Shown in pieces: positions 1 through 64,000 of a DNA stretch of 64,000 nucleotides. Within the stretch, counting starts at the first letter, position 1. Every line of letters begins with the position of its first letter. The position numbers and the translations under genes are program-made. The stretch is from Prochlorococcus marinus CUG1417. GTDB lineage: Bacteria; Cyanobacteriota; Cyanobacteriia; PCC-6307; Cyanobiaceae. Under the pieces are notes generated by a model, which was not told where the DNA came from, ran no database searches, and saw nothing but the letters and a program-made list of their open reading frames with translations. The stretch spans positions 620,001-684,000 of the forward strand of contig NZ_JAAORN010000001.1 of the NCBI RefSeq assembly GCF_017695975.1. The letters are read 5' to 3'.

Positions 1-211
1 GTTGGCATTGATTGGCATGTTTTTTTGTTAAAAATCCTGATAATCTTTTTAATGTATTTTTTGGCTCATAATTGCTAGCCTCAAGCCTTTTAATTTTTGG
101 TCCTGCTTCTATTACTAAAACTTTAATTCCCTGTTCTGCCAATGTAAGTGCAGCTATTCCCCCTGTAGCACCAGAACCAACAACAATTGCATCATAAGGA
201 CTTATATCCAA
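1..211 (-). CDS. GMC-type FAD-dependent oxidoreductase, N-terminal fragment
   Basis: Only the first 70 codons are inside the window; the gene runs off the left edge. The protein begins near [17 protein letters not shown], a GxGxxGG dinucleotide-binding (Rossmann) loop for FAD, followed by an acidic VLVIEAG strand end, as in glucose-methanol-choline oxidoreductases. The start is inferred as TTG at 211, because an in-frame TAG lies two codons upstream and no ATG or GTG intervenes. The substrate cannot be judged from this fragment. The FAD-binding fold is clear; the GMC family name is likely but not proven. Confidence 0.7.
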
Positions 212-317
212 AACCTAATTCTTGATTAGTTATTTAAATAAATATAGCATTCAGTAAATAATTAATTTTTAGATTTCAGCTTAAGAAGTTAGAATTTGTT
301 GAAATACTATTCAAAAA

Positions 318-791
318 ATGAGGCTTGTAATTATAACTGTTTTAATGATTTTTTTAATTCTTCCTTCTAGAAGTTTTGCCGCATTAGATTATGGTAAACA
401 ATCATTGGTAGGCGCAGATTTTTCTGGATCTGATTTGAAAGGAGCAACTTTCTATTTGACTGATTTACAAGACGCAAATTTATCAGATTGCGAGCTCCAA
501 AATGCGACTCTTTATGGAGCAAAACTGAAAGATACTAATTTAAGTAACTCAAACTTAAGAGAAGTAACATTAGATTCAGCTGTTTTAGATGGAACAGATT
601 TATCAAATTCTAACTTAGAGGATTCTTTTGCTTATAGTACACAGTTTGAAAATGTAAAAATCCAAGGGGCAGACTTCACAAATGTTTTTTTACCAAAAGA
701 TATTGTCAGGAAATTTTGTGAAAGTGCTTCTGGTACTAATCCATTCACAAATAGAGTCACCAGAGAAACTTTAGAGTGCGATTACATTTAA
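318..791 (+). CDS. Secreted pentapeptide-repeat protein
   Basis: 157 residues. The first ~22 residues form a signal peptide (hydrophobic core VIITVLMIFLILP, then SFAA). Residues ~30-120 are repeats of the A(D/N)Lxx type (for example GADFSGSDLKGATF, DANLSDCELQNATL), which predict a right-handed quadrilateral beta-helix. The C-terminal tail has two cysteines. Short lumenal or periplasmic pentapeptide proteins are common in cyanobacteria and their molecular role is generally unknown. The gene is monocistronic and convergent with the minus-strand gene ending at 794. Confidence 0.8.
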   Translation: MRLVIITVLMIFLILPSRSFAALDYGKQSLVGADFSGSDLKGATFYLTDLQDANLSDCELQNATLYGAKLKDTNLSNSNLREVTLDSAVLDGTDLSNSNLEDSFAYSTQFENVKIQGADFTNVFLPKDIVRKFCESASGTNPFTNRVTRETLECDYI

Positions 792-793
792 AT

Positions 794-1186
794 TTATGCA
801 CATAAAAGTTCTTTTGTAATTTTTCTTTGTTTATAAAGTGATTTTCCAATAGGCCAGCCTAATGTAGATAAGTGTCTCATTAGAGGACTTGAATATTCGA
901 AAGAAAGATTGTCTGAATATTTAAAATCTAGTTCTTTTAGAGTGGTTATTAATAAAAATAGATCTTTCCTATTGCCTTTTTTCATATCCAATAAAATTAA
1001 TGCTTCACTTGATATTTTTTTTTCTAGGACCTTATCATTTTCAGCAAAACCAACTTTAAGTGAATTAAATTCATCAGAATAAAGAGTATAAATTATTCCA
1101 TCTTTGAATTTATCTGCATTATTAACTTCATTAAAACTTGATGATATGAATTTTTTATATTCTTTTTTAATTTTTCTTTTATTCAT
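794..1186 (-). CDS. Hypothetical protein, partner of the RHH gene
   Basis: 130 residues, lysine-rich N-terminus, no signal peptide or membrane segment. The middle part (IIYTLYSDEFNSLKVGFAEN) faintly recalls the YVYxxxxxxxxKIG core of GIY-YIG/T5orf172-like domains, but the match is too weak to assign. It starts two bases after the stop of the ribbon-helix-helix gene upstream, so the two are almost certainly co-transcribed. The arrangement resembles an autoregulated two-gene cassette. Function is not recognised. Confidence 0.65.
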   Translation of the reverse strand: MNKRKIKKEYKKFISSSFNEVNNADKFKDGIIYTLYSDEFNSLKVGFAENDKVLEKKISSEALILLDMKKGNRKDLFLLITTLKELDFKYSDNLSFEYSSPLMRHLSTLGWPIGKSLYKQRKITKELLCA

Positions 1187-1188
1187 AA

Positions 1189-1686
1189 TTATTGGATTTC
1201 ATTCTGAGCTATTTCGTATTTTTCCAATAAATTGTTAACTTCTGCTAGTGCAATCCTTTTTTGACAGGCCGAATCATATCTATTTATTGCTATTGAAGGA
1301 ATCGAACCTTTGCTTTTCATTTCCCTTATGCCAGTTTCTAGACACTGAAAAGCAACACTCGATAGATCTCGGCCCTCTGCTGCCGCCCAAACTTTCAAAA
1401 GATAAGTAAGATTCGATGGTACAGAGATCTGCACTTTGTTTGAATTTGAAGTATTTAATGCAATATCATCGAGACTAATTTCTTTTGAGGAAATAGTTTC
1501 TTTAACTTTTCTCTTCAAAAATTTTACTTGGCTTATAGCGTCCTCTTTATTCTTTATTTTTTGCTCTATTTTAAAAAACTCTTCTTCAGAATTGATTAAA
1601 GCTTCTAATGCCCATTTAGCATCATCTTTCGCTACGGCGGTTCTATCAAGCCATTCATCTCTTATCTTTGACCAATTACTAGGCAT
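1189..1686 (-). CDS. Ribbon-helix-helix (RHH) domain protein, probable autoregulator
   Basis: 165 residues. The N-terminal ~70 residues look like a charged coiled coil. Residues ~85-120 (KVQISVPSNLTYLLKVWAAA, then EGRDLSSVAFQCLETGI) fit the beta-strand plus two helices of MetJ/Arc/CopG-type DNA-binding domains. A second helical region follows. The gene leads a two-gene unit, and its upstream region (1717-1763) carries palindromic AATCTA/TAGATT elements, suggesting that it binds its own promoter. The domain call is by eye; the regulatory role is inferred. Confidence 0.6.
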   Translation of the reverse strand: MPSNWSKIRDEWLDRTAVAKDDAKWALEALINSEEEFFKIEQKIKNKEDAISQVKFLKRKVKETISSKEISLDDIALNTSNSNKVQISVPSNLTYLLKVWAAAEGRDLSSVAFQCLETGIREMKSKGSIPSIAINRYDSACQKRIALAEVNNLLEKYEIAQNEIQ

Positions 1687-1716
1687 AAGCTTTATACGAT
1701 AATTCTATGATATATA

Positions 1717-1763
1717 AATCTAAATAGATTGTCTACTTAATCTATATAGACTTAGAATAGATT
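1717..1763. promoter_or_regulatory. Palindromic operator-like repeats upstream of the RHH gene
   Basis: AATCTAAATAGATT (1717-1730) is a perfect 14-bp inverted repeat. AATCTATATAGACT (1739-1752) is a near copy with the perfect core TCTATATAGA. A further half site, TAGATT, lies at 1758-1763. The first two sites are spaced 22 bp, two helical turns, as expected for cooperative binding by RHH dimers. They lie 31-77 bp upstream of the RHH start codon, in the promoter region. Confidence 0.55.
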
Positions 1764-1843
1764 ATTTAAAGTAATATGTTTAATTTTTTAAGAATTCCTT
1801 ATCTTTAAATAATCTTTTATAGTAATTAAAAACTTCCGAGCTT

Positions 1844-2233
1844 TTAATCTCTTTCAATAAGTTCAATTTTATATCCATCAGGATCCTCAATAAAAGCCAA
1901 GACAGTTGTACTGTTTTTCATTGTTTTTGGTTTGGTTGTTACTTTACAGCCATTATTTTCTAATCCTTGGCAAATAAGATGAATATCTTCTACTCCAATA
2001 GCAATATGACCATATTTATCTCCAAGTTCATAGTCTTCTGACTTTTTGTCCCAGTTATAAGTTAATTCAATTACGGTGTTTTCTTTTTCTGAACCATAGC
2101 CAACAAATGCCAAAGTGAATTTCCCATGAGGGTAATCTTTTTTTCTTAATAAATTCATTCCTAATCTATTGACGTAGAAATCTATGGATTTATCTAAATC
2201 TCCAACTCTTAACATTGTGTGAAGTATACGCAT
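1844..2233 (-). CDS. gloA: Glyoxalase I (lactoylglutathione lyase)
   Basis: 129 residues, the usual length for the single-domain metal-dependent enzyme that isomerises the methylglyoxal-glutathione hemithioacetal to S-lactoylglutathione. It opens with [20 protein letters not shown], typical of GloA. Candidate metal ligands are visible: His near residue 5, Glu in [10 protein letters not shown], His in GHIAIGV and Glu in GYKIELIE. Cytosolic detoxification of methylglyoxal is the expected role. The gene appears monocistronic. Confidence 0.9.
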
Positions 2234-2341
2234 TTTGAATTATTAACCTTAATAAATTATCCAATATATAATGACCATCTGCAAAAGTTAACATTTTGGG
2301 GGCAAAGTCTTAAATTAATTTCAGAAATATTAGGTTAAAAT

Positions 2342-2800
2342 ATGAGTATAAATTCTAACAATATATTGAATCAGATATTCCAGAGAATTTCATCAGTATT
2401 TTTGTATACTTTGCCGTTAAAGGCATCAATACCTTTTGGATATTATTTGTTCTATAAATATTCTTTTTTAAAAATATTATTATTACTAACTTTTCCAATA
2501 GCAATAATTGAAAAATCTTTGCCTTTTGGTGGTTTTTTATTGTTTTTAATTTTGTTTGCTGGATTAGCAAGAAATCCAAAAGTCCCGTATTTTGTTAGAT
2601 ATAACTCATGCCAAGCATTACTTATTGATATAGCTTTGATAATAATTTCATACCTCTTGAGAATATTTCCCATAGTTGAATTAGGCTCAATTATTTTTAT
2701 ATTTATGCTCTGTATTTTTATTTATTCGATTTCTCAATGTATTTGTGGAATTGAGCCTGAAATACCCTTAATTAGTAAATCTGTAAGGATGCAAATTTAA
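2342..2800 (+). CDS. Tic20-family membrane protein
   Basis: 152 residues with four predicted membrane helices. The block VPYFVRYNSCQALLIDIALI is the hallmark of Tic20/Ycf60, the cyanobacterial relative of the chloroplast inner-envelope protein-import component. In cyanobacteria the role is unsettled. The ATG at 2342 directly follows an AT-rich spacer with no clear SD. It is convergent with the small secreted-protein gene at 2828-3157. Confidence 0.8.
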   Translation: MSINSNNILNQIFQRISSVFLYTLPLKASIPFGYYLFYKYSFLKILLLLTFPIAIIEKSLPFGGFLLFLILFAGLARNPKVPYFVRYNSCQALLIDIALIIISYLLRIFPIVELGSIIFIFMLCIFIYSISQCICGIEPEIPLISKSVRMQI

Positions 2801-2827
2801 AAAGATTTATAGATTTACTGACTTTCT

Positions 2828-3157
2828 TTAACACTCATTCAAAATAGATTCCCATCTTTGTTGACTTGCCTTTATTGCTTGCATTGGTGGATCAGCTCCC
2901 TCAATTTCAAAGGCTTTAATTAATGATTTATTAGCTAGCAAGCCTAATCTTGCAGCCTCTCTTTGCCTAGAGCATACTTTTTCCCTTGATCCCTCTTTTA
3001 GATTATTTTCGATTTCTTTAAGAATCTGGCTAGCTTCATTCGATTTAGAATAAAAATCATTCATATATGTATCGAGTGCAGTATCCGCTAAAATTCCCAC
3101 TGGATATATTATTGTGACTAAGCACAATATAAAACTTGTAAATATAAATATTTTCAT
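2828..3157 (-). CDS. Small secreted hypothetical protein
   Basis: 109 residues. Residues 1-24 are a signal peptide (IFIFTSFILCLVTIIYPV, then ILADTALD). The mature part is helical and charged, with one Cys in the middle and one near the C-terminus (ILNEC end), which could form a disulfide. It lies 7 bp downstream of the membrane protein at 3165-3749 on the same strand and is probably co-transcribed. Family not recognised. Confidence 0.65.
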   Translation of the reverse strand: MKIFIFTSFILCLVTIIYPVGILADTALDTYMNDFYSKSNEASQILKEIENNLKEGSREKVCSRQREAARLGLLANKSLIKAFEIEGADPPMQAIKASQQRWESILNEC

Positions 3158-3164
3158 GGGAATC

Positions 3165-3749
3165 TTAAGTAAATTTTTTGTCCGATCTTTTTAAGACTAA
3201 GTAAAAGCTAATAACGCTAATTGTTCCAGAAGGGCCTATTAAAACATGCCAAAATTGATCGCCACTAATTGATAGATTTGTTCCAAATAAAGTCGTAAAA
3301 AAAATCCCAAATATTGGGTAAAGCACAAACATCCAATCTTTAAAAACTCTTTGCCAATTTGTTATTAGAAAGATACTTATTATTACTTGAAAAAGAAGAG
3401 CAATAGTTTTATCAAATAAAGAATATGAGATTATTGAAAATAAAGAAATACAAAAGTTAGTTGTTTGAATAAATTTATTTTTTATAACTGATATTGATAA
3501 ACATGATAGACCCAAAGATAGGAAAGAATAAAATAACCAATTAAATAAAGAGGAATGATCTACATAAATCCAAGATGTATTTGTATGATCAATCATTTCC
3601 GAAATGGATGCTAATCCAAGAAAAATAAAACCTAAAGGTATTAATTTATAGTTGATTATATGTTTGAATTTATCGATTGATCTAATTCCTAATATTATTG
3701 GGATGATTGCCGCCTGAAGATGGGCTAATAATAAAATTGAAAAAAACAA
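3165..3749 (-). CDS. Multi-pass membrane protein of unknown function
   Basis: 194 residues, about six or seven hydrophobic segments throughout. The start is a TTG at 3749, with no in-frame ATG near the N-terminus. Conspicuous residues are ISEMIDHTNTSWIYVDHSS in a loop and a C-terminal HVLIGPSG before the last helix. I do not recognise the family; isolated His and Asp residues near membrane borders could suit a metal- or haem-binding protein, but this is speculation. Likely in one transcript with the next gene, 2828-3157. Confidence 0.55.
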   Translation of the reverse strand: MFFSILLLAHLQAAIIPIILGIRSIDKFKHIINYKLIPLGFIFLGLASISEMIDHTNTSWIYVDHSSLFNWLFYSFLSLGLSCLSISVIKNKFIQTTNFCISLFSIISYSLFDKTIALLFQVIISIFLITNWQRVFKDWMFVLYPIFGIFFTTLFGTNLSISGDQFWHVLIGPSGTISVISFYLVLKRSDKKFT

Positions 3750-3803
3750 AATTAATTCTTAAACTCAATTCATCTAAAGTTTAAATATAAAAACTTTTTC
3801 AGG

Positions 3804-4004
3804 TTAATTTAGTAGAGAAAAATACCATTGGCCTATTACTATAATTAAAATAGTAACAACAAAAGGGAAAGCAGGATATCTTGTTTGAAAATTAGCAGGT
3901 GGCCATGGAGACCAAGATATTAATCTTCCTTGAGCTTCATTTCTGGAGTTTAAAGTTTTTTTCTTTTTTGGAGCTGATGTTTCTGTCGCAAATCCTTTAC
4001 TCAT
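3804..4004 (-). CDS. Conserved-looking single-helix membrane protein
   Basis: 66 residues from the ATG at 4004 (MSKGFATETSAPKKKKTLNS). The frame stays open further upstream, but those residues look non-native. The N-terminal half is soluble and lysine-rich. It is followed by a Trp/Pro-rich turn (SWSPWPPANFQTRYP) and one C-terminal membrane helix (FVVTILIIVIGQWYF). This shape is common among small thylakoid proteins. Function not recognised. Confidence 0.65.
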   Translation of the reverse strand: MSKGFATETSAPKKKKTLNSRNEAQGRLISWSPWPPANFQTRYPAFPFVVTILIIVIGQWYFSLLN

Positions 4005-4273
4005 TTCTAAGACAAAAACATATTTTAACAAAAACAAAAAAAATGTTGATAGTTTTTTTTTATATTTTTTCTAAATTTTCTTTTGATAGGAGGAAGTGTT
4101 TTCATACTCATGTTACCCCTCATGCAAGCTAGTTTCTAAAATAGTTTTCCCATTTTATAAAAATTGATCTGATGAGGTTTAATTAAAACAGTGAGCAACT
4201 TTAAATTTTGATAATAGTCGAGTAAATCGGATAAAAAGCATTAAATTTAATTTTTTAATCTTTAGATTTTTGA

Positions 4274-4996
4274 TTAGTCAAATGTTTTAAAAGAATTTTC
4301 TAGTAATTCATTTAATTCTAAAAGTTCTTCTTTGGTAAATTCACGATATTTTCCTGTGGGTATGTCTAAATTAATATTCATAATTCTCACACGTTTTAGT
4401 GATTGCACTCTGTAACCTAATGCCTCACACATACGTCTAATCTGACGGTTAAGTCCTTGAGTTAGTATGATCTTAAATTTTTTCCCCCCCAATTGCTTTA
4501 CGAAACAACGCCTAGTTACGGTGTCTAAAATCTCAACACCATTGCGCATACTTTGAATAAAGTCCCTATCAATAACACGATTAACGCTTACGATGTATTC
4601 TTTTTCATGATTATTTCTAGCTCTTAGTATTTTATTTACAATATCTCCATCATTAGTTAAAAAAATTAGGCCCTCACTTGGCTTATCCAATCTTCCGATA
4701 GGAAATATTCTTTTTGGATAATTAATAAAGTCTATAATATTAGCGGGCTCTACTTTTCTATTGGTTGTGCATACAATTCCAACAGGTTTATTAAAGGCTA
4801 AGTAAATTTTCTTTTGTTTTGTTGATTTATCTATTCTTTGACCTTCTACTTTAACTTGATCCCCTTCCTCTAGCTTGGCACCTATTCTGGAAATTTTACC
4901 ATTAATGGTAACTTTCCCTTCCTCAATTAGTCTATCTGCCACTCTTCTAGAACAGTAACCGACTTGACTTAAATATTTGTTTAATCTGGTAGCCAT
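4274..4996 (-). CDS. rluF: 23S rRNA pseudouridine synthase, RluF/RsuA family
   Basis: 240 residues. An N-terminal S4 RNA-binding domain (residues ~1-55, RLNKYLSQVGYCSRRVADRL) precedes the catalytic domain. Motif II, GRLDKPSEGLIFLTNDGD, holds the catalytic Asp. The block NKILRARNNHEKEYIVSV and the C-terminal QIRRMCEALGYRVQSLKRVRI resemble RluF more than RluB or RsuA. Expected role: isomerisation of a specific uridine to pseudouridine in 23S rRNA. The subfamily is likely, the family certain. Confidence 0.85.
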   Translation of the reverse strand: MATRLNKYLSQVGYCSRRVADRLIEEGKVTINGKISRIGAKLEEGDQVKVEGQRIDKSTKQKKIYLAFNKPVGIVCTTNRKVEPANIIDFINYPKRIFPIGRLDKPSEGLIFLTNDGDIVNKILRARNNHEKEYIVSVNRVIDRDFIQSMRNGVEILDTVTRRCFVKQLGGKKFKIILTQGLNRQIRRMCEALGYRVQSLKRVRIMNINLDIPTGKYREFTKEELLELNELLENSFKTFD

Positions 4997-5153
4997 TTTG
5001 AATATTTTTTTATATACGATAAAAATAATTTTATAGGAGCTTATTTTAGATTGACTGTCAACCTTGATATTTTCATGGAAGAGCCCCTAGTTAAGCCAAA
5101 TCTTTTACTTTAGTAATGAAAAACTTTTCGAAACCTTGTAAAAAAAAATATAA

Positions 5154-5199
5154 TATGAAAAAAAACTAACTTAAGAATAATTGTAAATAAGTTAGTTTT
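5154..5199 (-). terminator. Strong intrinsic terminator, probably for tRNA-Ser
   Basis: A perfect 12-bp inverted repeat (AAAACTAACTTA at 5162-5173, TAAGTTAGTTTT at 5188-5199) with a 14-nt loop, followed on the minus strand by a T-run (A-run at 5154-5165 on the plus strand). It sits immediately below the duplicated tRNA 3' end at 5204-5221, as if it were the original tRNA terminator pushed away by the 249-bp insertion. Confidence 0.75.
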
Positions 5200-5203
5200 A
5201 GAC

Positions 5204-5470
5204 AACGGAGGGGGTGGGATTATTTTCAAGTCAAAATGACGAGCTATGACAACCTATGACAGCAAAAATCTGAAATCGATTGTTAAATCTGCCAACAAAT
5301 CTGCCAACAATTTATTGACGATGTATGAAGTTAAATGATGAGTTATGACTAGGCTAAGAATCATTTATTTTGCAAATTCTGCTTTATATCTAGTATTAAA
5401 ATAATTCTGAAAGCGTATGAAGGCTTATGACGATATGTGACTTCTTTCTAAAAACGGAGGGGGTGGGATT
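5204..5470. mobile_element. Integration scar bounded by tRNA-Ser 3'-end direct repeats
   Basis: The 18-bp sequence AACGGAGGGGGTGGGATT occurs at 5204-5221 and again at 5453-5470, where it is the real 3' end of tRNA-Ser plus two bases. The copies are direct and 249 bp apart, the attL/attR pattern left by tyrosine recombinases that target tRNA 3' ends. Between them are repeated, same-orientation TATGAC-type words (5241-5250, 5251-5260, 5341-5349, 5422-5431, and weaker ones near 5317, 5413 and 5432), reminiscent of integrase arm-type sites. There is also a 12-bp tandem repeat AAATCTGCCAAC at 5285-5308. No coding gene is visible here. Confidence 0.6.
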
Positions 5471-5541
5471 CGAACCCACGGTGCCCTTGCAGACACGCTA
5501 GTTTTCAAGACTAGAGCCTTAAACCACTCGACCACCCCTCC
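5455..5541 (-). tRNA. tRNA-Ser (anticodon UGA)
   Basis: 87 nt. The acceptor GGAGGGG at the 5' end pairs with CCCCTCC at the 3' end, leaving discriminator G. The anticodon stem-loop reads CTAGT-CTTGAAA-ACTAG, giving anticodon TGA, which decodes UCA/UCN serine codons. A long variable arm (GCGTGTCTGCAAGGGCACC region) and a normal T-loop GGTTCGAATCC make it class II. CCA is not encoded. It is the anchor of the integration scar on its 3' side and has a decayed partial copy on its 5' side. Confidence 0.97.
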
Positions 5542-5666
5542 AGGAGAGAAATATTAAATTTTAGCTTCCTAATTATAACAAAAGGTGGTTGATTTTTTCG
5601 GAAAAAGTTCGGAAACGCATGTGAAGTTAGATATGAAAGCTATTGCCATAACTAAACATAAATCAA

Positions 5667-5708
5667 ATTTTCAAGACTAGAACCTTAAACCACTTGAACA
5701 CCTCTCGA
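5667..5708 (-). pseudogene. Decayed 5' half of a tRNA-Ser gene
   Basis: The stretch TTTTCAAGACTAGAACCTTA, continuing AACCACTTGAACACC, matches the anticodon loop through the 5' end of the intact tRNA-Ser at 5504-5541 with only a few substitutions; the T-arm half is absent. It lies about 130 bp upstream of the intact gene, in the same orientation. This looks like the remnant left when an earlier integration or recombination event broke a tRNA-Ser copy. The intervening stretch 5542-5841 otherwise holds no gene. Confidence 0.65.
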
Positions 5709-5841
5709 AAGGAGGAAATTCTTTTAATAAATTAAAAGCCTTAAGTAAGGTATTTATTTATTTTTTTTTTTATTTTTTGATTAGCTTTTTAAGGTGAAAA
5801 GCAAAGTAGTAAATTATAGTAATAACAAAAATCTTTAATTT

Positions 5842-6771
5842 ATGAGTTTTATTAAAAAAAATATATTTTCAAAGTTTTTAAGAGCTACTAAAAGGCCACT
5901 ATTTTATTGCTCTCTTTTGATTAAGAGTTTATTAATGAGGTTTTTTAAGATAAAGGTTGAGATAAATAGAAATCCAATAGAATGGGCATTTCTTCTCTCG
6001 AATCTATCAAAATTTAATTTAGGAGATGATTTGTTTATAAATTCTAAAAAAAAGAAAAAAATTAATCAAAAGATAGTATTCCTTGATATTGGAGCAAATG
6101 ATGGAACCTATGCTCCAAGATTTTTAGACAAATTTTGTAAAGATAATAATTTAGATCTTACATTATATGCTTTAGAACCAATCAGGAGTAATTTTAAAAT
6201 ACTTGAAAAAAATCTTGAAAATTTGAAAAATATAAATGCTTATCCATTTCTGTTGGGTGCTAGTGATCAGAATCAAAAAACTATTATCTATCATGCCCAT
6301 CGAGCCAAATGGCATTCTATCCCAAACAATGAATTTAATAAAAAAGCATCTGGCATTGAAGAAGAAATAAAATTAATCAAGATCGATGATTTTGTTAAAG
6401 ATAAATTATTAGATAATCCATCTTTAATTATAAAAATTGATGTTGAAGGTTATGAATTAAATGTTTTAAAAGGAATGCAGAATATCTTGGAGAACCAAAT
6501 TCCTGAAGCAATAATTTTTGAAACAGATTTAAACAAAGAATATATACAGCACTCTTACTTCCCAGAAATGCACGACTTTTTAGATAGATATAATTACAAA
6601 TGCGCTAAGTTTTCGAATCAAAGTACTAGGAGAAACTGGATTGAGAAAGGGACATTTAGGATGAGTGAATTTGATGCGATTTATGTGAGGGGTAATAAAA
6701 ATCCCTCCATATATTCTGCTGCAATAGATAATCATTTTAAGGATGTAGAAACATCAAAATCTAGATTATGA
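5842..6771 (+). CDS. FkbM-family SAM-dependent methyltransferase
   Basis: 309 residues. SAM motif I, FLDIGANDGTY, lies at residues 80-90, and the FkbM signature KIDVEGYELNVLKGM at ~198-212. The family O-methylates diverse small molecules and surface-glycan sugars; the N-terminal extension of ~75 basic residues is unusual. It sits alone beside the tRNA-Ser integration scar, and such genes are common cargo of cyanobacterial surface-modification islands, so acquisition by transfer is plausible. The substrate cannot be inferred. Confidence 0.8.
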   Translation: MSFIKKNIFSKFLRATKRPLFYCSLLIKSLLMRFFKIKVEINRNPIEWAFLLSNLSKFNLGDDLFINSKKKKKINQKIVFLDIGANDGTYAPRFLDKFCKDNNLDLTLYALEPIRSNFKILEKNLENLKNINAYPFLLGASDQNQKTIIYHAHRAKWHSIPNNEFNKKASGIEEEIKLIKIDDFVKDKLLDNPSLIIKIDVEGYELNVLKGMQNILENQIPEAIIFETDLNKEYIQHSYFPEMHDFLDRYNYKCAKFSNQSTRRNWIEKGTFRMSEFDAIYVRGNKNPSIYSAAIDNHFKDVETSKSRL

Positions 6772-7008
6772 ATTTTAGAGTTAATTTATTCTTTTAATTT
6801 CTAATATCTTTCAAAAATTCAAATCCAAGAAATTTCAACACTCAATTTACTTTTATTTGGAGTTAATTTCTTAATTAATGGTGCATAAAGCTAATCTGGT
6901 CAAGACATTCATTATTTAAAAAGAATGAACACTTGTAAGAGTTTTAGATGATTTATCTATCTGCAATAAGTAATGTAATTTAGTGAAAATTTTTCTAAAA
7001 TTTTGAAT

Positions 7009-7257
7009 ATGTACAAATTTACTTTAATTAATAAGGACAGATCAAGAATAAAAGTCTTTGAACCATTTGAAAATGTTTCTAGTCCTTCGCTAAACATTGA
7101 TGTAATGATGATTTCTTATGGTTGTGTCTATAAAAGATCAAGTAAAGCAGTAATGAAAGGTAGCAGAGTAGAGACAATAGAAAATGCAAGAAAAGAATAT
7201 AAACAGCTATTAGAAGAAGGTTGGAAGAAGACTAGCATTTTTAGAAGTTATTTTTAA
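7009..7257 (+). CDS. Small hypothetical protein
   Basis: 82 residues from ATG 7009; a TTG two codons earlier is also possible. Basic, soluble, ending in ENARKEYKQLLEEGWKKTSI, a helix resembling the C-terminal TARxxWxxLxxxGW-type ends of several short marine picocyanobacterial proteins. Its stop overlaps the end of the minus-strand gene at 7254 by four bases. Function not recognised. Confidence 0.55.
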   Translation: MYKFTLINKDRSRIKVFEPFENVSSPSLNIDVMMISYGCVYKRSSKAVMKGSRVETIENARKEYKQLLEEGWKKTSIFRSYF

Positions 7258-7481
7258 GGATAAAAGTCAACTCTCCAACGCATTACGCAATAACTTAAAG
7301 CGTTATATCCATTGCAATTCCAGAACTTGAATATTTTTACAGAGAAATGATGAAAACCAGCATCATTAAAAAATGCCCAGCCAAAATAAATAGCAAATGC
7401 AGCTACAACGAAAGCAGCATATTGAAGCCAATGTATTCCAGAATCGTCTACACCGTTTTCATCAAAATTTGAATTACTCAT
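7254..7481 (-). CDS. Small membrane protein, partner of the hli gene
   Basis: 75 residues: a polar N-terminus (MSNSNFDENGVDDSGIHWLQ), then one hydrophobic helix (YAAFVVAAFAIYFGWAFF), then an aromatic tail. It starts at the base after the hli stop codon, so it is translated from the same message. A clear paralogue at 36890-37087 shares the N-terminus (MSNxxFDxNGxDxxGIHWLQ) and also follows an hli gene. A role alongside the Hli protein in the thylakoid is inferred from this repeated pairing only. Confidence 0.7.
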   Translation of the reverse strand: MSNSNFDENGVDDSGIHWLQYAAFVVAAFAIYFGWAFFNDAGFHHFSVKIFKFWNCNGYNALSYCVMRWRVDFYP

Positions 7482-7736
7482 TTAAAGGATTGGATATGCT
7501 ATCCATCCAAATAAGCTGTAATTAATAATAACAGCCATGAAGCCGATCATTGCCAGCCTTCCATTTGTTCTCTCTGCAATAAACCAATAGCTATTTGGCC
7601 ATTCAAATTTAGAAGTATTAGATATTTGACCTTCTGAAAATATGGTTTCTGCAGGGGCATTATCCTGATCAAGAAAATAATTACTATCTGGGTAATAGCT
7701 TTCGCTTCGAATATTGTCTTCTTTTTTTTCAATCAT
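7482..7736 (-). CDS. hli: High-light-inducible protein (Hli/SCP)
   Basis: 84 residues. The single transmembrane helix carries the chlorophyll-binding motif ERTNGRLAMIGF (residues 55-66) of the LHC superfamily; Glu55 with Arg60 and Asn58 are the pigment-binding residues. The ~50-residue polar N-terminal extension is longer than in minimal Hli proteins. Known function of the family: photoprotection and pigment handling under excess light or stress, bound to thylakoid assembly complexes. First gene of a two-gene cassette duplicated at 36890-37440. Confidence 0.92.
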   Translation of the reverse strand: MIEKKEDNIRSESYYPDSNYFLDQDNAPAETIFSEGQISNTSKFEWPNSYWFIAERTNGRLAMIGFMAVIINYSLFGWIAYPIL

Positions 7737-7816
7737 TTTATTAAAATTTGAATTTCATATATCTTAAAAACTAAAAAGGCAAAATAGGGTAAAAACATGT
7801 TTAATATCAGTCAAAT

Positions 7817-7987
7817 CTATTTTGCACCCAAAAAGAATAATCCAAAGTTGACATTTTGTTGAAATAAACCAAATAAGTTGTTACCGACTATGGCAGCTAT
7901 TATTAAGACGAAGGCAACAATGGCAAAAAGAGCACTTACGTCTTTTATGTCATAAGGCGCTTTAAATAAAGGTTTCTGGTCTGCCAT
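7817..7987 (-). CDS. 56-residue single-helix membrane protein
   Basis: From ATG 7987 the frame reads MADQKPLFKAPYDIKDVSAL, then a hydrophobic helix ending in VGNNLFGLF and a short aromatic tail. Codon use and the soluble-helix-tail layout match genuine small cyanobacterial thylakoid proteins. I cannot assign it to a known photosystem or NDH subunit. It stands alone between the hli cassette and the riboswitch-controlled peptide. Confidence 0.6.
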   Translation of the reverse strand: MADQKPLFKAPYDIKDVSALFAIVAFVLIIAAIVGNNLFGLFQQNVNFGLFFLGAK

Positions 7988-8073
7988 GGTTATGAGATCT
8001 ATAAACGCAATTAAATCACATTACTTTAATACTTATTAGAAGTATTAAGTAATTTTTTAGATTAAGTTTAGAC

Positions 8074-8097
8074 AAAAAAAAACCACTAAAAGTGGTT
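8074..8097 (-). terminator. Intrinsic terminator of the DUF4278 peptide gene
   Basis: Inverted repeat AACCACT (8081-8087) and AGTGGTT (8091-8097) with a 3-nt loop, followed on the minus strand by seven T (A-run 8074-8080). It lies 23 bases after the stop codon at 8120, closing a short transcript made of riboswitch and peptide. Confidence 0.8.
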
Positions 8098-8119
8098 CTT
8101 TTGTAATTACATAAATGAA

Positions 8120-8221
8120 CTAACTTGTGTAGGCTTTTCCTCTATAAGTAAGTTCGTTGTGCTGCTTTTTAGCTGCTTCTTTGTTCTGGACGTACTTTTG
8201 TCCTCTGTAAATTAGAGTCAT
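8120..8221 (-). CDS. DUF4278 (PirA-like) 33-residue peptide under riboswitch control
   Basis: Reads MTLIYRGQKYVQNKEAAKKQ and ends LTYRGKAYTS. The YRGxxY element at both ends is the hallmark of DUF4278, whose Synechocystis member PirA is a PII-interacting regulator of nitrogen flux. It follows a structured leader that matches the glutamine riboswitch class known as the Downstream-peptide motif, so production is expected to rise with glutamine. The product is shorter than typical PirA and its binding partner here is inferred. A terminator follows directly. Confidence 0.75.
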   Translation of the reverse strand: MTLIYRGQKYVQNKEAAKKQHNELTYRGKAYTS

Positions 8222-8229
8222 CTTTAAGC

Positions 8230-8317
8230 TCCGGTTTCGCTTAAGTCCCCGTTCCATGGCTTAAGTCGATTTGCGGCTTGCTATACGCAAGTTGAACGTT
8301 TTGGTAGCGGTTGCTAC
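8230..8317 (-). promoter_or_regulatory. Glutamine riboswitch (Downstream-peptide motif) with NtcA-like palindrome
   Basis: On the minus strand, CGTTC (8298-8294) can pair with GAACG (8254-8250), enclosing a CTTGC/GCAAG hairpin and the conserved single-stranded region before GGAACGGGG. A palindromic CTTAAG occurs inside the element and again just after it, so the two can pair as the expected pseudoknot close to the start codon. Upstream at 8317-8304 is GTAGCAACCGCTAC, a perfect GTA-N8-TAC NtcA-type box that could also form a hairpin; a TAGTAT -10 element (8329-8324) precedes it. The whole 303-bp gap 8222-8524 holds no other gene. Confidence 0.7.
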
Positions 8318-8524
8318 AATTTAATACTAACATTCAAGAAAATTATTTGTCTAGGTCTTTGATAAATTAACTTAATAATTTAAAACGAAATAGTTTCCTA
8401 CTAAAGATATTTATGTTTTTCTTTATGTAGTTTCTTGCAGGTTACATTTTGTGCGTTTTTGAGAAGTATTTTTTATTTAATGAACTTTTAAATGTAAAAT
8501 TCTTTAGATTATAAAATTTGTTTT

Positions 8525-8719
8525 ATGTTTTCTAGAAGCAAAAAACCTACAGTAAAAAAATCTGCAATAGTTGAAGAGACTCCATTATTTGCTCAATTAC
8601 TACCATTCGCAAACAGAATGAATGATAAGGTTCAATTGGTAAATGCTTTGGCTTTTACTTTTATTATGGGATTCTCAATTTTTGGAATTGCCCTATGGAA
8701 ACTATCAGGGCTGACCTAA
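8525..8719 (+). CDS. 64-residue single-helix membrane protein
   Basis: Soluble basic N-terminus (MFSRSKKPTVKKSAIVEETP), then an amphipathic stretch, then one membrane helix (AFTFIMGFSIFGIALWKL). The length and layout are typical of small conserved cyanobacterial thylakoid proteins. Family not recognised. Its stop overlaps the end of the convergent gene at 8716 by four bases. Confidence 0.65.
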   Translation: MFSRSKKPTVKKSAIVEETPLFAQLLPFANRMNDKVQLVNALAFTFIMGFSIFGIALWKLSGLT

Positions 8720-8982
8720 TTAATTAATTTTTGCAAAGCTTCAATTTTTGATTCTTTGTTTTTAATTATGGTTATTAACCATTTAGAGGCTAGCCCTCTG
8801 GATATTGATCTGTTTTTCAGAAATCTACATATATAAACATGTAGATTTTTTTCGTTTTTGGAGTTAAATTTTTCCTCAAAATCTAAGATAGCCTCTTCTG
8901 ATGTTCTTTTTCTTAGCTCATCAACTAATGCATGACTAGAGGAATCATTAAATAAGTTCCCAATATTTAAACTTAATGTCAT
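8716..8982 (-). CDS. Hypothetical protein, 88 residues
   Basis: Soluble and mainly helical. It begins MTLSLNIGNLFNDSSSHALV, with a central acidic helix and a basic region containing CRFLKNRSISRGLASKWL. No cofactor motif and no membrane segment. It is followed at its 3' side by the convergent small membrane gene. Function not recognised. Confidence 0.55.
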   Translation of the reverse strand: MTLSLNIGNLFNDSSSHALVDELRKRTSEEAILDFEEKFNSKNEKNLHVYICRFLKNRSISRGLASKWLITIIKNKESKIEALQKLIN

Positions 8983-9070
8983 AAAAAATTTATGTCCCTA
9001 TTTAAGAGGTAGCCATAAATTAAATTATTAAAAACTAATTTATATTTTTTATTTACAAATAATTCAAAAT

Positions 9071-11404
9071 TTAATCTTTTGGTTTAGCCAAAGGAAGTAA
9101 ACACTTATCTGAATCACAACCTGCTGGTCCTGCTTCAGATAGTTCTCCAACATCATATTTATTAAGAGCGTCAAAGAAATCGTTGTTAACTTTCCTTTCT
9201 ATTACTTTATTTTGCAATAATATATATTCCTCTTTACTTATTGGTTCAAAGGGTAATCTCGGAAAAGTAGCATTGGCACTAAATCGAGCTAGCAATGCCG
9301 CTGAAATATATCCCTCATTATTTTCTATTGCATTATGAATAGCCTTAGCTAAACCTTCGATTTCATTTTCTCTGAATTCTATAGTTGCAGAGGTATTATG
9401 CTCTGTGTAAAATTTCTGCACTTGCATGTAAAAATCAAATTGAGCTAATGCTGAGAAATTATTAATGTCTATTTGGTCTGCGCCGTCTATATTCGCCCAA
9501 CTAACTTCTGTAGGGATTTCAACTAACCATTCTGTGCATCTTGGATCAAATGGATTATCGAGCAAGCAGCCATTTTCATCTTTATCAGACTGAGATGGAA
9601 CAACTGAGTAACCATAATCCATGCAAGCTAAAGCGATTGGATCATTTTTCCTGAAAGTTATTCTTCTTATGAATCTTTGAGCCTTTGGAGGATGCCATCC
9701 TGGAGCTGCTCCAGTAAGAAGACTTTTAGTCCCAGCAGGCTGAACTGTTGTGCATCGATTTGGTCTTCTTAGATTATGCTTATCACAATATTCCCAAACA
9801 GTTTCTTTTACTATCTCTCTCCAAGAATTTAAGAATTTAGCTTCCTTCTCTTTGAAAGCCTTTCCTTCTTCGCTATTTGGTCTTCCTGCTTCCCACCACT
9901 TCAACCATGGTGTCCCAAACGCATGGACGCAGAAATCAAATAACCCAGTGAAACTTACCCCTACAATAGGATCATATTCCCTACTTTTTCTGTAACGCTC
10001 AACTTCAAACTCATGATTGAGTAAGCATGCTACCGAAAGAGCTGCAGCTTTAAAAGCCTTTTTTTGATCTTCAAAATTTTCAGGATCAATCTGATTTAAA
10101 TGAACCTCAGCCAAATTGCAATGAAAATCATTTCCTAAGATCTCGCCGCAAGGGTTTAGTCCATATCTGCTCATCCTGTGATCTAGCTCTTCTTTGGAAA
10201 AAGGACCATAACTACTATTTATCCAATTTCTCGCTTCATCTTTACCTTGTTCTGAGTAGATTTCAATAAATTCCTTTCTCAATTCATCATCTTTGAGAAT
10301 ATCTGCATTTGACCTTGCGATTGCTTCGGGTGCAAATTGAATAGCTCCCTCACCTGAATGGAATTGTTTTGTTACAGCATCCAAAACAGTTTGGTAAGTC
10401 GGTTTTGTATGGTAAACCCTGGTATGATTTGCCATCCTTAGGGCATCTTTTTCAGGATCTATTCTCCAATTGCCGTTCTCATCTTGACTCCATAAATTTT
10501 CTTTTGCCGATGCTGCTTCCTTATCATCTGAAGCAAACTGTCTCATTCCAGCACTTCTTCTTATATTCCCGGCAACTATGGTTACTGCAGCTTCATCAAT
10601 TAATAAACAACACTCTACTGTACTTAATTTCCTGCCGATTGCCTTTCCAAGAAGTGATGCGACTCTTGAGTAGAGATCTTTCAATTTGATGGGATTTGCC
10701 ATCCCACCAAAACCTTTTAATGATTCTCCAGCAGGCCTAATATCTTCCAAATTAATATAAACATCAATTTCGCTTTCAAGACTTTGGTTACTTGATGCTT
10801 CAAGAAGATATTTATAGCTATCTACCCACCCTCTTCTGCTATCTCCCACTTTAATATGAAGATCTTTTCCTTTGATTTCTAATGATGATTCTTCTACTCT
10901 TTTATCTTTAGGAGTTATTCCAACTTCACTAACTGATTTAATATTTATTTTGTTTATTACCGTAGGTAGTTTATTTATAAAATGAGGCTCAATTATTGCA
11001 CCTGTTCCACAGCCCATCATTGCTAAGTCCATCATCAAAGCAAAGGCTTCCCAATCAATCAAGTTTGTTGAAGTACAGTTGTATGCCCCAGAGAAATTTT
11101 GGTTTTTATTAATCCAAGGAGTTCCTCCAATCCATAACCATCTCCCTGAAGGCTGGGCTTTTTGGTTACTTTGCATTTCTCTCATTAGGATCAATTCTTC
11201 ATCAGAAAGTTTTCCTAATTCTTTTAATCCCGATAAATTTCTTTCGCCTACTTCACTCCAGTTCTCCCTTTTCCCAGAGGTGGTTTTCCTGCTGTAAGAT
11301 CTGAAAAAAACAGGATAAGCAGCTGGCGCAGTCTTTGGAAAATCATCTTTTTTAAGATTATTGGAATTGCTCTCTGAAGAAGCTTTATTTGGTGCAACAG
11401 TCAC
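9071..11404 (-). CDS. nrdJ: Adenosylcobalamin-dependent ribonucleotide reductase (class II)
   Basis: 777 residues, one polypeptide, as in cyanobacterial class II enzymes that reduce ribonucleoside triphosphates using a B12 thiyl-radical mechanism. Visible landmarks: SGAYNCTST near the N-terminus (redox-active Cys), NPCGEILGND (NxCxE loop with the radical Cys and catalytic Glu), PAGTKSLLTGAAPG, and the C-terminal Cys pair CDSDKC that re-reduces the active site. No iron-dependent subunit lies nearby. Dependence on B12 avoids the iron cost of class I enzymes. It is preceded by 133 bp with no riboswitch that I can see. Confidence 0.97.
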   Translation of the reverse strand: MTVAPNKASSESNSNNLKKDDFPKTAPAAYPVFFRSYSRKTTSGKRENWSEVGERNLSGLKELGKLSDEELILMREMQSNQKAQPSGRWLWIGGTPWINKNQNFSGAYNCTSTNLIDWEAFALMMDLAMMGCGTGAIIEPHFINKLPTVINKINIKSVSEVGITPKDKRVEESSLEIKGKDLHIKVGDSRRGWVDSYKYLLEASSNQSLESEIDVYINLEDIRPAGESLKGFGGMANPIKLKDLYSRVASLLGKAIGRKLSTVECCLLIDEAAVTIVAGNIRRSAGMRQFASDDKEAASAKENLWSQDENGNWRIDPEKDALRMANHTRVYHTKPTYQTVLDAVTKQFHSGEGAIQFAPEAIARSNADILKDDELRKEFIEIYSEQGKDEARNWINSSYGPFSKEELDHRMSRYGLNPCGEILGNDFHCNLAEVHLNQIDPENFEDQKKAFKAAALSVACLLNHEFEVERYRKSREYDPIVGVSFTGLFDFCVHAFGTPWLKWWEAGRPNSEEGKAFKEKEAKFLNSWREIVKETVWEYCDKHNLRRPNRCTTVQPAGTKSLLTGAAPGWHPPKAQRFIRRITFRKNDPIALACMDYGYSVVPSQSDKDENGCLLDNPFDPRCTEWLVEIPTEVSWANIDGADQIDINNFSALAQFDFYMQVQKFYTEHNTSATIEFRENEIEGLAKAIHNAIENNEGYISAALLARFSANATFPRLPFEPISKEEYILLQNKVIERKVNNDFFDALNKYDVGELSEAGPAGCDSDKCLLPLAKPKD

Positions 11405-11537
11405 GATAAAAAAACTATGTAAATAACCCGTACTGGAAGAATAACTCTACCTGTGGCGTCTGCAACTATTCTTACCACTATTTAACGGTTTGTGTAGAAT
11501 TATGTTTAATATGTAATTCTTTTTTTCAAGAAAGGAT

Positions 11538-12233
11538 ATGGAAAGAATACCTGAACCTGAATTGATGGAAGAAAAAGAACAGGTCATTTCTTATGATGAA
11601 GCTGATTTTTCAGAAGGGGAAGTTAATCTCATTAATCAAATAAATCATTATCTTTTGAGAAAAAATATTTCTTTAGGTGAAAGTGATTTAATAGTTGATT
11701 TAGGATGCGGCCCAGGAAATATTTCTGAGAAGTTAGCAATAAAATGGCCTAATACTGAAGTAGTTGGAATAGATGGTTCAAAAGAGATGATTTTGAGAGC
11801 AGAATATAATAAAAATATCTCTAATAATAAAAAAAAACTAGAAAATTTACGTTACATTTGTTCTGATATAAAAGACATTAAATCTAATAATTTTTTACTT
11901 AAAAAAGGCATTAGTTTACTCGTAAGTAATAGCTTGATCCATCACATTACCAATCTTGAAGATTTCTTCAACACCATAAGAAGTTTGTCTAGTAGTATCA
12001 CTATAAATTTTCACAAGGACTTGAAAAGGCCATTAGATGAAAAGTCCGCTTTAGAACTCAAAGCACAATGTTCAACAAAATATAATGAGATTTTAACTAA
12101 TGATTATTATGCATCCTTGAGAGCTTCTTATACTTTTAAAGAGTTGAAAAATTTCACTTTAAAGAATAATCTATCCTCTTTAGATGTGTTTGAAGACGGT
12201 GATAAATATTTAATAGTTTATGGTAATGTTTAA
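11538..12233 (+). CDS. Class I SAM-dependent methyltransferase
   Basis: 231 residues. SAM motif I, VDLGCGPGN, at residues 53-61, is followed by the acidic motif VVGIDGSKEM. Then come a CSDIKDI motif and LLVSNSLIHHITN, as in small-molecule methyltransferases of the Methyltransf_25 type. The substrate is unknown. It is followed after 31 bp by prfC and may be co-transcribed with it. Confidence 0.75.
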   Translation: MERIPEPELMEEKEQVISYDEADFSEGEVNLINQINHYLLRKNISLGESDLIVDLGCGPGNISEKLAIKWPNTEVVGIDGSKEMILRAEYNKNISNNKKKLENLRYICSDIKDIKSNNFLLKKGISLLVSNSLIHHITNLEDFFNTIRSLSSSITINFHKDLKRPLDEKSALELKAQCSTKYNEILTNDYYASLRASYTFKELKNFTLKNNLSSLDVFEDGDKYLIVYGNV

Positions 12234-12264
12234 GAACTAAGTAAAAGGTACTTATATTAAATAG

Positions 12265-13902
12265 ATGAACTTAGGTACTAAAATTTTACATAATAAAGAA
12301 ATACTGGATGCTGTAAATAAAAGAAGAAATTTTGCCATCATTTCTCATCCAGATGCTGGGAAAACTACTCTTACTGAGAAACTTCTTTTATATGGAGGTG
12401 CCATTCAACAGGCAGGAGCAGTAAAGGCTAGGGGTAATCAGAGAAAAGCTACGTCAGACTGGATGGAACTTGAGAAACAAAGAGGTATTTCTATTACATC
12501 AACTGTATTGCAATTTGAATATGAAAGATCAGTAATCAATTTATTAGATACTCCAGGTCACCAAGACTTCTCAGAAGATACTTATAGAACATTAGCTGCT
12601 GCTGATAATGCAGTTATGTTAGAAGATGCTGCTAAAGGATTAGAGCCTCAAACTAGAAAATTGTTTGAAGTTTGCAAGATGCGAAAAATACCAATATTTA
12701 CTTTCATAAATAAAATGGATAGACCAGGAAGAGAGCCATTCTCTTTACTTGATGAAATCGAATCAGAACTTGGATTAAATACTTTACCTATTAACTGGCC
12801 AATTGGGAGTGGCGAAGAATTTAGAGGAGTTATTGATCGATTTTCGAGAGAGGTGATTTTATTTGATAAAGCCGTGAGAGGAAAGCAATCGAATGAGAAA
12901 AGGTTAAGTCTTGAAGATAAAGAGATATCAAAATATGTAGAGAGAGATTTACTTGAAAACTCACTTGAAGAATTGGAGGTCCTTGATGAGGCAGGATCGA
13001 AATTTGAAAAAGAAAAAGTTTTTAATGGCTCTTTAACCCCAGTTTTCTTTGGATCTGCTATGACTAATTTTGGTGTAAGGCCATTTTTAGATAGTTTTTT
13101 AAAAATGGCTCAAAAACCAACTTCAAGAAATAGTAATAAAGGCGATGTTGAACCTGCAAGCGATGAATTTAGTGGGTTTGTTTTTAAGCTTCAGGCGAAT
13201 ATGGATCCAAAGCACAGAGATAGGGTTGCTTTTATAAGAGTTTGTAGTGGCAAATTTGAAAAAGATATGTCAGTTAAGCATTCCAGAACTGGGAAAATAA
13301 TCAGATTATCAAGACCTCAAAAAATATTTGGACAAGATAGAGAAGTAGTAGATGATGCATATCCAGGAGATGTTATTGGCTTGAATAATCCAGGCATGTT
13401 TTCTATTGGAGATACTCTTTATACTGGTTCATATCTGGAGTACGAAGGTATACCATCATTTAGCCCTGAAATATTCAGCTGGCTAAGAAATCCAAATCCC
13501 TCAGCATTTAAAAACTTTAGGAAGGGTGTTAATGAACTTCGTGAAGAAGGTGCTGTTCAGATTCTTTATGACTTTGATGAGAGCAAAAGAGATCCTATAC
13601 TCGCAGCTGTTGGTCAGTTGCAGTTAGAAGTTGTAACTCACAGGTTAAAAAGTGAATATGGTGTAGATGCAAATCTTGAATCAATGCCATATCAATTGGC
13701 TAGATGGGTTTCTGATGGATGGCCAGCAATTGAAAAACTAGGGAGAATATTTAATTGTAAAATAGTTAAAGATTGTTGGAATAGGCCAGTTATTCTTTTT
13801 AAAAATGAGTGGAATCTAAATCAATTTGTTGAAGACAATAATCAATTATCTTTAAACAAAGTCGCACCTGTTGTTAGTGGAGTCGAACCAATTGTTTTAT
13901 AA
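12265..13902 (+). CDS. prfC: Peptide chain release factor 3
   Basis: 545 residues, full length for RF3, the GTPase that recycles RF1 and RF2 from the ribosome. The P-loop [10 protein letters not shown] is at residues ~27-36. RGISITST (switch I), DTPGHQDF (switch II), NKMD and a GSAM-type G5 motif follow. The insertion and C-terminal domain carry the RF3-like [18 protein letters not shown], which also distinguishes it from EF-G. Confidence 0.95.
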
Positions 13903-13953
13903 AGTCTTAATGAATTATAAAATTGGTTAATCTGTTAGTATTGGAAAAAAATT

Positions 13954-14628
13954 TTGGAATCAAACAGTAGTAAAAACAATAGCGAAAAATCACCTTATGA
14001 AATTTTAGGTGTTGATGAGGGTGCCGCTTTTGAGGATATTCAGAAGGCCAGAGACCTTAAAGTGAGAGAGGCTGGTGAAGATTTAATTTTGAAAGCGAAA
14101 ATAGAATCCTCCTTTGATCAATTGCTTATGGGGAGTTTGAAAGCTAGGCAATCAGGAAATGTAAGCTATGAAGCCGTGAGTGCTTCAAAAAAAGAAAAAC
14201 AAATTAATCAATTTGCCAATAACAATTTTCCACTGTTATCTAAGATAAAAAATTTAAATAATAACTCTAATAACTCAAATCAGTATAGTCTGCCCAAAAT
14301 AACCCCCCCCTCATTTGATAATCTTTCAATAAAAATATCTGTAGGGCTTTTATTTTTGATTTTGTTATTTATTAGTCCAGACTCTAATAATAGACTTTTG
14401 CTTTCTATCTCAACATTAATACTTACTTATACTCAAATCAAATCGGGAAAAAGATTTATTGGCTCTCTGGGTTGGAGTGTTACCTTTCTTTCGATAGGAC
14501 TAATATTTGGAGGATTACTTGAAAATAACTCTTTAATTCAGGAAGTATCAAACAATTCTTTATCAATGCAAAAAATTCAAAGTATTCCAGCCATGATTAT
14601 TTTATGGCTAGGCGTGATTTTCTTATGA
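13954..14628 (+). CDS. CPP1-like DnaJ-related membrane protein (DUF3353)
   Basis: 224 residues. The J-like domain at residues ~13-60 ([20 protein letters not shown]) lacks the HPD tripeptide needed to stimulate Hsp70, as in plant CPP1, the chaperone-like protein of protochlorophyllide oxidoreductase. After a low-complexity Asn-rich linker come about four membrane helices. The start is a TTG at 13954. In plants CPP1 stabilises POR; a role in chlorophyll synthesis here is inferred from the family. The 3' end overlaps hslO by six bases. Confidence 0.8.
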
Positions 14629-15531
14629 TTGATTTTCAATCATAGATTTAATTTCTTGAAAATTTATAAGATATTTATTTTTGCAAAATTCGCAAACCAA
14701 TTCTGCTTTGCCATCTTTCTTGAGTATGTCTTCCAACTCGCTCTTATCAAGCATTTTCATTGCATTTAAACTTCTTTGTTTGGAACACTTGCATTTAAAA
14801 CTAACTTCTTGAGAACGAGCTTTTTCAGATATTGATTTATCGTCAATATCGGGGAATATATTTCTTATTAATGAAAGAAGATTATCTTTTGACTGGAATA
14901 GTTCTTCGCTAAAAGAATTAATTTCTTTACATCTTTCTTCAAGTAGTGAGACTAGTAAAGGGTCAGTGTCTTTTTTAGGTAAAACTTGAGCTAACAAGCC
15001 ACCACTACAAATAACGCCTTTATTTTGAATTTTCTCTCCAATGAATACAGCAGAAGGAGTCTGTTCTGAATGATATAAATATGAAGCTAAGTCTTCTGCA
15101 ATATTTCCATTTACTAATTCAACTGTGCTTGTAAAGGGTTCTCCAATACCGCTATCCCGAATAACATTTAAGTATCCAGTACCTAACGCTTTTGTGAAAT
15201 CAAAAGAATATTTATTATTATCTATTTTGACTAGATCTAATTCTAAATCGGGATTCCCTACATAACCTCTGACTTTGCCGTCTCGCCCTGCATCAACCAG
15301 CAATCCATTCAAAGGTCCGTCAGACGTAACTCTTAAAGTTACTCTCCCATGCATTATCTTCATTGAACTTGCTAAAAGCAGTGAAGCACTTAATGCTCTT
15401 CCTAATATACAGGTGGTTAAATAAGAAAGACCGTGTCTTTTTTTTGCTTCTAGAGTAGATTCAGTTGTTAACACCGCAACTAATCTTATTCCTCCATTTG
15501 CTGCAGTAGCTCGAACTATCCTATCCTTCAT
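14623..15531 (-). CDS. hslO: Redox-regulated holdase chaperone Hsp33
   Basis: 302 residues. The N-terminal domain begins [18 protein letters not shown], with the conserved [10 protein letters not shown] region in the middle. The C-terminal zinc switch is intact: CKC near residue 250 and CEFC near residue 285. Oxidation releases zinc and activates holdase function. The start codon overlaps the end of the ABC ATPase gene by 11 bases, indicating co-translation. Confidence 0.95.
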
Positions 15532-16168
15532 GATTTTCTTTTTTAAGATTTTTGATTTTCCCTTTTTCCAGTATTAATATCCTAGACGGAATGCCCTCAA
15601 ATAAGGCAGGTTCATGAGTAACAATAATAATTGTATTTTTATTTTTTAGATCAAGAATTAAATTCTTCACATCATTTCTCATTGAATAATCTAATCCAGC
15701 AGTTGGTTCATCAAGTAAAAGAATTGACGGGTTTCTAAGTAGCTGAACTGCTACAGCTAACCTTCTTTGTTGTCCACCACTTAGTTGTTCTGGTGGTTGG
15801 GTCAGATTAATTTTTTTTAAACCAACTTTACTTAAAACTATTTCTATATTTTTATCTCTTAAAGATTTATGTCCTATTTTTAATTCTTTCCCAATGGTTG
15901 TACCGATAAAGTATCTTTCAGGAAATTGGAATACTACTCCACAAAACCATCTTCTTTGTCTAGAAGATAAAATTTTATTTTTCCAAGTAATTTCCCCTTT
16001 TTGGGGATTAGTTAATCCGCTTATTATTTCAAGAAGAGTTGTCTTCCCAGAACCACTATTACCACAAATTAAAATAATTTCATTTTCATGAACTTTAAAA
16101 TTTAGATTGTCTATTATTTTTCTTTCACCATTTTGAGGTTGATAAGATATTTCTCTTAAATCAAGCAT
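15521..16168 (-). CDS. ABC transporter ATP-binding protein, EcfA/CbiO-like, orphan
   Basis: 215 residues. Walker [10 protein letters not shown] (36-44), Q-loop [19 protein letters not shown], signature [12 protein letters not shown], Walker [13 protein letters not shown] and a switch His (IIVTHEP). The FPExxF pattern after the Q-loop glutamine is typical of ECF-type ATPases. No membrane or substrate-binding component is encoded next to it, so the partner must lie elsewhere. Co-transcribed with hslO. Confidence 0.8.
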
Positions 16169-16251
16169 TATTAATTAAGTTGTGAGTATGAATTTTAATC
16201 TAGTGATAACTTACTTATAATAGCTATATATCAAAAAAGCTATTAGACAAT

Positions 16252-16695
16252 ATGAATATTATTTTTAGAGAAGTTGATCCTTTTAATTGTTGGATATGGA
16301 TAAAGTTTTCAGAATCACCAACTCAAGATGAAAAAAATTATTTAGACGGTGTTTTTGATAGTTGGTACGTTTTAGGAAGGTTGGGAGGATTTAATTCTGA
16401 AAATTTGCAAACTCATGAAGAAGGTTCAGATCTCAGTTGGATGTCCTACGATAATGACCAAAAAAATTCATCTCTTCCAGCATTAATGCATAATTTGGGA
16501 ATTATGGAATATCAAAACCTGTGGGGTAGATGTTGGGTTGATTTCGGAACTTCCGACTCCATTGCAATAGATATATTAATTAATTCTTTGAATGAGATAT
16601 CAAATAATTATGTAAAAATTGAAGAGTTAATTATTGGGGGTGAAAATAATGATTGGGCAATTGAAGAACATGAAGATTTAGTTTTCAAAGATTAA
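16252..16695 (+). CDS. DUF3531-family protein
   Basis: 147 residues, acidic, soluble. The Trp/Tyr-rich blocks FNCWIWIKFSESPTQDEKNY, DSWYVLGRLGGFNSENLQ and NLWGRCWVDFGTSD fit the DUF3531 family of cyanobacteria and plastids, whose function is unknown. It is the first of three tightly spaced plus-strand genes (8 bp to rsmE, then DUF92). Confidence 0.8.
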   Translation: MNIIFREVDPFNCWIWIKFSESPTQDEKNYLDGVFDSWYVLGRLGGFNSENLQTHEEGSDLSWMSYDNDQKNSSLPALMHNLGIMEYQNLWGRCWVDFGTSDSIAIDILINSLNEISNNYVKIEELIIGGENNDWAIEEHEDLVFKD

Positions 16696-16703
16696 GAGTT
16701 TAG

Positions 16704-17477
16704 ATGGAAGACTTAACAAGATTAATTATTTCCCATGAAAGAATTGAAAATATTAAGAATAATAATTTAGAACTTTCTAAAGAAGAGGCTCATTATATAG
16801 ATAAAGTAATGAGGATAAAAAATGGTAAAGAAATATTTATATCTAACGGAAAGGGCTCATTATGGAAAGCTATAAAAGTTAAAAACGATTGTTTAGAAAT
16901 AATTCAATTAAAAAAACCTTACTTATTTCAAGAACAAGAAATTTACTTATTAGGAATAGCTGTTGTTATACCAAAGAGTGGTTTTGAGGATATTTTAAAA
17001 ATGTGTACTGAAATAGGAATTGATTTTATACAGCCTTTATTTTCAGAAAGACAGATAAACAAAAAATTAAATTTTTCTAAAAAACTTTTGAGATGGAATT
17101 CAATTATCAAAGAAGCAGTTGAGCAAAGTGAGAGATTATGGAAACCATCTATTTTAAATGGTATGGATATTATTGAATGGCTAAAAAGTATAGATAATCA
17201 AGAAAGGGTTTCAATTTCTATAACTAGAGAAGATACTTGTTACGACTTAAATCGATGGTTAAGAAAACAACAAGAATTTGTAATTAAAAAAGGAGGTATT
17301 TTTTGGAATGTAATTGGCCCTGAAGGAGGTTGGTCCTCTAAAGAAATTGATTTTTTTCATAAAAATAATATTACCCTTGTTAAACTTTCAGACACTATCT
17401 TAAGAACTTCAACGGCTAGTATTAACGCATCCTCAATTCTAAATCAGTGGAGAATAGACTTGAAATTAAGGAATTAG
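16704..17477 (+). CDS. rsmE: 16S rRNA m3U1498 methyltransferase
   Basis: 257 residues. The N-terminal PUA-like domain (HYIDKVMRIKNGKEIFISNG) is followed by a SPOUT knot domain. The knot shows VIGPEGGWSSKEIDFF, then VKLSDTILRTSTASINASSI, the RsmE signature that binds SAM and methylates U1498 of 16S rRNA. The gene sits 8 bp after the DUF3531 gene. Confidence 0.93.
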   Translation: MEDLTRLIISHERIENIKNNNLELSKEEAHYIDKVMRIKNGKEIFISNGKGSLWKAIKVKNDCLEIIQLKKPYLFQEQEIYLLGIAVVIPKSGFEDILKMCTEIGIDFIQPLFSERQINKKLNFSKKLLRWNSIIKEAVEQSERLWKPSILNGMDIIEWLKSIDNQERVSISITREDTCYDLNRWLRKQQEFVIKKGGIFWNVIGPEGGWSSKEIDFFHKNNITLVKLSDTILRTSTASINASSILNQWRIDLKLRN

Positions 17478-17483
17478 ATAAAT

Positions 17484-18227
17484 ATGGATTTAATTAGAAA
17501 TCAATTTTTTTTAGGTTTTTGTATTAATTTTATTTTGATTTTTATTTTCTGTAAAATTCCTTTGATGACAAAAAGTGGTTGGATAAGTGCAGGCATTTTA
17601 GGCACAATTTTATGGGGATGTTTGTCTTGGCAGGGATGGATGTCAGTTGTAATTTATTTATTATTTGGATCTCTCGTTACTAAAATAGGATTTAAATTTA
17701 AAAAAGAACAAGGAATAGCTGAAAAAAGAGGTGGGAGAAGAGGTCCTGAGAATGTATGGGGATCTGCAGCAACAGGATTATTTCTTGCAATTATGACCAA
17801 ATTTAATGCTGCCAACGTAGTGATGTTTAAAGTGGGTTTTGCTGCAAGTTTTGCTGCAAAGTTGGCGGATACTTTTGGCAGCGAAATTGGAAAAAGATTT
17901 GGTAAAGACACATATTTAATTACTTCACTTAAAAAGGTTGATAGAGGAACTGAAGGAGGAATAAGTATAGAAGGAACATTAGCTAGTGTTTTGGGATCAA
18001 TATTTATGGCTTTTATAATGCTTCGTCTATCAATTATTTCCTCAAAATATCATTTTATAGTTGTTGTGGTTTCTGGATTCTTGGCAACACTTTCTGAAAG
18101 TATTATTGGTGCTAAATTCCAAAACAAATATAAATTAAGTAATGAATTGGTAAATGCTATTCAGACAAGTATTGCTTCTGTCTTCGCTATTTTTGCTCTT
18201 ATTTTATATTCATATTTTTTAAATTAA
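17484..18227 (+). CDS. DUF92/TIGR00297 membrane protein, VTE6-like
   Basis: 247 residues, about six membrane helices. The block KRGGRRGPENVWGSAATGLF and the loop SFAAKLADTFGSEIGKRFGK are diagnostic of DUF92. Plant VTE6 in this family is a phytyl-phosphate kinase that salvages phytol from chlorophyll turnover for tocopherol and chlorophyll, so a prenyl-phosphate kinase role is plausible here but unproven. It starts 6 bp after rsmE. Confidence 0.8.
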   Translation: MDLIRNQFFLGFCINFILIFIFCKIPLMTKSGWISAGILGTILWGCLSWQGWMSVVIYLLFGSLVTKIGFKFKKEQGIAEKRGGRRGPENVWGSAATGLFLAIMTKFNAANVVMFKVGFAASFAAKLADTFGSEIGKRFGKDTYLITSLKKVDRGTEGGISIEGTLASVLGSIFMAFIMLRLSIISSKYHFIVVVVSGFLATLSESIIGAKFQNKYKLSNELVNAIQTSIASVFAIFALILYSYFLN

Positions 18228-18243
18228 TAATATTTGGGAAGAC

Positions 18244-18888
18244 CTAGGATTCCTTCCATTTTGTAAGAATCTCCCAGCTTTTAAGTCTTTGGAAAAGCCA
18301 GAAATGACCTTCGGAATTTAGATGAATTCCATCATGAGTAATCCAATTTTTACTCCTTTTATCAGAGTACATTTCTCTAAAAGTAGGAAGAAATGGGACA
18401 TTCTGATTGAGGCATACTTCCTCCATTCTCCTTTCATAAGTATTACAAAAATCATTTGAGTACCATAGACATCCTGCGAACGGCATTTTGCTTTCGTCAA
18501 CTGGTGTCAGACCAATAACAAATACATTTGTTTGAGAGTTCATTTCATTAATTAGCCTCTCTAATCCATATTCAAATCCATCTATATCTAATTGATGTCT
18601 TCCATTTATCTGACCAATTGCTGCAGTGTCGTTAAGACCTACATTTAGTAGGATTGCTTTAGGTTTATTTCTTCTAGTTTCTCCTCTAGATGACCATTCT
18701 TTTTCCCATCTAGATGAAACTTTTTCTATCCCATCCCCCCTAACGCCAAGTTGATAAATAACTGGCCCATTGTGGTTATTGCACCAATCTTTTCTAAGCC
18801 TCTCACACCATCCACCTCCCTCATTATCTCCCCATCCATAAACTGAGCTATCTCCAATTACAACTAGTTGTTTTGGTAAACTAATCAC
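18244..18888 (-). CDS. SGNH/GDSL-family hydrolase
   Basis: 214 residues. Block I VVIGDSSVYGWGDN (nucleophile Ser), block III LNVGLNDTA (oxyanion Asn) and block V THDGIHLNSEGH (catalytic Asp and His) are all present, so it should be an active esterase or lipase. No signal peptide, hence cytosolic. It lies 49 bp downstream of phnE on the same strand and may be read through from the phn operon. Substrate unknown. Confidence 0.85.
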   Translation of the reverse strand: MISLPKQLVVIGDSSVYGWGDNEGGGWCERLRKDWCNNHNGPVIYQLGVRGDGIEKVSSRWEKEWSSRGETRRNKPKAILLNVGLNDTAAIGQINGRHQLDIDGFEYGLERLINEMNSQTNVFVIGLTPVDESKMPFAGCLWYSNDFCNTYERRMEEVCLNQNVPFLPTFREMYSDKRSKNWITHDGIHLNSEGHFWLFQRLKSWEILTKWKES

Positions 18889-18937
18889 TATAACCGGAAA
18901 AAAATAATTACTTGATTTAACAAATTATTCTTACAAA

Positions 18938-20440
18938 TCAAGTTAAACTATTTTTGATTTTACCATTTATTAATTCGCCAACTATTGCGATGGAGCTATA
19001 AGCTATCAAAACTATGGTAACTTCTTGCCATGCGAAGGAACTTAGTGATTCTTGCAATTGCCAACCTAGACCAACACTTCCAATAACCCCAACAATTGCA
19101 GTTTCTCTAATAATGATGTCAGATCTATAAGCGCAATATGCTAAGTAACTTTTTGCTTGTTGAGAAAATAAACCTAAAAGCCAACTAGTCTTTTTTGAGA
19201 TTCCTAGAGATTTCATCGCAATATAATTTCTCTTGTCTTGGCTATCTAGATTTGTAAAAAGTAATTTGCTAGTAATACCAGCGTTGTGGAGACCTAATGT
19301 TAAAGCTGCTAAAGATAAAGAAGGATTATTAAAAGTTAATAGAGTTAGAAGTATCACAGGTGTAGGTATTAAACGTAATAAAAATGCAAAAATTTTTATA
19401 AAAATTTTAGAAGTATTGTTGTTAAAAATTCCTATTACTAATGGAGGTAAACTAATTGCGATTCCTGTTGATAAAAAACTTAAAATTATTGTTTCTAATA
19501 TAAGTTTTAAGAAATCAAATAATCCTAAATCTGAACTTGATTTAAATAGAGAACTAATGGAATTAAAATTTTCAAAATTATAATTAAAAATAAAATAAAG
19601 AAAATATGAAAAAGAAAATAAAATTGTTATAAAAAAAACTGCAATAAAAAAAATAGATAGTATTTTATTTGTAGTAATAAATTTTATTTTTTTAATTATT
19701 AATCCAGAAAGAATTATTAAAATTGCTAAGGACCATAAATAAGTCCATAACTCTCTAAAATTCAAAGTTTGGAAAGATAAAAAAATACTGGTACCTATTC
19801 CTCCAATCCCAAAAATTCCTAAAATCACAGTACTTCTTATTGAACACTCTAATCGATATAAACCAAAGTTTTTAAATGTATTTATTATTGGATTCCATAT
19901 TAAAGTTAGTAAAGAAGAGAATTTAGGTGCATTTATTTGATTTATAGATTCAAAACTTTTGTAGTCAATAGTTTCTAATTGTTCAGCAAAAACTTTTGAA
20001 TTTACAGCAATATAAGGTATACATATAGCTATTATTGCTATCGAAAAATTTATTCCATATATTTGCATTAATAGTATTCCCCAAACCACTTCGTGTATAG
20101 ATCTAATTATTATTAGAAAAAACCTTATTATGCGATAGAAAAAATTTGGAATATTAAAGATTTTATAAAAAATATTTGAGGAAATTATTCCAAAAATTAC
20201 TCCAAAAGTAATACTTACTAACCAACTAAAAAAACCAATTAAGATAGTTTCATTTAATCGCTTAATTACGGTAATAATGATTTCATTATCTATCTTGGGA
20301 TTAAATGCAGAAATTAAGAATTCTTGGAATAATTTAAATCCTCCAAAATGAATATTGTTTATTAATTGATACCCTAGAGGTATGCATACCAAAATTGGAA
20401 GAAAAGATAATGAAGTATAGTTTAATTTTAATTTGTTCAA
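18938..20440 (-). CDS. phnE: Phosphonate/phosphite ABC transporter permease, double-length
   Basis: 500 residues, about twice the ~260 of a typical PhnE. Two binding-protein-dependent permease domains are visible in tandem: one around residues 70-270 (EVVWGILLMQIYGINFSIAI region, then GIFGIGGIGT) and one around 320-495 (LRLIPTPVILL region, then GVIGSVGLGW). Both halves keep a GxxGxGxxG-type end of the EAA loop. A fused dimer would replace the usual homodimer. Last gene of the phnD-phnC-phnE unit, 4 bp after phnC. Confidence 0.9.
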   Translation of the reverse strand: MNKLKLNYTSLSFLPILVCIPLGYQLINNIHFGGFKLFQEFLISAFNPKIDNEIIITVIKRLNETILIGFFSWLVSITFGVIFGIISSNIFYKIFNIPNFFYRIIRFFLIIIRSIHEVVWGILLMQIYGINFSIAIIAICIPYIAVNSKVFAEQLETIDYKSFESINQINAPKFSSLLTLIWNPIINTFKNFGLYRLECSIRSTVILGIFGIGGIGTSIFLSFQTLNFRELWTYLWSLAILIILSGLIIKKIKFITTNKILSIFFIAVFFITILFSFSYFLYFIFNYNFENFNSISSLFKSSSDLGLFDFLKLILETIILSFLSTGIAISLPPLVIGIFNNNTSKIFIKIFAFLLRLIPTPVILLTLLTFNNPSLSLAALTLGLHNAGITSKLLFTNLDSQDKRNYIAMKSLGISKKTSWLLGLFSQQAKSYLAYCAYRSDIIIRETAIVGVIGSVGLGWQLQESLSSFAWQEVTIVLIAYSSIAIVGELINGKIKNSLT

Positions 20441-20444
20441 CTAA

Positions 20445-21185
20445 TTAATATATTTTGTCTAAATGAATCTTCTTTAAGTTATTTCTTTTAATATTAAAAA
20501 AAATTTTACCATCCCTGATTCCAATAACTTTATCGAAATCGTTCAGCAAATCTAATCGATGTAATGCAACTAATGCCGTCTTTGGTGATTTTTTTGTATT
20601 ATTTTTATCGACACTTTCAAGCATAAGGTTTTTAATTGTTGTTATCAATTTGGGATCTAGATTATTAAAAGGCTCATCTGCAAGTAATATATTTGATCCT
20701 TGAATTAATGATCTGGCTACAGCCACCCTTTGTTTTTGCCCGCCAGATAGGTTTCTGATTTTTTTGTCGTAAATAGAGTTATGAAGTCTACATAATTGCA
20801 TATATTTATGCGCCTTCTTAAAAGAACTTATATTTAGTAAATTTTTAAAAGCGAAATAAAAATTGTTTTCCGCTAGTAGTCCACAATTAACATTTTGTTC
20901 TGCAGAGAGATCTTCTATTAATCTTAAATCTTGCCATATAGTTGTTATTTTACTTTTCTGCTTTCTATCTAATTCCTCGAAACTTTTATTGAATAATTTA
21001 ACCTCACCTTGAGTTGGCTTGATAGTGCCATTAAGGACTGATATAAGTGTAGTTTTTCCTGAGCCGCTTTTACCTAAAAGTGCAATTTTATCCCCAGAAT
21101 TTATTTTTAAGTTTACTTTATTTAGGATCAGATTATTTTTGTATTTATAAGATATATTTTTTAATTCTAAGACAGTATTATTCAT
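20445..21185 (-). CDS. phnC: Phosphonate/phosphite ABC transporter ATP-binding protein
   Basis: 246 residues. Walker [11 protein letters not shown] (38-47), Q-loop TTIWQDLRLIEDLSAEQNV, signature LSGGQKQRVAVARS, Walker B ILLADEPFNNLD and the H-loop LVALHRLD. The ATGA overlap with the phnD stop shows translational coupling. Expected role: powering uptake of phosphonates or phosphite captured by PhnD. Confidence 0.93.
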   Translation of the reverse strand: MNNTVLELKNISYKYKNNLILNKVNLKINSGDKIALLGKSGSGKTTLISVLNGTIKPTQGEVKLFNKSFEELDRKQKSKITTIWQDLRLIEDLSAEQNVNCGLLAENNFYFAFKNLLNISSFKKAHKYMQLCRLHNSIYDKKIRNLSGGQKQRVAVARSLIQGSNILLADEPFNNLDPKLITTIKNLMLESVDKNNTKKSPKTALVALHRLDLLNDFDKVIGIRDGKIFFNIKRNNLKKIHLDKIY

Positions 21186-22075
21186 CTAATTTTTTTTAAT
21201 TTCCTCCCGATTTCCTCTATTTTTTCATATTGTTTTGCTTCTGCCTTAATAAATCTTTTTGCATTGAACATATCTAATATCTGTTTATGTGATTTTTGCT
21301 TTATATCTAAATTTAGAATTACTGATTTAAGTTCGTTTGTAAACCCTTCCCCGAATCTATTGTCAAGATCCCCTTGAGCAATCCAATGATAGTCAAAATA
21401 TTCTGGGGTGATCCAGAATAATTCTGAATTACTTGTTCTTTTAGGATTATTTTTAAGAGTGTTTTCCCAAACTTGTTTATTTAAAGCTCCAGAATCAAAT
21501 GCCCCACTATTAACTAAAGCTATAGTGGCATCATGACTCCCACTAAAACCAGCTTTTTTGCCTTTAAAGTGTTTAATTTCTAACCCTGCTTGATTTAAAA
21601 AATATTCTGGCATTAATCTTCCAGAAGTTGAGTTTTCAGAGCCAAAAGTAAATCTCAAATTTTTTAGTTTTTTAAGTCCTTTAATGTTTGAAATTGGTTT
21701 AAGTTCTAAATTTTTGTTTACGATAAAAACACTTTTAAATTCCTTATCGATATCTCTTTGAGCTATGACAATTGAATTAGGAGTTTGCAGTCTGGCTTGA
21801 ACTCCTGATAAACCGCCAAACCAAACTAAATCTAAATCTTTAGTTCTAAATCCAGTTACTGCTGCAACATAATTAATAACAGGAATGTATTTGACCTTTA
21901 CATCAAGTTGTTTGGATAATTCTTTTGAAAATAAATTAAATCTTTTGTCCAAAACATTTTGGTTTTGATCAGGTATTGCTCCAACTTTTAAAACTTTTGG
22001 ATTTGAAAATACAGGTGATGAAAAAATAGAAAATAACAGAGATGAACTTACTAGGAAATTTTTTAAATTAAACAT
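21182..22075 (-). CDS. phnD: Phosphonate/phosphite-binding protein
   Basis: 297 residues from ATG 22075 (MFNLKNFLVSSSLLFSIFSS, a signal peptide). A longer frame would overlap aspC. The fold shows LKVGAIPDQNQNV, then GLSGVQARLQTP and GSENSTSGRLMPEYFLNQAG, the PhnD-type anion pocket. Periplasmic capture of phosphonate or phosphite is expected; which ligand cannot be told by eye. It sits 13 bp downstream of aspC. Confidence 0.92.
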   Translation of the reverse strand: MFNLKNFLVSSSLLFSIFSSPVFSNPKVLKVGAIPDQNQNVLDKRFNLFSKELSKQLDVKVKYIPVINYVAAVTGFRTKDLDLVWFGGLSGVQARLQTPNSIVIAQRDIDKEFKSVFIVNKNLELKPISNIKGLKKLKNLRFTFGSENSTSGRLMPEYFLNQAGLEIKHFKGKKAGFSGSHDATIALVNSGAFDSGALNKQVWENTLKNNPKRTSNSELFWITPEYFDYHWIAQGDLDNRFGEGFTNELKSVILNLDIKQKSHKQILDMFNAKRFIKAEAKQYEKIEEIGRKLKKIR

Positions 22076-22088
22076 AAATTTGTTTAAA

Positions 22089-23267
22089 TTAATAGTATTC
22101 AGAGATTGCTTTTTCAATCCTTTGTAGTCCATCATGTATTTTTACCTCTGAAGCTGCGCAAGATATTCTTATATATTGATCAGCCCCAAAAGCTTTTCCG
22201 GGTACAACAACTAATCCGTAATCTTGAAGAGCTTTATTGCAGAAATCAACAGAAGTAATTGAGGAATTAGGTAATTTTGGAAATGCGTAAAATGCTCCGT
22301 TAGGTTCTTCAATATAAATACCATTTATATTATTAAGGCCCTCATAAAGAAGTCTTCTTCTATGATCATAATGGCTATTTATCATTGAGAAAAACTCATT
22401 ATTAATTTTTAAAGCCTCTAAAGCACCTTTTTGAACAAAAGAGCAAACATTACTTGTACTTTGACTTTGTAATGCTGAGGATGCTTTTATTACATCTTTG
22501 GGACCTACTAAATAACCTATCCTCCAGCCAGTCATAGCCCATCCTTTCGCAAATCCATTTATTATAAAAATCCTATCTTTTAAGTCATTTGCTAATGAAG
22601 ATAAACTGTAGTGTTTAAATTCTTTTTTAAGGATTAGTTCGTAAATCTCATCAGAAAGAATATTGATATTTGGATTTTCTCTAACTAAATCGGCAATTTG
22701 TAATAATTCTTTCTTTGATATAACTCTTCCAGTAGGATTATTTGGAGAATTGATAATTATAAATTTAGTTTTTGAAGAGATTTTAGACTTCAAATCTTCT
22801 ATGTTTATTTTGAATCCATCTTCTGCTGAAGAATTTGTAAAAATTGGCTTCCCACCTGCCAATCTAACCATCTGGGGATAACTTAACCAATATGGAGAAG
22901 GAATAATAACTTCGTCTCCAGTATTTAACAAGACTTGGAAAAGATTATATATTGCTTGCTTAGCCCCATTTGTGACCATTACATTTTCAAATTCATAATT
23001 TAAATCGTTTTGAATTTGAAGTTTATTTGCAATTGCTTTTCGGAGATCTAAATTCCCCGCTGCGGGCCCGTACTTTGTAAATCCATCAAATATAGCTTTA
23101 CTTGTAGCCTCTATGACTTCTTTTGGGGCATCAAAATCAGGTTCTCCTGCACTTAAATTGCAAATATCTACTCCTTCTGCAGATAATTGATTTGCTTTAG
23201 CACTTATCTGCAATGTAAGAGAAGGCTCAATTGAAAGTGCCCGATCAGATAAATTAACTTGACTCAT
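22089..23267 (-). CDS. aspC: Aspartate aminotransferase (class I PLP enzyme)
   Basis: 392 residues from ATG 23267 (MSQVNLSDRALSIEPSLTLQ); an upstream TTG would add six residues. Class I aminotransferase landmarks: SAGEPDFDAP, KYGPAAGNLDLR, NSPNNPTG, DEIYE and FAKGWAMTGWRIGYL (PLP Lys in AKG, phosphate-binding Arg). It transfers the amino group between aspartate and 2-oxoglutarate. It heads the run into phnDCE, an odd but probably co-transcribed neighbour. Confidence 0.92.
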   Translation of the reverse strand: MSQVNLSDRALSIEPSLTLQISAKANQLSAEGVDICNLSAGEPDFDAPKEVIEATSKAIFDGFTKYGPAAGNLDLRKAIANKLQIQNDLNYEFENVMVTNGAKQAIYNLFQVLLNTGDEVIIPSPYWLSYPQMVRLAGGKPIFTNSSAEDGFKINIEDLKSKISSKTKFIIINSPNNPTGRVISKKELLQIADLVRENPNINILSDEIYELILKKEFKHYSLSSLANDLKDRIFIINGFAKGWAMTGWRIGYLVGPKDVIKASSALQSQSTSNVCSFVQKGALEALKINNEFFSMINSHYDHRRRLLYEGLNNINGIYIEEPNGAFYAFPKLPNSSITSVDFCNKALQDYGLVVVPGKAFGADQYIRISCAASEVKIHDGLQRIEKAISEYY

Positions 23268-23428
23268 TGACTTATGACTTTTCAAATATGACTTTTAATA
23301 ATGACAAATGCATAAATTAAGAATAAATAAAACTATCACACAATGGTTTAATTTAGTTCATTTTCTTAATCTATTTTATTTTCATGTTTTGAGTTCTTAA
23401 GATAAAAATATTTAAAGTTTTATTTTCG

Positions 23429-23932
23429 GTGAAAAGGTTAGTAATTGGGAGAGGAAGTGTATTTGCAGATTTGGTAATAATTGGTGAAGCACCTGGAGCA
23501 CAAGAAGATTTAGAAGGAAAACCTTATGTAGGTAAATCTGGTAAGTTATTAAACGAATTATTAATACATGCTGGGATTGACTATCAGAAGGATGTTTATT
23601 TTTGTAATGTAATTAAATGTCGTCCACCAAATAATAGAAAACCCACTAGTAGAGAAATTAATATTCATAAACCTTGGTTATTACAGCAAATAAAGCTAGT
23701 TGATCCAAAATTTATATTACTTACTGGTTCTACTGCAATGAGAGCTATTTTAGAAATTAAAGATCCTATAAGTAATTTAAGAGGTCAATGGATTCAAAAA
23801 GATGGGAGAGAAATTATGGTAATTTTTCATCCATCTTATTTGTTGAGATTTCCTTCAAAAGAAATCAATAAACCTTACCATTTAACTTTGAAAGACTTAG
23901 AGAATGTAAGTAGTAAACTATATGCCTTATAA
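23429..23932 (+). CDS. Family 4-type uracil-DNA glycosylase lacking iron-sulfur ligands
   Basis: 167 residues from GTG 23429. Motif 1 GEAPGAQEDLEGKPYVGKSG and motif 2 HPSYLLRF, the catalytic and uracil-binding motifs of family 4 UDG, are intact, so excision of uracil from DNA is expected. The family's 4Fe-4S cluster normally uses a CxxC near the N-terminus, the Cys of KCRPP and one about 15 residues later. Here the N-terminal CxxC segment is absent (the frame is closed by TGA at 23390), and the last Cys is replaced by His (NIHKPWLL). Only KCRPP remains. ispG follows 34 bp later. Confidence 0.85.
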   Translation: MKRLVIGRGSVFADLVIIGEAPGAQEDLEGKPYVGKSGKLLNELLIHAGIDYQKDVYFCNVIKCRPPNNRKPTSREINIHKPWLLQQIKLVDPKFILLTGSTAMRAILEIKDPISNLRGQWIQKDGREIMVIFHPSYLLRFPSKEINKPYHLTLKDLENVSSKLYAL

Positions 23933-23966
23933 TTTAAAGAATCCTTTTTGAATATTAAGAATTTTA

Positions 23967-25184
23967 ATGTCATTAACTCAATCAAAAGAGGTTAATAGTC
24001 TCTCCAAAAGATATTCAACTCATATTGAGAGAAGGATAACTAGAACTGTAATGGTTGGTGATGTAGCTATTGGAAGTGATTATCCAGTAAGAGTTCAATC
24101 GATGATAAATGAAGATACGATGGATGTCGAAAATGCCTACTTAGCAATCAAAAGACTTCATGATGTAGGTTGTGAAATAGTGAGATTAACGGTCCCTTCC
24201 TTAGCGCACGCAAAAGCAGTAGGAGATATTAAAGCAAAATTATTAGAAAATAATATAAATACCCCTTTGGTAGCTGATGTTCACCATAATGGTATGAAAA
24301 TTGCAATGGAGGTTGCAAAACATGTTGATAAAGTAAGAATTAATCCTGGATTGTTTGTTTTTGAAAAATCAGACCCTACAAGAACTGAATATACAGATGA
24401 GGAATTTGAAACTATTAAACAAACAATACTTAAAAGATTTACCCCTTTAGTTGAAGTTTTAAAGGCTGAAAACAAAGCTCTAAGAATTGGAGTTAATCAT
24501 GGATCTCTATCTGAGAGGATGCTTTTTACTTATGGAGATACTCCATTAGGAATGACAGAATCTGCGATGGAGTTCGTCAAAATTTGTGATGAGCTTGATT
24601 TTCATAACATAATTATTTCTATGAAAGCTTCAAGGGCACCTGTCATGATGGCAGCTTACAGAATGATTGCAGATAGACTTGACTCAGAAGGGTATAACTA
24701 TCCCTTGCATTTAGGAGTGACTGAAGCTGGAGATGGTGATTATGGAAGGATTAAAAGTACTGCTGGGATTGGAACTCTTTTAGCAGAGGGATTAGGAGAT
24801 ACCATTAGGGTTTCTTTAACAGAAGCCCCAGAAAAGGAAATACCAGTGTGCTATTCAATTTTGCAATCTTTAGGATTAAGAAAAACAATGGTTGAATACA
24901 TAAGTTGTCCTAGTTGTGGGAGAACACTTTTCAATTTAGAAGAAGTTGTAGATAAAGTTAGGAACGCTACTTCACATTTGACGGGGCTAGACATAGCAAT
25001 TATGGGATGTATCGTTAATGGGCCAGGAGAAATGGCAGACGCTGATTATGGTTATGTTGGTAAAGGTAAAGGAACTATTGCCTTATATAGAAGGAAAGAA
25101 GAGATAAAAAGAGTACCCGAAGATGAGGGGGTTAATGCCTTAATCCAACTTATTAAGGATGATGGGAAGTGGATTGATCCTTAA
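23967..25184 (+). CDS. ispG: 4-hydroxy-3-methylbut-2-enyl diphosphate synthase (IspG/GcpE)
   Basis: 405 residues. Catalyses the penultimate step of the MEP isoprenoid pathway, feeding carotenoids, phytol and quinones. The N-terminal TIM barrel begins [20 protein letters not shown]. The 4Fe-4S ligands are seen in [11 protein letters not shown] and [20 protein letters not shown]. In cyanobacteria ferredoxin supplies the electrons. Confidence 0.96.
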
Positions 25185-25237
25185 GTATTTGTCAAAGTTT
25201 TGAAATTATAAATAAATTCTTTTTATAATATAAAAAA

Positions 25238-26581
25238 ATGAATTTTTTGAAAATAAGAAAATTGCTTAAAAAAAAATTTATAATTCTCTTTGCGACAACC
25301 TTTTCTGGGTTATTTTTAAATAATTTTGCAGAAGCAACAGTTTTAAATAATAGTTATAAAGAAGTAATTGATCATGTTTGGCAAATTGTATATAGGGACT
25401 TTCTTGATTCAAGCGGAAAATTTCAAAAGTCTAATTGGATCAATCTAAGAAAAGAAGTTTTATCAAAAACATATTTAGATAGTAGTGAAGCATATGATGC
25501 GATTAGAGATATGCTTTCTAACTTGGATGACTCTTACACAAGATTTTTAGAACCTAAGGAACTTAATCAAATGAGAATCGATACTTCTGGTGAATTAACT
25601 GGAGTTGGTATCCAAATAGTTAAAGATGAAGAATCTGATGATTTAATAATTATTTCTCCTATAGAGGGTACACCTGCATTTGATGCTGGAATTAAAGCTA
25701 AAGATAAAATATTATCTATAGATGATATTTCTACTGAAGGTATGAATATAGAGGAGGCTGTGAAATTAATAAGAGGACAAAAAGGCACTAAAGTTAAGCT
25801 TGAAATTCTTAGAGGTTCTAGATCCTTTTTTAAGATTTTATCTAGAGAAAAGATTGAGATAAAATCTGTATCTAGTAAAGTCAATCAAACCAAAAACGGC
25901 CTATTAATTGGCTATGTAAGAATTAAACAATTTAATGCAAATGCATCAAAAGAGACGAGAGATGCTATTAAGGATCTAGAAACAAAAAAAGTTTCAGGAT
26001 ATGTTCTTGACTTGAGAAGTAATCCTGGAGGTTTATTAGAATCAAGCATTGATATCTCAAGGCACTTCATTAACGAAGGCGTAATAGTAAGTACAGTAAG
26101 TAAAGATGGTTTAAAAGAAACAAAAAGAGGTAACGGTCAAGCTCTTACAAAAAAACCCTTAATTGTCTTAGTTAATGAGGGTTCTGCTAGTGCTAGTGAA
26201 ATAGTTTCTGGTGCAATAAAAGATAACAAAAGAGGAAAATTAGTTGGCAAGAAAACGTTTGGTAAAGGTTTAGTTCAATCTATGAGAACATTAGTTGATG
26301 GTTCAGGGTTAACTGTTACAGTCGCTAAGTATTTAACTCCTAATGGCACTGACATAAACAAATTTGGAATTATTCCCGATATAGAAGTAAAAATGAATAT
26401 CAACCCTATTCTCCAAAGAGAGATTGGAACTAGAAAAGATAAACAATATAGAGCTGGTGAAAAAGAGCTAATAAATATAATTAATAGAAAGAAAAAGATA
26501 AGTGAATTTAAACCTAATACTAAAAACCTTAATGCATTCCTAAAAATCAATAATAAAGGTCAGGTATTTGCTTTTAATTAA
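25238..26581 (+). CDS. ctp: Carboxyl-terminal processing protease (S41)
   Basis: 447 residues. The signal peptide covers residues ~1-33 (KFIILFATTFSGLFLNNFAE). A PDZ domain lies at ~110-190 (SGELTGVGIQIVKDEESDDL). The catalytic S41 domain has the nucleophile in NEGSASASEIVSGAIKD and the general-base Lys in GKKTFGKGLVQ. Acts in the lumen or periplasm; CtpA of this family matures the D1 protein of photosystem II. Which paralogue this is cannot be settled. It is convergent with nadA, overlapping by four bases. Confidence 0.9.
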   Translation: MNFLKIRKLLKKKFIILFATTFSGLFLNNFAEATVLNNSYKEVIDHVWQIVYRDFLDSSGKFQKSNWINLRKEVLSKTYLDSSEAYDAIRDMLSNLDDSYTRFLEPKELNQMRIDTSGELTGVGIQIVKDEESDDLIIISPIEGTPAFDAGIKAKDKILSIDDISTEGMNIEEAVKLIRGQKGTKVKLEILRGSRSFFKILSREKIEIKSVSSKVNQTKNGLLIGYVRIKQFNANASKETRDAIKDLETKKVSGYVLDLRSNPGGLLESSIDISRHFINEGVIVSTVSKDGLKETKRGNGQALTKKPLIVLVNEGSASASEIVSGAIKDNKRGKLVGKKTFGKGLVQSMRTLVDGSGLTVTVAKYLTPNGTDINKFGIIPDIEVKMNINPILQREIGTRKDKQYRAGEKELINIINRKKKISEFKPNTKNLNAFLKINNKGQVFAFN

Positions 26582-27492
26582 TTACTCATATCCAGCATTC
26601 TCTTTATTGGTACGTAGGCTTTTCTTATTATTTCTGGGTCAAGTTCGATAGACGGGGAATTATTTTTCAAACAATCAAGAATTTTTTCTAAAGTATTTAA
26701 TTTCATATATGGACACTCGTTACATTTACAACCTTCAATATCTGGGACTTCAATAAAAATTTTGTTAGGTTCTTTCTTCTTCATTTGATGTATTATTCCA
26801 GGTTCAGTTAATACCATGTAAGTTTTAGATGGATCTTTACTGACGAAATCAAGTAGTTTACTCGTTGATCCAATAAAGTCTGAGAGAATTAGTAAATTTT
26901 GACTACATTCAGGATGAGCAATGACTTTAGATCCTGGATTTTGATATTTTAATTTTAGAAGTGCTTCTTCACTAAATGATTCATGAACAATGCAGCTGCC
27001 AGGCCATAATTTAAGATCTCTTCCTGAATTCTTTTGCACCCATCTCCCAAGGTTCTGATCTGGAGCAAAAATTATTTTTTTATCTTCAGGTATTTTTTTT
27101 ACTAATGAGACTGCATTACTGCTTGTACATATCAGATCACTTTGCGCTTTTACTTCTGCAGTACAATTTATATAACTTACGACATAGTGATCTGGATTTT
27201 CTTCCCTAAATTTTTGAAATTTATCTGAGGGACAATCGTCTGCTAATGAGCATCCTGCTTCAATATCAGGTAAAAGGACTGTTTTATTAGGGCTAAGTAT
27301 TTTTGCGGTTTCGGCCATAAAGTGAACTCCGCAAAAAATTATTATATCTGCATCATTATTGGCAGCTTTCCTAGATAGATCTAATGAATCTCCAATGAAA
27401 TCTGCAATTTCCTGAATCTCTGGAGCTTGATAATAGTGCGCAAGAATAATGGCATTCGCCTTTTTGCAAAGCTCCTTTATTTCAGAAATCAA
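26578..27492 (-). CDS. nadA: Quinolinate synthase A
   Basis: 304 residues. Condenses iminoaspartate with dihydroxyacetone phosphate in NAD synthesis, using a 4Fe-4S cluster. Key segments: AIILAHYYQAPEIQEIADFI, INCTAEVKAQSD (cluster Cys), PGSCIVHESF, HPECSQ and GCKCNECPYMKLNTLEKIL. Length and motifs are normal. The next upstream gene is divergent. Confidence 0.95.
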   Translation of the reverse strand: MISEIKELCKKANAIILAHYYQAPEIQEIADFIGDSLDLSRKAANNDADIIIFCGVHFMAETAKILSPNKTVLLPDIEAGCSLADDCPSDKFQKFREENPDHYVVSYINCTAEVKAQSDLICTSSNAVSLVKKIPEDKKIIFAPDQNLGRWVQKNSGRDLKLWPGSCIVHESFSEEALLKLKYQNPGSKVIAHPECSQNLLILSDFIGSTSKLLDFVSKDPSKTYMVLTEPGIIHQMKKKEPNKIFIEVPDIEGCKCNECPYMKLNTLEKILDCLKNNSPSIELDPEIIRKAYVPIKRMLDMSN

Positions 27493-27592
27493 ATCCTCTT
27501 CGTTTTGAACTGATTTCTGTTTTGCAGTAGAAGTTATACTGGTCAGGATTTAGAATATCTCTAAATAGATTATATGCCTTTAAACAGAAAAA

Positions 27593-28429
27593 ATTCTGAC
27601 AAATTTAAAAATTGCTATTGTTGGTGACTGTCATGGTCAATGGTCTGAATTAGACTTGAGAGTTTTATCGATTATTAAACCAAATATTGTTTTATTTGTT
27701 GGTGATATTTCTGATGGGAGTGTCAAAATAATTAAAAAAATAAATGAGATCAAAATTCCTACTTTTGTAATTTTAGGAAATCATGATAGAGGGAAGGATT
27801 CTACAGGCGAAACTCTCTCCAAGCAGATACGTGTTCTTGGTGGAAAATATTGTGCATGGGATTTGAAAGTTTTTAATAATCAAATAAATTTATTGTCTGC
27901 GAGACCATGTAGTTCTGGAGGAGGTTATTATCTTTCAAAAGAAGTAAAAGGCGTTTATGGACCGGTAACCGAACAAGATTCAATAAATAAAATTATCAAA
28001 TGTTCGGAAAATACTGTTGAAGATATACCTTTAATAATTATGTCGCATGCTGGCCCTTCGGGTTTAGGCTCGGAACCTAAAAGCATTTGTGGGAAAGACT
28101 GGAAATTACCCTCTTTAGATTGGGGAGACAGAGATTTATCTGTGGCTATTTCTCAAATACAAAAAAGAAGAAAAATTGATCTTGTAATTTTTGGTCATAT
28201 GCACAATAGGCTTAAAAGAAATCTTGGTTTAAGAGAGATGTTTAAAATTGATAGCAAAGGAACAATTTATTTCAACACGGCTGTAGTTCCAAGATATAAA
28301 AATGATGATGATGGGAAATTACTAATTAACTTTTCATGGATTGAGTTTGAAAAAAATCAATTAATACATGTTTCGCATCGATGGTATTCAGAGTCTGGTG
28401 AGATTTGTGAAGAAAATAAATTTCTTTAG
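27593..28429 (+). CDS. Calcineurin-like metallophosphoesterase (TIGR04168-like), unusual start
   Basis: About 279 residues. Metal-binding motifs are NLKIAIVGDCHGQWSELDL (GDxH), LFVGDISDG (GD), FVILGNHDRG (GNHD), MSHAGPSGLG and FGHMHNRL (GHxH), all in one frame. The only ATG/GTG/TTG in frame upstream of GNHD is the TTG at 27656, which would delete the essential GDxH motif. An in-frame TAA at 27581 limits the start to 27584-27616, where only ATT (27593) or CTG (27596) are usable. I place the start at ATT 27593. Substrate unknown. Confidence 0.75.
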   Translation: MLTNLKIAIVGDCHGQWSELDLRVLSIIKPNIVLFVGDISDGSVKIIKKINEIKIPTFVILGNHDRGKDSTGETLSKQIRVLGGKYCAWDLKVFNNQINLLSARPCSSGGGYYLSKEVKGVYGPVTEQDSINKIIKCSENTVEDIPLIIMSHAGPSGLGSEPKSICGKDWKLPSLDWGDRDLSVAISQIQKRRKIDLVIFGHMHNRLKRNLGLREMFKIDSKGTIYFNTAVVPRYKNDDDGKLLINFSWIEFEKNQLIHVSHRWYSESGEICEENKFL

Positions 28430-28452
28430 AATAAGATATTTTTGACCATATT

Positions 28453-29250
28453 TTAAGTATTATTCGGCTTTTCATATCTTGAAAATAATGTTTGAGACAA
28501 GATATAACCCGCAATTCCTGCGGCTGTAAAAGCTAAACTATTTTTAAATAAAGGTAATAAATCATTTGTTCTGGATATGATCGGTGCCAAACCAAAAATT
28601 CCAAATAACATTCCCCATAAAGGGGAAAGAAGAGCCAAAAAACCAATCGATATGACTTGACCTTCTTTTCTTGGGGCAGAAGCAAAACCTGCCACTAAAC
28701 CTCCAAGAATAGATGTACATAAAGTCCATATATATTGTTCTTTGGGTAGGCCAGGGACAACTTGACACCCTCCTCTCTCAAGGCAAATCTTTACTGAATT
28801 AATTGCATCTAGTACTGCGCCATCCTCACCGTGATCTTTTACATAATATTGATTGCCAAATCTTGTTTGAAGTTCAACCCAAAATAACCTTGGCATAAAA
28901 TTAAAATAAGCCTCTCCGACATTAAAGTTCAATAAATTTCCTCCTCTAGGATCTGCGACTATCAATAAACTTGTCTCATCTAAATCCCAATAGTCCTTTA
29001 TTGCACTGCCAGGGGAGCTCTCAAACTGAGATAAATATTTAATTTTCCACCCACTTTCAATTTCAAGATTATTGAGCTTGTTTTCTAAAGATTTTTTCTG
29101 ATTAGGGCTTAATGTTTTAGCTAAATCAATTACTGGTGTTTTTTCTTCTGGCAAGAGATTGGGATTATTTATAGCGAAAACGGGTTTATGTGAAATTAAA
29201 ACTAATATAGATAGAAATATTCCCAATAAATAGTTAATCTTTGAAGGCAT
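28453..29250 (-). CDS. TPM-domain protein, thylakoid lumen type (Psb32/TLP18.3-like)
   Basis: 265 residues from ATG 29250 (MPSKINYLLGIFLSILVLIS, a signal peptide); the frame is open further upstream but without a sensible N-terminus. The TPM fold spans ~30-170 (VIDLAKTLSPNQKKSLENKL, then DETSLLIVADPRGGN). Two C-terminal membrane helices follow. Homologues help repair photosystem II in the lumen or act as acid phosphatases. Divergent from the midA gene, 31 bp apart. Confidence 0.8.
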   Translation of the reverse strand: MPSKINYLLGIFLSILVLISHKPVFAINNPNLLPEEKTPVIDLAKTLSPNQKKSLENKLNNLEIESGWKIKYLSQFESSPGSAIKDYWDLDETSLLIVADPRGGNLLNFNVGEAYFNFMPRLFWVELQTRFGNQYYVKDHGEDGAVLDAINSVKICLERGGCQVVPGLPKEQYIWTLCTSILGGLVAGFASAPRKEGQVISIGFLALLSPLWGMLFGIFGLAPIISRTNDLLPLFKNSLAFTAAGIAGYILSQTLFSRYEKPNNT

Positions 29251-29281
29251 AAATAAGTTTTGTTTCTTTATATTTTCGCCG

Positions 29282-30472
29282 ATGAATAGCTTACCCGCGA
29301 ATAATCCAGATTGGTTAGTAAAAAAAATAATAAAAATGGGTGGGACCATAAGTTTTTATGACTATATGAATTTTGTTTTAAATGATCCTTCTAATGGTTA
29401 TTACGGTAGCGGCAAAGCTGAGTTGGGTGTTCGAGGGGATTTTGTCACATCACCATCTTTATCTGATGATTTTTCTTTTTTGGTTGGTAAACAAATAGAA
29501 GATTGGTTAAATCAGTTCAAAAGTAGTTTTTTATCTAATCACAAATTAGTTGTAATTGAATTTGGAGCTGGAGATGGAACCTTTATGAGTGGATTAATTA
29601 AATATTTTTTAGAAAGCAGCAAGAATTTTTTGGAAGGGGTTTCATTTGTAATTATTGAACCTAATGAAGGGATGGCAGAAAAACAAAAAAATAAATTGGA
29701 GGAATTTTTAAACTTAGGCATTGATATTTTATGGAAACGTTTGGAAGAATTAGAGGAAAATAATATCAATGGAATAGTTATAGCGAATGAGGTTTTGGAC
29801 GCTTTGCCGGTAGAGAGAATAATCTTTTCAAAAGGAAAATTACTTCGACAAGCTGTATCTATAGACAAAAAATCTGATAAATTATTTCTTGATGAAATGC
29901 CAATTACAATTGAATTGGGAAAAAGTATCGAACTTGCTAAAAGTGAGTTGGGAATCTCTATTCCGCCTGAAGATGCTCTTGAAGGATGGACGACAGAATG
30001 GCATATAGATAATTCAAAATGGTTAAAAGCTATTTATGGAAAAATTAATAATGGTATTTTATTGATAATTGATTACGCTAAAGAAGCTAAAAAATACTAC
30101 AACTCTAAGAATTCTGATGGGACGATAGTTTCATATGAAAATCAAAAAATGATTAATAATGTCCTAAATTCACCTGGGAATTGCGATTTAACATCTCATT
30201 TGTGTATAGAAACTTTAATTAATGGCGCTGAGACTCTTGGATTTAATACTGTTGGAATCGCTAAACAAGGAGAAGCTTTGTTGGCACTTGGATTAGCAGA
30301 GAGACTTTATGGAATTCAGAAGGAGTTTAAGGAGGATTTATCAAATGCTCTTTTAAGAAGAGAGGCATTACTTAGACTCGTTGATCCTGTATGTTTAGGT
30401 GATTTTAAGTGGTTTGTTTTTAATAAGTTTAAGGGTACGGAAATGAATATAAATTCAATCTGTTTGCGTTAA
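29282..30472 (+). CDS. MidA/NDUFAF7-family class I SAM-dependent methyltransferase
   Basis: 396 residues. Begins with the family's [23 protein letters not shown] motif I is [15 protein letters not shown], and [16 protein letters not shown] is diagnostic of the family. NDUFAF7 methylates an Arg of a complex I subunit; a comparable target in cyanobacterial NDH-1 is possible but unproven. The 3' end overlaps convergent aroB by four bases. Confidence 0.88.
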
Positions 30473-31560
30473 GAAAAGAATTTTAAAAATAATGAATCCT
30501 CTACGTCATCATATATATCTACTGCGCCAATTTCTTTCGGTAATATAAATCTCATTTTGCCATTACGAACTTTTTTATCGCCCATAAGTATTGTAAGAAC
30601 ATCTTCTTTGTTTATTTTGGGGATCTTGGTAGGAAGATCGTAACTCTTCAAAAGATTCTTCTGCCTTTCTAATTCTTCTTTAGACCATAACCCTTTCGAA
30701 ATTGCTATTTCCCCCGCAATATTCATACCAATTGATATTGCCTCACCATGTAGAAATTTGCCGTATCCACATAAATTTTCAATAACGTGACCAAAAGAAT
30801 GGCCATAATTCAATATTGCTCTAACACCATTTTCATGTTCGTCTTCAGAAACAATATGAGACTTTGTTTTTATTGAACTATTAATTATTTTAATTAGATA
30901 ATCATTCTTGAGATTTATAAGTTCATTCTTGTTTTTTTCGATTTCTAAGTATTCGAAAAGTTCTTTATCTCTTATTACTCCGTATTTTATTACTTCGGCC
31001 ATGCCTGCATTGAATTCTCTTTTGGGCAAACTTTTTAGAGTTTCCGGATCAATAAAAACTGCTTTTGGTTGATTGAAAGCTCCAATTAAATTCTTACCTT
31101 TTGGATGATTCACTCCTGTTTTTCCTCCTACAGATGAATCAACCATTGATAATAATGTTGTTGGAATCTGAATATATTCGATACCTCTAAGCCAAGTAGC
31201 TGATGCGAAACCACTTACATCTCCAACAATTCCTCCTCCAAGGGCAATAATTATTGAATTTCTGTCTAAGCCAAATTCAAATGCAACATCATATATTTCA
31301 CTTAAGGTTTTTAAGTTTTTATATGATTCTCCAGCCTTGATAAGGAACATTTTGGCCTGAAATTGATTATCTTTTAAATTATTTAAGAATTTTTCTCCAT
31401 ACAAATTTGATATTTCTTCATTTGAAATCACAAGTATTTTTCTATTCTTTGTTATTCCAATTCTTAAAAGTTCTTCGCTGATATTATTCAGTATCCCTGC
31501 TTCTATTGTTACCTCGTATGACTTATCACCTAATGGGACTAATATTTTTCTCTTATTCAC
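30469..31560 (-). CDS. aroB: 3-dehydroquinate synthase
   Basis: 363 residues. Second step of the shikimate pathway, NAD- and metal-dependent cyclisation of DAHP. Landmarks: [37 protein letters not shown], and metal ligands in [20 protein letters not shown] and LHGEAIS. Full length. Divergent from purK with 125 bp between them. Confidence 0.96.
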
Positions 31561-31685
31561 AATTGATTACCCAGTTAAAATTTAAAAATATTTGGTATTA
31601 AATACTTTATATATTAGCAAAATCTAAGCTCTAGATACTTAAAAATTCAGTTGTTAAGAATTAGAAATGGTAATAAAATCATTCT

Positions 31686-32876
31686 ATGAGTTTTAAAAAA
31701 AATATAAACGATATTAAGAAAAATTATTCCCTAGGAATAATTGGAGGTGGCCAACTGGCTTTGATGTTAACCGAAGCAGCAAAAAAAAGAAATTTAGAAG
31801 TATGTGTGCAAACAAAATCTTGTGATGATCCTGCTGGATTAAAAGCAGATCATGTCATAGAAGCTGATCCCTTAAAGATAAGAGGCAATAAATCATTAAT
31901 TAATGAATGTGAAAAAATAATTTTTGAAAATGAATGGATAAAAATTGATAAATTAAATTTAATCGATAATAAAGATATTTTTGTTCCAAGCCTTAATGCA
32001 ATTAAGCCATTAGTAGATAGGTTTTCTCAAAAAAAATTAATAGATAGAATGAATATCCCCTGTCCAAAATGGATAAGTATTGAAGATTTTAAAAATCTCT
32101 CAGATGAGGAAGTCAGTAGTTGGACCTTCCCTCTAATGGCAAAATCAAATAAAGGTGGATATGACGGTAAAGGGAACAGAAAAATAAATACAAAAGAAGA
32201 TTTAGATTCTTTTTTAACAGAGAATAATTCTGATGAATGGTTAATAGAAGAATGGATAGAGTATGAAAAAGAACTTGCTCTTGTTGGTTCGAGAGACAGG
32301 ACCGGTAAGATAAGATTTTTCCCAATCGTTGAGACATTCCAATTAAACCATGTCTGTGATTGGGTTCTTGCTCCTGGAATAAATGAATATGATTTGAACT
32401 TATTTGCAATAAATATTTTCTCTTCAATAGTTAATGAACTTAATTACGTTGGAGTTTTAGCTATTGAATTCTTCTATGGAGATAATGGTCTTTTAATTAA
32501 TGAAATAGCTCCTAGAACACATAACTCAGCACATTTCTCTATTGAGGCTTGTACTTCAAGTCAGTTTGATCAATATGTTTGCATTTCTTCTGGGATAATG
32601 CCACCGGAAATCAAAATGAACTGTGAAGGGGCGATTATGATAAACCTATTGGGATTAAAAAAGAATTTCCCGATTTCAATGGAAACGAGAGTCAAAATGT
32701 TATCTGAAATTGAGGGTTCTAATATTCATTGTTATGGCAAATCTCGCGAAATTCTGGGAAGAAAAATGGCTCACATCACATTTTTATTAAATGGTAAAAC
32801 GCATATAGAAAGATATGATGAAGCTCAAGTTTTATTAACTATGGTAAGAGACATTTGGCCATCTCCAAATGCATAA
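31686..32876 (+). CDS. purK: N5-carboxyaminoimidazole ribonucleotide synthase
   Basis: 396 residues. ATP-grasp enzyme of purine synthesis that carboxylates AIR with bicarbonate. N-terminal GIIGGGQLALMLTEAAKKRN, ATP-grasp blocks MAKSNKGGYDGKGNR and WLIEEWIEYEKELALVGSRD, and the metal and product site NEIAPRTHNSAHFSIEAC. Directly followed by the 6S RNA gene, the conserved order in many cyanobacteria. Confidence 0.95.
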   Translation: MSFKKNINDIKKNYSLGIIGGGQLALMLTEAAKKRNLEVCVQTKSCDDPAGLKADHVIEADPLKIRGNKSLINECEKIIFENEWIKIDKLNLIDNKDIFVPSLNAIKPLVDRFSQKKLIDRMNIPCPKWISIEDFKNLSDEEVSSWTFPLMAKSNKGGYDGKGNRKINTKEDLDSFLTENNSDEWLIEEWIEYEKELALVGSRDRTGKIRFFPIVETFQLNHVCDWVLAPGINEYDLNLFAINIFSSIVNELNYVGVLAIEFFYGDNGLLINEIAPRTHNSAHFSIEACTSSQFDQYVCISSGIMPPEIKMNCEGAIMINLLGLKKNFPISMETRVKMLSEIEGSNIHCYGKSREILGRKMAHITFLLNGKTHIERYDEAQVLLTMVRDIWPSPNA

Positions 32877-32898
32877 AAAAATAAGTTAAAGTTAGAAT

Positions 32899-33072
32899 AC
32901 TGGATCTTTGGTCAAGTTCTTCTTTATGTGCTCTGATCTGACTCTCTTTCGACATGAGGAGACTGTCGTGGTGCGGTAGTAAACCGATCTTGTAATCGGA
33001 AACGAAAGCCCACTTTGAATCCTCTTCTGGCATTTCCAGGTCGATGCAGCAGAGAACTGACGGGGATCCGGT
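32899..33072 (+). ncRNA. ssrS: 6S RNA (SsaA/SsrS-type)
   Basis: About 174 nt that can fold into one long rod. The ends close by ACTGGATC (32899-32906) with GATCCGGT (33065-33072), then GTCAaGTTCT (32911-32920) with AGAACTGAC (33053-33061), and further interrupted pairing leads to the apical CCGATcttgtaATCGG hairpin. It lies right after purK in the same orientation, the known place of cyanobacterial 6S RNA. A TAGAAT -10 element is at 32893-32898, so the 5' end may start a few bases later. An intrinsic terminator follows. 6S RNA binds RNA polymerase and tunes growth-phase transcription. Assigned by structure and synteny, not by alignment. Confidence 0.7.
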
Positions 33073-33075
33073 GTT

Positions 33076-33125
33076 ACCTATCAAAATGCTTGTTATAAAA
33101 GGCTTTTGGTAGGTATTTTATTTTT
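33076..33125 (+). terminator. Intrinsic terminator after 6S RNA
   Basis: ACCTATCAAAA (33076-33086) pairs with TTTTGGTAGGT (33104-33114), one G-U pair, followed by a T-rich tract from 33115. Polarity fits termination of plus-strand transcription and so supports the plus-strand orientation of the 6S RNA. Confidence 0.75.
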
Positions 33126-33184
33126 TAGGAATAGCTGAGCTGTTTTCACTCTCTATCAGCGTAAATTATTTGTTGCCAAAACAC

Positions 33185-33231
33185 TTGACGATTCATTTCT
33201 AATGTATTTATATTAATAGTACATATGTATT
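33185..33231 (+). promoter_or_regulatory. Promoter with LexA-like palindrome, DUF1651 locus A
   Basis: -35 TTGACG (33185-33190), 18-bp spacer, -10 TATATT (33209-33214), and AGTACATATGTATT (33218-33231) placed across the expected start site. The last element fits the cyanobacterial LexA consensus (RGTACNNNDGTWCB) at all but one position. The same -35, -10 and palindrome recur at 35636-35681 in front of the second DUF1651 gene, which argues for function. Confidence 0.6.
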
Positions 33232-33239
33232 AGCAAGAA

Positions 33240-33539
33240 ATGACTTTAGGAGGAGCTAATGTTTGGACTAATTTTTCTTACGGTTATCGTAATGAGTCCC
33301 CAAATGGTTGGTTGCTTAGCCCAGACCGCAGCAGATTAATTTTATTCGTGAGGAATAAAAAATCCCCAAGAAATAGTATGAGAATTTTTGCTCATACATA
33401 TTATGCAAATGATCTTGGTGAGCCAATTGCAATTAAATCATCCACTCAAATGTATTTGGATAATGCTTGGGATAAATGGCATGACCTTCAATTAGAAGGC
33501 TGGACTTTTGAAGAACTTGAATTACCTGAATCACTATGA
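33240..33539 (+). CDS. DUF1651-family protein, copy A
   Basis: 99 residues. The body (PNGWLLSPDRSRLILFVRNK, AHTYYANDLGEPIAIKSS, WDKWHDLQLEGW) is typical of DUF1651, an expanded family of unknown function in marine picocyanobacteria. The first 16 residues are poorly conserved against copy B at 35688, and the ATG lacks an SD, while a nested out-of-frame ORF (33259-33339) has a good one. The true DUF1651 start is therefore uncertain. The stop overlaps the next ATG (33536). Confidence 0.75.
   Translation: MTLGGANVWTNFSYGYRNESPNGWLLSPDRSRLILFVRNKKSPRNSMRIFAHTYYANDLGEPIAIKSSTQMYLDNAWDKWHDLQLEGWTFEELELPESL
33259..33339 (+). CDS. Nested out-of-frame 26-residue lipopeptide-like ORF, copy A
   Basis: Starts with ATG 33259, five bases after a strong SD, AGGAGG (33248-33253). 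It reads MFGLIFLTVIVMSPQMVGCL and six more residues, a hydrophobic segment ending in a lipobox-like VGC. It lies in the frame one base later than DUF1651. Copy B at 35707-35787 encodes the same number of residues (MFGLIF...PQLAGCL), with synonymous or conservative changes through codon 20, whereas the DUF1651 frame changes radically over the same bases. Translation is inferred, not shown. Confidence 0.5.
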   Translation: MFGLIFLTVIVMSPQMVGCLAQTAAD

Positions 33540-33676
33540 CTAACTTAAATCCAATCAAAAAGAAACTATCAAAAGCAGATAGAAAGATATCTATACAAGA
33601 CCCATCAAAATTATTAGCAGAATTTTTTAATGGTGTTGTTATTGAACTTGATGAAGAATACAAATATGACTCATAA
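33536..33676 (+). CDS. 46-residue hypothetical protein
   Basis: Starts on the ATGA overlap with the DUF1651 stop, so it is translationally coupled. The basic N-terminus (MTNLNPIKKKLSKADRKISI) is followed by a hydrophobic or amphipathic stretch (LLAEFFNGVVIEL) and an acidic end. The next small gene begins inside its last codons. Family not recognised. Confidence 0.5.
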   Translation: MTNLNPIKKKLSKADRKISIQDPSKLLAEFFNGVVIELDEEYKYDS

Positions 33677-33818
33677 AGAATTGATAGATCAAGTTTCCGC
33701 AAATTTATTTAAGCAAAGTGGAAAGTTAGAAAGCAGAAGATCTTGGTTGGCAATGAGAAATTATCTCGAGCAATTAGACAGCGAACAACTTAAATCCATG
33801 CTTGAGGACCGCGGATGA
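33666..33818 (+). CDS. 50-residue helical hypothetical protein
   Basis: From ATG 33666, overlapping the previous gene by 11 bases; earlier in-frame ATGs at 33630 and 33654 are possible. Reads MTHKELIDQVSANLFKQSGK and ends with LEQLDSEQLKSMLEDRG, an all-helical, charged protein of the kind often found in cyanophage-like and island regions. Third gene of the DUF1651 locus A unit. Confidence 0.5.
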   Translation: MTHKELIDQVSANLFKQSGKLESRRSWLAMRNYLEQLDSEQLKSMLEDRG

Positions 33819-33828
33819 TTTAAAAACT

Positions 33829-33942
33829 TTATTTAGTTTTAATTTTTTTGTTAATTCTTAGAAAACCATAAGTTCCAAAACCAACCAAAAACATGTCCAG
33901 GTAAATATGCCAAGTAGGAAAAATCTGATGTATTAATTCCAT
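33829..33942 (-). CDS. 37-residue single-helix membrane protein
   Basis: ATG 33942 overlaps the stop codon of the ligase-like gene by one base (TAATG). Reads MELIHQIFPTWHIYLDMFLV, then GFGTYGFLRI and a basic tail, one membrane helix with a positive-inside end. A protein of similar size and layout (PQLIGFVLMSIGYTLG) is at 37783-37902. Last gene of a three-gene minus-strand unit with 33942-34898. Confidence 0.55.
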   Translation of the reverse strand: MELIHQIFPTWHIYLDMFLVGFGTYGFLRINKKIKTK

Positions 33943-34691
33943 TAACTTTTTATAGCAACCTGCCAATAAGGATAATCTAAATTTGATTTTTCTCTAATTA
34001 ATTGTAATTTTCTAGAATTTATTTTTACTACTATTCCATCTGTAGGATATTTACTAAAAAGCTTCCCTTCCAGCCATTGTTTTCTAAATATTTCAACTTG
34101 GCTCGTAAAGTTGCATGAAATATCTTGAGGGATTGTGAAGCCTAGCTTAGAAAGACTCTTTTTGGACTCATATTGGTTAAGTGTTGAATTAAGTATTTGA
34201 AATGCGCAGAAGCTAAGACTTTCAGAAAATCCTTCTTTAGCTCTTAGAAATCCAGAAGAGATTCTCTGTGAGATATTTGGACTTTGGTTGGGTGCATATA
34301 ATTCACCTCTAACTTGAAGAACTCCTCGTAAAGGGAGATCATTGGGAATGCCCTGGACATTAATAATTTTACTAGTAACGTCTGTCCCTTCTCTTGAAAT
34401 TGCTTTCTCCAAGGTCCCATTCCTATATTGCAAAGCAATAGCACAACCATCAATTTTAGGTTCAATTAATAATCTGGTATCTACTAATAATCCTTTCAAA
34501 AATTCATCTATTGAATCCTTTACTAATGAAGGTAAAACTAGTTTATTTTTCTTTTTAAAGTAATCACAATTAGGATTTATTCTTAATAAATTCTTTTCAA
34601 GTTGGTCGAACTGCTTATCAGAGATTAAAGCATTACCATTTCTATAATTATAGTCATACCATTCAATTCGTTCTTCTAAATAAGTCTTCAT
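33942..34691 (-). CDS. NAD+-dependent DNA ligase adenylation domain, stand-alone
   Basis: 249 residues against ~670 in full LigA. The N-terminal NMN-binding Ia-type segment (WYDYNYRNGNALISDKQFDQ) and every adenylation motif are visible: EPKIDG with Lys79, LEKAISREGTDVT, LQVRGELY, TDGIVVKIN and a motif V-like PYWQVAIKS. The protein stops exactly there. The OB fold, zinc finger, HhH and BRCT domains are missing and no second half follows in any frame. It should bind NAD+ and self-adenylylate, but nick sealing is doubtful without the OB domain. It lies between two microprotein genes with 0-1 bp spacing. Confidence 0.8.
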   Translation of the reverse strand: MKTYLEERIEWYDYNYRNGNALISDKQFDQLEKNLLRINPNCDYFKKKNKLVLPSLVKDSIDEFLKGLLVDTRLLIEPKIDGCAIALQYRNGTLEKAISREGTDVTSKIINVQGIPNDLPLRGVLQVRGELYAPNQSPNISQRISSGFLRAKEGFSESLSFCAFQILNSTLNQYESKKSLSKLGFTIPQDISCNFTSQVEIFRKQWLEGKLFSKYPTDGIVVKINSRKLQLIREKSNLDYPYWQVAIKS

Positions 34692-34898
34692 TTAATAAGA
34701 TGGCTTAAGTTTTTGGCTGGGCATCCAACTTGGTTTATCTATAATCCATTTTTCTCTATCTTCATATTTAACAGTCCATAAAAGAAATGAAGAAACTTGT
34801 TTTAGAGATATGCCAACCAGGTATCGTGTTTTGGGACTTATTGATATGAATCCAAATATTAATATCAATAAAATAAGTTTAAACATACCCTTAATCAT
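34692..34898 (-). CDS. 68-residue membrane-anchored hypothetical protein
   Basis: One N-terminal membrane helix (MFKLILLILIFGFISI), then a basic soluble tail with KYEDREKWIIDKPSWMPSQK. The stop codon is immediately followed by the start of the ligase-like gene, so the two are co-translated. Family not recognised. Confidence 0.55.
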   Translation of the reverse strand: MIKGMFKLILLILIFGFISISPKTRYLVGISLKQVSSFLLWTVKYEDREKWIIDKPSWMPSQKLKPSY

Positions 34899-34929
34899 CT
34901 AAAAAACTCAGCGTAATTTTGCAAACTTT

Positions 34930-35187
34930 TTAATTAATGCAATTCTTATAACCTTCTATCTTCGCCAGTTCTTTAATATTCAAACCTGTTTCGTCTAATA
35001 AAGTTTCTCCGATATCGTCCTTATTAAACTTAGTTAATGCTCCATTAATAGAGTACTTAATACATTGGTTTTTGTATTTTGCTTCTTTGACAATAGGAGA
35101 TAAATAAAAACCAAACAAGATAATAAAAGCTCCATAGGTTACAACTTTTCTATGGTTTTTCCACCATTCATAAAATTTATTGGACAC
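34930..35187 (-). CDS. 85-residue membrane protein with two cysteines
   Basis: Layout: basic N-terminus (MSNKFYEWWKNHRKVVTYGA), one helix (AFIILFGFYLSPIV), the motif KEAKYKNQCIKYSI, and a C-terminal ...KIEGYKNCIN. The helix-P(I/V)-AKxKxxC arrangement and final Cys recur in the larger protein at 63409-63837, suggesting one family with a disulfide-linked extracytoplasmic domain. Function unknown. Confidence 0.55.
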   Translation of the reverse strand: MSNKFYEWWKNHRKVVTYGAFIILFGFYLSPIVKEAKYKNQCIKYSINGALTKFNKDDIGETLLDETGLNIKELAKIEGYKNCIN

Positions 35188-35256
35188 GAAAAATAAATCA
35201 CTAACCTCTATTTTAAATTGATTGTCAACAATTTACTTTAGTAATTGAAGGATTGC

Positions 35257-35493
35257 TTAATTTATTGTTTTTTGATTAATAGATTTAATCCAAGAATAAT
35301 ATCTTGATTTTCTAATCCTTTGCTCTTTAGAGACTAATCTATCCGCAGATTCTAGGGGTGATTCTCCTTCCTCAACTTTTGTTGTAATAGATATACCAAA
35401 ACCTTTTGCTTCAATTTTTGCGATGCCTCCCTCTAAAAAAAATAAAAAAGACCAACCTTTGTTCCATCCTAAATAGAAGGGGTTTCGATGCAT
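35257..35493 (-). CDS. Hypothetical protein, 78 residues
   Basis: From ATG 35493 (MHRNPFYLGWNKGWSFLFFL); the frame stays open upstream to a TTG at 35565. Aromatic N-terminal half with GGIAKIEAKGFGISITTK, basic C-terminal helix with KEQRIRKSRYYSWIKSI. Divergent from the DUF1651 copy B promoter. Family not recognised. Confidence 0.45.
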   Translation of the reverse strand: MHRNPFYLGWNKGWSFLFFLEGGIAKIEAKGFGISITTKVEEGESPLESADRLVSKEQRIRKSRYYSWIKSINQKTIN

Positions 35494-35635
35494 TACATTT
35501 TTTTTGATATTCTCTTTAAATAATATTTTCCTTTTCAAGGAGTTACTTGTATACACTATTACCAAATAAAAAAGTTTATGGAGGATTATTTCTGGAAAGT
35601 AATTTTAGTATTTAAATAATTACTTGGAGGGATAC

Positions 35636-35681
35636 TTGACGTCAACGAATAGTACATTTATATTAATAGTACAACTGTATT
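35636..35681 (+). promoter_or_regulatory. Promoter with LexA-like palindrome, DUF1651 locus B
   Basis: -35 TTGACG (35636-35641), 17-bp spacer, -10 TATATT (35659-35664) and AGTACAACTGTATT (35668-35681). It shares ACTTGACG and the block ATTTATATTAATAGTACA with locus A. An extra AGTACA lies inside the spacer at 35651-35656. Probably the same regulator controls both loci. Confidence 0.6.
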
Positions 35682-35687
35682 ATCTTT

Positions 35688-35978
35688 ATGAATTCAGGAG
35701 TCGCTAATGTTCGGACTTATTTTTATCGTGGCAGCCTTATTGACCCCCCAACTGGCTGGTTGTTTAACAAAAAAAGTGGTTTATTAATTTTTTTTGAGAG
35801 TTATAAGAAATCTGTATCTAATAACTTAAAGGTATATACGCATCTTTTCTATGCAAATGAATTAGGTGAACCAGCCCAAATTAAAAATTCAAGACTTCAT
35901 TCTATTGAGTGTGCTTGTGAAACATGGAATGAATTAATTTTAGGAGGTTGGCAAATTGTTACTAATAAATTCCAGTAA
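35688..35978 (+). CDS. DUF1651-family protein, copy B
   Basis: 96 residues. Core PPTGWLFNKKSGLLIFFESY, then VYTHLFYANELGEPAQIKNS and a CETWNELILGGW end match copy A (33240-33539). The N-terminal 16 residues diverge strongly, in contrast to the conserved nested frame at 35707-35787. Followed two bases later by the Cys-rich gene at 35981. Confidence 0.75.
   Translation: MNSGVANVRTYFYRGSLIDPPTGWLFNKKSGLLIFFESYKKSVSNNLKVYTHLFYANELGEPAQIKNSRLHSIECACETWNELILGGWQIVTNKFQ
35707..35787 (+). CDS. Nested out-of-frame 26-residue lipopeptide-like ORF, copy B
   Basis: ATG 35707 follows AGGAG with six-base spacing. Reads MFGLIFIVAALLTPQLAGCL and six basic or hydrophobic residues, with a textbook LAGC lipobox-like end. 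Same length, start and stop positions relative to DUF1651 as copy A. The second and fourth codons (TTT/TTC, CTA/CTT) differ only at third positions of this frame. Confidence 0.5.
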   Translation: MFGLIFIVAALLTPQLAGCLTKKVVY

Positions 35979-35980
35979 TC

Positions 35981-36214
35981 ATGACCGAGGTAAATCCTTC
36001 AAAATGGGAATATCTAAAGCCATCTACCCTAAAACGAAAACGAACAAAGATTTGTATTACTTGCAATCACTTTCGCTACAGCACCACAGAAACTTTTGCT
36101 ACTATATTGATCTGTCCAAGATACGAAAAACGCATACCACAGGGTTATCATTTACTTAAAGGTTGTGAGTATTGGCAAAAAAATAGAACGATATTTTCTC
36201 CTGAAGCATCTTAA
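35981..36214 (+). CDS. Cys-rich zinc-ribbon-like small protein
   Basis: 77 residues with ICITCNHF and, ~24 and ~42 residues later, ICPRYEKRIPQG and LKGCEYWQ: four Cys in a CxxC...C...C order that could bind zinc or form disulfides. Basic overall. Two bases after DUF1651 copy B and surely in the same message. Function unknown. Confidence 0.6.
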   Translation: MTEVNPSKWEYLKPSTLKRKRTKICITCNHFRYSTTETFATILICPRYEKRIPQGYHLLKGCEYWQKNRTIFSPEAS

Positions 36215-36314
36215 TTACTCTCTAATTAAAATTCTCTAGGTAGAGATATTTAATTATGTAAACAAAGCATTATTTTATACAACTTAAAAAATTCTTTTTA
36301 AGTATTTTTGAAAC

Positions 36315-36416
36315 ATGATTCAATTTTACTTCTCCATATTTTTATTAGTAGTGCTTACATTTTTTGCACTTTTATTAGATGCACCAGAATTGGCTTCTTT
36401 AATTCAAACATTCTAG
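36315..36416 (+). CDS. 33-residue single-helix membrane protein
   Basis: Reads MIQFYFSIFLLVVLTFFALL, then LDAPELASLIQTF: one helix and a short acidic amphipathic end. No SD. Followed 150 bp later by a terminator. Confidence is modest because the frame is very short, although composition is unlike random AT-rich translation. Confidence 0.45.
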   Translation: MIQFYFSIFLLVVLTFFALLLDAPELASLIQTF

Positions 36417-36566
36417 AAAATAATAAATCAGCATTTTTACTGATTTACTTTTTTTATAAGTAAGGCTTAGGTTTAACTTGTTGAATAGGAGGGATCTAAT
36501 GATTGACAGTCCACCAGAGGAGTTAGATTATAAAATTTAAATCTAGATAAAACTAATGCTAAATCT

Positions 36567-36602
36567 GGAATGAATCTTCTATTTTAGGTTCATTCCTTTT
36601 TA
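36567..36602 (+). terminator. Intrinsic terminator
   Basis: GGAATGAA (36567-36574) pairs with TTCATTCC (36589-36596), 14-nt loop, followed by TTTTT. It closes plus-strand transcription from locus B or the 33-residue gene. Apart from this the 287-bp stretch 36417-36703 shows no convincing gene. Confidence 0.75.
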
Positions 36603-36703
36603 ATTTCTTTCTAAAAACTATAAATATTAAATTTTTAAAGTAAAAAATCTGTTTATATTAAGATGATTTGATGGCAAAGTTACATCTTAGATAGTGGCTA
36701 ACT

Positions 36704-36883
36704 TTACCTGAATCCAAAAGTTTTTTGTTCTTCTTTTTCTTCCCATTCATTAATAATTAGTTTTAGTAAACTTTTTACTTCTAAATTAGAAGCATCTGTA
36801 TCTTTTTGAAGATTTATACAAATGTTTTTTATTTCCTCATAAGCATTATCAATTAAGATTGTTTTTTGATCTGGATTCGCCAT
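36704..36883 (-). CDS. 59-residue acidic helical protein
   Basis: From ATG 36883: MANPDQKTILIDNAYEEIKN, then CINLQKDTDASNLEVKSLLK and NEWEEKEEQKTFGFR. Soluble, helical, acidic. It begins six bases after the end of the hli-partner gene at 36890-37087 and could share its transcript. Family not recognised. Confidence 0.6.
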   Translation of the reverse strand: MANPDQKTILIDNAYEEIKNICINLQKDTDASNLEVKSLLKLIINEWEEKEEQKTFGFR

Positions 36884-36889
36884 TGAATT

Positions 36890-37087
36890 TCAAAAAGCCC
36901 CATTACAGTTGAATCCACTGCAGTTAATAATCCTAAAAATAATTTTTACAAAATTGTGGAATCTTTCATCAAAAAAAAATGCCCAAGTCGTAAATATTGC
37001 AAAACTAGAAACAACGAAAGCAGCATATTGAAGCCAATGTATTCCATAGCGGTCAATCCCATTTTTATCAAAATCAGTATTACTCAA
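36890..37087 (-). CDS. Hli-partner small membrane protein, second copy
   Basis: 65 residues: MSNTDFDKNGIDRYGIHWLQ, then one helix (YAAFVVSSFAIFTTWAFFF) and a tail ending in NCSGFNCNGAF. Clearly paralogous to 7254-7481, with identical spacing of the FDxNG and GIHWLQYAAFVV blocks. Here it lies 98 bp behind the hli gene rather than abutting it. Confidence 0.7.
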   Translation of the reverse strand: MSNTDFDKNGIDRYGIHWLQYAAFVVSSFAIFTTWAFFFDERFHNFVKIIFRIINCSGFNCNGAF

Positions 37088-37185
37088 TTGTTTTTTTTTC
37101 TTATAATAAAAAATTTTTTTTAAAAAAAGGAGAGTTTGTTTTAAACGAGAGATTTTTTTAATTGAGTCTTAATTCTATTGATAAC

Positions 37186-37440
37186 TTAAATTAAACCAGG
37201 TATTATCCATCCAAAAAACCCGTAGTTTATTATTAAAGCTAAAAACCCAATCATAGCTAATCTCCCGTTTGTTATTTCAGCATTTTTCCAATACTTGCCA
37301 ATATAGTTTTTCATTTTTTTTGAATTCTTACTTATCAAGTAATTCGGCTCTAGAGGCTCCTGTAACCTTTTAATCGCGTATAAAGAGAATTGGATTGTAA
37401 TAGCTATAATAACAATTATAAAACTAGTAAGAGCATCCAT
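37186..37440 (-). CDS. hli: High-light-inducible protein (Hli/SCP), second copy
   Basis: 84 residues. An unusual extra N-terminal membrane helix (FIIVIIAITIQFSLYAI) and a basic linker precede the chlorophyll-binding helix EITNGRLAMIGFLALIINYG. The last ~30 residues are very close to the copy at 7482-7736 (NGRLAMIGF.A.IINY..FGWI), but the N-terminal halves are unrelated. Expected to act in thylakoid photoprotection. Confidence 0.88.
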   Translation of the reverse strand: MDALTSFIIVIIAITIQFSLYAIKRLQEPLEPNYLISKNSKKMKNYIGKYWKNAEITNGRLAMIGFLALIINYGFFGWIIPGLI

Positions 37441-37782
37441 TTTTAAATTTCATATGTGATCAATTGTTAGGTCAAAGAGTAAATTTGTATTTATCAAAAA
37501 TTCCTGGTACCTGCTTTATATGCAGAGGAACCCATGCCTAAATTATTAATAAATGTAACATATTTAAAAAAAAATAGTATGAATTCTTACATTTTCTTTG
37601 GATTTCACATTTTATACTTCATAAGTGTGTCATTTATGTATCAGAAAATTCAATCATTGGTTATGATAGGATTAGAGTTAGTTTTAAAGTATTATTTCTC
37701 CAATTCAATAAAGTATTGAAAATTTTTTTAATAGGAATATATTGTTAATGTTACTTAGAGTAATTTAAATAACTAGAAATGA

Positions 37783-37902
37783 TTATTTCTGCTTGATTTC
37801 GGGAAGGTAGAATCTATTGCCTAATGTATAACCTATTGACATAAGTACGAACCCAATAAGTTGAGGTAAATGAGAATTTGCAAGAGAGATTTTTTCAATC
37901 AT
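37783..37902 (-). CDS. 39-residue single-helix membrane protein
   Basis: MIEKISLANSHLPQLIGFVL, then MSIGYTLGNRFYLPEIKQK. Similar size, short acidic or polar head, helix with G-Y-T/G and basic tail as in 33829-33942. Between this gene and the hli gene (37441-37782) I see no supported gene. Confidence 0.5.
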   Translation of the reverse strand: MIEKISLANSHLPQLIGFVLMSIGYTLGNRFYLPEIKQK

Positions 37903-37956
37903 TTCTCAATCTATAAAATAATATAATAATAAAAAATATTTAATTCCGTAAATCGA

Positions 37957-38127
37957 TCATTTTTTTGATTCTTTAATCTCTCCAGATTTTTTTAGTGAAT
38001 TAACAAGCCTTTCATTTTCTGTTTTTAAATTTTCTAATGCAGATTTTGTAAATTGTTCTTTAGCCTCAAATCTTGCTGAACTTATAACTTTTTTATTAGG
38101 CAGTTTTTTATTCGGTTCTGGCTTCAT
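37957..38127 (-). CDS. 56-residue coiled-coil protein
   Basis: MKPEPNKKLPNKKVISSARF, then a helix KEQFTKSALENLKTENERLV ending NSLKKSGEIKESKK. The C-terminal motif (ENERLVNSLKKSG) recurs in the 41-residue protein at 41934-42059 (ENDFLVKNLKKAG), so the two appear to be paralogues. Function unknown. Confidence 0.55.
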   Translation of the reverse strand: MKPEPNKKLPNKKVISSARFEAKEQFTKSALENLKTENERLVNSLKKSGEIKESKK

Positions 38128-38225
38128 ATTAAAGTGCTTTTTAAAAATCTTATAAGTTATTTTTTTTGTATTAGGTATTATTTTTTACAGTTTTCTGGTT
38201 AATAATATTTGTTTACATAAACAAA

Positions 38226-38438
38226 TTAATCTTTATCTTTTGGAAGCCTTAACCAACCAGTAGTCCATCCTGATTTTAGTTTTGCCCATGAGATCCTTTT
38301 AATATCTTTTTTATTTTTTGTAGGAAAAATATCAACCCATCTATTTTCATTTTTACCACCATAAGCTTTAACTTGAAAATGCCTATTACCATTAATGGTT
38401 TTTGGTGCAGTCCAACAAAGAGTGGGAGGCCATTTCAT
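38226..38438 (-). CDS. TIGR02450-family Trp-rich small protein
   Basis: 70 residues. Begins MKWPPTLCWTAPKTINGNRH and carries WAKLKSGWTTGWLRLP near the end; many Trp and Lys. This fits the small Trp-rich family found in cyanobacteria and gamma-proteobacteria, function unknown. Confidence 0.75.
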   Translation of the reverse strand: MKWPPTLCWTAPKTINGNRHFQVKAYGGKNENRWVDIFPTKNKKDIKRISWAKLKSGWTTGWLRLPKDKD

Positions 38439-38461
38439 TAGAAATCTTTAAACTTTAAAAA

Positions 38462-38548
38462 CTAAAGGTTGCTTTGCCCAGTCAAAACTAAACCATAATA
38501 TGCAACCGTACCAAGAATAAGTATGATACCAAGTATTCTAATAATCAT
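38462..38548 (-). CDS. 28-residue membrane peptide
   Basis: MIIRILGIILILGTVAYYGL followed by VLTGQSNL: one membrane helix with a C-terminal polar end, similar in size to small photosystem and cytochrome b6f subunits, but not matching any I know. It lies 23 bp upstream of the Trp-rich gene on the same strand. Confidence 0.45.
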   Translation of the reverse strand: MIIRILGIILILGTVAYYGLVLTGQSNL

Positions 38549-38618
38549 GCTTAAATATTTTTAAATTCAGGTCATATTAAAGAAGTTTTATAAATTTGAG
38601 TTGAAGATTTAATATTTT

Positions 38619-38828
38619 CTAATTTTTCCTTTTTTTATTTCTAACTATGGAGTGGCAAGATTCAGGATGCCATTCATTCTGAATCTTGCCAATAAAATCA
38701 TAAATAAATGAATCGGGACATCCAGTTTCTTTTTGAAGTTCTGAAAGTTCTTCTTTAATGAATTCATAAACTCTCGTTATTACCCCTAAATTTTCTTCTT
38801 GGGAGGGGGCCCATTTTTTATTCTCCAT
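38619..38828 (-). CDS. 69-residue hypothetical protein
   Basis: Acidic helical body (VITRVYEFIKEELSELQKET) with GCPDSFIYDFIGKIQNEWHP and a basic tail (SIVRNKKRKN). Its start lies inside the last codons of the gene at 38818-39009, so the pair is translationally coupled. Family not recognised. Confidence 0.55.
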   Translation of the reverse strand: MENKKWAPSQEENLGVITRVYEFIKEELSELQKETGCPDSFIYDFIGKIQNEWHPESCHSIVRNKKRKN

Positions 38829-39009
38829 TATTATTTTTTAAATTATTTTCCACAATATCGTAATAGGTTATGTCTCCATAATCAGCATCTGAACAACATA
38901 AATCTCCATATAGTTCCTCTAATAAATCGTATGCATCTGAATACTTGTCAAAACTTTGAGAGGTTAATTCGTCATCTTTTCCATCAATTCTAATTATTTT
39001 GTAGGTCAT
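38818..39009 (-). CDS. 63-residue acidic hypothetical protein
   Basis: MTYKIIRIDGKDDELTSQSF, then DAYDLLEELYGDLCCSDADY: an alpha/beta-looking acidic protein with a CC pair. First of two overlapping genes. Proteins of this MTYKIIRxDG...FxxYxxAYxLLE type are common small ORFs in Prochlorococcus islands; the function is unknown. Confidence 0.55.
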   Translation of the reverse strand: MTYKIIRIDGKDDELTSQSFDKYSDAYDLLEELYGDLCCSDADYGDITYYDIVENNLKNNNGE

Positions 39010-39068
39010 TTTTTACTTAGAAGCAAAAAGTATTTTTTTATTCTTAGATTATCTTATTAATAAAAATC

Positions 39069-39275
39069 TTATTTAGTAGTATTAGTTGGGTAAAGCTTCT
39101 GAATTTTGTTTTTCTGAATTTCTATTTTTTTTCGTTCATATTTTTTTGCCATTATTTTCCTAATAAATAGTTGTGGGATAAGCCAAACTAATGCAATAGC
39201 TATAGCCATGAAAGGAGGATTTCTCCACGTTAACCTGATAATCTGTTGTATAGTTTCTTGATTGAAAATTTCCAT
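39069..39275 (-). CDS. 68-residue single-helix membrane protein
   Basis: Amphipathic N-terminus (MEIFNQETIQQIIRLTWRNP), a helix (FMAIAIALVWLIPQLFI) and a long Lys-rich cytoplasmic tail. Stands alone. Function unknown. The next 175 bp before the SDR gene show nothing else. Confidence 0.55.
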   Translation of the reverse strand: MEIFNQETIQQIIRLTWRNPPFMAIAIALVWLIPQLFIRKIMAKKYERKKIEIQKNKIQKLYPTNTTK

Positions 39276-39450
39276 ATATTAAATCTTAATGATAAAGATA
39301 TCTTTGTTTTATTTTTTATTTAATCATTTAAATAATAAAACTAATCATAACCTTTAAAAATCTAATAAGGAATTTTATAAATTTTTTCTTTTTCTAGTTT
39401 GTTTATTTTATATTTGGATTTAGATTAATTTTTTATTTTTTAGTTTAGAG

Positions 39451-40116
39451 ATGTCGACTTATCTAATAACAGGATCAAATAGAGGTATTGGATTAGAACT
39501 ATGTAGGCAAATTCATAAAAGGGGAGATAATGTAATTGCTACGTGTAGGAAAGCTTCAAAAGAACTTAGAGATTTAGGAGTGAGAATTGAAGAGAATGTA
39601 GAAATTTCCTCGGATGAGTCGATAACAAATTTGTGTAAAAAACTATCTGGAGTTAATTTAGATTGCTTAATTCATAATGCAGGAATTTATGAATTTAATT
39701 CTTTCGAAAACTTAGATAAAAAAAATATTTTGCGGCAATTTGAAGTCAATGCATTGAGCCCAATATGTATGACTAAATCACTTAAACATCTTTTAAAAAG
39801 ATCTTCTAAAGTTGCATTTATCACAAGTAGAATGGGATCTATTGAAGATAATACATCAGGAAGCTCTTATGGTTACAGGATGTCTAAAGTTGCCTTGTCG
39901 ATGGCAGCAAAATCTCTTTCAATAGATTTATCAAGAGAAGATATTTATGTGGCTATTTTGCATCCTGGGTTAGTGAGTACAAGAATGACTGGATTTACAA
40001 GAAATGGAATTAGTCCTGAAGAATCAGCAAATGGCCTCTTAAAGCGTATTGATTCTTTAAATAAAAGTAACTCAGGTACTTTTTGGCATGCCAATGGAGA
40101 AGTTTTGCCCTGGTAA
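39451..40116 (+). CDS. Short-chain dehydrogenase/reductase
   Basis: 221 residues. Cofactor loop LITGSNRGIGLELCRQ at the N-terminus, an NNAG-equivalent LIHNAG, a Ser in ITSRMGSIEDN and the catalytic Tyr-x3-Lys in YGYRMSKVALSM. PGLVSTRMTG follows, as in classical SDRs. The Arg after the first Rossmann strand (CRK) suggests NADPH use. Substrate unknown. Confidence 0.88.
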   Translation: MSTYLITGSNRGIGLELCRQIHKRGDNVIATCRKASKELRDLGVRIEENVEISSDESITNLCKKLSGVNLDCLIHNAGIYEFNSFENLDKKNILRQFEVNALSPICMTKSLKHLLKRSSKVAFITSRMGSIEDNTSGSSYGYRMSKVALSMAAKSLSIDLSREDIYVAILHPGLVSTRMTGFTRNGISPEESANGLLKRIDSLNKSNSGTFWHANGEVLPW

Positions 40117-40255
40117 AATCTTTCCATTCGTATTGAAGAGATTTAAGATTTATGTCGTTAATTTGTTAAAAAACTTTTAAATTTTTAACGAATTTCTTTC
40201 CTTGTTTAATACTTTTAGTTATCTTTAAAAAAACATTAGTAAAGGAGGTGATTCA

Positions 40256-40378
40256 TTGTCGTATCTACCGAAAAATGCGGTTATCATAGAGACCGTGAAT
40301 TCAGTATCTTCATCACATTCATCGGTCTCTTTTTCTTTAATTAAGAAAAAAGGTTTTATTATCAATAGATTTATATAA
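40256..40378 (+). CDS. Possible 40-residue leader-like ORF behind a perfect SD
   Basis: The sequence AAAGGAGGTGAT (40241-40252) is a full-length match to the 16S rRNA anti-SD, rare in this AT-rich genome. It precedes TTG 40256 by a normal spacing. The frame reads MSYLPKNAVIIETVNSVSSS, then HSSVSFSLIKKKGFIINRFI. A hairpin with T-run (40288-40335) lies inside the frame, so translation could control termination. Product and function unknown; it could equally be a structured RNA. Confidence 0.4.
   Translation: MSYLPKNAVIIETVNSVSSSHSSVSFSLIKKKGFIINRFI
40288..40335 (+). terminator. Hairpin with T-run inside the leader-like ORF
   Basis: AGAGACCG (40288-40295) pairs perfectly with CGGTCTCT (40323-40330), followed by TTTTT. 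The 27-nt loop is long for a simple terminator, leaving room for an alternative fold or ribosome-dependent switching. Confidence 0.5.
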
Positions 40379-40400
40379 ATCAATCACATAATAATCAAAG

Positions 40401-40435
40401 GCTCTTCATCTCAAGTAGTTGTAGAGCTTTTTTTT
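40401..40435 (+). terminator. Intrinsic terminator
   Basis: GCTCT (40401-40405) pairs with AGAGC (40423-40427), extended weakly by flanking A-T pairs, followed by a run of eight or nine T. It ends plus-strand transcription from the SDR gene or the SD-led ORF, facing the minus-strand microprotein operon. Confidence 0.65.
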
Positions 40436-40464
40436 TGAATTTAAATAGTCTTTCAAAATGTACT

Positions 40465-40566
40465 TTATCTTTTTTGGCCAAAGTAAATTAAGGCTAAAAA
40501 AGATAAAGTGCTTACTAAAGCGATTAAGTACCACCCAGTTGAGGAGTTGCTAGTTACTTCTGTCAT
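40465..40566 (-). CDS. 33-residue single-helix membrane protein
   Basis: MTEVTSNSSTGWYLIALVST, then LSFLALIYFGQKR. Last of four minus-strand genes packed without gaps (41138 to 40465). Small polar head, one helix, basic end. Function unknown. Confidence 0.55.
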   Translation of the reverse strand: MTEVTSNSSTGWYLIALVSTLSFLALIYFGQKR

Positions 40567-40656
40567 TTATTTTGATTTATCGGAGGAATTGATTATTTGA
40601 GTGAAAATCACAATTGAAATCATTAAAAAAAATAAAAGGATATAAGTTACGTTCAT
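40567..40656 (-). CDS. 29-residue membrane peptide
   Basis: MNVTYILLFFLMISIVIFTQ, then IINSSDKSK: one helix and a short polar end. It starts at the base after the stop of 40657-40911 and ends at the base before the start of 40465-40566, an arrangement hard to explain unless translated. Confidence 0.55.
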   Translation of the reverse strand: MNVTYILLFFLMISIVIFTQIINSSDKSK

Positions 40657-40911
40657 TTATAGAAAAATGCTAATTATCAAAAAGATGATTCCTAGAACTA
40701 CCGTAACAATTGCTCCATCTACCAATAAGTCTTTCCATGTATAACTTTTAAGCATCCTTGTTTTATCTTCTTCACTCATAAGGTTTTTTAACCACGTCCA
40801 ATCTAAAAGCTGTGTCATTGCAACACCAAAAATTAAGTGACCAAACAAAATACCAATTAGATCAATTCTAGAAATTTGTCTAGTGAGATTTGTAATAATA
40901 AAAAAGTCCAC
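40657..40911 (-). CDS. 84-residue two-helix membrane protein
   Basis: Two membrane helices (LIGILFGHLIFGVAM and VDGAIVTVVLGIIFLIISIF) flank a soluble loop LDWTWLKNLMSEEDKTRMLK. Its start overlaps the stop of the gene upstream by one base. Function unknown. Confidence 0.65.
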   Translation of the reverse strand: MDFFIITNLTRQISRIDLIGILFGHLIFGVAMTQLLDWTWLKNLMSEEDKTRMLKSYTWKDLLVDGAIVTVVLGIIFLIISIFL

Positions 40912-41138
40912 TAGCTTTTTTCTTTATTAGATAAAGCTCCACCTTCTTCTTTGTATTTTTTCCAAGCTTCACTTAATTTTGCTTTAGAGAAGTTTTGTTT
41001 CCCCTCAGAGAATTTATCTTTGAGATTATTAAAACTTTTTGTTAGTTCTTTTTTTGTTGGTTCATCAAGAAAGTTTGATGTTAATTTCCATAAGTACCAG
41101 CTACTTGCTAGAAGAAGAATTAATCCCAGTAATTGCAT
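40911..41138 (-). CDS. 75-residue membrane-anchored coiled-coil protein
   Basis: N-terminal helix (MQLLGLILLLASSWYLWKLT) and a charged helical tail (KSFNNLKDKFSEGKQNFSKA). First gene of the gapless four-gene unit. Function unknown; the unit may encode a small membrane complex. Confidence 0.6.
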   Translation of the reverse strand: MQLLGLILLLASSWYLWKLTSNFLDEPTKKELTKSFNNLKDKFSEGKQNFSKAKLSEAWKKYKEEGGALSNKEKS

Positions 41139-41228
41139 ATTGGTTTTTTTTCTATGCTACAACTTTTTAAATGGTTTCGATAAATTACTTATTTAATAAC
41201 CGCAGAGTTTTTTTGACCTAAATAAAAA

Positions 41229-41384
41229 TTAAAACTTTAACCAGTGGAAAAATATTCTATCCAGCAGCCATATAGTTAAACCCCCTTCCAGGAAAGCCAA
41301 CCAGTACATCCCATAATCAGAAAACCCCATTTGTTCTTTTACTGTTTTAATTAATTTTTTGTGAGCTTGAATGAGATCTTTCAT
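41229..41384 (-). CDS. 51-residue membrane protein
   Basis: MKDLIQAHKKLIKTVKEQMG, then FSDYGMYWLAFLEGGLTIWL and a short aromatic end. Basic head, one helix with an EGG in the middle. It lies 15 bp downstream of the zinc-finger gene at 41400-41651 and is probably co-transcribed. Family not recognised. Confidence 0.6.
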   Translation of the reverse strand: MKDLIQAHKKLIKTVKEQMGFSDYGMYWLAFLEGGLTIWLLDRIFFHWLKF

Positions 41385-41399
41385 GAACAATCAAATTTT

Positions 41400-41651
41400 T
41401 TAAACCTGCTTATTTTCTTTAATTAGAAAACCTTTCCCATAGCAAGATAGACAAGTTTTAGTCTCATCTAATGAAATTCTTAGAAAACCTGCTCCATTAC
41501 ATCTAAAGCAATTTAATTTAGAAGTTGAGTAAAGTTTTGACTTGATTTTAGCAGCTCGGTTTAAGTAAGAAACAGTTTCTTTACGACCGTTTGCTTGAGC
41601 AGCTTTATTCAAAAGCTTTTTATAATTGGCTTTTAGTTCTTGGGCATTCAT
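41400..41651 (-). CDS. DnaJ-type zinc-finger small protein
   Basis: 83 residues. A basic helical N-terminal half (MNAQELKANYKKLLNKAAQA) is followed by two CxxCxGxG-like repeats (CFRCNGAGF, CLSCYGKGF), which together form a single zinc-binding ribbon as in DnaJ and BSD2-type proteins. Such proteins often assist folding of photosynthetic complexes or enzymes; that role is inferred. Confidence 0.75.
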   Translation of the reverse strand: MNAQELKANYKKLLNKAAQANGRKETVSYLNRAAKIKSKLYSTSKLNCFRCNGAGFLRISLDETKTCLSCYGKGFLIKENKQV

Positions 41652-41933
41652 CTTTTGATAGAAACAATGATTCTGAGACAGGGAAAATAAATTGTTTATA
41701 AAAATAAAAAACTAGAAATTTTCCGTTTATATTTATGATCTAATCTCTTACTGAGATTTAAATAATATAACTAGGATTTGATTTATATGTTTTGTATCTG
41801 CAGTATTAACTTGTATATTTAATAGAAATTTTATATTTGGCAAATTAAGAATATTTTGAGTAATCATTATTGCTCCCTAGAAAGGAATTTTTGAAAATTT
41901 TGTTGTTTAAAAATATTTTTTTGCTCAAATAAA

Positions 41934-42059
41934 TCATCCAGCCTTTTTGAGGTTTTTTACTAAAAAATCATTTTCATTAGTAAGAACTTGGAGCTTAGAT
42001 TTTTCTAACTCTTTTCTGATTTCGGGATTCAAATCCTTTTTTGTCTCATTTTGATTCAT
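41934..42059 (-). CDS. 41-residue coiled-coil protein
   Basis: MNQNETKKDLNPEIRKELEK, then SKLQVLTNENDFLVKNLKKAG. Helical; its C-terminal half resembles 37957-38127. The 282 bp between this gene and 41651 and the 533 bp beyond it (42060-42592) contain no other supported gene. Confidence 0.5.
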   Translation of the reverse strand: MNQNETKKDLNPEIRKELEKSKLQVLTNENDFLVKNLKKAG

Positions 42060-42119
42060 AAGATTTGTTCTTAAAATTATTTAAAAGACCGTTGAGATCA
42101 TAGTGATCTAAAAAAAAAT

Positions 42120-42233
42120 TTGTGGATAGTTTTTTACTAAAAGAGGATAATATTTTATTTTGCACATAGAAATTCAAATTTAATCAACATATTGTGGAAA
42201 ACCCTGTTGAAAAACGCTTAAAAAGTGGATAAC
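42120..42233. other. Cluster of DnaA-box-like sequences in a 533-bp gap
   Basis: On the minus strand: CTATCCACA (42129-42121), TTTTCCACA (42201-42193, the cyanobacterial DnaA box), TTTTCAACA (42213-42205) and TTATCCACT (42233-42225). Four boxes in the same orientation lie within ~114 bp of very AT-rich, gene-free DNA. No dnaA or dnaN is adjacent, so this may be a secondary DnaA-binding locus, an element-borne origin remnant, or chance. Confidence 0.4.
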
Positions 42234-42592
42234 TCTTCGGGAGCATGATCAAAACAAGCTTTTCTGGAAAAATTTTAAGTATTAATACTTCATCAAAAAA
42301 AAATAAAATATAGTTTAAAAAGTAACATAATCTCTTGTTATAACTGTGGGATCATTACTTTTTGAAAAAGATAAATTTTCTATATCAGAAGCTCATGTTG
42401 ATAAAAAATTTAAAAAGTTTTTTCTTCATGATGTATCAAATTGAAAATTAAAGTGAAGAAAAATCAATCAAAACTTGAAATTTTTAATTTTTGTCATAGA
42501 TGAGTATAAATTGTTTAATTCGGTTTCCTCTATGCAAATATTTCTCAAACCTAAAATTAATCCGATAAATTAGATTAAGCTAAAAATTCTAA

Positions 42593-42829
42593 ATGTCAGA
42601 AGAAAAAAAGGATTCAAAAAAGTGTTCTGGAAAGAAAAACATCATGTTTGCTTATGGTTTTATACAACTGGGTTCTAGTTTCGTAACTGCAATAGCTTTA
42701 GCTGCAATTGCTTTTGGATTCTGTTCAGTAAAAAAAGAGTCTAAACTTTTCAATAAATGTGTCGCAGAAATTATTGAAGATGGTGGCACCAATTCTGAGG
42801 CGGTAAGGTATTGCAATGGGGGCAATTAA
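42593..42829 (+). CDS. 78-residue membrane protein with cysteines
   Basis: Lys-rich head (MSEEKKDSKKCSGKKNIMFA), one hydrophobic helix (SSFVTAIALAAIAFGFCSV) and a tail with two more Cys (FNKCVAEI, AVRYCNGGN) that could form a disulfide. It lies at the edge of the DnaA-box-like gap. Function unknown. Confidence 0.6.
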   Translation: MSEEKKDSKKCSGKKNIMFAYGFIQLGSSFVTAIALAAIAFGFCSVKKESKLFNKCVAEIIEDGGTNSEAVRYCNGGN

Positions 42830-42850
42830 AAACCCTCTCAGATTAGTTAA

Positions 42851-43093
42851 ATGGATTCAACCTGTGATTTGATTATTGATTCCATAAAAGAGGAGCCAAT
42901 TGGAGAAACTGATCATTTTATTTGGTTCATAACAGATATTGGGATTGTTGCCCTATTTAAAAGAGAGGAAAACTTTGAAACTTATAGTTCGAATGTCGAA
43001 ATTGAGGCAAATAAAATTGCTTTAGATATAACTAAAGAAGAGAAAGAGTACTTTAAAATAAAAGAGAAACAGCTTTTCTTGTTTTATTCATAA
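42851..43093 (+). CDS. 80-residue acidic hypothetical protein
   Basis: MDSTCDLIIDSIKEEPIGET, then FIWFITDIGIVALFKREENF and an acidic helix. Probably an alpha/beta fold. It starts 21 bp after the previous gene and is likely in the same transcript. Family not recognised. Confidence 0.55.
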   Translation: MDSTCDLIIDSIKEEPIGETDHFIWFITDIGIVALFKREENFETYSSNVEIEANKIALDITKEEKEYFKIKEKQLFLFYS

Positions 43094-43113
43094 TCTAGGA
43101 TTTAGTTCTTGAT

Positions 43114-43308
43114 TTAGTAAGATGGCTCAAGGTTAAAGGCCGGTCCCATAATATTGTTTTCGCTAATTAATTCGTATGTAAGCTCTTTATTTAGAGCATT
43201 TATATAAGATGTATAAAGTTTTCCCCAAACAAATTCAAATTCATCTTTGCTTAAATTCTTGAAAAGAATTTCTCCTTTGAAGTAAATGTGATAAGAATCA
43301 TTCATCAT
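43114..43308 (-). CDS. 64-residue hypothetical protein
   Basis: MMNDSYHIYFKGEILFKNLS, then DEFEFVWGKLYTSY: the YHIYFKGExLFxNLSxxEFxxxW pattern is characteristic of a small conserved picocyanobacterial family of unknown function. Start at 43308 or at the second Met. Convergent with 42851-43093. Confidence 0.65.
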   Translation of the reverse strand: MMNDSYHIYFKGEILFKNLSKDEFEFVWGKLYTSYINALNKELTYELISENNIMGPAFNLEPSY

Positions 43309-43401
43309 GGAAAATTAATCTTATTCTTTTTAACGCAGTGAAATATGTATGTAGTATTAGGTGCTACTAAAAGGAAATTTATATTTGGAAATCAAATACT
43401 T

Positions 43402-43713
43402 TTAAACTATCCGTGTATTCATTTTTTGTTTTTTGAATAATCCAACTGTCTCATCAAGATCCATACACGGCTGAATACTTATATCCATTAACCTTCTCCA
43501 GGGATGCCATTGTTTCCAAATTGTCTCAAGAGAATCTGCACTTACTACAGAATGTCCAATCCCATTTTGAACCATAAAAATCCAAGAATGAACCTCATAG
43601 TTTTCAGGCCTGTTTTGGGGCCCACCTGATTCGTACCAATTAATTAGCATTTCTGCGCCTTCTTCTTGATCCTCGCCATCTGTAAATTCGTAGGAAATTA
43701 AATACCTTTGCAT
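43402..43713 (-). CDS. DUF3303-family protein
   Basis: 103 residues, acidic, with MQRYLISYEFTDGEDQEEGA, NYEVHSWIFMVQNGIGHSVV and TIWKQWHPWRRLMDISIQPC. The two-part ferredoxin-like alpha/beta layout, with a central SWxxxxNGxGxxVV strand and a final W..W.D strand, resembles DUF3303. Function unknown. Confidence 0.65.
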   Translation of the reverse strand: MQRYLISYEFTDGEDQEEGAEMLINWYESGGPQNRPENYEVHSWIFMVQNGIGHSVVSADSLETIWKQWHPWRRLMDISIQPCMDLDETVGLFKKQKMNTRIV

Positions 43714-43814
43714 ATAGATTATTTTTAAAATCTTTAAACTATTTTAACTCTAGATTTAGATATTGCCTCCTAATTTAATTAATGCTATCAAGTTTATATA
43801 AGTGATTATTTTAA

Positions 43815-43919
43815 ATGTCTGAAAGATTTGGGAAAATCAAAAAGAATATTTTGATTAATTTATTATTAATAAATAGGACAATCTTGAAGTATTTTCAAAA
43901 CCATGATCTTTTCGTATAG
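43815..43919 (+). CDS. Possible 34-residue basic peptide
   Basis: MSERFGKIKKNILINLLLIN, then RTILKYFQNHDLFV: an amphipathic basic helix with a hydrophobic middle. No SD. Short and supported only by composition, so tentative. The 283-bp interval 43714-43996 has nothing else. Confidence 0.3.
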   Translation: MSERFGKIKKNILINLLLINRTILKYFQNHDLFV

Positions 43920-43996
43920 CTTCAGTTAACAGATAAAATTTGATACTTTTTAAAATACCTTAAATTAGTTACCATATTTGTACTGTATAGATACCA

Positions 43997-44383
43997 ATGA
44001 TAAATAAAAAGGATCAAAGCGATCCAATTGATAATTTAGAGTATGAAAAAGTTCTAGAAGAAGAAATAATTAATTCGTACGAAAGTAAATTTCAGAAAGA
44101 TACTGAAGAAGATATTAAAAAGATTAAATTCTACAGACTTAAAAGAACTCCATTAGAAATATTAAATAGGTCATTTTTCTTTTTCTTTATTGGAAGTTTT
44201 CTTTTCTCTTTGTTTTTAGCTTATTCAGAGAGTAAGTTATGGTTCATACTTTATGTAATAAGTGCATTGTCTTGTGTTTTCTATACTCCTAATAGAAAGG
44301 CACTAAAAGAATTAATAGCAGCTTGGCCAAATATAGAGGATCTTATCAAAGGGAGGAGTATGTGGAGAAAAGGCAAGAAATAG
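43997..44383 (+). CDS. 128-residue two-helix membrane protein
   Basis: A charged N-terminal ~65 residues, then a hairpin of two membrane helices (SFFFFFIGSFLFSLFLAY and KLWFILYVISALSCVFY), then a soluble tail with RKALKELIAAWPNIEDLI and a basic end. This CGLD27/DUF-like layout is common in thylakoid proteins, but I do not recognise the family. Leads a three-gene unit with 44387 and 44476. Confidence 0.65.
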   Translation: MINKKDQSDPIDNLEYEKVLEEEIINSYESKFQKDTEEDIKKIKFYRLKRTPLEILNRSFFFFFIGSFLFSLFLAYSESKLWFILYVISALSCVFYTPNRKALKELIAAWPNIEDLIKGRSMWRKGKK

Positions 44384-44386
44384 ATT

Positions 44387-44479
44387 ATGAAACCTTTAAG
44401 TGCATTTAAAAAATGGTTATTAAATATCCTTGTGCCATATATCGAAGGCACCAACAAGAAAAAAGAGGATAAAAAATGA
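44387..44479 (+). CDS. 30-residue basic peptide
   Basis: MKPLSAFKKWLLNILVPYIE, then GTNKKKEDKK: one short amphipathic or hydrophobic helix and a Lys-rich tail. Starts three bases after the previous stop and shares an ATGA overlap with the next gene. Confidence 0.5.
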   Translation: MKPLSAFKKWLLNILVPYIEGTNKKKEDKK

Positions 44480-44613
44480 GCCTTATACAGCTTGGAATTA
44501 TTGTTGAAATATTTTTGTTTGTAGTAGTTTTTATATGGGTTAGGAAACTAACTAGTAAAAAAGGTAGACAACCATCTCTATCAAAAAAAACAATTAAAAA
44601 TCTCAAATTTTAG
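44476..44613 (+). CDS. 45-residue single-helix membrane protein
   Basis: MSLIQLGIIVEIFLFVVVFI, then WVRKLTSKKGRQPSLSKKTI: helix followed by a strongly basic cytoplasmic tail. The four-base ATGA overlap with the preceding gene supports translation. Function unknown. Confidence 0.55.
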   Translation: MSLIQLGIIVEIFLFVVVFIWVRKLTSKKGRQPSLSKKTIKNLKF

Positions 44614-44734
44614 AATTTTGATCACAAAATAAGGAATCTTTATAAAGAGATCAAATTTATGGGAGAATTCTTTACTTTTTCCCTCTCACTTTGTGTATGA
44701 AATCGGTTAGAACATCTATATCGTTTTTAAAAAT

Positions 44735-45088
44735 ATGGTTTCCTCCATTCAAGGTCTTGCTCCAATAACTAATCCATTAAATAGTGTCTTAATAGAAAAG
44801 AAACTAATAAATGTTGATCAAAAGTTCATTCAACTTGTTTCTCTGGCAGAAGGGTTACCTAGGACAGAAGTTATTGAAAGTGGAAGGAATTATTGGAGAG
44901 GTATTTGTAGAAGCTTGATTTTTAGATTCCCTGATGATCTTGAAATTTTAAAGCTTGATGTAAGAAGTTATGTAGATAGATCTAAAGGAATCATTCAAAT
45001 AAGATCTGCCGCAAGATTAGGTCAATCAGATTTAGGCGTTAATCTAAGAAGAGTGGAATACTTGTTTAATCAATTAGATAAATTTTAA
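44735..45088 (+). CDS. DUF1499-family protein
   Basis: 117 residues. The conserved core is FRFPDDLEILKLDVRSYVD and IIQIRSAARLGQSDLGVNLR, the family's RSASRxGxSDxGVNxxR signature. The usual N-terminal Cys-containing segment of secreted DUF1499 members is missing, so this looks like a short cytosolic version. Function unknown. Confidence 0.8.
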   Translation: MVSSIQGLAPITNPLNSVLIEKKLINVDQKFIQLVSLAEGLPRTEVIESGRNYWRGICRSLIFRFPDDLEILKLDVRSYVDRSKGIIQIRSAARLGQSDLGVNLRRVEYLFNQLDKF

Positions 45089-45165
45089 TTAATCTGTTTT
45101 TTATAAATTTAAGGTTCTTTTTACTAAATAGGTGTGCTTTAATTCATAAGAATATTTGAATTGCC

Positions 45166-45297
45166 ATGGTAAAGATAATCTTAGTTGGAATTATTGTCGC
45201 ACTTGTATATTCTCAACCTGACCTTCGTCTTACTGTCGCTGATTGGTTAAAAGCAGCTTCTGATTTTCTTATTGAATCAGTGCAAGTAAAACCTTGA
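45166..45297 (+). CDS. 43-residue membrane-anchored peptide
   Basis: MVKIILVGIIVALVYSQPDL, then RLTVADWLKAASDFLIESVQ: N-terminal helix and an amphipathic helix. Stands alone; the 183 bp to the channel gene contain only AT-rich DNA. Confidence 0.55.
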   Translation: MVKIILVGIIVALVYSQPDLRLTVADWLKAASDFLIESVQVKP

Positions 45298-45480
45298 ATT
45301 AATTTTTAATGAATTATTAAATAATACTTGAGACAGTAATCATTTGTTTAACGCATAGAGCTACGAAAATAAATATTATTATCCTGCTTAATATGTATTT
45401 CACTTAAACAAATAAATAGTTTTAGGAACATAATAGAAAATTTTTTTGAAATTTTTGAATAGTTAACGATAATAAGGGAT

Positions 45481-46536
45481 ATGAAGCTTAGATTATTTGA
45501 GTTCTATTTTATTAAAGACTATTTAAGACCTTGGTTTGGTCTTATTTATTCTTTATTCTTTCTGTTCTTTTTAGGTGCAATTGGCTATCGAATAACAGAA
45601 GGATGGGAATGGAGTGATTGCCTATGGATGGTTCTGATCACAATAACCACTATTGGTTTTGGAGAAGTTCAACCTTTAAGCTCTGAAGGCAGGATCGTAA
45701 CTGTTTTAGTAATCGTTGGCGGATTGATCTTTATTCAATTTACCTTTCAAAAAGCTGTAAGATTATTCGAATCCGGCTATTTTCAAAGAGTAAACGAATT
45801 ACGTTTTAAAAGACTTCTTAGAAAAATGGAAAATCATGTAATTTTGTGCGGATATGGGAGGGTAGGTCAGGAAATATCTAACCAAATAAAAACGCAAAAT
45901 ATTCCAATTATCGTTGTTGAGAGTGACGAAGATAGAAAAAAGATTGCTGAAGAAAATGGGTTAGAAGTTCTTTGTGCTGATGCAACTCTTGATGAGACGT
46001 TAAAACTGGCAGGATTAGAAAAATGCAAAAGTTTGGTTGTTACTTTGCCCAATGATGCTGCTAATTTATATGTGGTTTTAAGCGCTAAAGGGATAAGAAG
46101 TTCTATAAGAGTAATTGCAAGAGCTGGAACTGAAGAAGCCGCAAGTAAGTTGAGATTAGCCGGGGCAAGTATAGTTGTAAGCCCTTATATAGCTGCAGGT
46201 AGAGCAATGGCCTCAATGGCTTTAAGACCAATAGCCATTGATTTTCTAGATCTTTTAGCAGGAAGTGAATGTGAAATTGAAGAATTTGAATTAAGTAATG
46301 ATATTAGTCTTTTTGAAACTGCGGAGAAAAGATCACTTTCTGAACTTGGAATAGGGAAAAAGAGCGGTGCAAAAATATTAGCCATTAAAGAAAATGAAAA
46401 GTTGTTCACTAATCCTGGAGGTAATTTCATACTTCAACCAGGTCAGGTATTAATAGCCTTTGGTAGTAAAGAACAGCTAAATATTTTGAATGGTCTGTTA
46501 GGTAATCTTGTTGTAGCAGTAGAGCTATTAAAGTAG
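45481..46536 (+). CDS. Two-TM potassium channel with RCK (TrkA-N/TrkA-C) domain
   Basis: 351 residues. First helix ~20-38, pore loop with selectivity filter TTIGFGE (56-62), second helix ~68-90. RCK domain from ~110 with the Rossmann loop CGYGRVGQEIS and an acidic VVESDED end, then a TrkA-C domain in the last ~85 residues. It should be a ligand-gated K+ channel of the MthK/Kch type controlling membrane potential. It sits upstream of the cytochrome, LptA and pst genes on the same strand. Confidence 0.92.
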   Translation: MKLRLFEFYFIKDYLRPWFGLIYSLFFLFFLGAIGYRITEGWEWSDCLWMVLITITTIGFGEVQPLSSEGRIVTVLVIVGGLIFIQFTFQKAVRLFESGYFQRVNELRFKRLLRKMENHVILCGYGRVGQEISNQIKTQNIPIIVVESDEDRKKIAEENGLEVLCADATLDETLKLAGLEKCKSLVVTLPNDAANLYVVLSAKGIRSSIRVIARAGTEEAASKLRLAGASIVVSPYIAAGRAMASMALRPIAIDFLDLLAGSECEIEEFELSNDISLFETAEKRSLSELGIGKKSGAKILAIKENEKLFTNPGGNFILQPGQVLIAFGSKEQLNILNGLLGNLVVAVELLK

Positions 46537-46590
46537 ATTGATCGAGATTCAGAATTAATTGCTAAATTGATTGTGGGTGGAATAAATCAA

Positions 46591-46944
46591 ATGAAAATAT
46601 TTAAATTTCTATTTGTAATTCCTTTAATAACTTTAATAATTATTTTTCATACCTCTCTGCAAAATAGATATCTAATGGCTTCTGATATTAGAGATGGAGA
46701 AACAATTTTTAGAAATGTTTGTGCAGGCTGCCATGTAAGAGGTGGATTAGTCGTTCTCAAAGGATCTAAATCATTAAAACTTTCCGACCTTGAAAAAAGA
46801 GGAATAGCAGATGTAAATTCAATAACAATAATTGCTAATGATGGGATTGGTTTTATGAAAGGTTATAAAAATAAATTGAAGGATGGAGAGGATAAGGTTC
46901 TTGCACAATGGATTATTCAAAATGCAGAAAAGGGTTGGGAGTAA
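46591..46944 (+). CDS. Cytochrome c6-like protein
   Basis: 117 residues from ATG 46591 (an upstream TTG in frame is less likely). Signal or anchor helix at ~1-20, haem motif CAGCH (44-48), followed by an RGG turn. A Met in DGIGFMKGYKN could be the sixth haem ligand, and the end NAEKGW matches cytochrome c6. A lumenal electron carrier between b6f and photosystem I or oxidase is expected. The sequence diverges from classical PetJ, so a c6-like paralogue is likely. Abuts the LptA-like gene. Confidence 0.8.
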   Translation: MKIFKFLFVIPLITLIIIFHTSLQNRYLMASDIRDGETIFRNVCAGCHVRGGLVVLKGSKSLKLSDLEKRGIADVNSITIIANDGIGFMKGYKNKLKDGEDKVLAQWIIQNAEKGWE

Positions 46945-47313
46945 ATGAAAAGCTTATTTTTTGCATCTTTTTTATTTTTATTAGCTGAATATTCTTTTGC
47001 TGAGGAATTAACTAATTACACAATTACATCTGATTCTCAAATAAATACTTTAGAAGGTGATTTAGAGGCTAAGGGGAATGTAGTTATTAAGAGTAATAGT
47101 GGTAATTTTGAGGCTTATTCTGACAAGCTTTCTTTTGACAAGGATGATAAATCTTTAAAACTTATTGGGAATGTTTATGTTAAAAATATAGAGTCTGAGG
47201 GAATTGCAATTGAAGAAACATCTGGAGATGAGCTGACCATATTTACTGATAAAGGACTTTTTGAATTCAAATCTCAAAATAAAAACAGAGTAACAACAAA
47301 AATTAAATTCTAA
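46945..47313 (+). CDS. LptA/OstA-like periplasmic protein
   Basis: 122 residues, signal peptide MKSLFFASFLFLLAEYSFAE. The rest is a run of beta strands of the OstA type (ITSDSQINTLEGDLEAKGNV, AYSDKLSFDKDDKSLKLIGN), as in LptA, which bridges lipopolysaccharide to the outer membrane. Starts at the base after the cytochrome stop codon. Confidence 0.8.
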   Translation: MKSLFFASFLFLLAEYSFAEELTNYTITSDSQINTLEGDLEAKGNVVIKSNSGNFEAYSDKLSFDKDDKSLKLIGNVYVKNIESEGIAIEETSGDELTIFTDKGLFEFKSQNKNRVTTKIKF

Positions 47314-47479
47314 ATAAGAAGTTGATATTTAATTGAAATTTGAATTACTAGCTGAGCTCTTAATGCCGATATATACATAATAATTTTATATATCAAAATA
47401 ATTTGATTTGTATATCTTTAAATTTTTTATTACCTCATGATTGTAATTTATATTTAACAGACTCATTTCTGATTACAAA

Positions 47480-48451
47480 GTGAGCATTTTAAAAAAAATC
47501 CTTATTTTTTCTTCTACTATCTCATTAGTTCTCTCTCAAGGAGCGATTGCTTCAAAAAGATTGAGCGGAGCAGGTGCTACATTTCCCTCCAAAATTTATA
47601 CTAGGTGGTTTTTTGACTTAGCTAAATCTGGAGGTCCTAGAGTTAATTATCAAGCAGTAGGTTCTGGATCTGGAAGAAAAGCTTTCATAGACGAAACTGT
47701 AAATTTTGGTGCTTCTGATGATCCTATGAAAGAAGCTGATATAAAAAAAGTTACTAGAGGACTTGTGCAAATACCGATGGTAGGTGGAACAATTGCGTTT
47801 GGATATAACTATGATTGCGACCTGAAACTAACACAAGAGCAAGCAGTACGAGTTGCAATGGGTATGGTTAAAAACTGGAAAGAATTAGGCTGTAAATCAG
47901 GAAAGTTAACTTGGACACATCGTTCCGACGGTTCAGGCACGACTAAAGCTTTTACAAATTCTATGGAGGCTTTCTCTAAAACTTGGAATTTAGGTACTGG
48001 TAAATCAGTTAAGTGGCCAGCAGGCGTTGGAGCAAAAGGTAATTCTGGTGTTGCAGGTGTAATTCAAAACACTCCAGGTGCAATTGGGTATGTAAATCAG
48101 TCATATATTAAAGGTAATGTTAAGGCTGCTGCACTTCAAAATCTTTCAGGGGAGTTTCTAAAACCATCTGCAGAAGCAGGAGCTAAGGCTCTTAATGGTA
48201 TTACGTTAGATGAAAATCTTGCGGGTAAAAATCCTAATCCAACAGCAAAAGGAGCGTACCCTATAGCTTCATTGACATGGATACTTGCTTACGAAAAAGG
48301 TAATGGTAGAAATACTAAAGCAATCAAACAAGCCTTTAATACATTGTTAAGTGATGAGTATCAAGATAAGGCTTCATCCCTTGGATTTATCCCCTTAAAA
48401 GGGAATATCCTTTTGAAATCAAGAGCTGCCGTTGAAAAAATAGGTAGTTAA
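47480..48451 (+). CDS. pstS: Phosphate-binding protein PstS
   Basis: 323 residues from GTG 47480. Signal peptide ~1-24, then SGAGATFPSKIYTRWFFDLA and VGSGSGRKAF and HRSDGSGTTKAF, the loops that hold the phosphate oxyanion. Periplasmic receptor of the high-affinity Pst system. The 166 bp upstream is AT-rich; I cannot point to a confident Pho box. A hairpin follows the gene before pstC. Confidence 0.95.
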   Translation: MSILKKILIFSSTISLVLSQGAIASKRLSGAGATFPSKIYTRWFFDLAKSGGPRVNYQAVGSGSGRKAFIDETVNFGASDDPMKEADIKKVTRGLVQIPMVGGTIAFGYNYDCDLKLTQEQAVRVAMGMVKNWKELGCKSGKLTWTHRSDGSGTTKAFTNSMEAFSKTWNLGTGKSVKWPAGVGAKGNSGVAGVIQNTPGAIGYVNQSYIKGNVKAAALQNLSGEFLKPSAEAGAKALNGITLDENLAGKNPNPTAKGAYPIASLTWILAYEKGNGRNTKAIKQAFNTLLSDEYQDKASSLGFIPLKGNILLKSRAAVEKIGS

Positions 48452-48491
48452 ATTTTTTAATAGATGTTAAATTATCATGACTTTCATATAC

Positions 48492-48514
48492 CTTTAAGTC
48501 CTCTTAAAGTCTTT
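48492..48514 (+). promoter_or_regulatory. Hairpin between pstS and pstC (attenuator or RNA-stabilising element)
   Basis: CTTTAAG (48492-48498) and CTTAAAG (48503-48509) form a perfect 7-bp stem with loop TCCT, followed by TCTTTT. Placed in the pstS-pstC gap, it would let pstS mRNA be made in excess over the membrane components by partial termination or 3'-end protection. Confidence 0.5.
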
Positions 48515-48556
48515 TACAGCATTTAGTAGTAGATTTATAGAGATATTCTTTTTTTA

Positions 48557-49504
48557 ATGGAAGAGAAATTAACTCTTTTCAAGAATCGTAAAAGATTCGG
48601 TATCGAAAAAAATATAGATATTATCTTCAAGAATACTGCCCTAGTCTTGTCTAGTTTCGTAGCAATAATACTTTTAGGAATTATTTTAGTAGTTTTTTTC
48701 CAGTCATTTGAATCCTTTTCAAGGTATGGATTGAAGTTTTTAGTAACCTCTGAATGGAATCCTGTAAAAGATGAATACGGAGCTTTTACTGCAATATATG
48801 GAACATTAGTAACTTCATTCCTTTCGTTATTAATAACTATTCCTTTGGGTGTTGGAACTGCAATATTTATTACCGAGGACTTCGTCCCGAAAGTTTTTAG
48901 AGAAATAATAGGTTCATTTGTCGAATTATTAGCAGCTATTCCATCAGTTGTCTTAGGACTCTGGGCAATATTTGTTATGGAACCTTTTTTCAGAGCCTTT
49001 TTTGTCTTTTTACATAATTTCTTTGGTTGGATACCTTTATTCAGTACAGAACCTACAGGTAGGAATTCTTTGTTAGCAATATTGATTTTAGTAGTAATGC
49101 TTTTGCCAATAGTGACATCTATAGCTAGAGATTCTCTTAATCAGGTTCCTAAAAAGTTAAGAAATGCAGCATATGGAATTGGAGCTAGTAGATGGAAAAC
49201 AATATTCTCAGTAATCTTGCCGGCAGCTTTATCAGGAATTATGGCAGGTGTTTTATTGGCTTTAGGCAGGGCAATGGGAGAAACAATGGCTGTAACAATG
49301 ATTATTGGTAATTCCAATGCATTTAGTTGGTCTCTATTGTCTCCTGGATATACCATTTCCTCCATGCTTGCAAACCAGTTTGGTGAGGCCGACGGAAGTC
49401 AGGTTTCATCACTTTTTTATGCGGCTTTTGTACTGATGATCCTATCTTTAGTAGTCAATATCTTTGCGCAATGGCTAGTTAAGAAATTTAGTCTCAAATA
49501 TTAG
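48557..49504 (+). CDS. pstC: Phosphate ABC transporter permease PstC
   Basis: 315 residues, six membrane helices. Conserved PstC regions: ATIYGTLVTSFLSLLITIPL-like (here AIYGTLVTSF), LAAIPSVVLGLW and the EAA-like loop LRNAAYGIGASRWKTIFSVI. Forms the channel with PstA. Confidence 0.95.
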   Translation: MEEKLTLFKNRKRFGIEKNIDIIFKNTALVLSSFVAIILLGIILVVFFQSFESFSRYGLKFLVTSEWNPVKDEYGAFTAIYGTLVTSFLSLLITIPLGVGTAIFITEDFVPKVFREIIGSFVELLAAIPSVVLGLWAIFVMEPFFRAFFVFLHNFFGWIPLFSTEPTGRNSLLAILILVVMLLPIVTSIARDSLNQVPKKLRNAAYGIGASRWKTIFSVILPAALSGIMAGVLLALGRAMGETMAVTMIIGNSNAFSWSLLSPGYTISSMLANQFGEADGSQVSSLFYAAFVLMILSLVVNIFAQWLVKKFSLKY

Positions 49505-49510
49505 ATAATT

Positions 49511-50404
49511 ATGAATTCACTTTTTTACCAGAAAAGATTATCAAGAAATATAGGAGATAAATTTTTTACTTCTTTATCAGTAATTTGTGCATTGATAGCA
49601 ATACTCCCGTTGATTTTTCTGGTGACTTACATTCTCATCAAAGGTGGATCTCAAATTACACCAGAATTATTTACCTTAGAACCAAATCCTCCTGGAGATG
49701 ATTTAGATGCAGGTGGTATTAATCCTGCATTAATAGGGACATTGATAATAACTACCATTGCTTCAATTATAGCGATACCAGTGGGTGTTGGCGGTGGAAT
49801 ATATCTGGCGGAATATTCTAAAGGCGGTGCTTTTTCAAGGTTTATTAGATTTGGGGTAAATGTTTTAGCTGGAGTCCCCTCAATAATTGCCGGTGTATTT
49901 ATTTATGCCTTAATTGTTTCTACAAAGATTTTGTTTGGGAGTATGTACAGTGGTATGGCTGGAGGGATGGCGCTTTCAATATTAATGTTGCCTACTGTGA
50001 TAAAGACGACTGATGAAGGTTTAAAGCTGGTTCCTAATGAGTTGAGATATGCTTCTCTTGGAGTTGGAGCAAGTATGTATACAACTATATTGAAAGTTAC
50101 TTTGCCCTCTGCATTTAGATCTATTGCTACTGGCGTTGTGCTTGGAATCGCAAGAGCAGCAGGCGAAACAGCACCTTTGATATTTACGGCTTTATTCTCT
50201 TACTATTACATAACAGGCTTTGGAGACTTGTTTTATGAAATGGGTTCTTTAGCAGTTCTTATTTATAATTTTGCACTTGAACCTTACGATGCACAGAATA
50301 AATTAGCCTGGGCTGCTTCCTTTATTCTTGTTTTGTCGATACTATCAGTAAATATATTTTCAAGGATATTGGCCGCTTTTACTGAGAAAACTAAGAGAGT
50401 ATAA
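49511..50404 (+). CDS. pstA: Phosphate ABC transporter permease PstA
   Basis: 297 residues, six helices. PstA features: GGINPALIGTLIITTIASII, GVPSIIAGVFIYALIV and LRYASLGVGASMYTTILKVT. Starts six bases after pstC and directly abuts pstB. Confidence 0.95.
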   Translation: MNSLFYQKRLSRNIGDKFFTSLSVICALIAILPLIFLVTYILIKGGSQITPELFTLEPNPPGDDLDAGGINPALIGTLIITTIASIIAIPVGVGGGIYLAEYSKGGAFSRFIRFGVNVLAGVPSIIAGVFIYALIVSTKILFGSMYSGMAGGMALSILMLPTVIKTTDEGLKLVPNELRYASLGVGASMYTTILKVTLPSAFRSIATGVVLGIARAAGETAPLIFTALFSYYYITGFGDLFYEMGSLAVLIYNFALEPYDAQNKLAWAASFILVLSILSVNIFSRILAAFTEKTKRV

Positions 50405-51214
50405 ATGATTAAAACTAATAAAAAAACTCCAAAGAATATTATTTTATCTCTTGAGAATGTTTCTATTAGCTATGGAAGTTTTGAAGCAGTAAGAAATGTT
50501 TTTTGTAACTTTAAAAAAGGAAATATAACTTCTCTTATTGGCCCTTCAGGTTGCGGTAAATCTACTGTTCTTAGATCTTTAAATAGGATGAACGATTTAA
50601 TTCCTAATTGCTCACTAAAGGGAACCGTCCTTTTTGACGGAACTAATATTTACGATAAAAGAGTAGATCCAGTTGAAGTGAGAAGAAGAATTGGAATGGT
50701 TTTTCAACAGCCTAATCCTTTTCCTAAATCTATCTACGAAAATATCGCATTTGGAGCAAGAATTAATGGCTTTACAGGAGATATGGATGAATTAGTTGAA
50801 AGTTCTCTAAGAAAGGCAGCATTATGGGACGAATGTAAGGATAAATTAAATGATAGTGGCTACTCTTTATCTGGTGGACAACAACAAAGATTATGTATCG
50901 CCAGAACCATTGCTATTGAGCCTGAAATAATTCTCATGGATGAGCCATGCTCGGCTTTAGACCCAATCTCTACCTTGAAAATAGAAGAGACAATGCATGA
51001 ACTTAAAAAGAATTACACAATAATAATTGTTACTCATAATATGCAACAGGCTTTGAGAGTCAGTGATATGACTGCATTTTTTAATGCTATTGAATATGAA
51101 GATGGTGATGGAGGGAAGGTTGGTTACCTTGCAGAATTTAATTCGACAAAGAAAATTTTTAACTCTCCAAAAGAAAAAACCACTCAGGAATATATATCAG
51201 GTAAATTTGGCTGA
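50405..51214 (+). CDS. pstB: Phosphate ABC transporter ATP-binding protein PstB
   Basis: 269 residues. Walker [11 protein letters not shown]-loop [20 protein letters not shown] (the PstB hallmark), signature [14 protein letters not shown], Walker [14 protein letters not shown] and H-loop VTHNMQQA. Energises phosphate uptake. Followed by a 15-bp direct repeat (51220-51234, 51241-51255) with 21-bp period. Confidence 0.96.
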
Positions 51215-51320
51215 TGTTAAATTTTTACTTTTAAAAGAATAATTTTTACTTTTAAGAAGGTTTAGGGGTGGACAAACAGTATAAATACCTATATAGTTAT
51301 TTCGAATTGATGCACTAGCT

Positions 51321-51410
51321 TTGAAAAATTATCCTTTTCTACCTTTCTTGATTTTTGCAGGGGCTGTCATAACCACTGCAACAATAGGATTGCCTGTATT
51401 TACTTCATAA
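51321..51410 (+). CDS. Possible 29-residue membrane peptide
   Basis: From TTG 51321: MKNYPFLPFLIFAGAVITTA, then TIGLPVFTS. A single hydrophobic helix with early Pro residues, the size of small photosystem subunits, but without a match I recognise. Only composition supports it. Confidence 0.35.
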   Translation: MKNYPFLPFLIFAGAVITTATIGLPVFTS

Positions 51411-51440
51411 TTTAAAAGTATTTCTATTTCAGGTAATCTT

Positions 51441-51596
51441 ATGGTTTCAAAAATAAATAAAGAATTAATAGGAAGTCCTCATAAAACTTTAATAAAGAGA
51501 TATTTATTTGACTTTATAAAAAAAAGAGAGAATATAAATTTGTGTGGGAGTCAAAAATCTGTATTAAAACCATTTATGAAAATGGTTAATTTCTAA
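51441..51596 (+). CDS. Possible 51-residue basic protein
   Basis: MVSKINKELIGSPHKTLIKR, then YLFDFIKKRENINLCGSQKS and a short basic end. Strongly positive. It ends ten bases before the next gene. Tentative, as no motif is recognisable. Confidence 0.35.
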   Translation: MVSKINKELIGSPHKTLIKRYLFDFIKKRENINLCGSQKSVLKPFMKMVNF

Positions 51597-51606
51597 TTTA
51601 TTTATC

Positions 51607-51753
51607 ATGGATAAAACTAAAGAACAGTTAGAAAAATTAAGAGAAGTAGCAGAAGCCTCTCTTACAAAAACGGATGAACTTCAAAAAGTTCTTGCTCAAA
51701 TCGAGGCTTTAATGTCAAGAGAAGAATCACAAACATTATCAAAGAAGAAATAA
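51607..51753 (+). CDS. 48-residue helical protein
   Basis: MDKTKEQLEKLREVAEASLT, then KTDELQKVLAQIEALMSREE: a helical hairpin. The VLAQIEALM segment is echoed by VLAQLDALMDLL in the 65-residue protein at 61697-61894, suggesting a small paralogous family. Function unknown. Confidence 0.5.
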   Translation: MDKTKEQLEKLREVAEASLTKTDELQKVLAQIEALMSREESQTLSKKK

Positions 51754-51866
51754 ATATTTAAAAGATATTTTTTTAGTTTTTGTACATTTAACTACACCCA
51801 TGTAATTTAATTGTAGTTATTAATTAAATATGCAGAACCCGTTCCAAAGTTTTCTGTTAGGTCTCG

Positions 51867-51901
51867 AGGTCTTACCTTCTTTAAGTAAAAGACCTTTTTT
51901 A
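51867..51901 (+). terminator. Intrinsic terminator
   Basis: AGGTCTTAC (51867-51875) pairs with GTAAAAGACCT (51885-51894, one bulge), followed by a run of T. It could end the transcript of the 48-residue gene or of a short RNA starting near 51790; no other gene lies in 51754-51941. Confidence 0.65.
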
Positions 51902-51941
51902 TTTGTTTGTATTGATTATTTTTTATTGCGTGTTTATTTAT

Positions 51942-52244
51942 TTAATTAATTACTTTTTGAATTTCTTTCAAACAGACATTTACATCGAAAGATTCAATAT
52001 TTACAACCTCTAATCCTGTTTTTTCTGTAACTTCAACGGTGGCATTGCATTCGTCTTGTTTAAGGGCCATATAACTTGGCTTTTTATCTTCTATATTTAA
52101 TTCAGTACTAGATTCAGTATCTTCTTTATATTGTTCCATTACGAGGGTTAGGGCCTCTATCTCAACAGAAAAATTTTCATTTGCTTTTGTAACAAATGGA
52201 GTGATAAGAAATGGAAATAAAATCAAGGTTATTAATTTTTTCAT
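51942..52244 (-). CDS. 100-residue secreted hypothetical protein
   Basis: Signal peptide MKKLITLILFPFLITPFVTKA. The mature part has two Cys (LKQDECNATVEV and DVNVCLKEIQ) that could form a disulfide, in an acidic alpha/beta context. Family not recognised. Monocistronic. Confidence 0.6.
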   Translation of the reverse strand: MKKLITLILFPFLITPFVTKANENFSVEIEALTLVMEQYKEDTESSTELNIEDKKPSYMALKQDECNATVEVTEKTGLEVVNIESFDVNVCLKEIQKVIN

Positions 52245-52447
52245 TTCTATAAAATGTGTTTATTTTTTTTATAACGTGGATAGCCATCTAAAGAAAGGGT
52301 CAATAGTTTTATAAACTCTTTAATTAACAATTTTGTTTAAAAAAATGGATGGCAATTTTAAATTAATTGAAAAAAAAAATAAACGAGGCTTTTAAGTATA
52401 AATTGGTATATCTAAATAAAAATTTAATTCATTTTAGAAAGATTTTC

Positions 52448-53098
52448 TTAGGATTTTATTTCGATAATTTCTTTTTCAGAAACTATTGCCCATTTTCTAA
52501 ATGACTTTTTACAGGGATATCCTCCTGTTAAGTCTCCAAATGCAGGTAAATATAAAGTTTTTTTATTCTCATCCATCGCAAAACACCTAAAGGATAATTT
52601 ATCTCCATTATTCTTTAAATGTAGTTTTGGATGATAATGTCCACAAATATTCAAAGTTTTATTATCCTCTAAATTAACTGGCTCATGGCTTAAGGTAATA
52701 TTGTTCGTTTTTCTAATATCAAAAATTTTTAAATTTTTAATATCACAACCTATATCATGATTTCCAAGGACGAGTTCAACATTAGTTTTTAGAAGTTCAG
52801 GAAGATCCTCAACTTTTTTTTTAAGAGTTTTATTTATTGAAAATTTACTGTGGAATAAATCTCCCAAAATTATTAACTTTTCAGGACTATATTTTTTTAC
52901 TAATTTTTTTATTCTTGCGAAATTATTTTCATCTAAATTATTAGTTAGAGGGATACCATTTTGCTGAAAATACTCAGCTTTGCCAAGATGAATATCACTT
53001 ATTAACAATTCTTTTGTTTCCGGGAGAAATAATGCTCTTGAAGGAAGCATTTCTAATAATGTATCTTCCCAGTAAAATTTAAACGTACTTTTTTTCAT
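52448..53098 (-). CDS. Ligase-associated metallophosphoesterase (PdeM-like)
   Basis: 216 residues. Metal-binding motifs in order: SDIHLGKAE (D35, H37), LGDLFHS (79-84), LGNHDIG (111-117), SHEP (137-140) and GHYHPK (153-158). This is the ligase-associated DNA damage response endonuclease type that travels with an Lhr helicase, ATP ligase and a beta-lactamase-fold exonuclease. Its start is one base from the helicase stop, so it is the last gene of that operon. Confidence 0.88.
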   Translation of the reverse strand: MKKSTFKFYWEDTLLEMLPSRALFLPETKELLISDIHLGKAEYFQQNGIPLTNNLDENNFARIKKLVKKYSPEKLIILGDLFHSKFSINKTLKKKVEDLPELLKTNVELVLGNHDIGCDIKNLKIFDIRKTNNITLSHEPVNLEDNKTLNICGHYHPKLHLKNNGDKLSFRCFAMDENKKTLYLPAFGDLTGGYPCKKSFRKWAIVSEKEIIEIKS

Positions 53099-55585
53099 TT
53101 AAACACTATAGTTTTTTATAAGTTTTTCTACTCTTTTTTCTATTGGTTCATTACTTAAGGTATTTTTAAGTCTCTCAACTAATAAAGGGAAAGCAAAAGG
53201 AGTTGGAGTTTTAATCTCGTTTAATATCATTTTTAAATTTTTTAATCTTTCTAATGATCTAGATATTCTTTTATTTTCTAATTGATATTCTTTTACTTCT
53301 TGATGCGCTTGTTTTATCAAAAGATGGCCTTCTTCATATTTAGTGAATACATCGTAGAAAAGACTTGAACTTATTTGAAGTTGAGATGTAGTTTTTGTTT
53401 TGGTTGGATTATTTTGATTTACTAGTCCACTAATTTGGGCAATATTTTTAAATCTACGTTTTGTTAATTCTGAAAAATTAATTGCATTTTCTAGATCCTC
53501 TTCTAATTTTTTGTTATCCAAAAAGTAATCAGTCTCTTTTCTTATTATGGAAAAATCATAATCTTCAGAGGTTGTTAAGCTGAATCCAAAATCATTAGCA
53601 GTAATACTAAATGTAGATTGCTTTAATTTTGCGAATCTTAAAGCCCATAGAAATGCAATACCTTCATTTACAAATTTGCCATCAAGTGAAAAAACAAAAA
53701 GATTTGATAAATCCTTGGTTTTATATATTTCTATAAGGAATTCATCTTTCTTTGGAATATTTGAAAGAACCTTTTGTTTAACCAATATTGGGCGTAATGA
53801 ATTTAGTTCAGGATTTAAGTAATCATAATTTTCTAATTTATTACATATATCTATTTCTTTTCTCAATCTTTCACAAAGCAGATCGGAAATTGCCATTTGA
53901 CCTCCAACCCATGCAGGAATTAGGGAACTTTTTTTTGTTGATTTTTTAACGTATAAAATCATATCTCTGATTCTCACAAATTGAAGCATTTTACCGGCAA
54001 AGTAAAAGGTATCTCCAGGATTTAATTTTGAAGCAAAATTCTCTTCTAAATTACCTAAGGATTTACCTTTCATATATTTAACATTTACAAATTTGTCACT
54101 TGTAATTGTCCCAATATTGAACTTATGCATTCTTATTAAAGATTTGTCTTTTACAAAATATTTAAAGTTTTCATTATTATTTTGTGATTCTTCTTTAACT
54201 ATCTTTTTATATTTTGGATATGCTTTAAGACATTTTCCTCCATATTCTAAAAAGTCAAGACACCAATTCCAATCTTGATCTTTTAAGTTTCTATAACTCC
54301 AACAATTTTTAATTCTTTCCTTCTCAATTGTAGGATCAAAGCCATTTCCGCATGCCAAACTTATTAGATGTTGAAGAAGCACATCATAAGATAATTCAGG
54401 CAGTCTAATTTCTTCAGATAAACCACTTTTTATTATTCTTCTCATTGCACTAATCTCTAATAATTCTAAAGAATTAGTAGGCATAAAAATTATTTTAGAT
54501 TTTCCTCCTGGTCTATGAGCACTTCTTCCTGCTCTTTGAATAAGTCTAGCTAAATTCTTTGCACTACCAATTTGGACTATTTGATCTACAGGTTGGAAGT
54601 CAATTCCCAAATCTAACGAGCTGGTGCAGACTACCCATTTTATTAATCCGTCTTTAACCCCTTCTTCAACTCTTTTTCTATCTTCTTTATCCAGGGAGCC
54701 GTGATGAAGTGCAATTTTGTCTTCCATCTCTGGGAGAAAAAATTTAAGACATTGATACCATCTTTCAGATTGATTCCTCGTATTGGTGAATAATAAGGTG
54801 CTTTTATTTTTATCAAGGATTTTTAATAGTGAAGAATGACTTCTAATCCCAAGATGCCCACTCCATGGAAAGGTAGTTTCCTCCTCTGGTAAAACACTTA
54901 TAATTTCGATCTCTTTTTGAATATTTGTGCTTATAGTTTTGGGTTTAATAGCGCTCATCCCAACTATCGCTCTTGCTGCTTCTTCAATATTTCCAATAGT
55001 TGCAGACATTGCCCAAATTTGTAAATTTTTTATATTACCTCTTAGCCAACTTAAAGATAACTCGCACTGGTTTCCTCTTTTACTACCCATCAATTCATGC
55101 CATTCATCAATAATTATTGATGACAACTCCTTGAACATATTATTAGATTCTTTATTGGAAAGTAAAAGAGATAAAGACTCAGGAGTGGTAATAAGAATAT
55201 TAGGTGGTTTAGCTAGTTGCTTTTTCTTTTCATATGGGGTTGTATCCCCGTTCCTAATTTCAACAGTGATTTCTTTATTAAAATGCAAGGCTGCTAATTG
55301 TATGGAATTTTTTAGATCTCTACTTAATGCTTTTAAAGGGGTTATTAATAATATATTCACACTTTTATTATTTTTGGGATCTTCTATCTTTGATAGAGGT
55401 CCCATTAATGCAGCATAAGTTTTGCCGCATCCAGTAGGAACTTGTATTATTCCACTCTCTCCATTTAAAAATGCTTCCCAAGATTCGATCTGATATGGTA
55501 GTGGCTCCCATCCATTTGTGGAGAAAAACTGTTTAATTTTAGAAATTAAATTATTTTGCTTATTATTTTTCGTAATATTTTTCAT
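53099..55585 (-). CDS. Ligase-associated DEXH-box DNA helicase (Lhr-core type)
   Basis: 828 residues. Motif I VPTGCGKT (49-56), motif Ia TPLKALSRD, motif II IIDEWHEL (D160EWH), motif III AMSATIGN, motif IV LLFTNTRNQSERWY and motif VI IQRAGRSAH are all present. They are followed by the winged-helix and beta-barrel regions of the Lhr core. Known members translocate 3'-to-5' on single-stranded DNA. The start overlaps the ligase stop by four bases (ATGA). Confidence 0.92.
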   Translation of the reverse strand: MKNITKNNKQNNLISKIKQFFSTNGWEPLPYQIESWEAFLNGESGIIQVPTGCGKTYAALMGPLSKIEDPKNNKSVNILLITPLKALSRDLKNSIQLAALHFNKEITVEIRNGDTTPYEKKKQLAKPPNILITTPESLSLLLSNKESNNMFKELSSIIIDEWHELMGSKRGNQCELSLSWLRGNIKNLQIWAMSATIGNIEEAARAIVGMSAIKPKTISTNIQKEIEIISVLPEEETTFPWSGHLGIRSHSSLLKILDKNKSTLLFTNTRNQSERWYQCLKFFLPEMEDKIALHHGSLDKEDRKRVEEGVKDGLIKWVVCTSSLDLGIDFQPVDQIVQIGSAKNLARLIQRAGRSAHRPGGKSKIIFMPTNSLELLEISAMRRIIKSGLSEEIRLPELSYDVLLQHLISLACGNGFDPTIEKERIKNCWSYRNLKDQDWNWCLDFLEYGGKCLKAYPKYKKIVKEESQNNNENFKYFVKDKSLIRMHKFNIGTITSDKFVNVKYMKGKSLGNLEENFASKLNPGDTFYFAGKMLQFVRIRDMILYVKKSTKKSSLIPAWVGGQMAISDLLCERLRKEIDICNKLENYDYLNPELNSLRPILVKQKVLSNIPKKDEFLIEIYKTKDLSNLFVFSLDGKFVNEGIAFLWALRFAKLKQSTFSITANDFGFSLTTSEDYDFSIIRKETDYFLDNKKLEEDLENAINFSELTKRRFKNIAQISGLVNQNNPTKTKTTSQLQISSSLFYDVFTKYEEGHLLIKQAHQEVKEYQLENKRISRSLERLKNLKMILNEIKTPTPFAFPLLVERLKNTLSNEPIEKRVEKLIKNYSV

Positions 55586-57222
55586 GATATTTTTTTCATT
55601 AGTTCATAAGCATTTTCTAGGCTATCTGCATCATTAATATTTTTATCTTTTCTCCATTTTGTTATTCTTGGAAATCGTACTGCTATGCCTGACTTATGAC
55701 GTTTAGAAATTTGTATTTTCTCAAAAGATATTTCGAATACCATTTCTGGTTTTAACGATCGAACAGGGCCAAATTTTTTTATTGTATTTTTCCTTATCCA
55801 TTTATCTAGCTCTTTAATCTCAATATTTGTTAAACCAGAATATGCACTTGCAAATTTAATTAATTCTTTGTCTTTCCATAATGCAAAACTGTAATCTGTA
55901 TAAAGTCCAGCTCTTCTACCGCTACCGCCCTTAGCGTAAATTAGAACAGCATCCAGTTGCATAGGATCAACTTTATATTTCCACCAAATACCTTTCTTTC
56001 TACCAGGGGAGTATATAGAAGTCTTTTTCTTAATTATTAATCCTTCAGTATTATTTTCTCGAGATTTTTCTTTATAAGTTAAAGCATCAGGCCAATCTTT
56101 AGGAAAGATTAAATCACATATTTTGAAAGTATCAGAGATATTATTCTCAGTTTTAATTTGCCATTTTGAAAAATATTTTTCTAATTCAATTCTTCTATTT
56201 TCTAATTTAATTTCTCTTATATCTCTCCCATTAATCTCTAAAAGATCATATGCAATAAAAATAATTGGATATTTTATTTGGATTGATCTAGTAGGAGACT
56301 TTCTATTTATTCTTTTTTGAAGAAAAGAAAAATCACAGGCAATTTGTTCTTTAAAATTCCAAACTAATAATTCCCCATCAAGAACAAAATCATCTTTTAT
56401 ATATGACATTTTCTCTACTAATTCTGGGAAAGATTGATTTACTAATTCCTGCCCTCTTGTCCATAACGAAACATTACCTAATCTTTTAATTAATTGCATC
56501 CTTATACCGTCGTATTTCCATTCAAATTGAAAATCATTTATTGAATTTTTGAAGATTTTATTTTCAATAGTATTTGCTAGAAGAAATGGAAATGGTTTGG
56601 AATTTAACTCTTGAAGATTGACATTTTTATTAATTAAAAATTCATATGAATCAACTGAAGGTTTAAAATCACCCATTAACCTATGAGAAATAATCTCTTC
56701 CTCAATATTAATTAGTTTTGATATTGCTTTTGTGATTAATCCGATAGAGACTCCTACTCTAAAAGTTCCTGTGAGAATTTTATTAAAAATTAGATGGTTA
56801 TCTTCAGGTAATGTTTCCCAAAGATTTTTAATTTCTAAATTTTTCTCCTCCTCATTAAGTTTTGATAATGCAGGTATTGCTTCGCTTAGTAATTCATTGA
56901 GACTGATATTTGATAATTTCTTTTTTCTAGAATTAGTTTTATTTTTAAGTAATAACGTTATTACCTCAGCAGAGTCACCAACTTTTAAATAACATATATC
57001 AATTAACCATTTAGGATATTCATATATTTGAGAAAAAAGATTTTTTAAATATCTTCCACTAATAAATCTCTTATTACTTTTTCCAGTTAGTAAATATATT
57101 GCCCATGAATTATCTATTGGATCATTAGATAAAAAATAATTCTTTAAAACTTCAATTTTATTATTTGTACTATTAATTGAATCTAGATCACTAAATAATT
57201 CTGAAAAATTTTTTAAGCTCAT
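55582..57222 (-). CDS. ATP-dependent DNA ligase (ligase-associated repair cluster)
   Basis: 546 residues. N-terminal DNA-binding domain (~1-205), adenylation domain with motif I EWKYDGIR (Lys236), RGQELVNQSFPEL, VLDGELLVW (motif IIIa), TEGLIIKKKTS (motif IV) and GIWWKYK (motif V). A C-terminal OB fold carries KFGPVRSLKPEMVFEISFE and RFPRI (motif VI region). A full nick-sealing enzyme, in contrast to the truncated NAD+ type at 33942. Third position in the operon is the helicase. Confidence 0.93.
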   Translation of the reverse strand: MSLKNFSELFSDLDSINSTNNKIEVLKNYFLSNDPIDNSWAIYLLTGKSNKRFISGRYLKNLFSQIYEYPKWLIDICYLKVGDSAEVITLLLKNKTNSRKKKLSNISLNELLSEAIPALSKLNEEEKNLEIKNLWETLPEDNHLIFNKILTGTFRVGVSIGLITKAISKLINIEEEIISHRLMGDFKPSVDSYEFLINKNVNLQELNSKPFPFLLANTIENKIFKNSINDFQFEWKYDGIRMQLIKRLGNVSLWTRGQELVNQSFPELVEKMSYIKDDFVLDGELLVWNFKEQIACDFSFLQKRINRKSPTRSIQIKYPIIFIAYDLLEINGRDIREIKLENRRIELEKYFSKWQIKTENNISDTFKICDLIFPKDWPDALTYKEKSRENNTEGLIIKKKTSIYSPGRKKGIWWKYKVDPMQLDAVLIYAKGGSGRRAGLYTDYSFALWKDKELIKFASAYSGLTNIEIKELDKWIRKNTIKKFGPVRSLKPEMVFEISFEKIQISKRHKSGIAVRFPRITKWRKDKNINDADSLENAYELMKKIS

Positions 57223-57224
57223 AT

Positions 57225-58211
57225 TTATTTACCTAGTAAAAGGACATTTATTGATTCCTTTTCAACTAAATATTTACTTAAGGCTTCACTATCTCCATGA
57301 TGAAAAAATACATTTTTTGCTTCAGACTTTTTTACTACTTTCAGAATTCCATCCCAATCTGCATGATCAGAGATTGCGAATCCTTTATCATATCCTGATC
57401 TTTTTCTTAGGGCTCTTATTGACATCCATCCACTCGCAAAAGCTGTTTGAATGTTTTTGAAATTTTTTAAATAAGAACCCTTACTTAAAGATGGCGGTAA
57501 TAATATTAGACTTCCTTTAAGTTCATCTATCTTTTCTTTATTTTCAATTTTTATAGTATCTTTAATATCAATTCCAAGTTCCCTATAACTATTGTTCATT
57601 TTGTGAATACTGCCATGGGAATAAATATTGCCTTTAAAATTTGTTTGACTAATTTCGTTTAACAATCTCTGAGCTTTTCCGAGTGAATAACAGAAAAGTA
57701 AAGAAGTTTTTTCTGGTGAATTTGTTATCCATTTTGAAATATCATTTGCTATTTTATTTGATTCATCCCACTTAAATATTGGCAAACCAAAAGTACATTC
57801 GCTTATTAAATAATCAGTTTTTACTATTTCATATTGTTTGCAAGTCTGATCCTTTTGAAGCTTAAAGTCACCTGAAATTAGCCATTTTTCTGCAGCAAAA
57901 ATAAATCTTATTTGACTAGATCCAAGGATGTGACCTGATGGATGAAAAGAAATATTAATGCCATTTATCTTAAATTCTTCTCCATATTCAAAAGTCTTAA
58001 TTTTGATATTATCTCCAACTCTTTCTTTAAGAAGTATCGCAGTTTCCTTAGTAGAAATGTATTCTTCACAGCCAAATGTAAAGTGATCAAAATGAGCATG
58101 AGTTATTAATGCCTTTTTTACTGGCTTGCTTGGATCAATCCAAATATCAGCAAGTTCGCAATAAAGATTTCCATCTTCATATCTAATTAAATATTCTTGT
58201 TTAGTTCTCAA
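57225..58211 (-). CDS. Ligase-associated exonuclease, metallo-beta-lactamase fold
   Basis: 328 residues. The metal site THAHFDHF (H38, H40, D42, H43) replaces the usual HxHxDH, and HPSGHILGSSQIRF, ISGDFKL and ISDHADWDGIL complete the MBL/beta-CASP-like set. Annotated relatives are the ligase-associated DNA damage response exonuclease, similar to SNM1/Pso2. First gene of the four-gene operon, two bases before the ligase start. Confidence 0.9.
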   Translation of the reverse strand: MRTKQEYLIRYEDGNLYCELADIWIDPSKPVKKALITHAHFDHFTFGCEEYISTKETAILLKERVGDNIKIKTFEYGEEFKINGINISFHPSGHILGSSQIRFIFAAEKWLISGDFKLQKDQTCKQYEIVKTDYLISECTFGLPIFKWDESNKIANDISKWITNSPEKTSLLFCYSLGKAQRLLNEISQTNFKGNIYSHGSIHKMNNSYRELGIDIKDTIKIENKEKIDELKGSLILLPPSLSKGSYLKNFKNIQTAFASGWMSIRALRKRSGYDKGFAISDHADWDGILKVVKKSEAKNVFFHHGDSEALSKYLVEKESINVLLLGK

Positions 58212-58246
58212 AACTATATCTCTTACAATGAAGTTAATTTAGCTAA

Positions 58247-58660
58247 TTATGCCCAAGCTTGTTTTGATAAAGCTATCGCTGAAATTGTTAGTAAAGCGAT
58301 AACTACAAATTTGTTACTCCAATTAATCATGAATGAAGCGATTTTGTTGAAAGCAACTCTATTAGATGGCACAATCTTTTTTTTATTCATAATGTGATGA
58401 TTTTCATTATTTTCTAAGTAATTTAAATTTTTAATCTCATTTATTAATTTAGATTCGCAAGTTGAGAGTTTTTCTACTTGATTTAATAATTCAATATCTT
58501 CTGGCCTTAATAAAGAATTTAATTCTTTAATTTGTCTTTCGTTTTTCAAAAGAAATTCATTAACTATCTTATCTGTCCCTAACCCATTCTTGATATTTAA
58601 AAGAATGTCATCTCTTTCCCAAGATTTTTCAAGGGAATTTAAAATTTTGCTTATGCTCAT
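58247..58660 (-). CDS. 137-residue tail-anchored hypothetical protein
   Basis: Helical, charged N-terminal ~105 residues (SLEKSWERDDILLNIKNGLG, then EKLSTCESKLINEIKNLNYL) and one C-terminal membrane helix (KFVVIALLTISAIALSKQAW). Lies 36 bp upstream of the exonuclease gene and may be co-transcribed. Family not recognised. Confidence 0.6.
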   Translation of the reverse strand: MSISKILNSLEKSWERDDILLNIKNGLGTDKIVNEFLLKNERQIKELNSLLRPEDIELLNQVEKLSTCESKLINEIKNLNYLENNENHHIMNKKKIVPSNRVAFNKIASFMINWSNKFVVIALLTISAIALSKQAWA

Positions 58661-58744
58661 TTTAAGTATTTTTACTTATGATAAATTATTATTTTTTTCT
58701 TCTGTGGCTTTTCCCTTTAAGTAATTAAAAAAAATTATTTTTAT

Positions 58745-59026
58745 TTAAGATTTACGAATAAGTCTGTTAGCAAAATATTTTATCTTTACCTTTTCTTTAA
58801 TTTTTCTAGAACTACTTTTAGTTTTAACATTATTTAAATTGATCACTTCATCTGACACATTTTTGCCCGTTTCAAAATAACTTTTAATTTTTTCTAATTC
58901 CTCTTTGTTTAATCTTTTTGTTGCACCTTTTGCATTGATTCCAAGTTTCTTGCAGGCTAATAATATTCTATTACTTTCGACATTAAGATCTTTGGCGATA
59001 CTGAAAATAGGAATGTTTATAGACAT
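58745..59026 (-). CDS. Stand-alone IF2-N-like domain protein
   Basis: 93 residues. PIFSIAKDLNVESNRILLAC, then KKLGINAKGATKRLNKEELE match the small helical IF2_N domain found at the N-terminus of translation initiation factor 2 (AKELnvssKeiixxLkkLGi). A basic disordered tail follows (SSRKIKEKVKIKYFANRLIR). No GTPase domain is attached. It may bind RNA or ribosomes. Confidence 0.6.
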   Translation of the reverse strand: MSINIPIFSIAKDLNVESNRILLACKKLGINAKGATKRLNKEELEKIKSYFETGKNVSDEVINLNNVKTKSSSRKIKEKVKIKYFANRLIRKS

Positions 59027-59124
59027 TATTTTCTTTACTATGAAATTTTCCTATTTATAGTATATTTATAATTTAGAAATTGAATATATTTTTAATTATT
59101 ATTAATTTTAAAAACTTTTTTTAA

Positions 59125-60444
59125 TTAGGCTACTTCATCTTCAAAATTATTTAAATCATTAAACTTCTTCTTCATGGTTGGATTATTTCTGGTTAATTTC
59201 TTTACTGTCAAATCTTGAGATTTGCTGTCAGCAGATAAAAGATGTTTTTTTGAGAGAACTAAAGCCTCTTTAGTTTTTTGTAAATGGGTTATTGATTTAT
59301 CAATTTCTGAAATTGCATCATTAAATCTGTCCTGGGCAAGTGAAACATTTTTACCAACTGCATTTTTGAATTGCTCAAGAGTACTTTCAAAATTAGTTAT
59401 GTCAAAATTCTCACGTTTCATTAAATCTATTTGTGATTTGTATTTTAAGGTTTCCATAGATGCATTTCTTAGCAGAGAAATAATAGGCAAGAAAAATTGA
59501 GGTCTTATGACATACATTTTTGGGAATCTATGAGAAACATCTACTATGCCAGCATTATATAGTTCACTATCTGGTTCTAGAAGGGATACAAGAACTGCAT
59601 ATTCACAAGATTTTTGTCTTCTATCTTTATCTAATTCTTTTAAAAAATCTTCGTTTTTTCTTTTATTAGTTCCATTTAAACTTTCATTCTTCATCTCAAA
59701 CATAATAGATACGACTTCGGTTTTATTTTTATCAAATTCTCTAAATATATAGTCACCTTTACTTCCTGAAGTGGCATCATTATCCTTTTCGAAATATGAG
59801 TTTTTAAATGCAGAGGCACGATTAAGATTAAATTGAGTTTCGCAATGGATTTCTAATGTTTCTCCTATCATCTTTGTAGATAATCTAGATTTCATTTCTC
59901 TTAACTCCTGAATAGTAAGGTCCCTTTCACTAATTTTGCTTTTAAACTTTTCTTCAATTAATTTTTCATTAATTGAATGTTCAAGCTTCATCTTTTCAAT
60001 GGAATTTGTTAAAGATGAGTTTTCTTTTTCTAAAGAAGTAACAGCTTCACTAATTTTGTTTTTTAAAGATAATTCTGAAATTAAAGACTGGTTTTTAATT
60101 TCGTCTTTCAACTTGATTAATTCATTATTCAATGAATTAATTTTATTTGTTGCTTGATTTTTTAAATCATTAAGAGCATTTGTTTTCTTTTCTTCAGCTA
60201 TTTTTAATTTAGATTCAAGAGTTTGGATCTCAGACTCTTTAATCCGACTCTGCTCAATTAACTTTATTTTTAACTCACGTTTTAAAATTTCTAAAGCTTT
60301 TTTATTATCTTCTTCAGCCAAGATAAGTCTTTCTTTTATTTGTTTATTAAATTCTTCGTCTTTAATCTGAAGAAGTATTTCTTCAAAGCTGCTGGGATCA
60401 ATTCGGAAAGTTTTGCCACATGAAGGACATTTAATATCTTTCAT
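59125..60444 (-). CDS. DUF2130-family protein
   Basis: 439 residues. N-terminal zinc ribbon half (IKCPSCGKTFRIDPSSFEEI), a long coiled coil (~30-190), then the DUF2130 core with MIGETLEIHCETQFNLNRAS, SGSKGDYIFREF, SIMFEMKNES and DRRQKSCEYAVLVSLLEPDS. The core has a restriction-endonuclease-like look (E..., D-YIF, FEMKNE resembling a PD-(D/E)xK site), which is my inference. Known members have no proven function. Confidence 0.85.
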   Translation of the reverse strand: MKDIKCPSCGKTFRIDPSSFEEILLQIKDEEFNKQIKERLILAEEDNKKALEILKRELKIKLIEQSRIKESEIQTLESKLKIAEEKKTNALNDLKNQATNKINSLNNELIKLKDEIKNQSLISELSLKNKISEAVTSLEKENSSLTNSIEKMKLEHSINEKLIEEKFKSKISERDLTIQELREMKSRLSTKMIGETLEIHCETQFNLNRASAFKNSYFEKDNDATSGSKGDYIFREFDKNKTEVVSIMFEMKNESLNGTNKRKNEDFLKELDKDRRQKSCEYAVLVSLLEPDSELYNAGIVDVSHRFPKMYVIRPQFFLPIISLLRNASMETLKYKSQIDLMKRENFDITNFESTLEQFKNAVGKNVSLAQDRFNDAISEIDKSITHLQKTKEALVLSKKHLLSADSKSQDLTVKKLTRNNPTMKKKFNDLNNFEDEVA

Positions 60445-60575
60445 TTTTTAATTACAAAATTAATATTAGAAAGGATTTAATATTCGAATTATGTAAAAAG
60501 AATATTATTCTTGACTAAGAATAAACAATGAACCAATATTATGCATTAAAAAATAAAGTAATTACTCAATAAAAG

Positions 60576-60944
60576 TTATATTAATCCTGATTCCTTAAGA
60601 ATGTTAATTTTATTTGCTAATTCTATATCTGCAGAAGATATTGAGCGGTCTAAAGTTTTGTGAGATGCAACTGTGTAACCACTGTCATCAACAAATTCGT
60701 CTTCCCCATCTTTTAAGTGGGTATTTTCATTTTGGAGATCTTTAAAATTATACGAATTAAATGTATTTGACTTGCTGATGTTACTATATCCAAAATTAGC
60801 AATTCCTCTTGCATCTAATGCTTCCTCAACTAATATTCCAACTACTTTAGATCTACTTATTGATTCGCTCTTGGATATTTGATCAATAATTTCAAGTACT
60901 CTTTTTCTAGGAAGATATCCTATCCTTTTAACTTTATTTTCCAT
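60576..60944 (-). CDS. Ribbon-helix-helix-like small regulator
   Basis: 122 residues. The N-terminal ~50 residues (KVKRIGYLPRKRVLEIIDQI, then SISRSKVVGILVEEALDARG) fit an RHH domain. The remainder is polar with low-complexity Asn/Ser and acidic segments. Possibly controls its own or neighbouring genes; no clear operator is visible. Monocistronic. Confidence 0.55.
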   Translation of the reverse strand: MENKVKRIGYLPRKRVLEIIDQISKSESISRSKVVGILVEEALDARGIANFGYSNISKSNTFNSYNFKDLQNENTHLKDGEDEFVDDSGYTVASHKTLDRSISSADIELANKINILKESGLI

Positions 60945-61175
60945 AAGTCTTTACATATGTCAATATTGTAACACTTCTGTCAAATTAACTAGGATTTTGA
61001 TTATTAGCACTTATGTCTAAATTTAAATAGTAGGATTTAAAGTATAATTTCAAAGAACACTCCTTCAAATTTATTTCTCAAATATTAATGGGGATAGTTT
61101 TAAATGCTTCTTCTGATTACTTTTTCAGTTTGGTTCTGATTTTTTGAAATTTTCTAAATTTAAATTCCAAATATT

Positions 61176-61379
61176 ATGAAGGATAAACTATTTGATAATG
61201 CTGATAGCTTTGCAATGTCATTTGATGAGAAATGGGAAAATGTTGATTGTTATGATACACGATTAAAGATAGATAAGGTATTAGAACTTTTATCAGATCA
61301 CCCTTTTTTGATATCTAATCCTGAAAATGCTAGAAAAATGGCAGAATTTAGGATATTTTCATTAAAAAAATTTCAATAA
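61176..61379 (+). CDS. 67-residue hypothetical protein
   Basis: MKDKLFDNADSFAMSFDEKW, then DCYDTRLKIDKVLELLSDHP and a basic end ARKMAEFRIFSLKKFQ. Soluble, helical. Small conserved-looking gene without a recognised family. Convergent with the minus-strand gene ending at 61386. Confidence 0.6.
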   Translation: MKDKLFDNADSFAMSFDEKWENVDCYDTRLKIDKVLELLSDHPFLISNPENARKMAEFRIFSLKKFQ

Positions 61380-61385
61380 TTATTT

Positions 61386-61559
61386 TTAAATAGTTGGTGA
61401 ATTAAAAAATCCCTTACTGTATAAAAATATTATTATGCCAATAATTGGGCCTATCCCAAAAACAAAAAGTACTAATTTCGCAGAATTTTTTGTTTGACCT
61501 AATTTTTGATCTTTTAAATTTGAATTAGTTTGTTTTTTTTTAGATTTTTTCTTTTTCAT
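61386..61559 (-). CDS. 57-residue single-helix membrane protein
   Basis: A very basic head (MKKKKSKKKQTNSNLKDQKL), one helix (LVLFVFGIGPIIGIIIFLY) and a short tail. A positive-inside anchor. Function unknown. Confidence 0.55.
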   Translation of the reverse strand: MKKKKSKKKQTNSNLKDQKLGQTKNSAKLVLFVFGIGPIIGIIIFLYSKGFFNSPTI

Positions 61560-61696
61560 GAAGGATATATTACTACAATTCGACTTTAAAAGATTTTGAT
61601 ATGTTATTGGGTTTGAAAAAAAATTTTTAAATTGACAAAACTTATATGGGAGTCAAAAAAGATCGTATTGTATAATGTAAAGAATATAAAGGAAAT

Positions 61697-61894
61697 ATGA
61701 GTGCAACTAAGAGAGAGGAAGTTTGTTCTCACCTTAGATATATAAGGTTAGAGCTTAGAGAGATGCATCAAATGCTCATTAAAGAAGATTTGTTGCCAGA
61801 TCTTAATGAAGCAAAGGAAGTACTCGCTCAGCTTGATGCTTTAATGGATTTATTATCAGAAAAAAAAGTAACCAAGATAAAAAGCCAATTTTGA
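61697..61894 (+). CDS. 65-residue helical protein
   Basis: MSATKREEVCSHLRYIRLEL, then DLNEAKEVLAQLDALMDLLS and a basic end. Promoter-like TTGTATAAT lies ~25 bp upstream. Shares the VLAQ(I/L)(E/D)ALM segment with 51607-51753. Function unknown. Confidence 0.6.
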   Translation: MSATKREEVCSHLRYIRLELREMHQMLIKEDLLPDLNEAKEVLAQLDALMDLLSEKKVTKIKSQF

Positions 61895-61918
61895 GGGTTT
61901 TCAGTTAATTTGAATGTA

Positions 61919-62113
61919 TTAAAGATAATTTGTAGCTGATTCTATTTTTTTTCTATTGTCGTGCATCTGTTCTAATTTATTGTAAATTTCTTTAATTTGG
62001 TTTTGTATTAGATCGGTCGAATGTATATTACTTAACGCATCTAATGTTGATAGAAGGCTTTCTTTGGCTTCAATTAAATGTCTACATTCTTTACTGCCTG
62101 CTTCGTAGGACAT
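61919..62113 (-). CDS. 64-residue helical protein
   Basis: MSYEAGSKECRHLIEAKESL, then LSTLDALSNIHSTDLIQNQI and a charged helix. Soluble, all-helical, one Cys. Convergent with 61697-61894. Function unknown. Confidence 0.55.
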   Translation of the reverse strand: MSYEAGSKECRHLIEAKESLLSTLDALSNIHSTDLIQNQIKEIYNKLEQMHDNRKKIESATNYL

Positions 62114-62256
62114 AGGTCTATTATAAAGAAAACTATTATCCTAAATATATTAAAAATTCTTCCGTATTGCTTGATACTCTTATTAAATCAACGCTTATTA
62201 TTGTAATTTTCAATACAGAATAAGAAATTATTTTTACTAAGATTTAATAAAAACAA

Positions 62257-62439
62257 ATGCAAGAAAACTCCAACGATTATAAATTTTGTATTAAGTTGGC
62301 ATTAGATAATGCAAAAAAAAGAATTAATTTATTAGATAATTTTGATAAAAAGTGTGTTCTAGAAGAATATAAAGAATGGATTAATGATGGTTTAAATAAG
62401 CATACGGTTTTACTTCTAAGAGATGATCCGATCATCTAG
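62257..62439 (+). CDS. 60-residue hypothetical protein
   Basis: MQENSNDYKFCIKLALDNAK, then KRINLLDNFDKKCVLEEYKE and LNKHTVLLLRDDPII. Helical, charged. No family recognised. Confidence 0.5.
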   Translation: MQENSNDYKFCIKLALDNAKKRINLLDNFDKKCVLEEYKEWINDGLNKHTVLLLRDDPII

Positions 62440-62459
62440 GAAAGATGTGAAAATATTCT

Positions 62460-62555
62460 TTAATTCTTTGTACTAGAAGTAACCCTAAATAAAAAATAAA
62501 GACTTACGATAAAAATTACTGACAGAATAAAAGTTAATGGTGAAAAACTATCCAT
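62460..62555 (-). CDS. 31-residue membrane peptide
   Basis: MDSFSPLTFILSVIFIVSLY, then FLFRVTSSTKN: one helix with a basic end. Short, supported by composition only. Confidence 0.45.
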   Translation of the reverse strand: MDSFSPLTFILSVIFIVSLYFLFRVTSSTKN

Positions 62556-62611
62556 ATATATTAATTAAAAATTTGTTTAACTATAGCAGTTAAGTTTAAT
62601 AATTCCTGCAT

Positions 62612-62740
62612 TCAGTTTTCTTTGAAAAGTGAAAGAATAAATTTATTCAAACTATCTTTTTCTAAACATATTTTTTTATTCTTATAGGTCTTTAATTTCT
62701 TAAAAATTAAATCGACTAAGTGTTCTGATTTTGGAGTCAT
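62612..62740 (-). CDS. 42-residue basic helical protein
   Basis: MTPKSEHLVDLIFKKLKTYK, then NKKICLEKDSLNKFILSLFK. Starts nine bases downstream of the lipoprotein stop on the same strand, so probably co-transcribed. Function unknown. Confidence 0.45.
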   Translation of the reverse strand: MTPKSEHLVDLIFKKLKTYKNKKICLEKDSLNKFILSLFKEN

Positions 62741-62749
62741 ATATTAAAT

Positions 62750-63100
62750 TTATTTTTCCAATAAATAAATTTTCTCTACACCTATTTTATCTGGCATTGT
62801 TATTCTACATCCTTTATCTTTTTCCATATTGCAATCTTTTGTGGCAGGAACAGATTTCCAGGTACAAATTTTATCTTGGGATTCTTCTTTTAAAATATTC
62901 CATCCATCATCTAAGTATTCTGAAATACCATCCTCTCCACAAGAAAATTTTATTTCCATTCTTTTCTTTTCTGAATTAGGATTATCCTCAATATTTTCCC
63001 CCAAATTATTTGTGGGATACTCTTTATTAGTGGATGTCCTACAAGAAATTAAGAAAATTGCGATTAAAATTAACATAGGAATTTGTTTTATTATTTTCAT
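62750..63100 (-). CDS. Small lipoprotein
   Basis: 116 residues from ATG 63100: MKIIKQIPMLILIAIFLISC, a signal peptide ending in an LISC lipobox. The mature part has further Cys (KFSCGEDG, DKICTWKS, TKDCNMEKDKGC), enough for two disulfides. An upstream in-frame start would only add charged residues before the signal. Anchored in the membrane facing the periplasm; function unknown. Confidence 0.65.
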   Translation of the reverse strand: MKIIKQIPMLILIAIFLISCRTSTNKEYPTNNLGENIEDNPNSEKKRMEIKFSCGEDGISEYLDDGWNILKEESQDKICTWKSVPATKDCNMEKDKGCRITMPDKIGVEKIYLLEK

Positions 63101-63141
63101 TTTTTTTACTTTTGATGATTCCAAATTATTTAAATTATAGT

Positions 63142-63318
63142 TTATTTTGATTCTATTAATTTTAATAGTTTATCCATTTTATTCATCAAGTCTTTTACAT
63201 CTCCTGGCTTCGGTAATATTAATTCTTCCGTAACTTCTAAATGCATTTTCTTTAAGTTTTGCCTCAAAACTTTTAAATGCATTTTTACGTTTTCTTTCTT
63301 TTGATTTATATCAGTCAT
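63142..63318 (-). CDS. 58-residue basic helical protein
   Basis: MTDINQKKENVKMHLKVLRQ, then NLKKMHLEVTEELILPKPGD and KDLMNKMDKLLKLIESK. Two helices around an LPKPGD turn. It resembles in layout the 61697-61894 protein (MHQMLIKEDLLPDLNEAK). Forty-one bases upstream of the lipoprotein. Function unknown. Confidence 0.55.
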   Translation of the reverse strand: MTDINQKKENVKMHLKVLRQNLKKMHLEVTEELILPKPGDVKDLMNKMDKLLKLIESK

Positions 63319-63408
63319 AGGAATAAAATTTAAACTTTATTAAACTTAAAGTTACTATCATAGTATTGAGATGCTTATTTATAGAGAACAATTCAAAATT
63401 TAATTTTT

Positions 63409-63837
63409 TTAATTTTCTATTTCGTAGATTTCTTCGCCACCATAACAAAAATTTGTAGATAACATTTTTATTTCTCTATTATCAATTCCTACGGTATTTT
63501 TATTTTTAATAATATAATTTTTTGCAATCGCTTCACAATCTAATTTATTTTTTGCATGTTTAATAACTGGATAAAAATATGCCAATGCAGTAATTACAAA
63601 CAAAAATAATATTATTGATTTTTTCTCATTTTTAATAAATTCTTTAGATGTTTTTTTTGCTTTTAATATTTTTATTAGTAATTTATCTGGTAATCCTATT
63701 TGAACAAATAATAACTCTACCCACCATGGAAGCTCCTTATCTTTCTTTTTCTTTAAGTTTGGGGAATTAATCATTTTCTTGGCTTCATAGTTTTGGTTTT
63801 TCAGTTCTTTAGGATTAGTTGTTTCTTTTTTATTCAT
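63409..63837 (-). CDS. 142-residue membrane protein with cysteines
   Basis: Lys/Asn-rich N-terminal ~75 residues, a membrane helix (SIILFLFVITALAYFYPVI), then KHAKNKLDCEAIAKNYIIKN and a second Cys in STNFCYGGEEI. The helix-P-(V/I)-AKxKxxC pattern matches 34930-35187. Probably a small extracytoplasmic domain with one disulfide. Function unknown. Confidence 0.6.
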   Translation of the reverse strand: MNKKETTNPKELKNQNYEAKKMINSPNLKKKKDKELPWWVELLFVQIGLPDKLLIKILKAKKTSKEFIKNEKKSIILFLFVITALAYFYPVIKHAKNKLDCEAIAKNYIIKNKNTVGIDNREIKMLSTNFCYGGEEIYEIEN

Positions 63838-63965
63838 ATCATCTAATGATTTATTTGGAATGTAGAGGTTTTATTTTGATTTGGAAACTATATCTTTATT
63901 TTATAAGTTTTAATTTAATTTATCTGTGAATTTGAGTATTGTTAATCTGTATTAAGAAATTTTAA

Positions 63966-64000
63966 ATGGCAAAAAAAAGAAGGAAGTTAAATAAAGATTT
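63966..64000 (+). CDS. Start of a gene running off the right edge
   Basis: ATG 63966 opens MAKKRRKLNKD with no stop before the window ends. Very basic start. Only 11 codons are visible, so the identity cannot be given. Confidence 0.35.
   Translation, partial: MAKKRRKLNKD

Follow-up and report, generated by a model that had tools for sequence, protein, structure and literature searches.

A 249-bp interval beside a tRNA-Ser gene of Prochlorococcus as a probable stub of an integrative element

We analysed a 64,000-nt stretch of the Prochlorococcus marinus CUG1417 genome (hereafter the window) and found that the interval 5204-5452, adjacent to tRNA-Ser(TGA), is very probably the remnant, or a minimal non-autonomous version, of an integrative element that relied on a P4-like tyrosine integrase and targeted the last ~12 bases of the tRNA gene. 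As judged from its sequence, the interval appears to consist of the two ends of such a tRNA-3'-end element fused to each other. Rather than being an isolated scar, it belongs to a size class of stubs and represents one state of an element family that stacks up at this tRNA.

Core repeat, empty sites and relatives

Positions 5204-5221 and 5453-5470 form an exact 18-bp direct repeat with a spacing of 249 bp, and about 1e-4 such pairs are expected by chance in a stretch of 1001 bp. The duplication, already recognised in an earlier sequence-only reading of this DNA, corresponds to the 3' end of tRNA-Ser(TGA) plus one base. The tRNA gene (5454-5542, minus strand; Rfam search) is intact and represents the integration target. 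The inner core copy (5453-5470) belongs to its 3' end; within the outer, left copy (5204-5221), the part common to the whole class spans about 12 bp, ACGGAGGGGGTG.

The segment between the copies was divided with the help of end similarity to relatives. The left end (LE, 5222-5284, plus strand) contains period-10 words at 5245-5260, and the right end (RE, 5309-5452, plus strand) contains words at 5344 and about 5416-5436. Between them lies a single putative arm-type pair (5285-5308, plus strand), a perfect 12-bp tandem repeat (AAATCTGCCAAC twice) present in one copy common to LE and RE. The word TATGAC occurs at 5245, 5255, 5344 and 5426, always on the plus strand. At least four occurrences in 249 bp have a probability of about 2e-6 at the shuffled rate; the whole window is mildly rich in this word (35 versus 22.2 in shuffles). 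None of the listed ORFs of at least 60 aa overlaps 5204-5452, i.e. the interval contains no integrase gene.

We searched 266 genomes of the genus, 256 of which gave a match, and extracted the tRNA neighbourhood from 118 relatives. Including the window, a full tRNA was present in 116 of 119 loci; the 116 exclude L039, L043 and L045, which have no full tRNA, and L062, which is the second half of one genome. The core gene to the left of the tRNA, g3804, was located in 107 loci, and the nine of 116 without a g3804 match were dropped. In 41 of the 107 loci 72-87 bp separate g3804 from the tRNA 3' end, which corresponds to an empty site; the distance is 88-200 bp in two loci, 201-600 bp in six and above 600 bp in 58. 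In L050, the nearest relative (95% nrdJ identity), there is a single core, i.e. an empty site. Strains with a single 3'-end copy had been predicted from the window alone, and the opposite outcome, an identical interval in all relatives without any empty site, is not what these loci display.

Three kinds of element use this tRNA. Type (a), or T-type, is bounded by a duplicated tRNA 3' end of about 12-18 bp and is represented by 25 elements in 23 of 116 loci when at most one core mismatch is allowed. Type (b), with 20 elements in 19 loci, has a 57-bp copy of the 3' half reaching to the anticodon loop, and type (c) has a copy of the 5' half and occupies the other side of the gene. The window element is of type (a). 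Kept out of the count of 25 were L100, whose core is ambiguous, and L107, L038 and L096, which have similar ends and no left core at one mismatch.

Relatives of the window element, designated family A, have the same ends, four of them around cargo. The window LE (80 bp) is 81-93% identical to the corresponding ends of L033, L034, L035, L048 and L060, and its RE is 80-87% identical to theirs. In L034, L035, L048 and L060, window-like ends surround about 2 kb of unrelated genes. Among them, L035 encodes a NucS-like nuclease and L060 a restriction cassette (EcoRV-like endonuclease and D12 methyltransferase); the one protein scanned from each of L034 (431 aa) and L048 (163 aa) has no match in Pfam. 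Empty sites and identical types of ends around different cargo support the earlier proposal that a tyrosine-recombinase-type element entered the tRNA 3' end.

Several further features of the left side were observed. L047, located left of the tRNA, combines LE of one family with RE of family A and is a chimera, possibly of two elements. Several left-side cargo proteins, e.g. those of L035, L052, L066, L081, L089, L090, L106 and L111, begin with a near-identical signal-peptide-like stretch (MKRFLIPLLATLALPTAVNA-like) and then diverge. A 75-aa membrane-like protein (MLRKKEKQTLTRLFLLGVGAPIGLDRFYEGD...), for which Pfam gave no match, recurs as left-side cargo in seven loci (L037, L051, L065, L091, L100, L105 and L117). 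A conserved block of three genes (~226, 182 and 240 aa) is situated between g3804 and the tRNA in L057, L059, L061, L068, L071, L076, L109 and L147.

To estimate how elements are distributed, a tree of 72 loci was constructed from nrdJ, a gene a few kb from the tRNA. L107, L038 and L096 were labelled as carriers for the nrdJ trees, and of these L107 is in the tree. Presence of T-type elements requires 15 changes (shuffled mean 14.7) and presence of type (b) elements 12 (12.1 shuffled). The four family A carriers in the tree require four changes, with the window's sister L050 being empty. This distribution fits repeated horizontal arrival of elements; recombination of nrdJ could add to the pattern.

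Repeats, stub length and integrases

The preferred reading implies the following course of events. Integrase crossover would take place in the tRNA 3' end, the incoming element would supply its own tRNA 3' end, and the old end would remain as the outer copy. Inside each core copy, a full element would carry period-10 words and then a tandem pair of 11-12-bp repeats at near-fixed distance. These pairs would be arm-type sites for the N-terminal domain of the integrase, with cargo placed between the two pairs. In the window, cargo and integrase may have been lost by deletion, leaving one pair common to both ends, as from recombination between two 25-bp repeats; a change in the other direction, by gain of cargo, may also account for the difference.

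Comparison of the two ends of each element revealed that their repeats match. In the 18 cargo T-type elements, the longest word common to LE and RE has a mean length of 16.9 bp within elements versus 4.4 bp between them (306 pairings), and common words of at least 12 bp are present in 14 of 18 elements versus 9% of between-element pairings. The remaining four fall below 12 bp (L037 outer, 11; L149, 11; L047, 9; L119, 0). For type (b) elements (n=20) the means are 11.05 versus 5.0 bp, and 8 of 20 reach at least 12 bp. Seven integrase-bearing T-type elements have common words of 11-27 bp (mean 20.3 versus 3.7, 42 pairings), located at LE+72 to +91 and RE-126 to -165. Most of the T-type common words are tandem repeats with a period of 11-12, situated at about LE+72 to +96 and mostly at RE-126 to -191. 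A set of 32 T-type elements, comprising also L202 and the integrase carriers, has period 10 as its main signal close to the cores (z 13.4 and 13.7) and period 11-12 as that deeper inside (z up to 10.7 and 7.2); because these sequences are partly related, all z values are inflated.

The earlier assignment of arm sites has to be corrected in view of these two kinds of repeat. The 12-bp tandem repeat at 5285-5308 is likely the arm site, whereas the TATGAC words, also taken for arm sites before, appear to be a second, period-10 set close to the cores. The exact window arm pair has eight matches in five of 266 genomes, all at tRNA-Ser places: two copies in each of three cargo-carrier genomes and one in each of two stub genomes, the window's own included. 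The reversed pattern, used as control, gave no match in the 266 genomes. All eight pattern matches in the genus are integrase-less elements, i.e. no integrase-bearing element with family A repeats was found in this set.

Beyond the genus set, the arm pattern matched 34 stretches in wider genome contigs, mostly outside Prochlorococcus, from which L202 was singled out. Five viral contigs with the arm pattern had only repeat-like words or short matches in common with the stub, not its ends, and were dropped. The phage collection yielded one 30-bp match, located in a Bacillus phage tail-fibre gene and taken as chance.

Sizes of the 25 elements are discontinuous. Seven stubs (181, 197, 237, 248, 248, 248 and 258 bp) are separated by a gap from 18 elements of 710-6358 bp. 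In four family A cargo elements the longest common word lies at LE+79 to +83 and RE-164 to -168; a stub retaining one common word is thereby predicted to measure 247-248 bp, and both the window stub and L033 measure 248 bp. L117 (258 bp) fits the longest word of L077 (81+176=257), while the second word of L077 would give 269. One pair is kept in the stubs of the window, L033, L037 and L117, and one unit only in that of L036 (237 bp); no pair is visible in either of the L133 stubs (181 and 197 bp). L202, a named Prochlorococcus record, has a stub of ~206 bp at tRNA-Ser(CGA) containing the pair AAATCACCCAAC and two further copies.

No integrase was detected in the 107 loci with a whole left interval, nor in any of the 25 elements. 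The sole element found at this tRNA with an integrase inside is L254 of genome G042, a 6.1-kb T-type element encoding a 429-aa integrase and a PF00239 (resolvase-family) recombinase. Its ends resemble those of the integrase-less 1.2-kb L120 (LE 91.8%, RE 94.7% identity), and it represents a sister family of the window's element family. The expectation that some strains hold an integrase-bearing element between the core copies was thus borne out in this one genome; elsewhere, cargo elements of about 0.7-6.4 kb lie between the copies. Six further integrase-bearing elements with both cores present were found 3' of tRNA-Ser(GCT), tRNA-Ser(CGA) and tRNA-Asn(GTT), and the integrase-bearing type is a P4-like element of 5-9 kb. 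A search of integrase carriers for the TATGAC words had also been suggested; all seven have their own words instead of the family A set.

T-type integrases group together (99/99), apart from integrases of 5'-side elements. The group also holds L272, on a long branch, and L259, whose stretch shows no tRNA. The arm DNA-binding domain PF13356 was found in the L262 integrase (2e-13); the other three of four clade members scanned gave no hit to it. One of these three, the G042 integrase, falls just below the Pfam cut-off (26.6 versus 27.1 bits). T-type-like integrases (E below 1e-60) occur at 23 places in 21 of 266 genomes. In the window's genome there is no strong match to this group, the best being a 321-aa recombinase of another family (E 3e-8). 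On the 5' side, an integrase of ~320-405 aa is found near the tRNA in nine of 116 loci.

A tyrosine recombinase of ~389 aa was matched in 15 of 15 genomes searched, one copy being cut by a contig end; in the window's genome it occupies L178:1426-2595, next to a gene that is presumably cobO-like. It looks domesticated. We considered it as a universal helper and do not favour this role, because its nearest relatives are integrases of 5'-side elements and it groups with these, not with the 3'-end clade.

Other layers around the tRNA

A hairpin followed by a T run (5162-5199, minus strand) sits just left of the outer core copy. It has a perfect 12-bp stem (5162-5173/5188-5199), a 14-nt loop and a folding energy of -10.0 kcal/mol; the terminator scan, which covered loops of 3-8 nt only, did not list it. 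The hairpin had been interpreted as a terminator displaced from the tRNA. In L050 the corresponding flank abuts the tRNA, and therefore the flank in the window was indeed displaced; the L050 hairpin is weak (-4.0 kcal/mol). By eye, the flank next to the outer core copy is similar to type (b) right ends, and the window hairpin itself may have terminated an older element on its right side instead of being the original tRNA terminator. Folding is of no help in its assignment, because right ends of type (b) (mean -10.2 kcal/mol, 18 ends) and T-type elements (-8.8, 19 ends) are not separated.

Further to the left lies a gene with S4 and pseudouridine synthase domains (4274-4996, minus strand; PF01479, PF00849). 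It is found near the tRNA in nine of 116 loci, in six of these in opposite orientation. A probable decayed 3'-half tRNA copy of the 57-bp type at ~4089-4144 (local score 32 versus a maximum of 26 in 200 shuffles) is probably the left boundary of an older element. Its presence suggests that the pseudouridine synthase gene is probably cargo of an older left-side type (b) element.

On the other side, a 5'-half tRNA copy (5668-5717) marks a second, empty 5'-side element. Positions 5543-5667 together with the copy at 5668 constitute a 166-bp stub of another element class, with a putative arm-type pair of its own (5597-5615, plus strand; TTCGGAAA twice, period 11), to be compared with ATTCGGAAACA twice in the integrase-bearing L044. 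Stubs of 165-168 bp occur on this side in 41 of 116 loci; of 42 short 5'-side intervals, the one of L070 (104 bp) arose from a parsing error. Possession of a 5' stub follows the nrdJ tree (16 changes versus 23.6 shuffled). Two repeat dialects occur among the 31 5'-side stubs of this tree, resembling the pairs of integrase-bearing L044 and L070, the label of L044 being unsure; the dialects require 10 changes versus 10.3 shuffled. The matching-ends test is weak on the 5' side (6.0 versus 2.2), with words of at least 11 bp in 9 of 30 intervals (versus 2.4% of pairings) and 21 intervals below.

An FkbM-type methyltransferase gene (5842-6771, plus strand; PF05050) separates the tRNA from the ORF at 8525. 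TRNA and ORF are 3071 bp apart in the window versus about 970-1000 bp in many relatives, and the methyltransferase gene is possibly older 5'-side cargo. In L044, L070 and L131, a stretch resembling the tRNA anticodon stem-loop was seen by eye ~100 bp inside the distal 5'-half copy; it is perhaps a second core-like site. Elsewhere in the window, a 249-aa ORF (33942-34691), which resembles part of an NAD-dependent DNA ligase, is located in a stretch poor in long ORFs (~33-45 kb).

Competing readings and known systems

The stub might be the smallest non-autonomous form of the element, moved in trans by integrases of visiting elements; we give this slightly less than an even chance. Conserved ends with variable cargo are in agreement with it, and so is the rarity of integrases at this tRNA, where none was detected in the 25 elements from 23 of 116 loci and only L254 has one. 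Neither element presence nor 5' stub dialects are related to the nrdJ tree. However, full elements may do the moving and lose their cargo afterwards, and nrdJ may itself recombine. If a matching integrase entered the cell, the stub might still be able to move.

The opposite sub-reading denies any remaining function and regards the interval as inert debris, left over from an old element that shrank to 249 bp by chance decay and was then inherited vertically. Decay of this kind can be seen in L039, where the left core is decayed and one arm unit is left, and in the L133 stubs without a pair; the lack of a strong match to the T-type integrase group in the window's genome points the same way. We nevertheless consider inert debris unlikely, as stub lengths cluster where arm geometry predicts, family A carriers are dispersed over the nrdJ tree with the sister L050 lacking the element, and the ends are 80-93% identical to those of elements in genomes with other flanks. 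More doubtful still is that the stub is a working empty carrier, free of genes and integrase, which travels between cells on visiting integrases and gains or swaps cargo at the tandem arm repeat. If true, the tRNA flank would act as a cassette array that lacks its own integrase; integron cassettes, with attC site and IntI, serve here as an analogy only.

A small non-coding segment between short direct repeats could also stem from a transposon-like event in which 18 bp of target were duplicated (MITE or IS remnant), an origin that we find scarcely credible. All elements sit at the same tRNA base, integrase-bearing versions are known, and no inverted pair was found at the ends among the pairs listed. 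In three family A' elements the left copy has element-specific bases (GTGTGATT), as an att core would have and a target duplication would not. The combination of terminal inverted repeats and target-site duplication of a transposase family, which defines a MITE, was not found, and the element is site-specific. A regulatory RNA or tRNA processing signal, suggested by the position directly 3' of the tRNA, can practically be dismissed, since the interval is absent in at least 41 of 107 loci (empty site) and the tRNA alone passes its gathering score in the Rfam search.

With the interval taken as an integrative-element stub, the core copy together with a repeat pair matching between ends makes it possible to identify integrase-less tRNA cassettes, a kind that island finders based on integrases filter out. 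Such elements lie on both sides of this tRNA and carry restriction-modification and other small genes, and their distribution disregards the tree of a nearby gene. The repeat dialects are element-specific, also in integrase-bearing elements. If integrases bind these repeats and each is paired with its own dialect, the dialects would be a code that could link satellites to helpers in Prochlorococcus.

Such stubs were described in no title or abstract opening met by our literature search; absence from print is not claimed, and the paper defining tycheposons was outside its scope. Tycheposons of Prochlorococcus, reportedly introduced by Hackl et al. in 2023, are said to combine a tRNA target, a tyrosine recombinase system and cargo. 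Elements described here are alike in all three respects and in the host genus. The part of PMC10872708 used here gives tycheposons a size of 4-200 kb; the stub is 249 bp long and contains no tycheposon-type tyrosine recombinase. The name tycheposon, applied in the sequence-only reading, is not established, because the matching integrases, which are P4-like, branch as a clade separate from integrases of 5'-side elements. As far as the consulted part of PMC10187409 goes, another integrase group of picocyanobacteria is located upstream of tRNA-Phe or tRNA-Cys, frequently with a small serine recombinase close by, and 'cryptic elements' are mentioned.

The sections of the Islander paper used here (PMC4383910) distinguish tRNA junction (J) and A sites, terms that may also be applied to the three element kinds at this tRNA; islands with 5' fragments are a small minority there (159 of 3919). 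The stub shares with these islands a displaced tRNA 3' fragment, and a crossover near the junction of T-stem and acceptor stem would fit the 12-bp core. As in a J-site element, the far boundary is marked by a direct repeat of the tRNA 3' end. By position and matching within elements, both ends appear to carry putative arm-type repeats placed at a constant distance from the core, the stub having one common pair. The 249-bp stub has no integrase gene inside. Islander filters, according to the same sections, test for an integrase gene, and most elements described here would be filtered out because they are integrase-less.

Dehalococcoides ssrA islands, in the account available from part of PMC3146451, are likewise tandem units, delimited by 3'-end copies of a small-RNA gene, and 15 of them have no integration module. 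They use a serine recombinase, and fixed-length cargo-free units are not mentioned in that part of the article. In the portion of PMC5704250 considered, a cis-mobilizable element (CIME) is defined by retention of attL and attR and loss of integration and transfer genes, and CIMEs are found in tandem with other elements at tRNA genes. Derivation from an ICE or IME also characterises a CIME; among the elements here, L254 contains an integrase and a resolvase-family gene. The stub is far smaller than a CIME, gene-free and recurring near one length, and no conjugative parent was seen; nevertheless, it appears to keep attL and attR without integration and transfer genes, and it lies in tandem with other elements at its tRNA.
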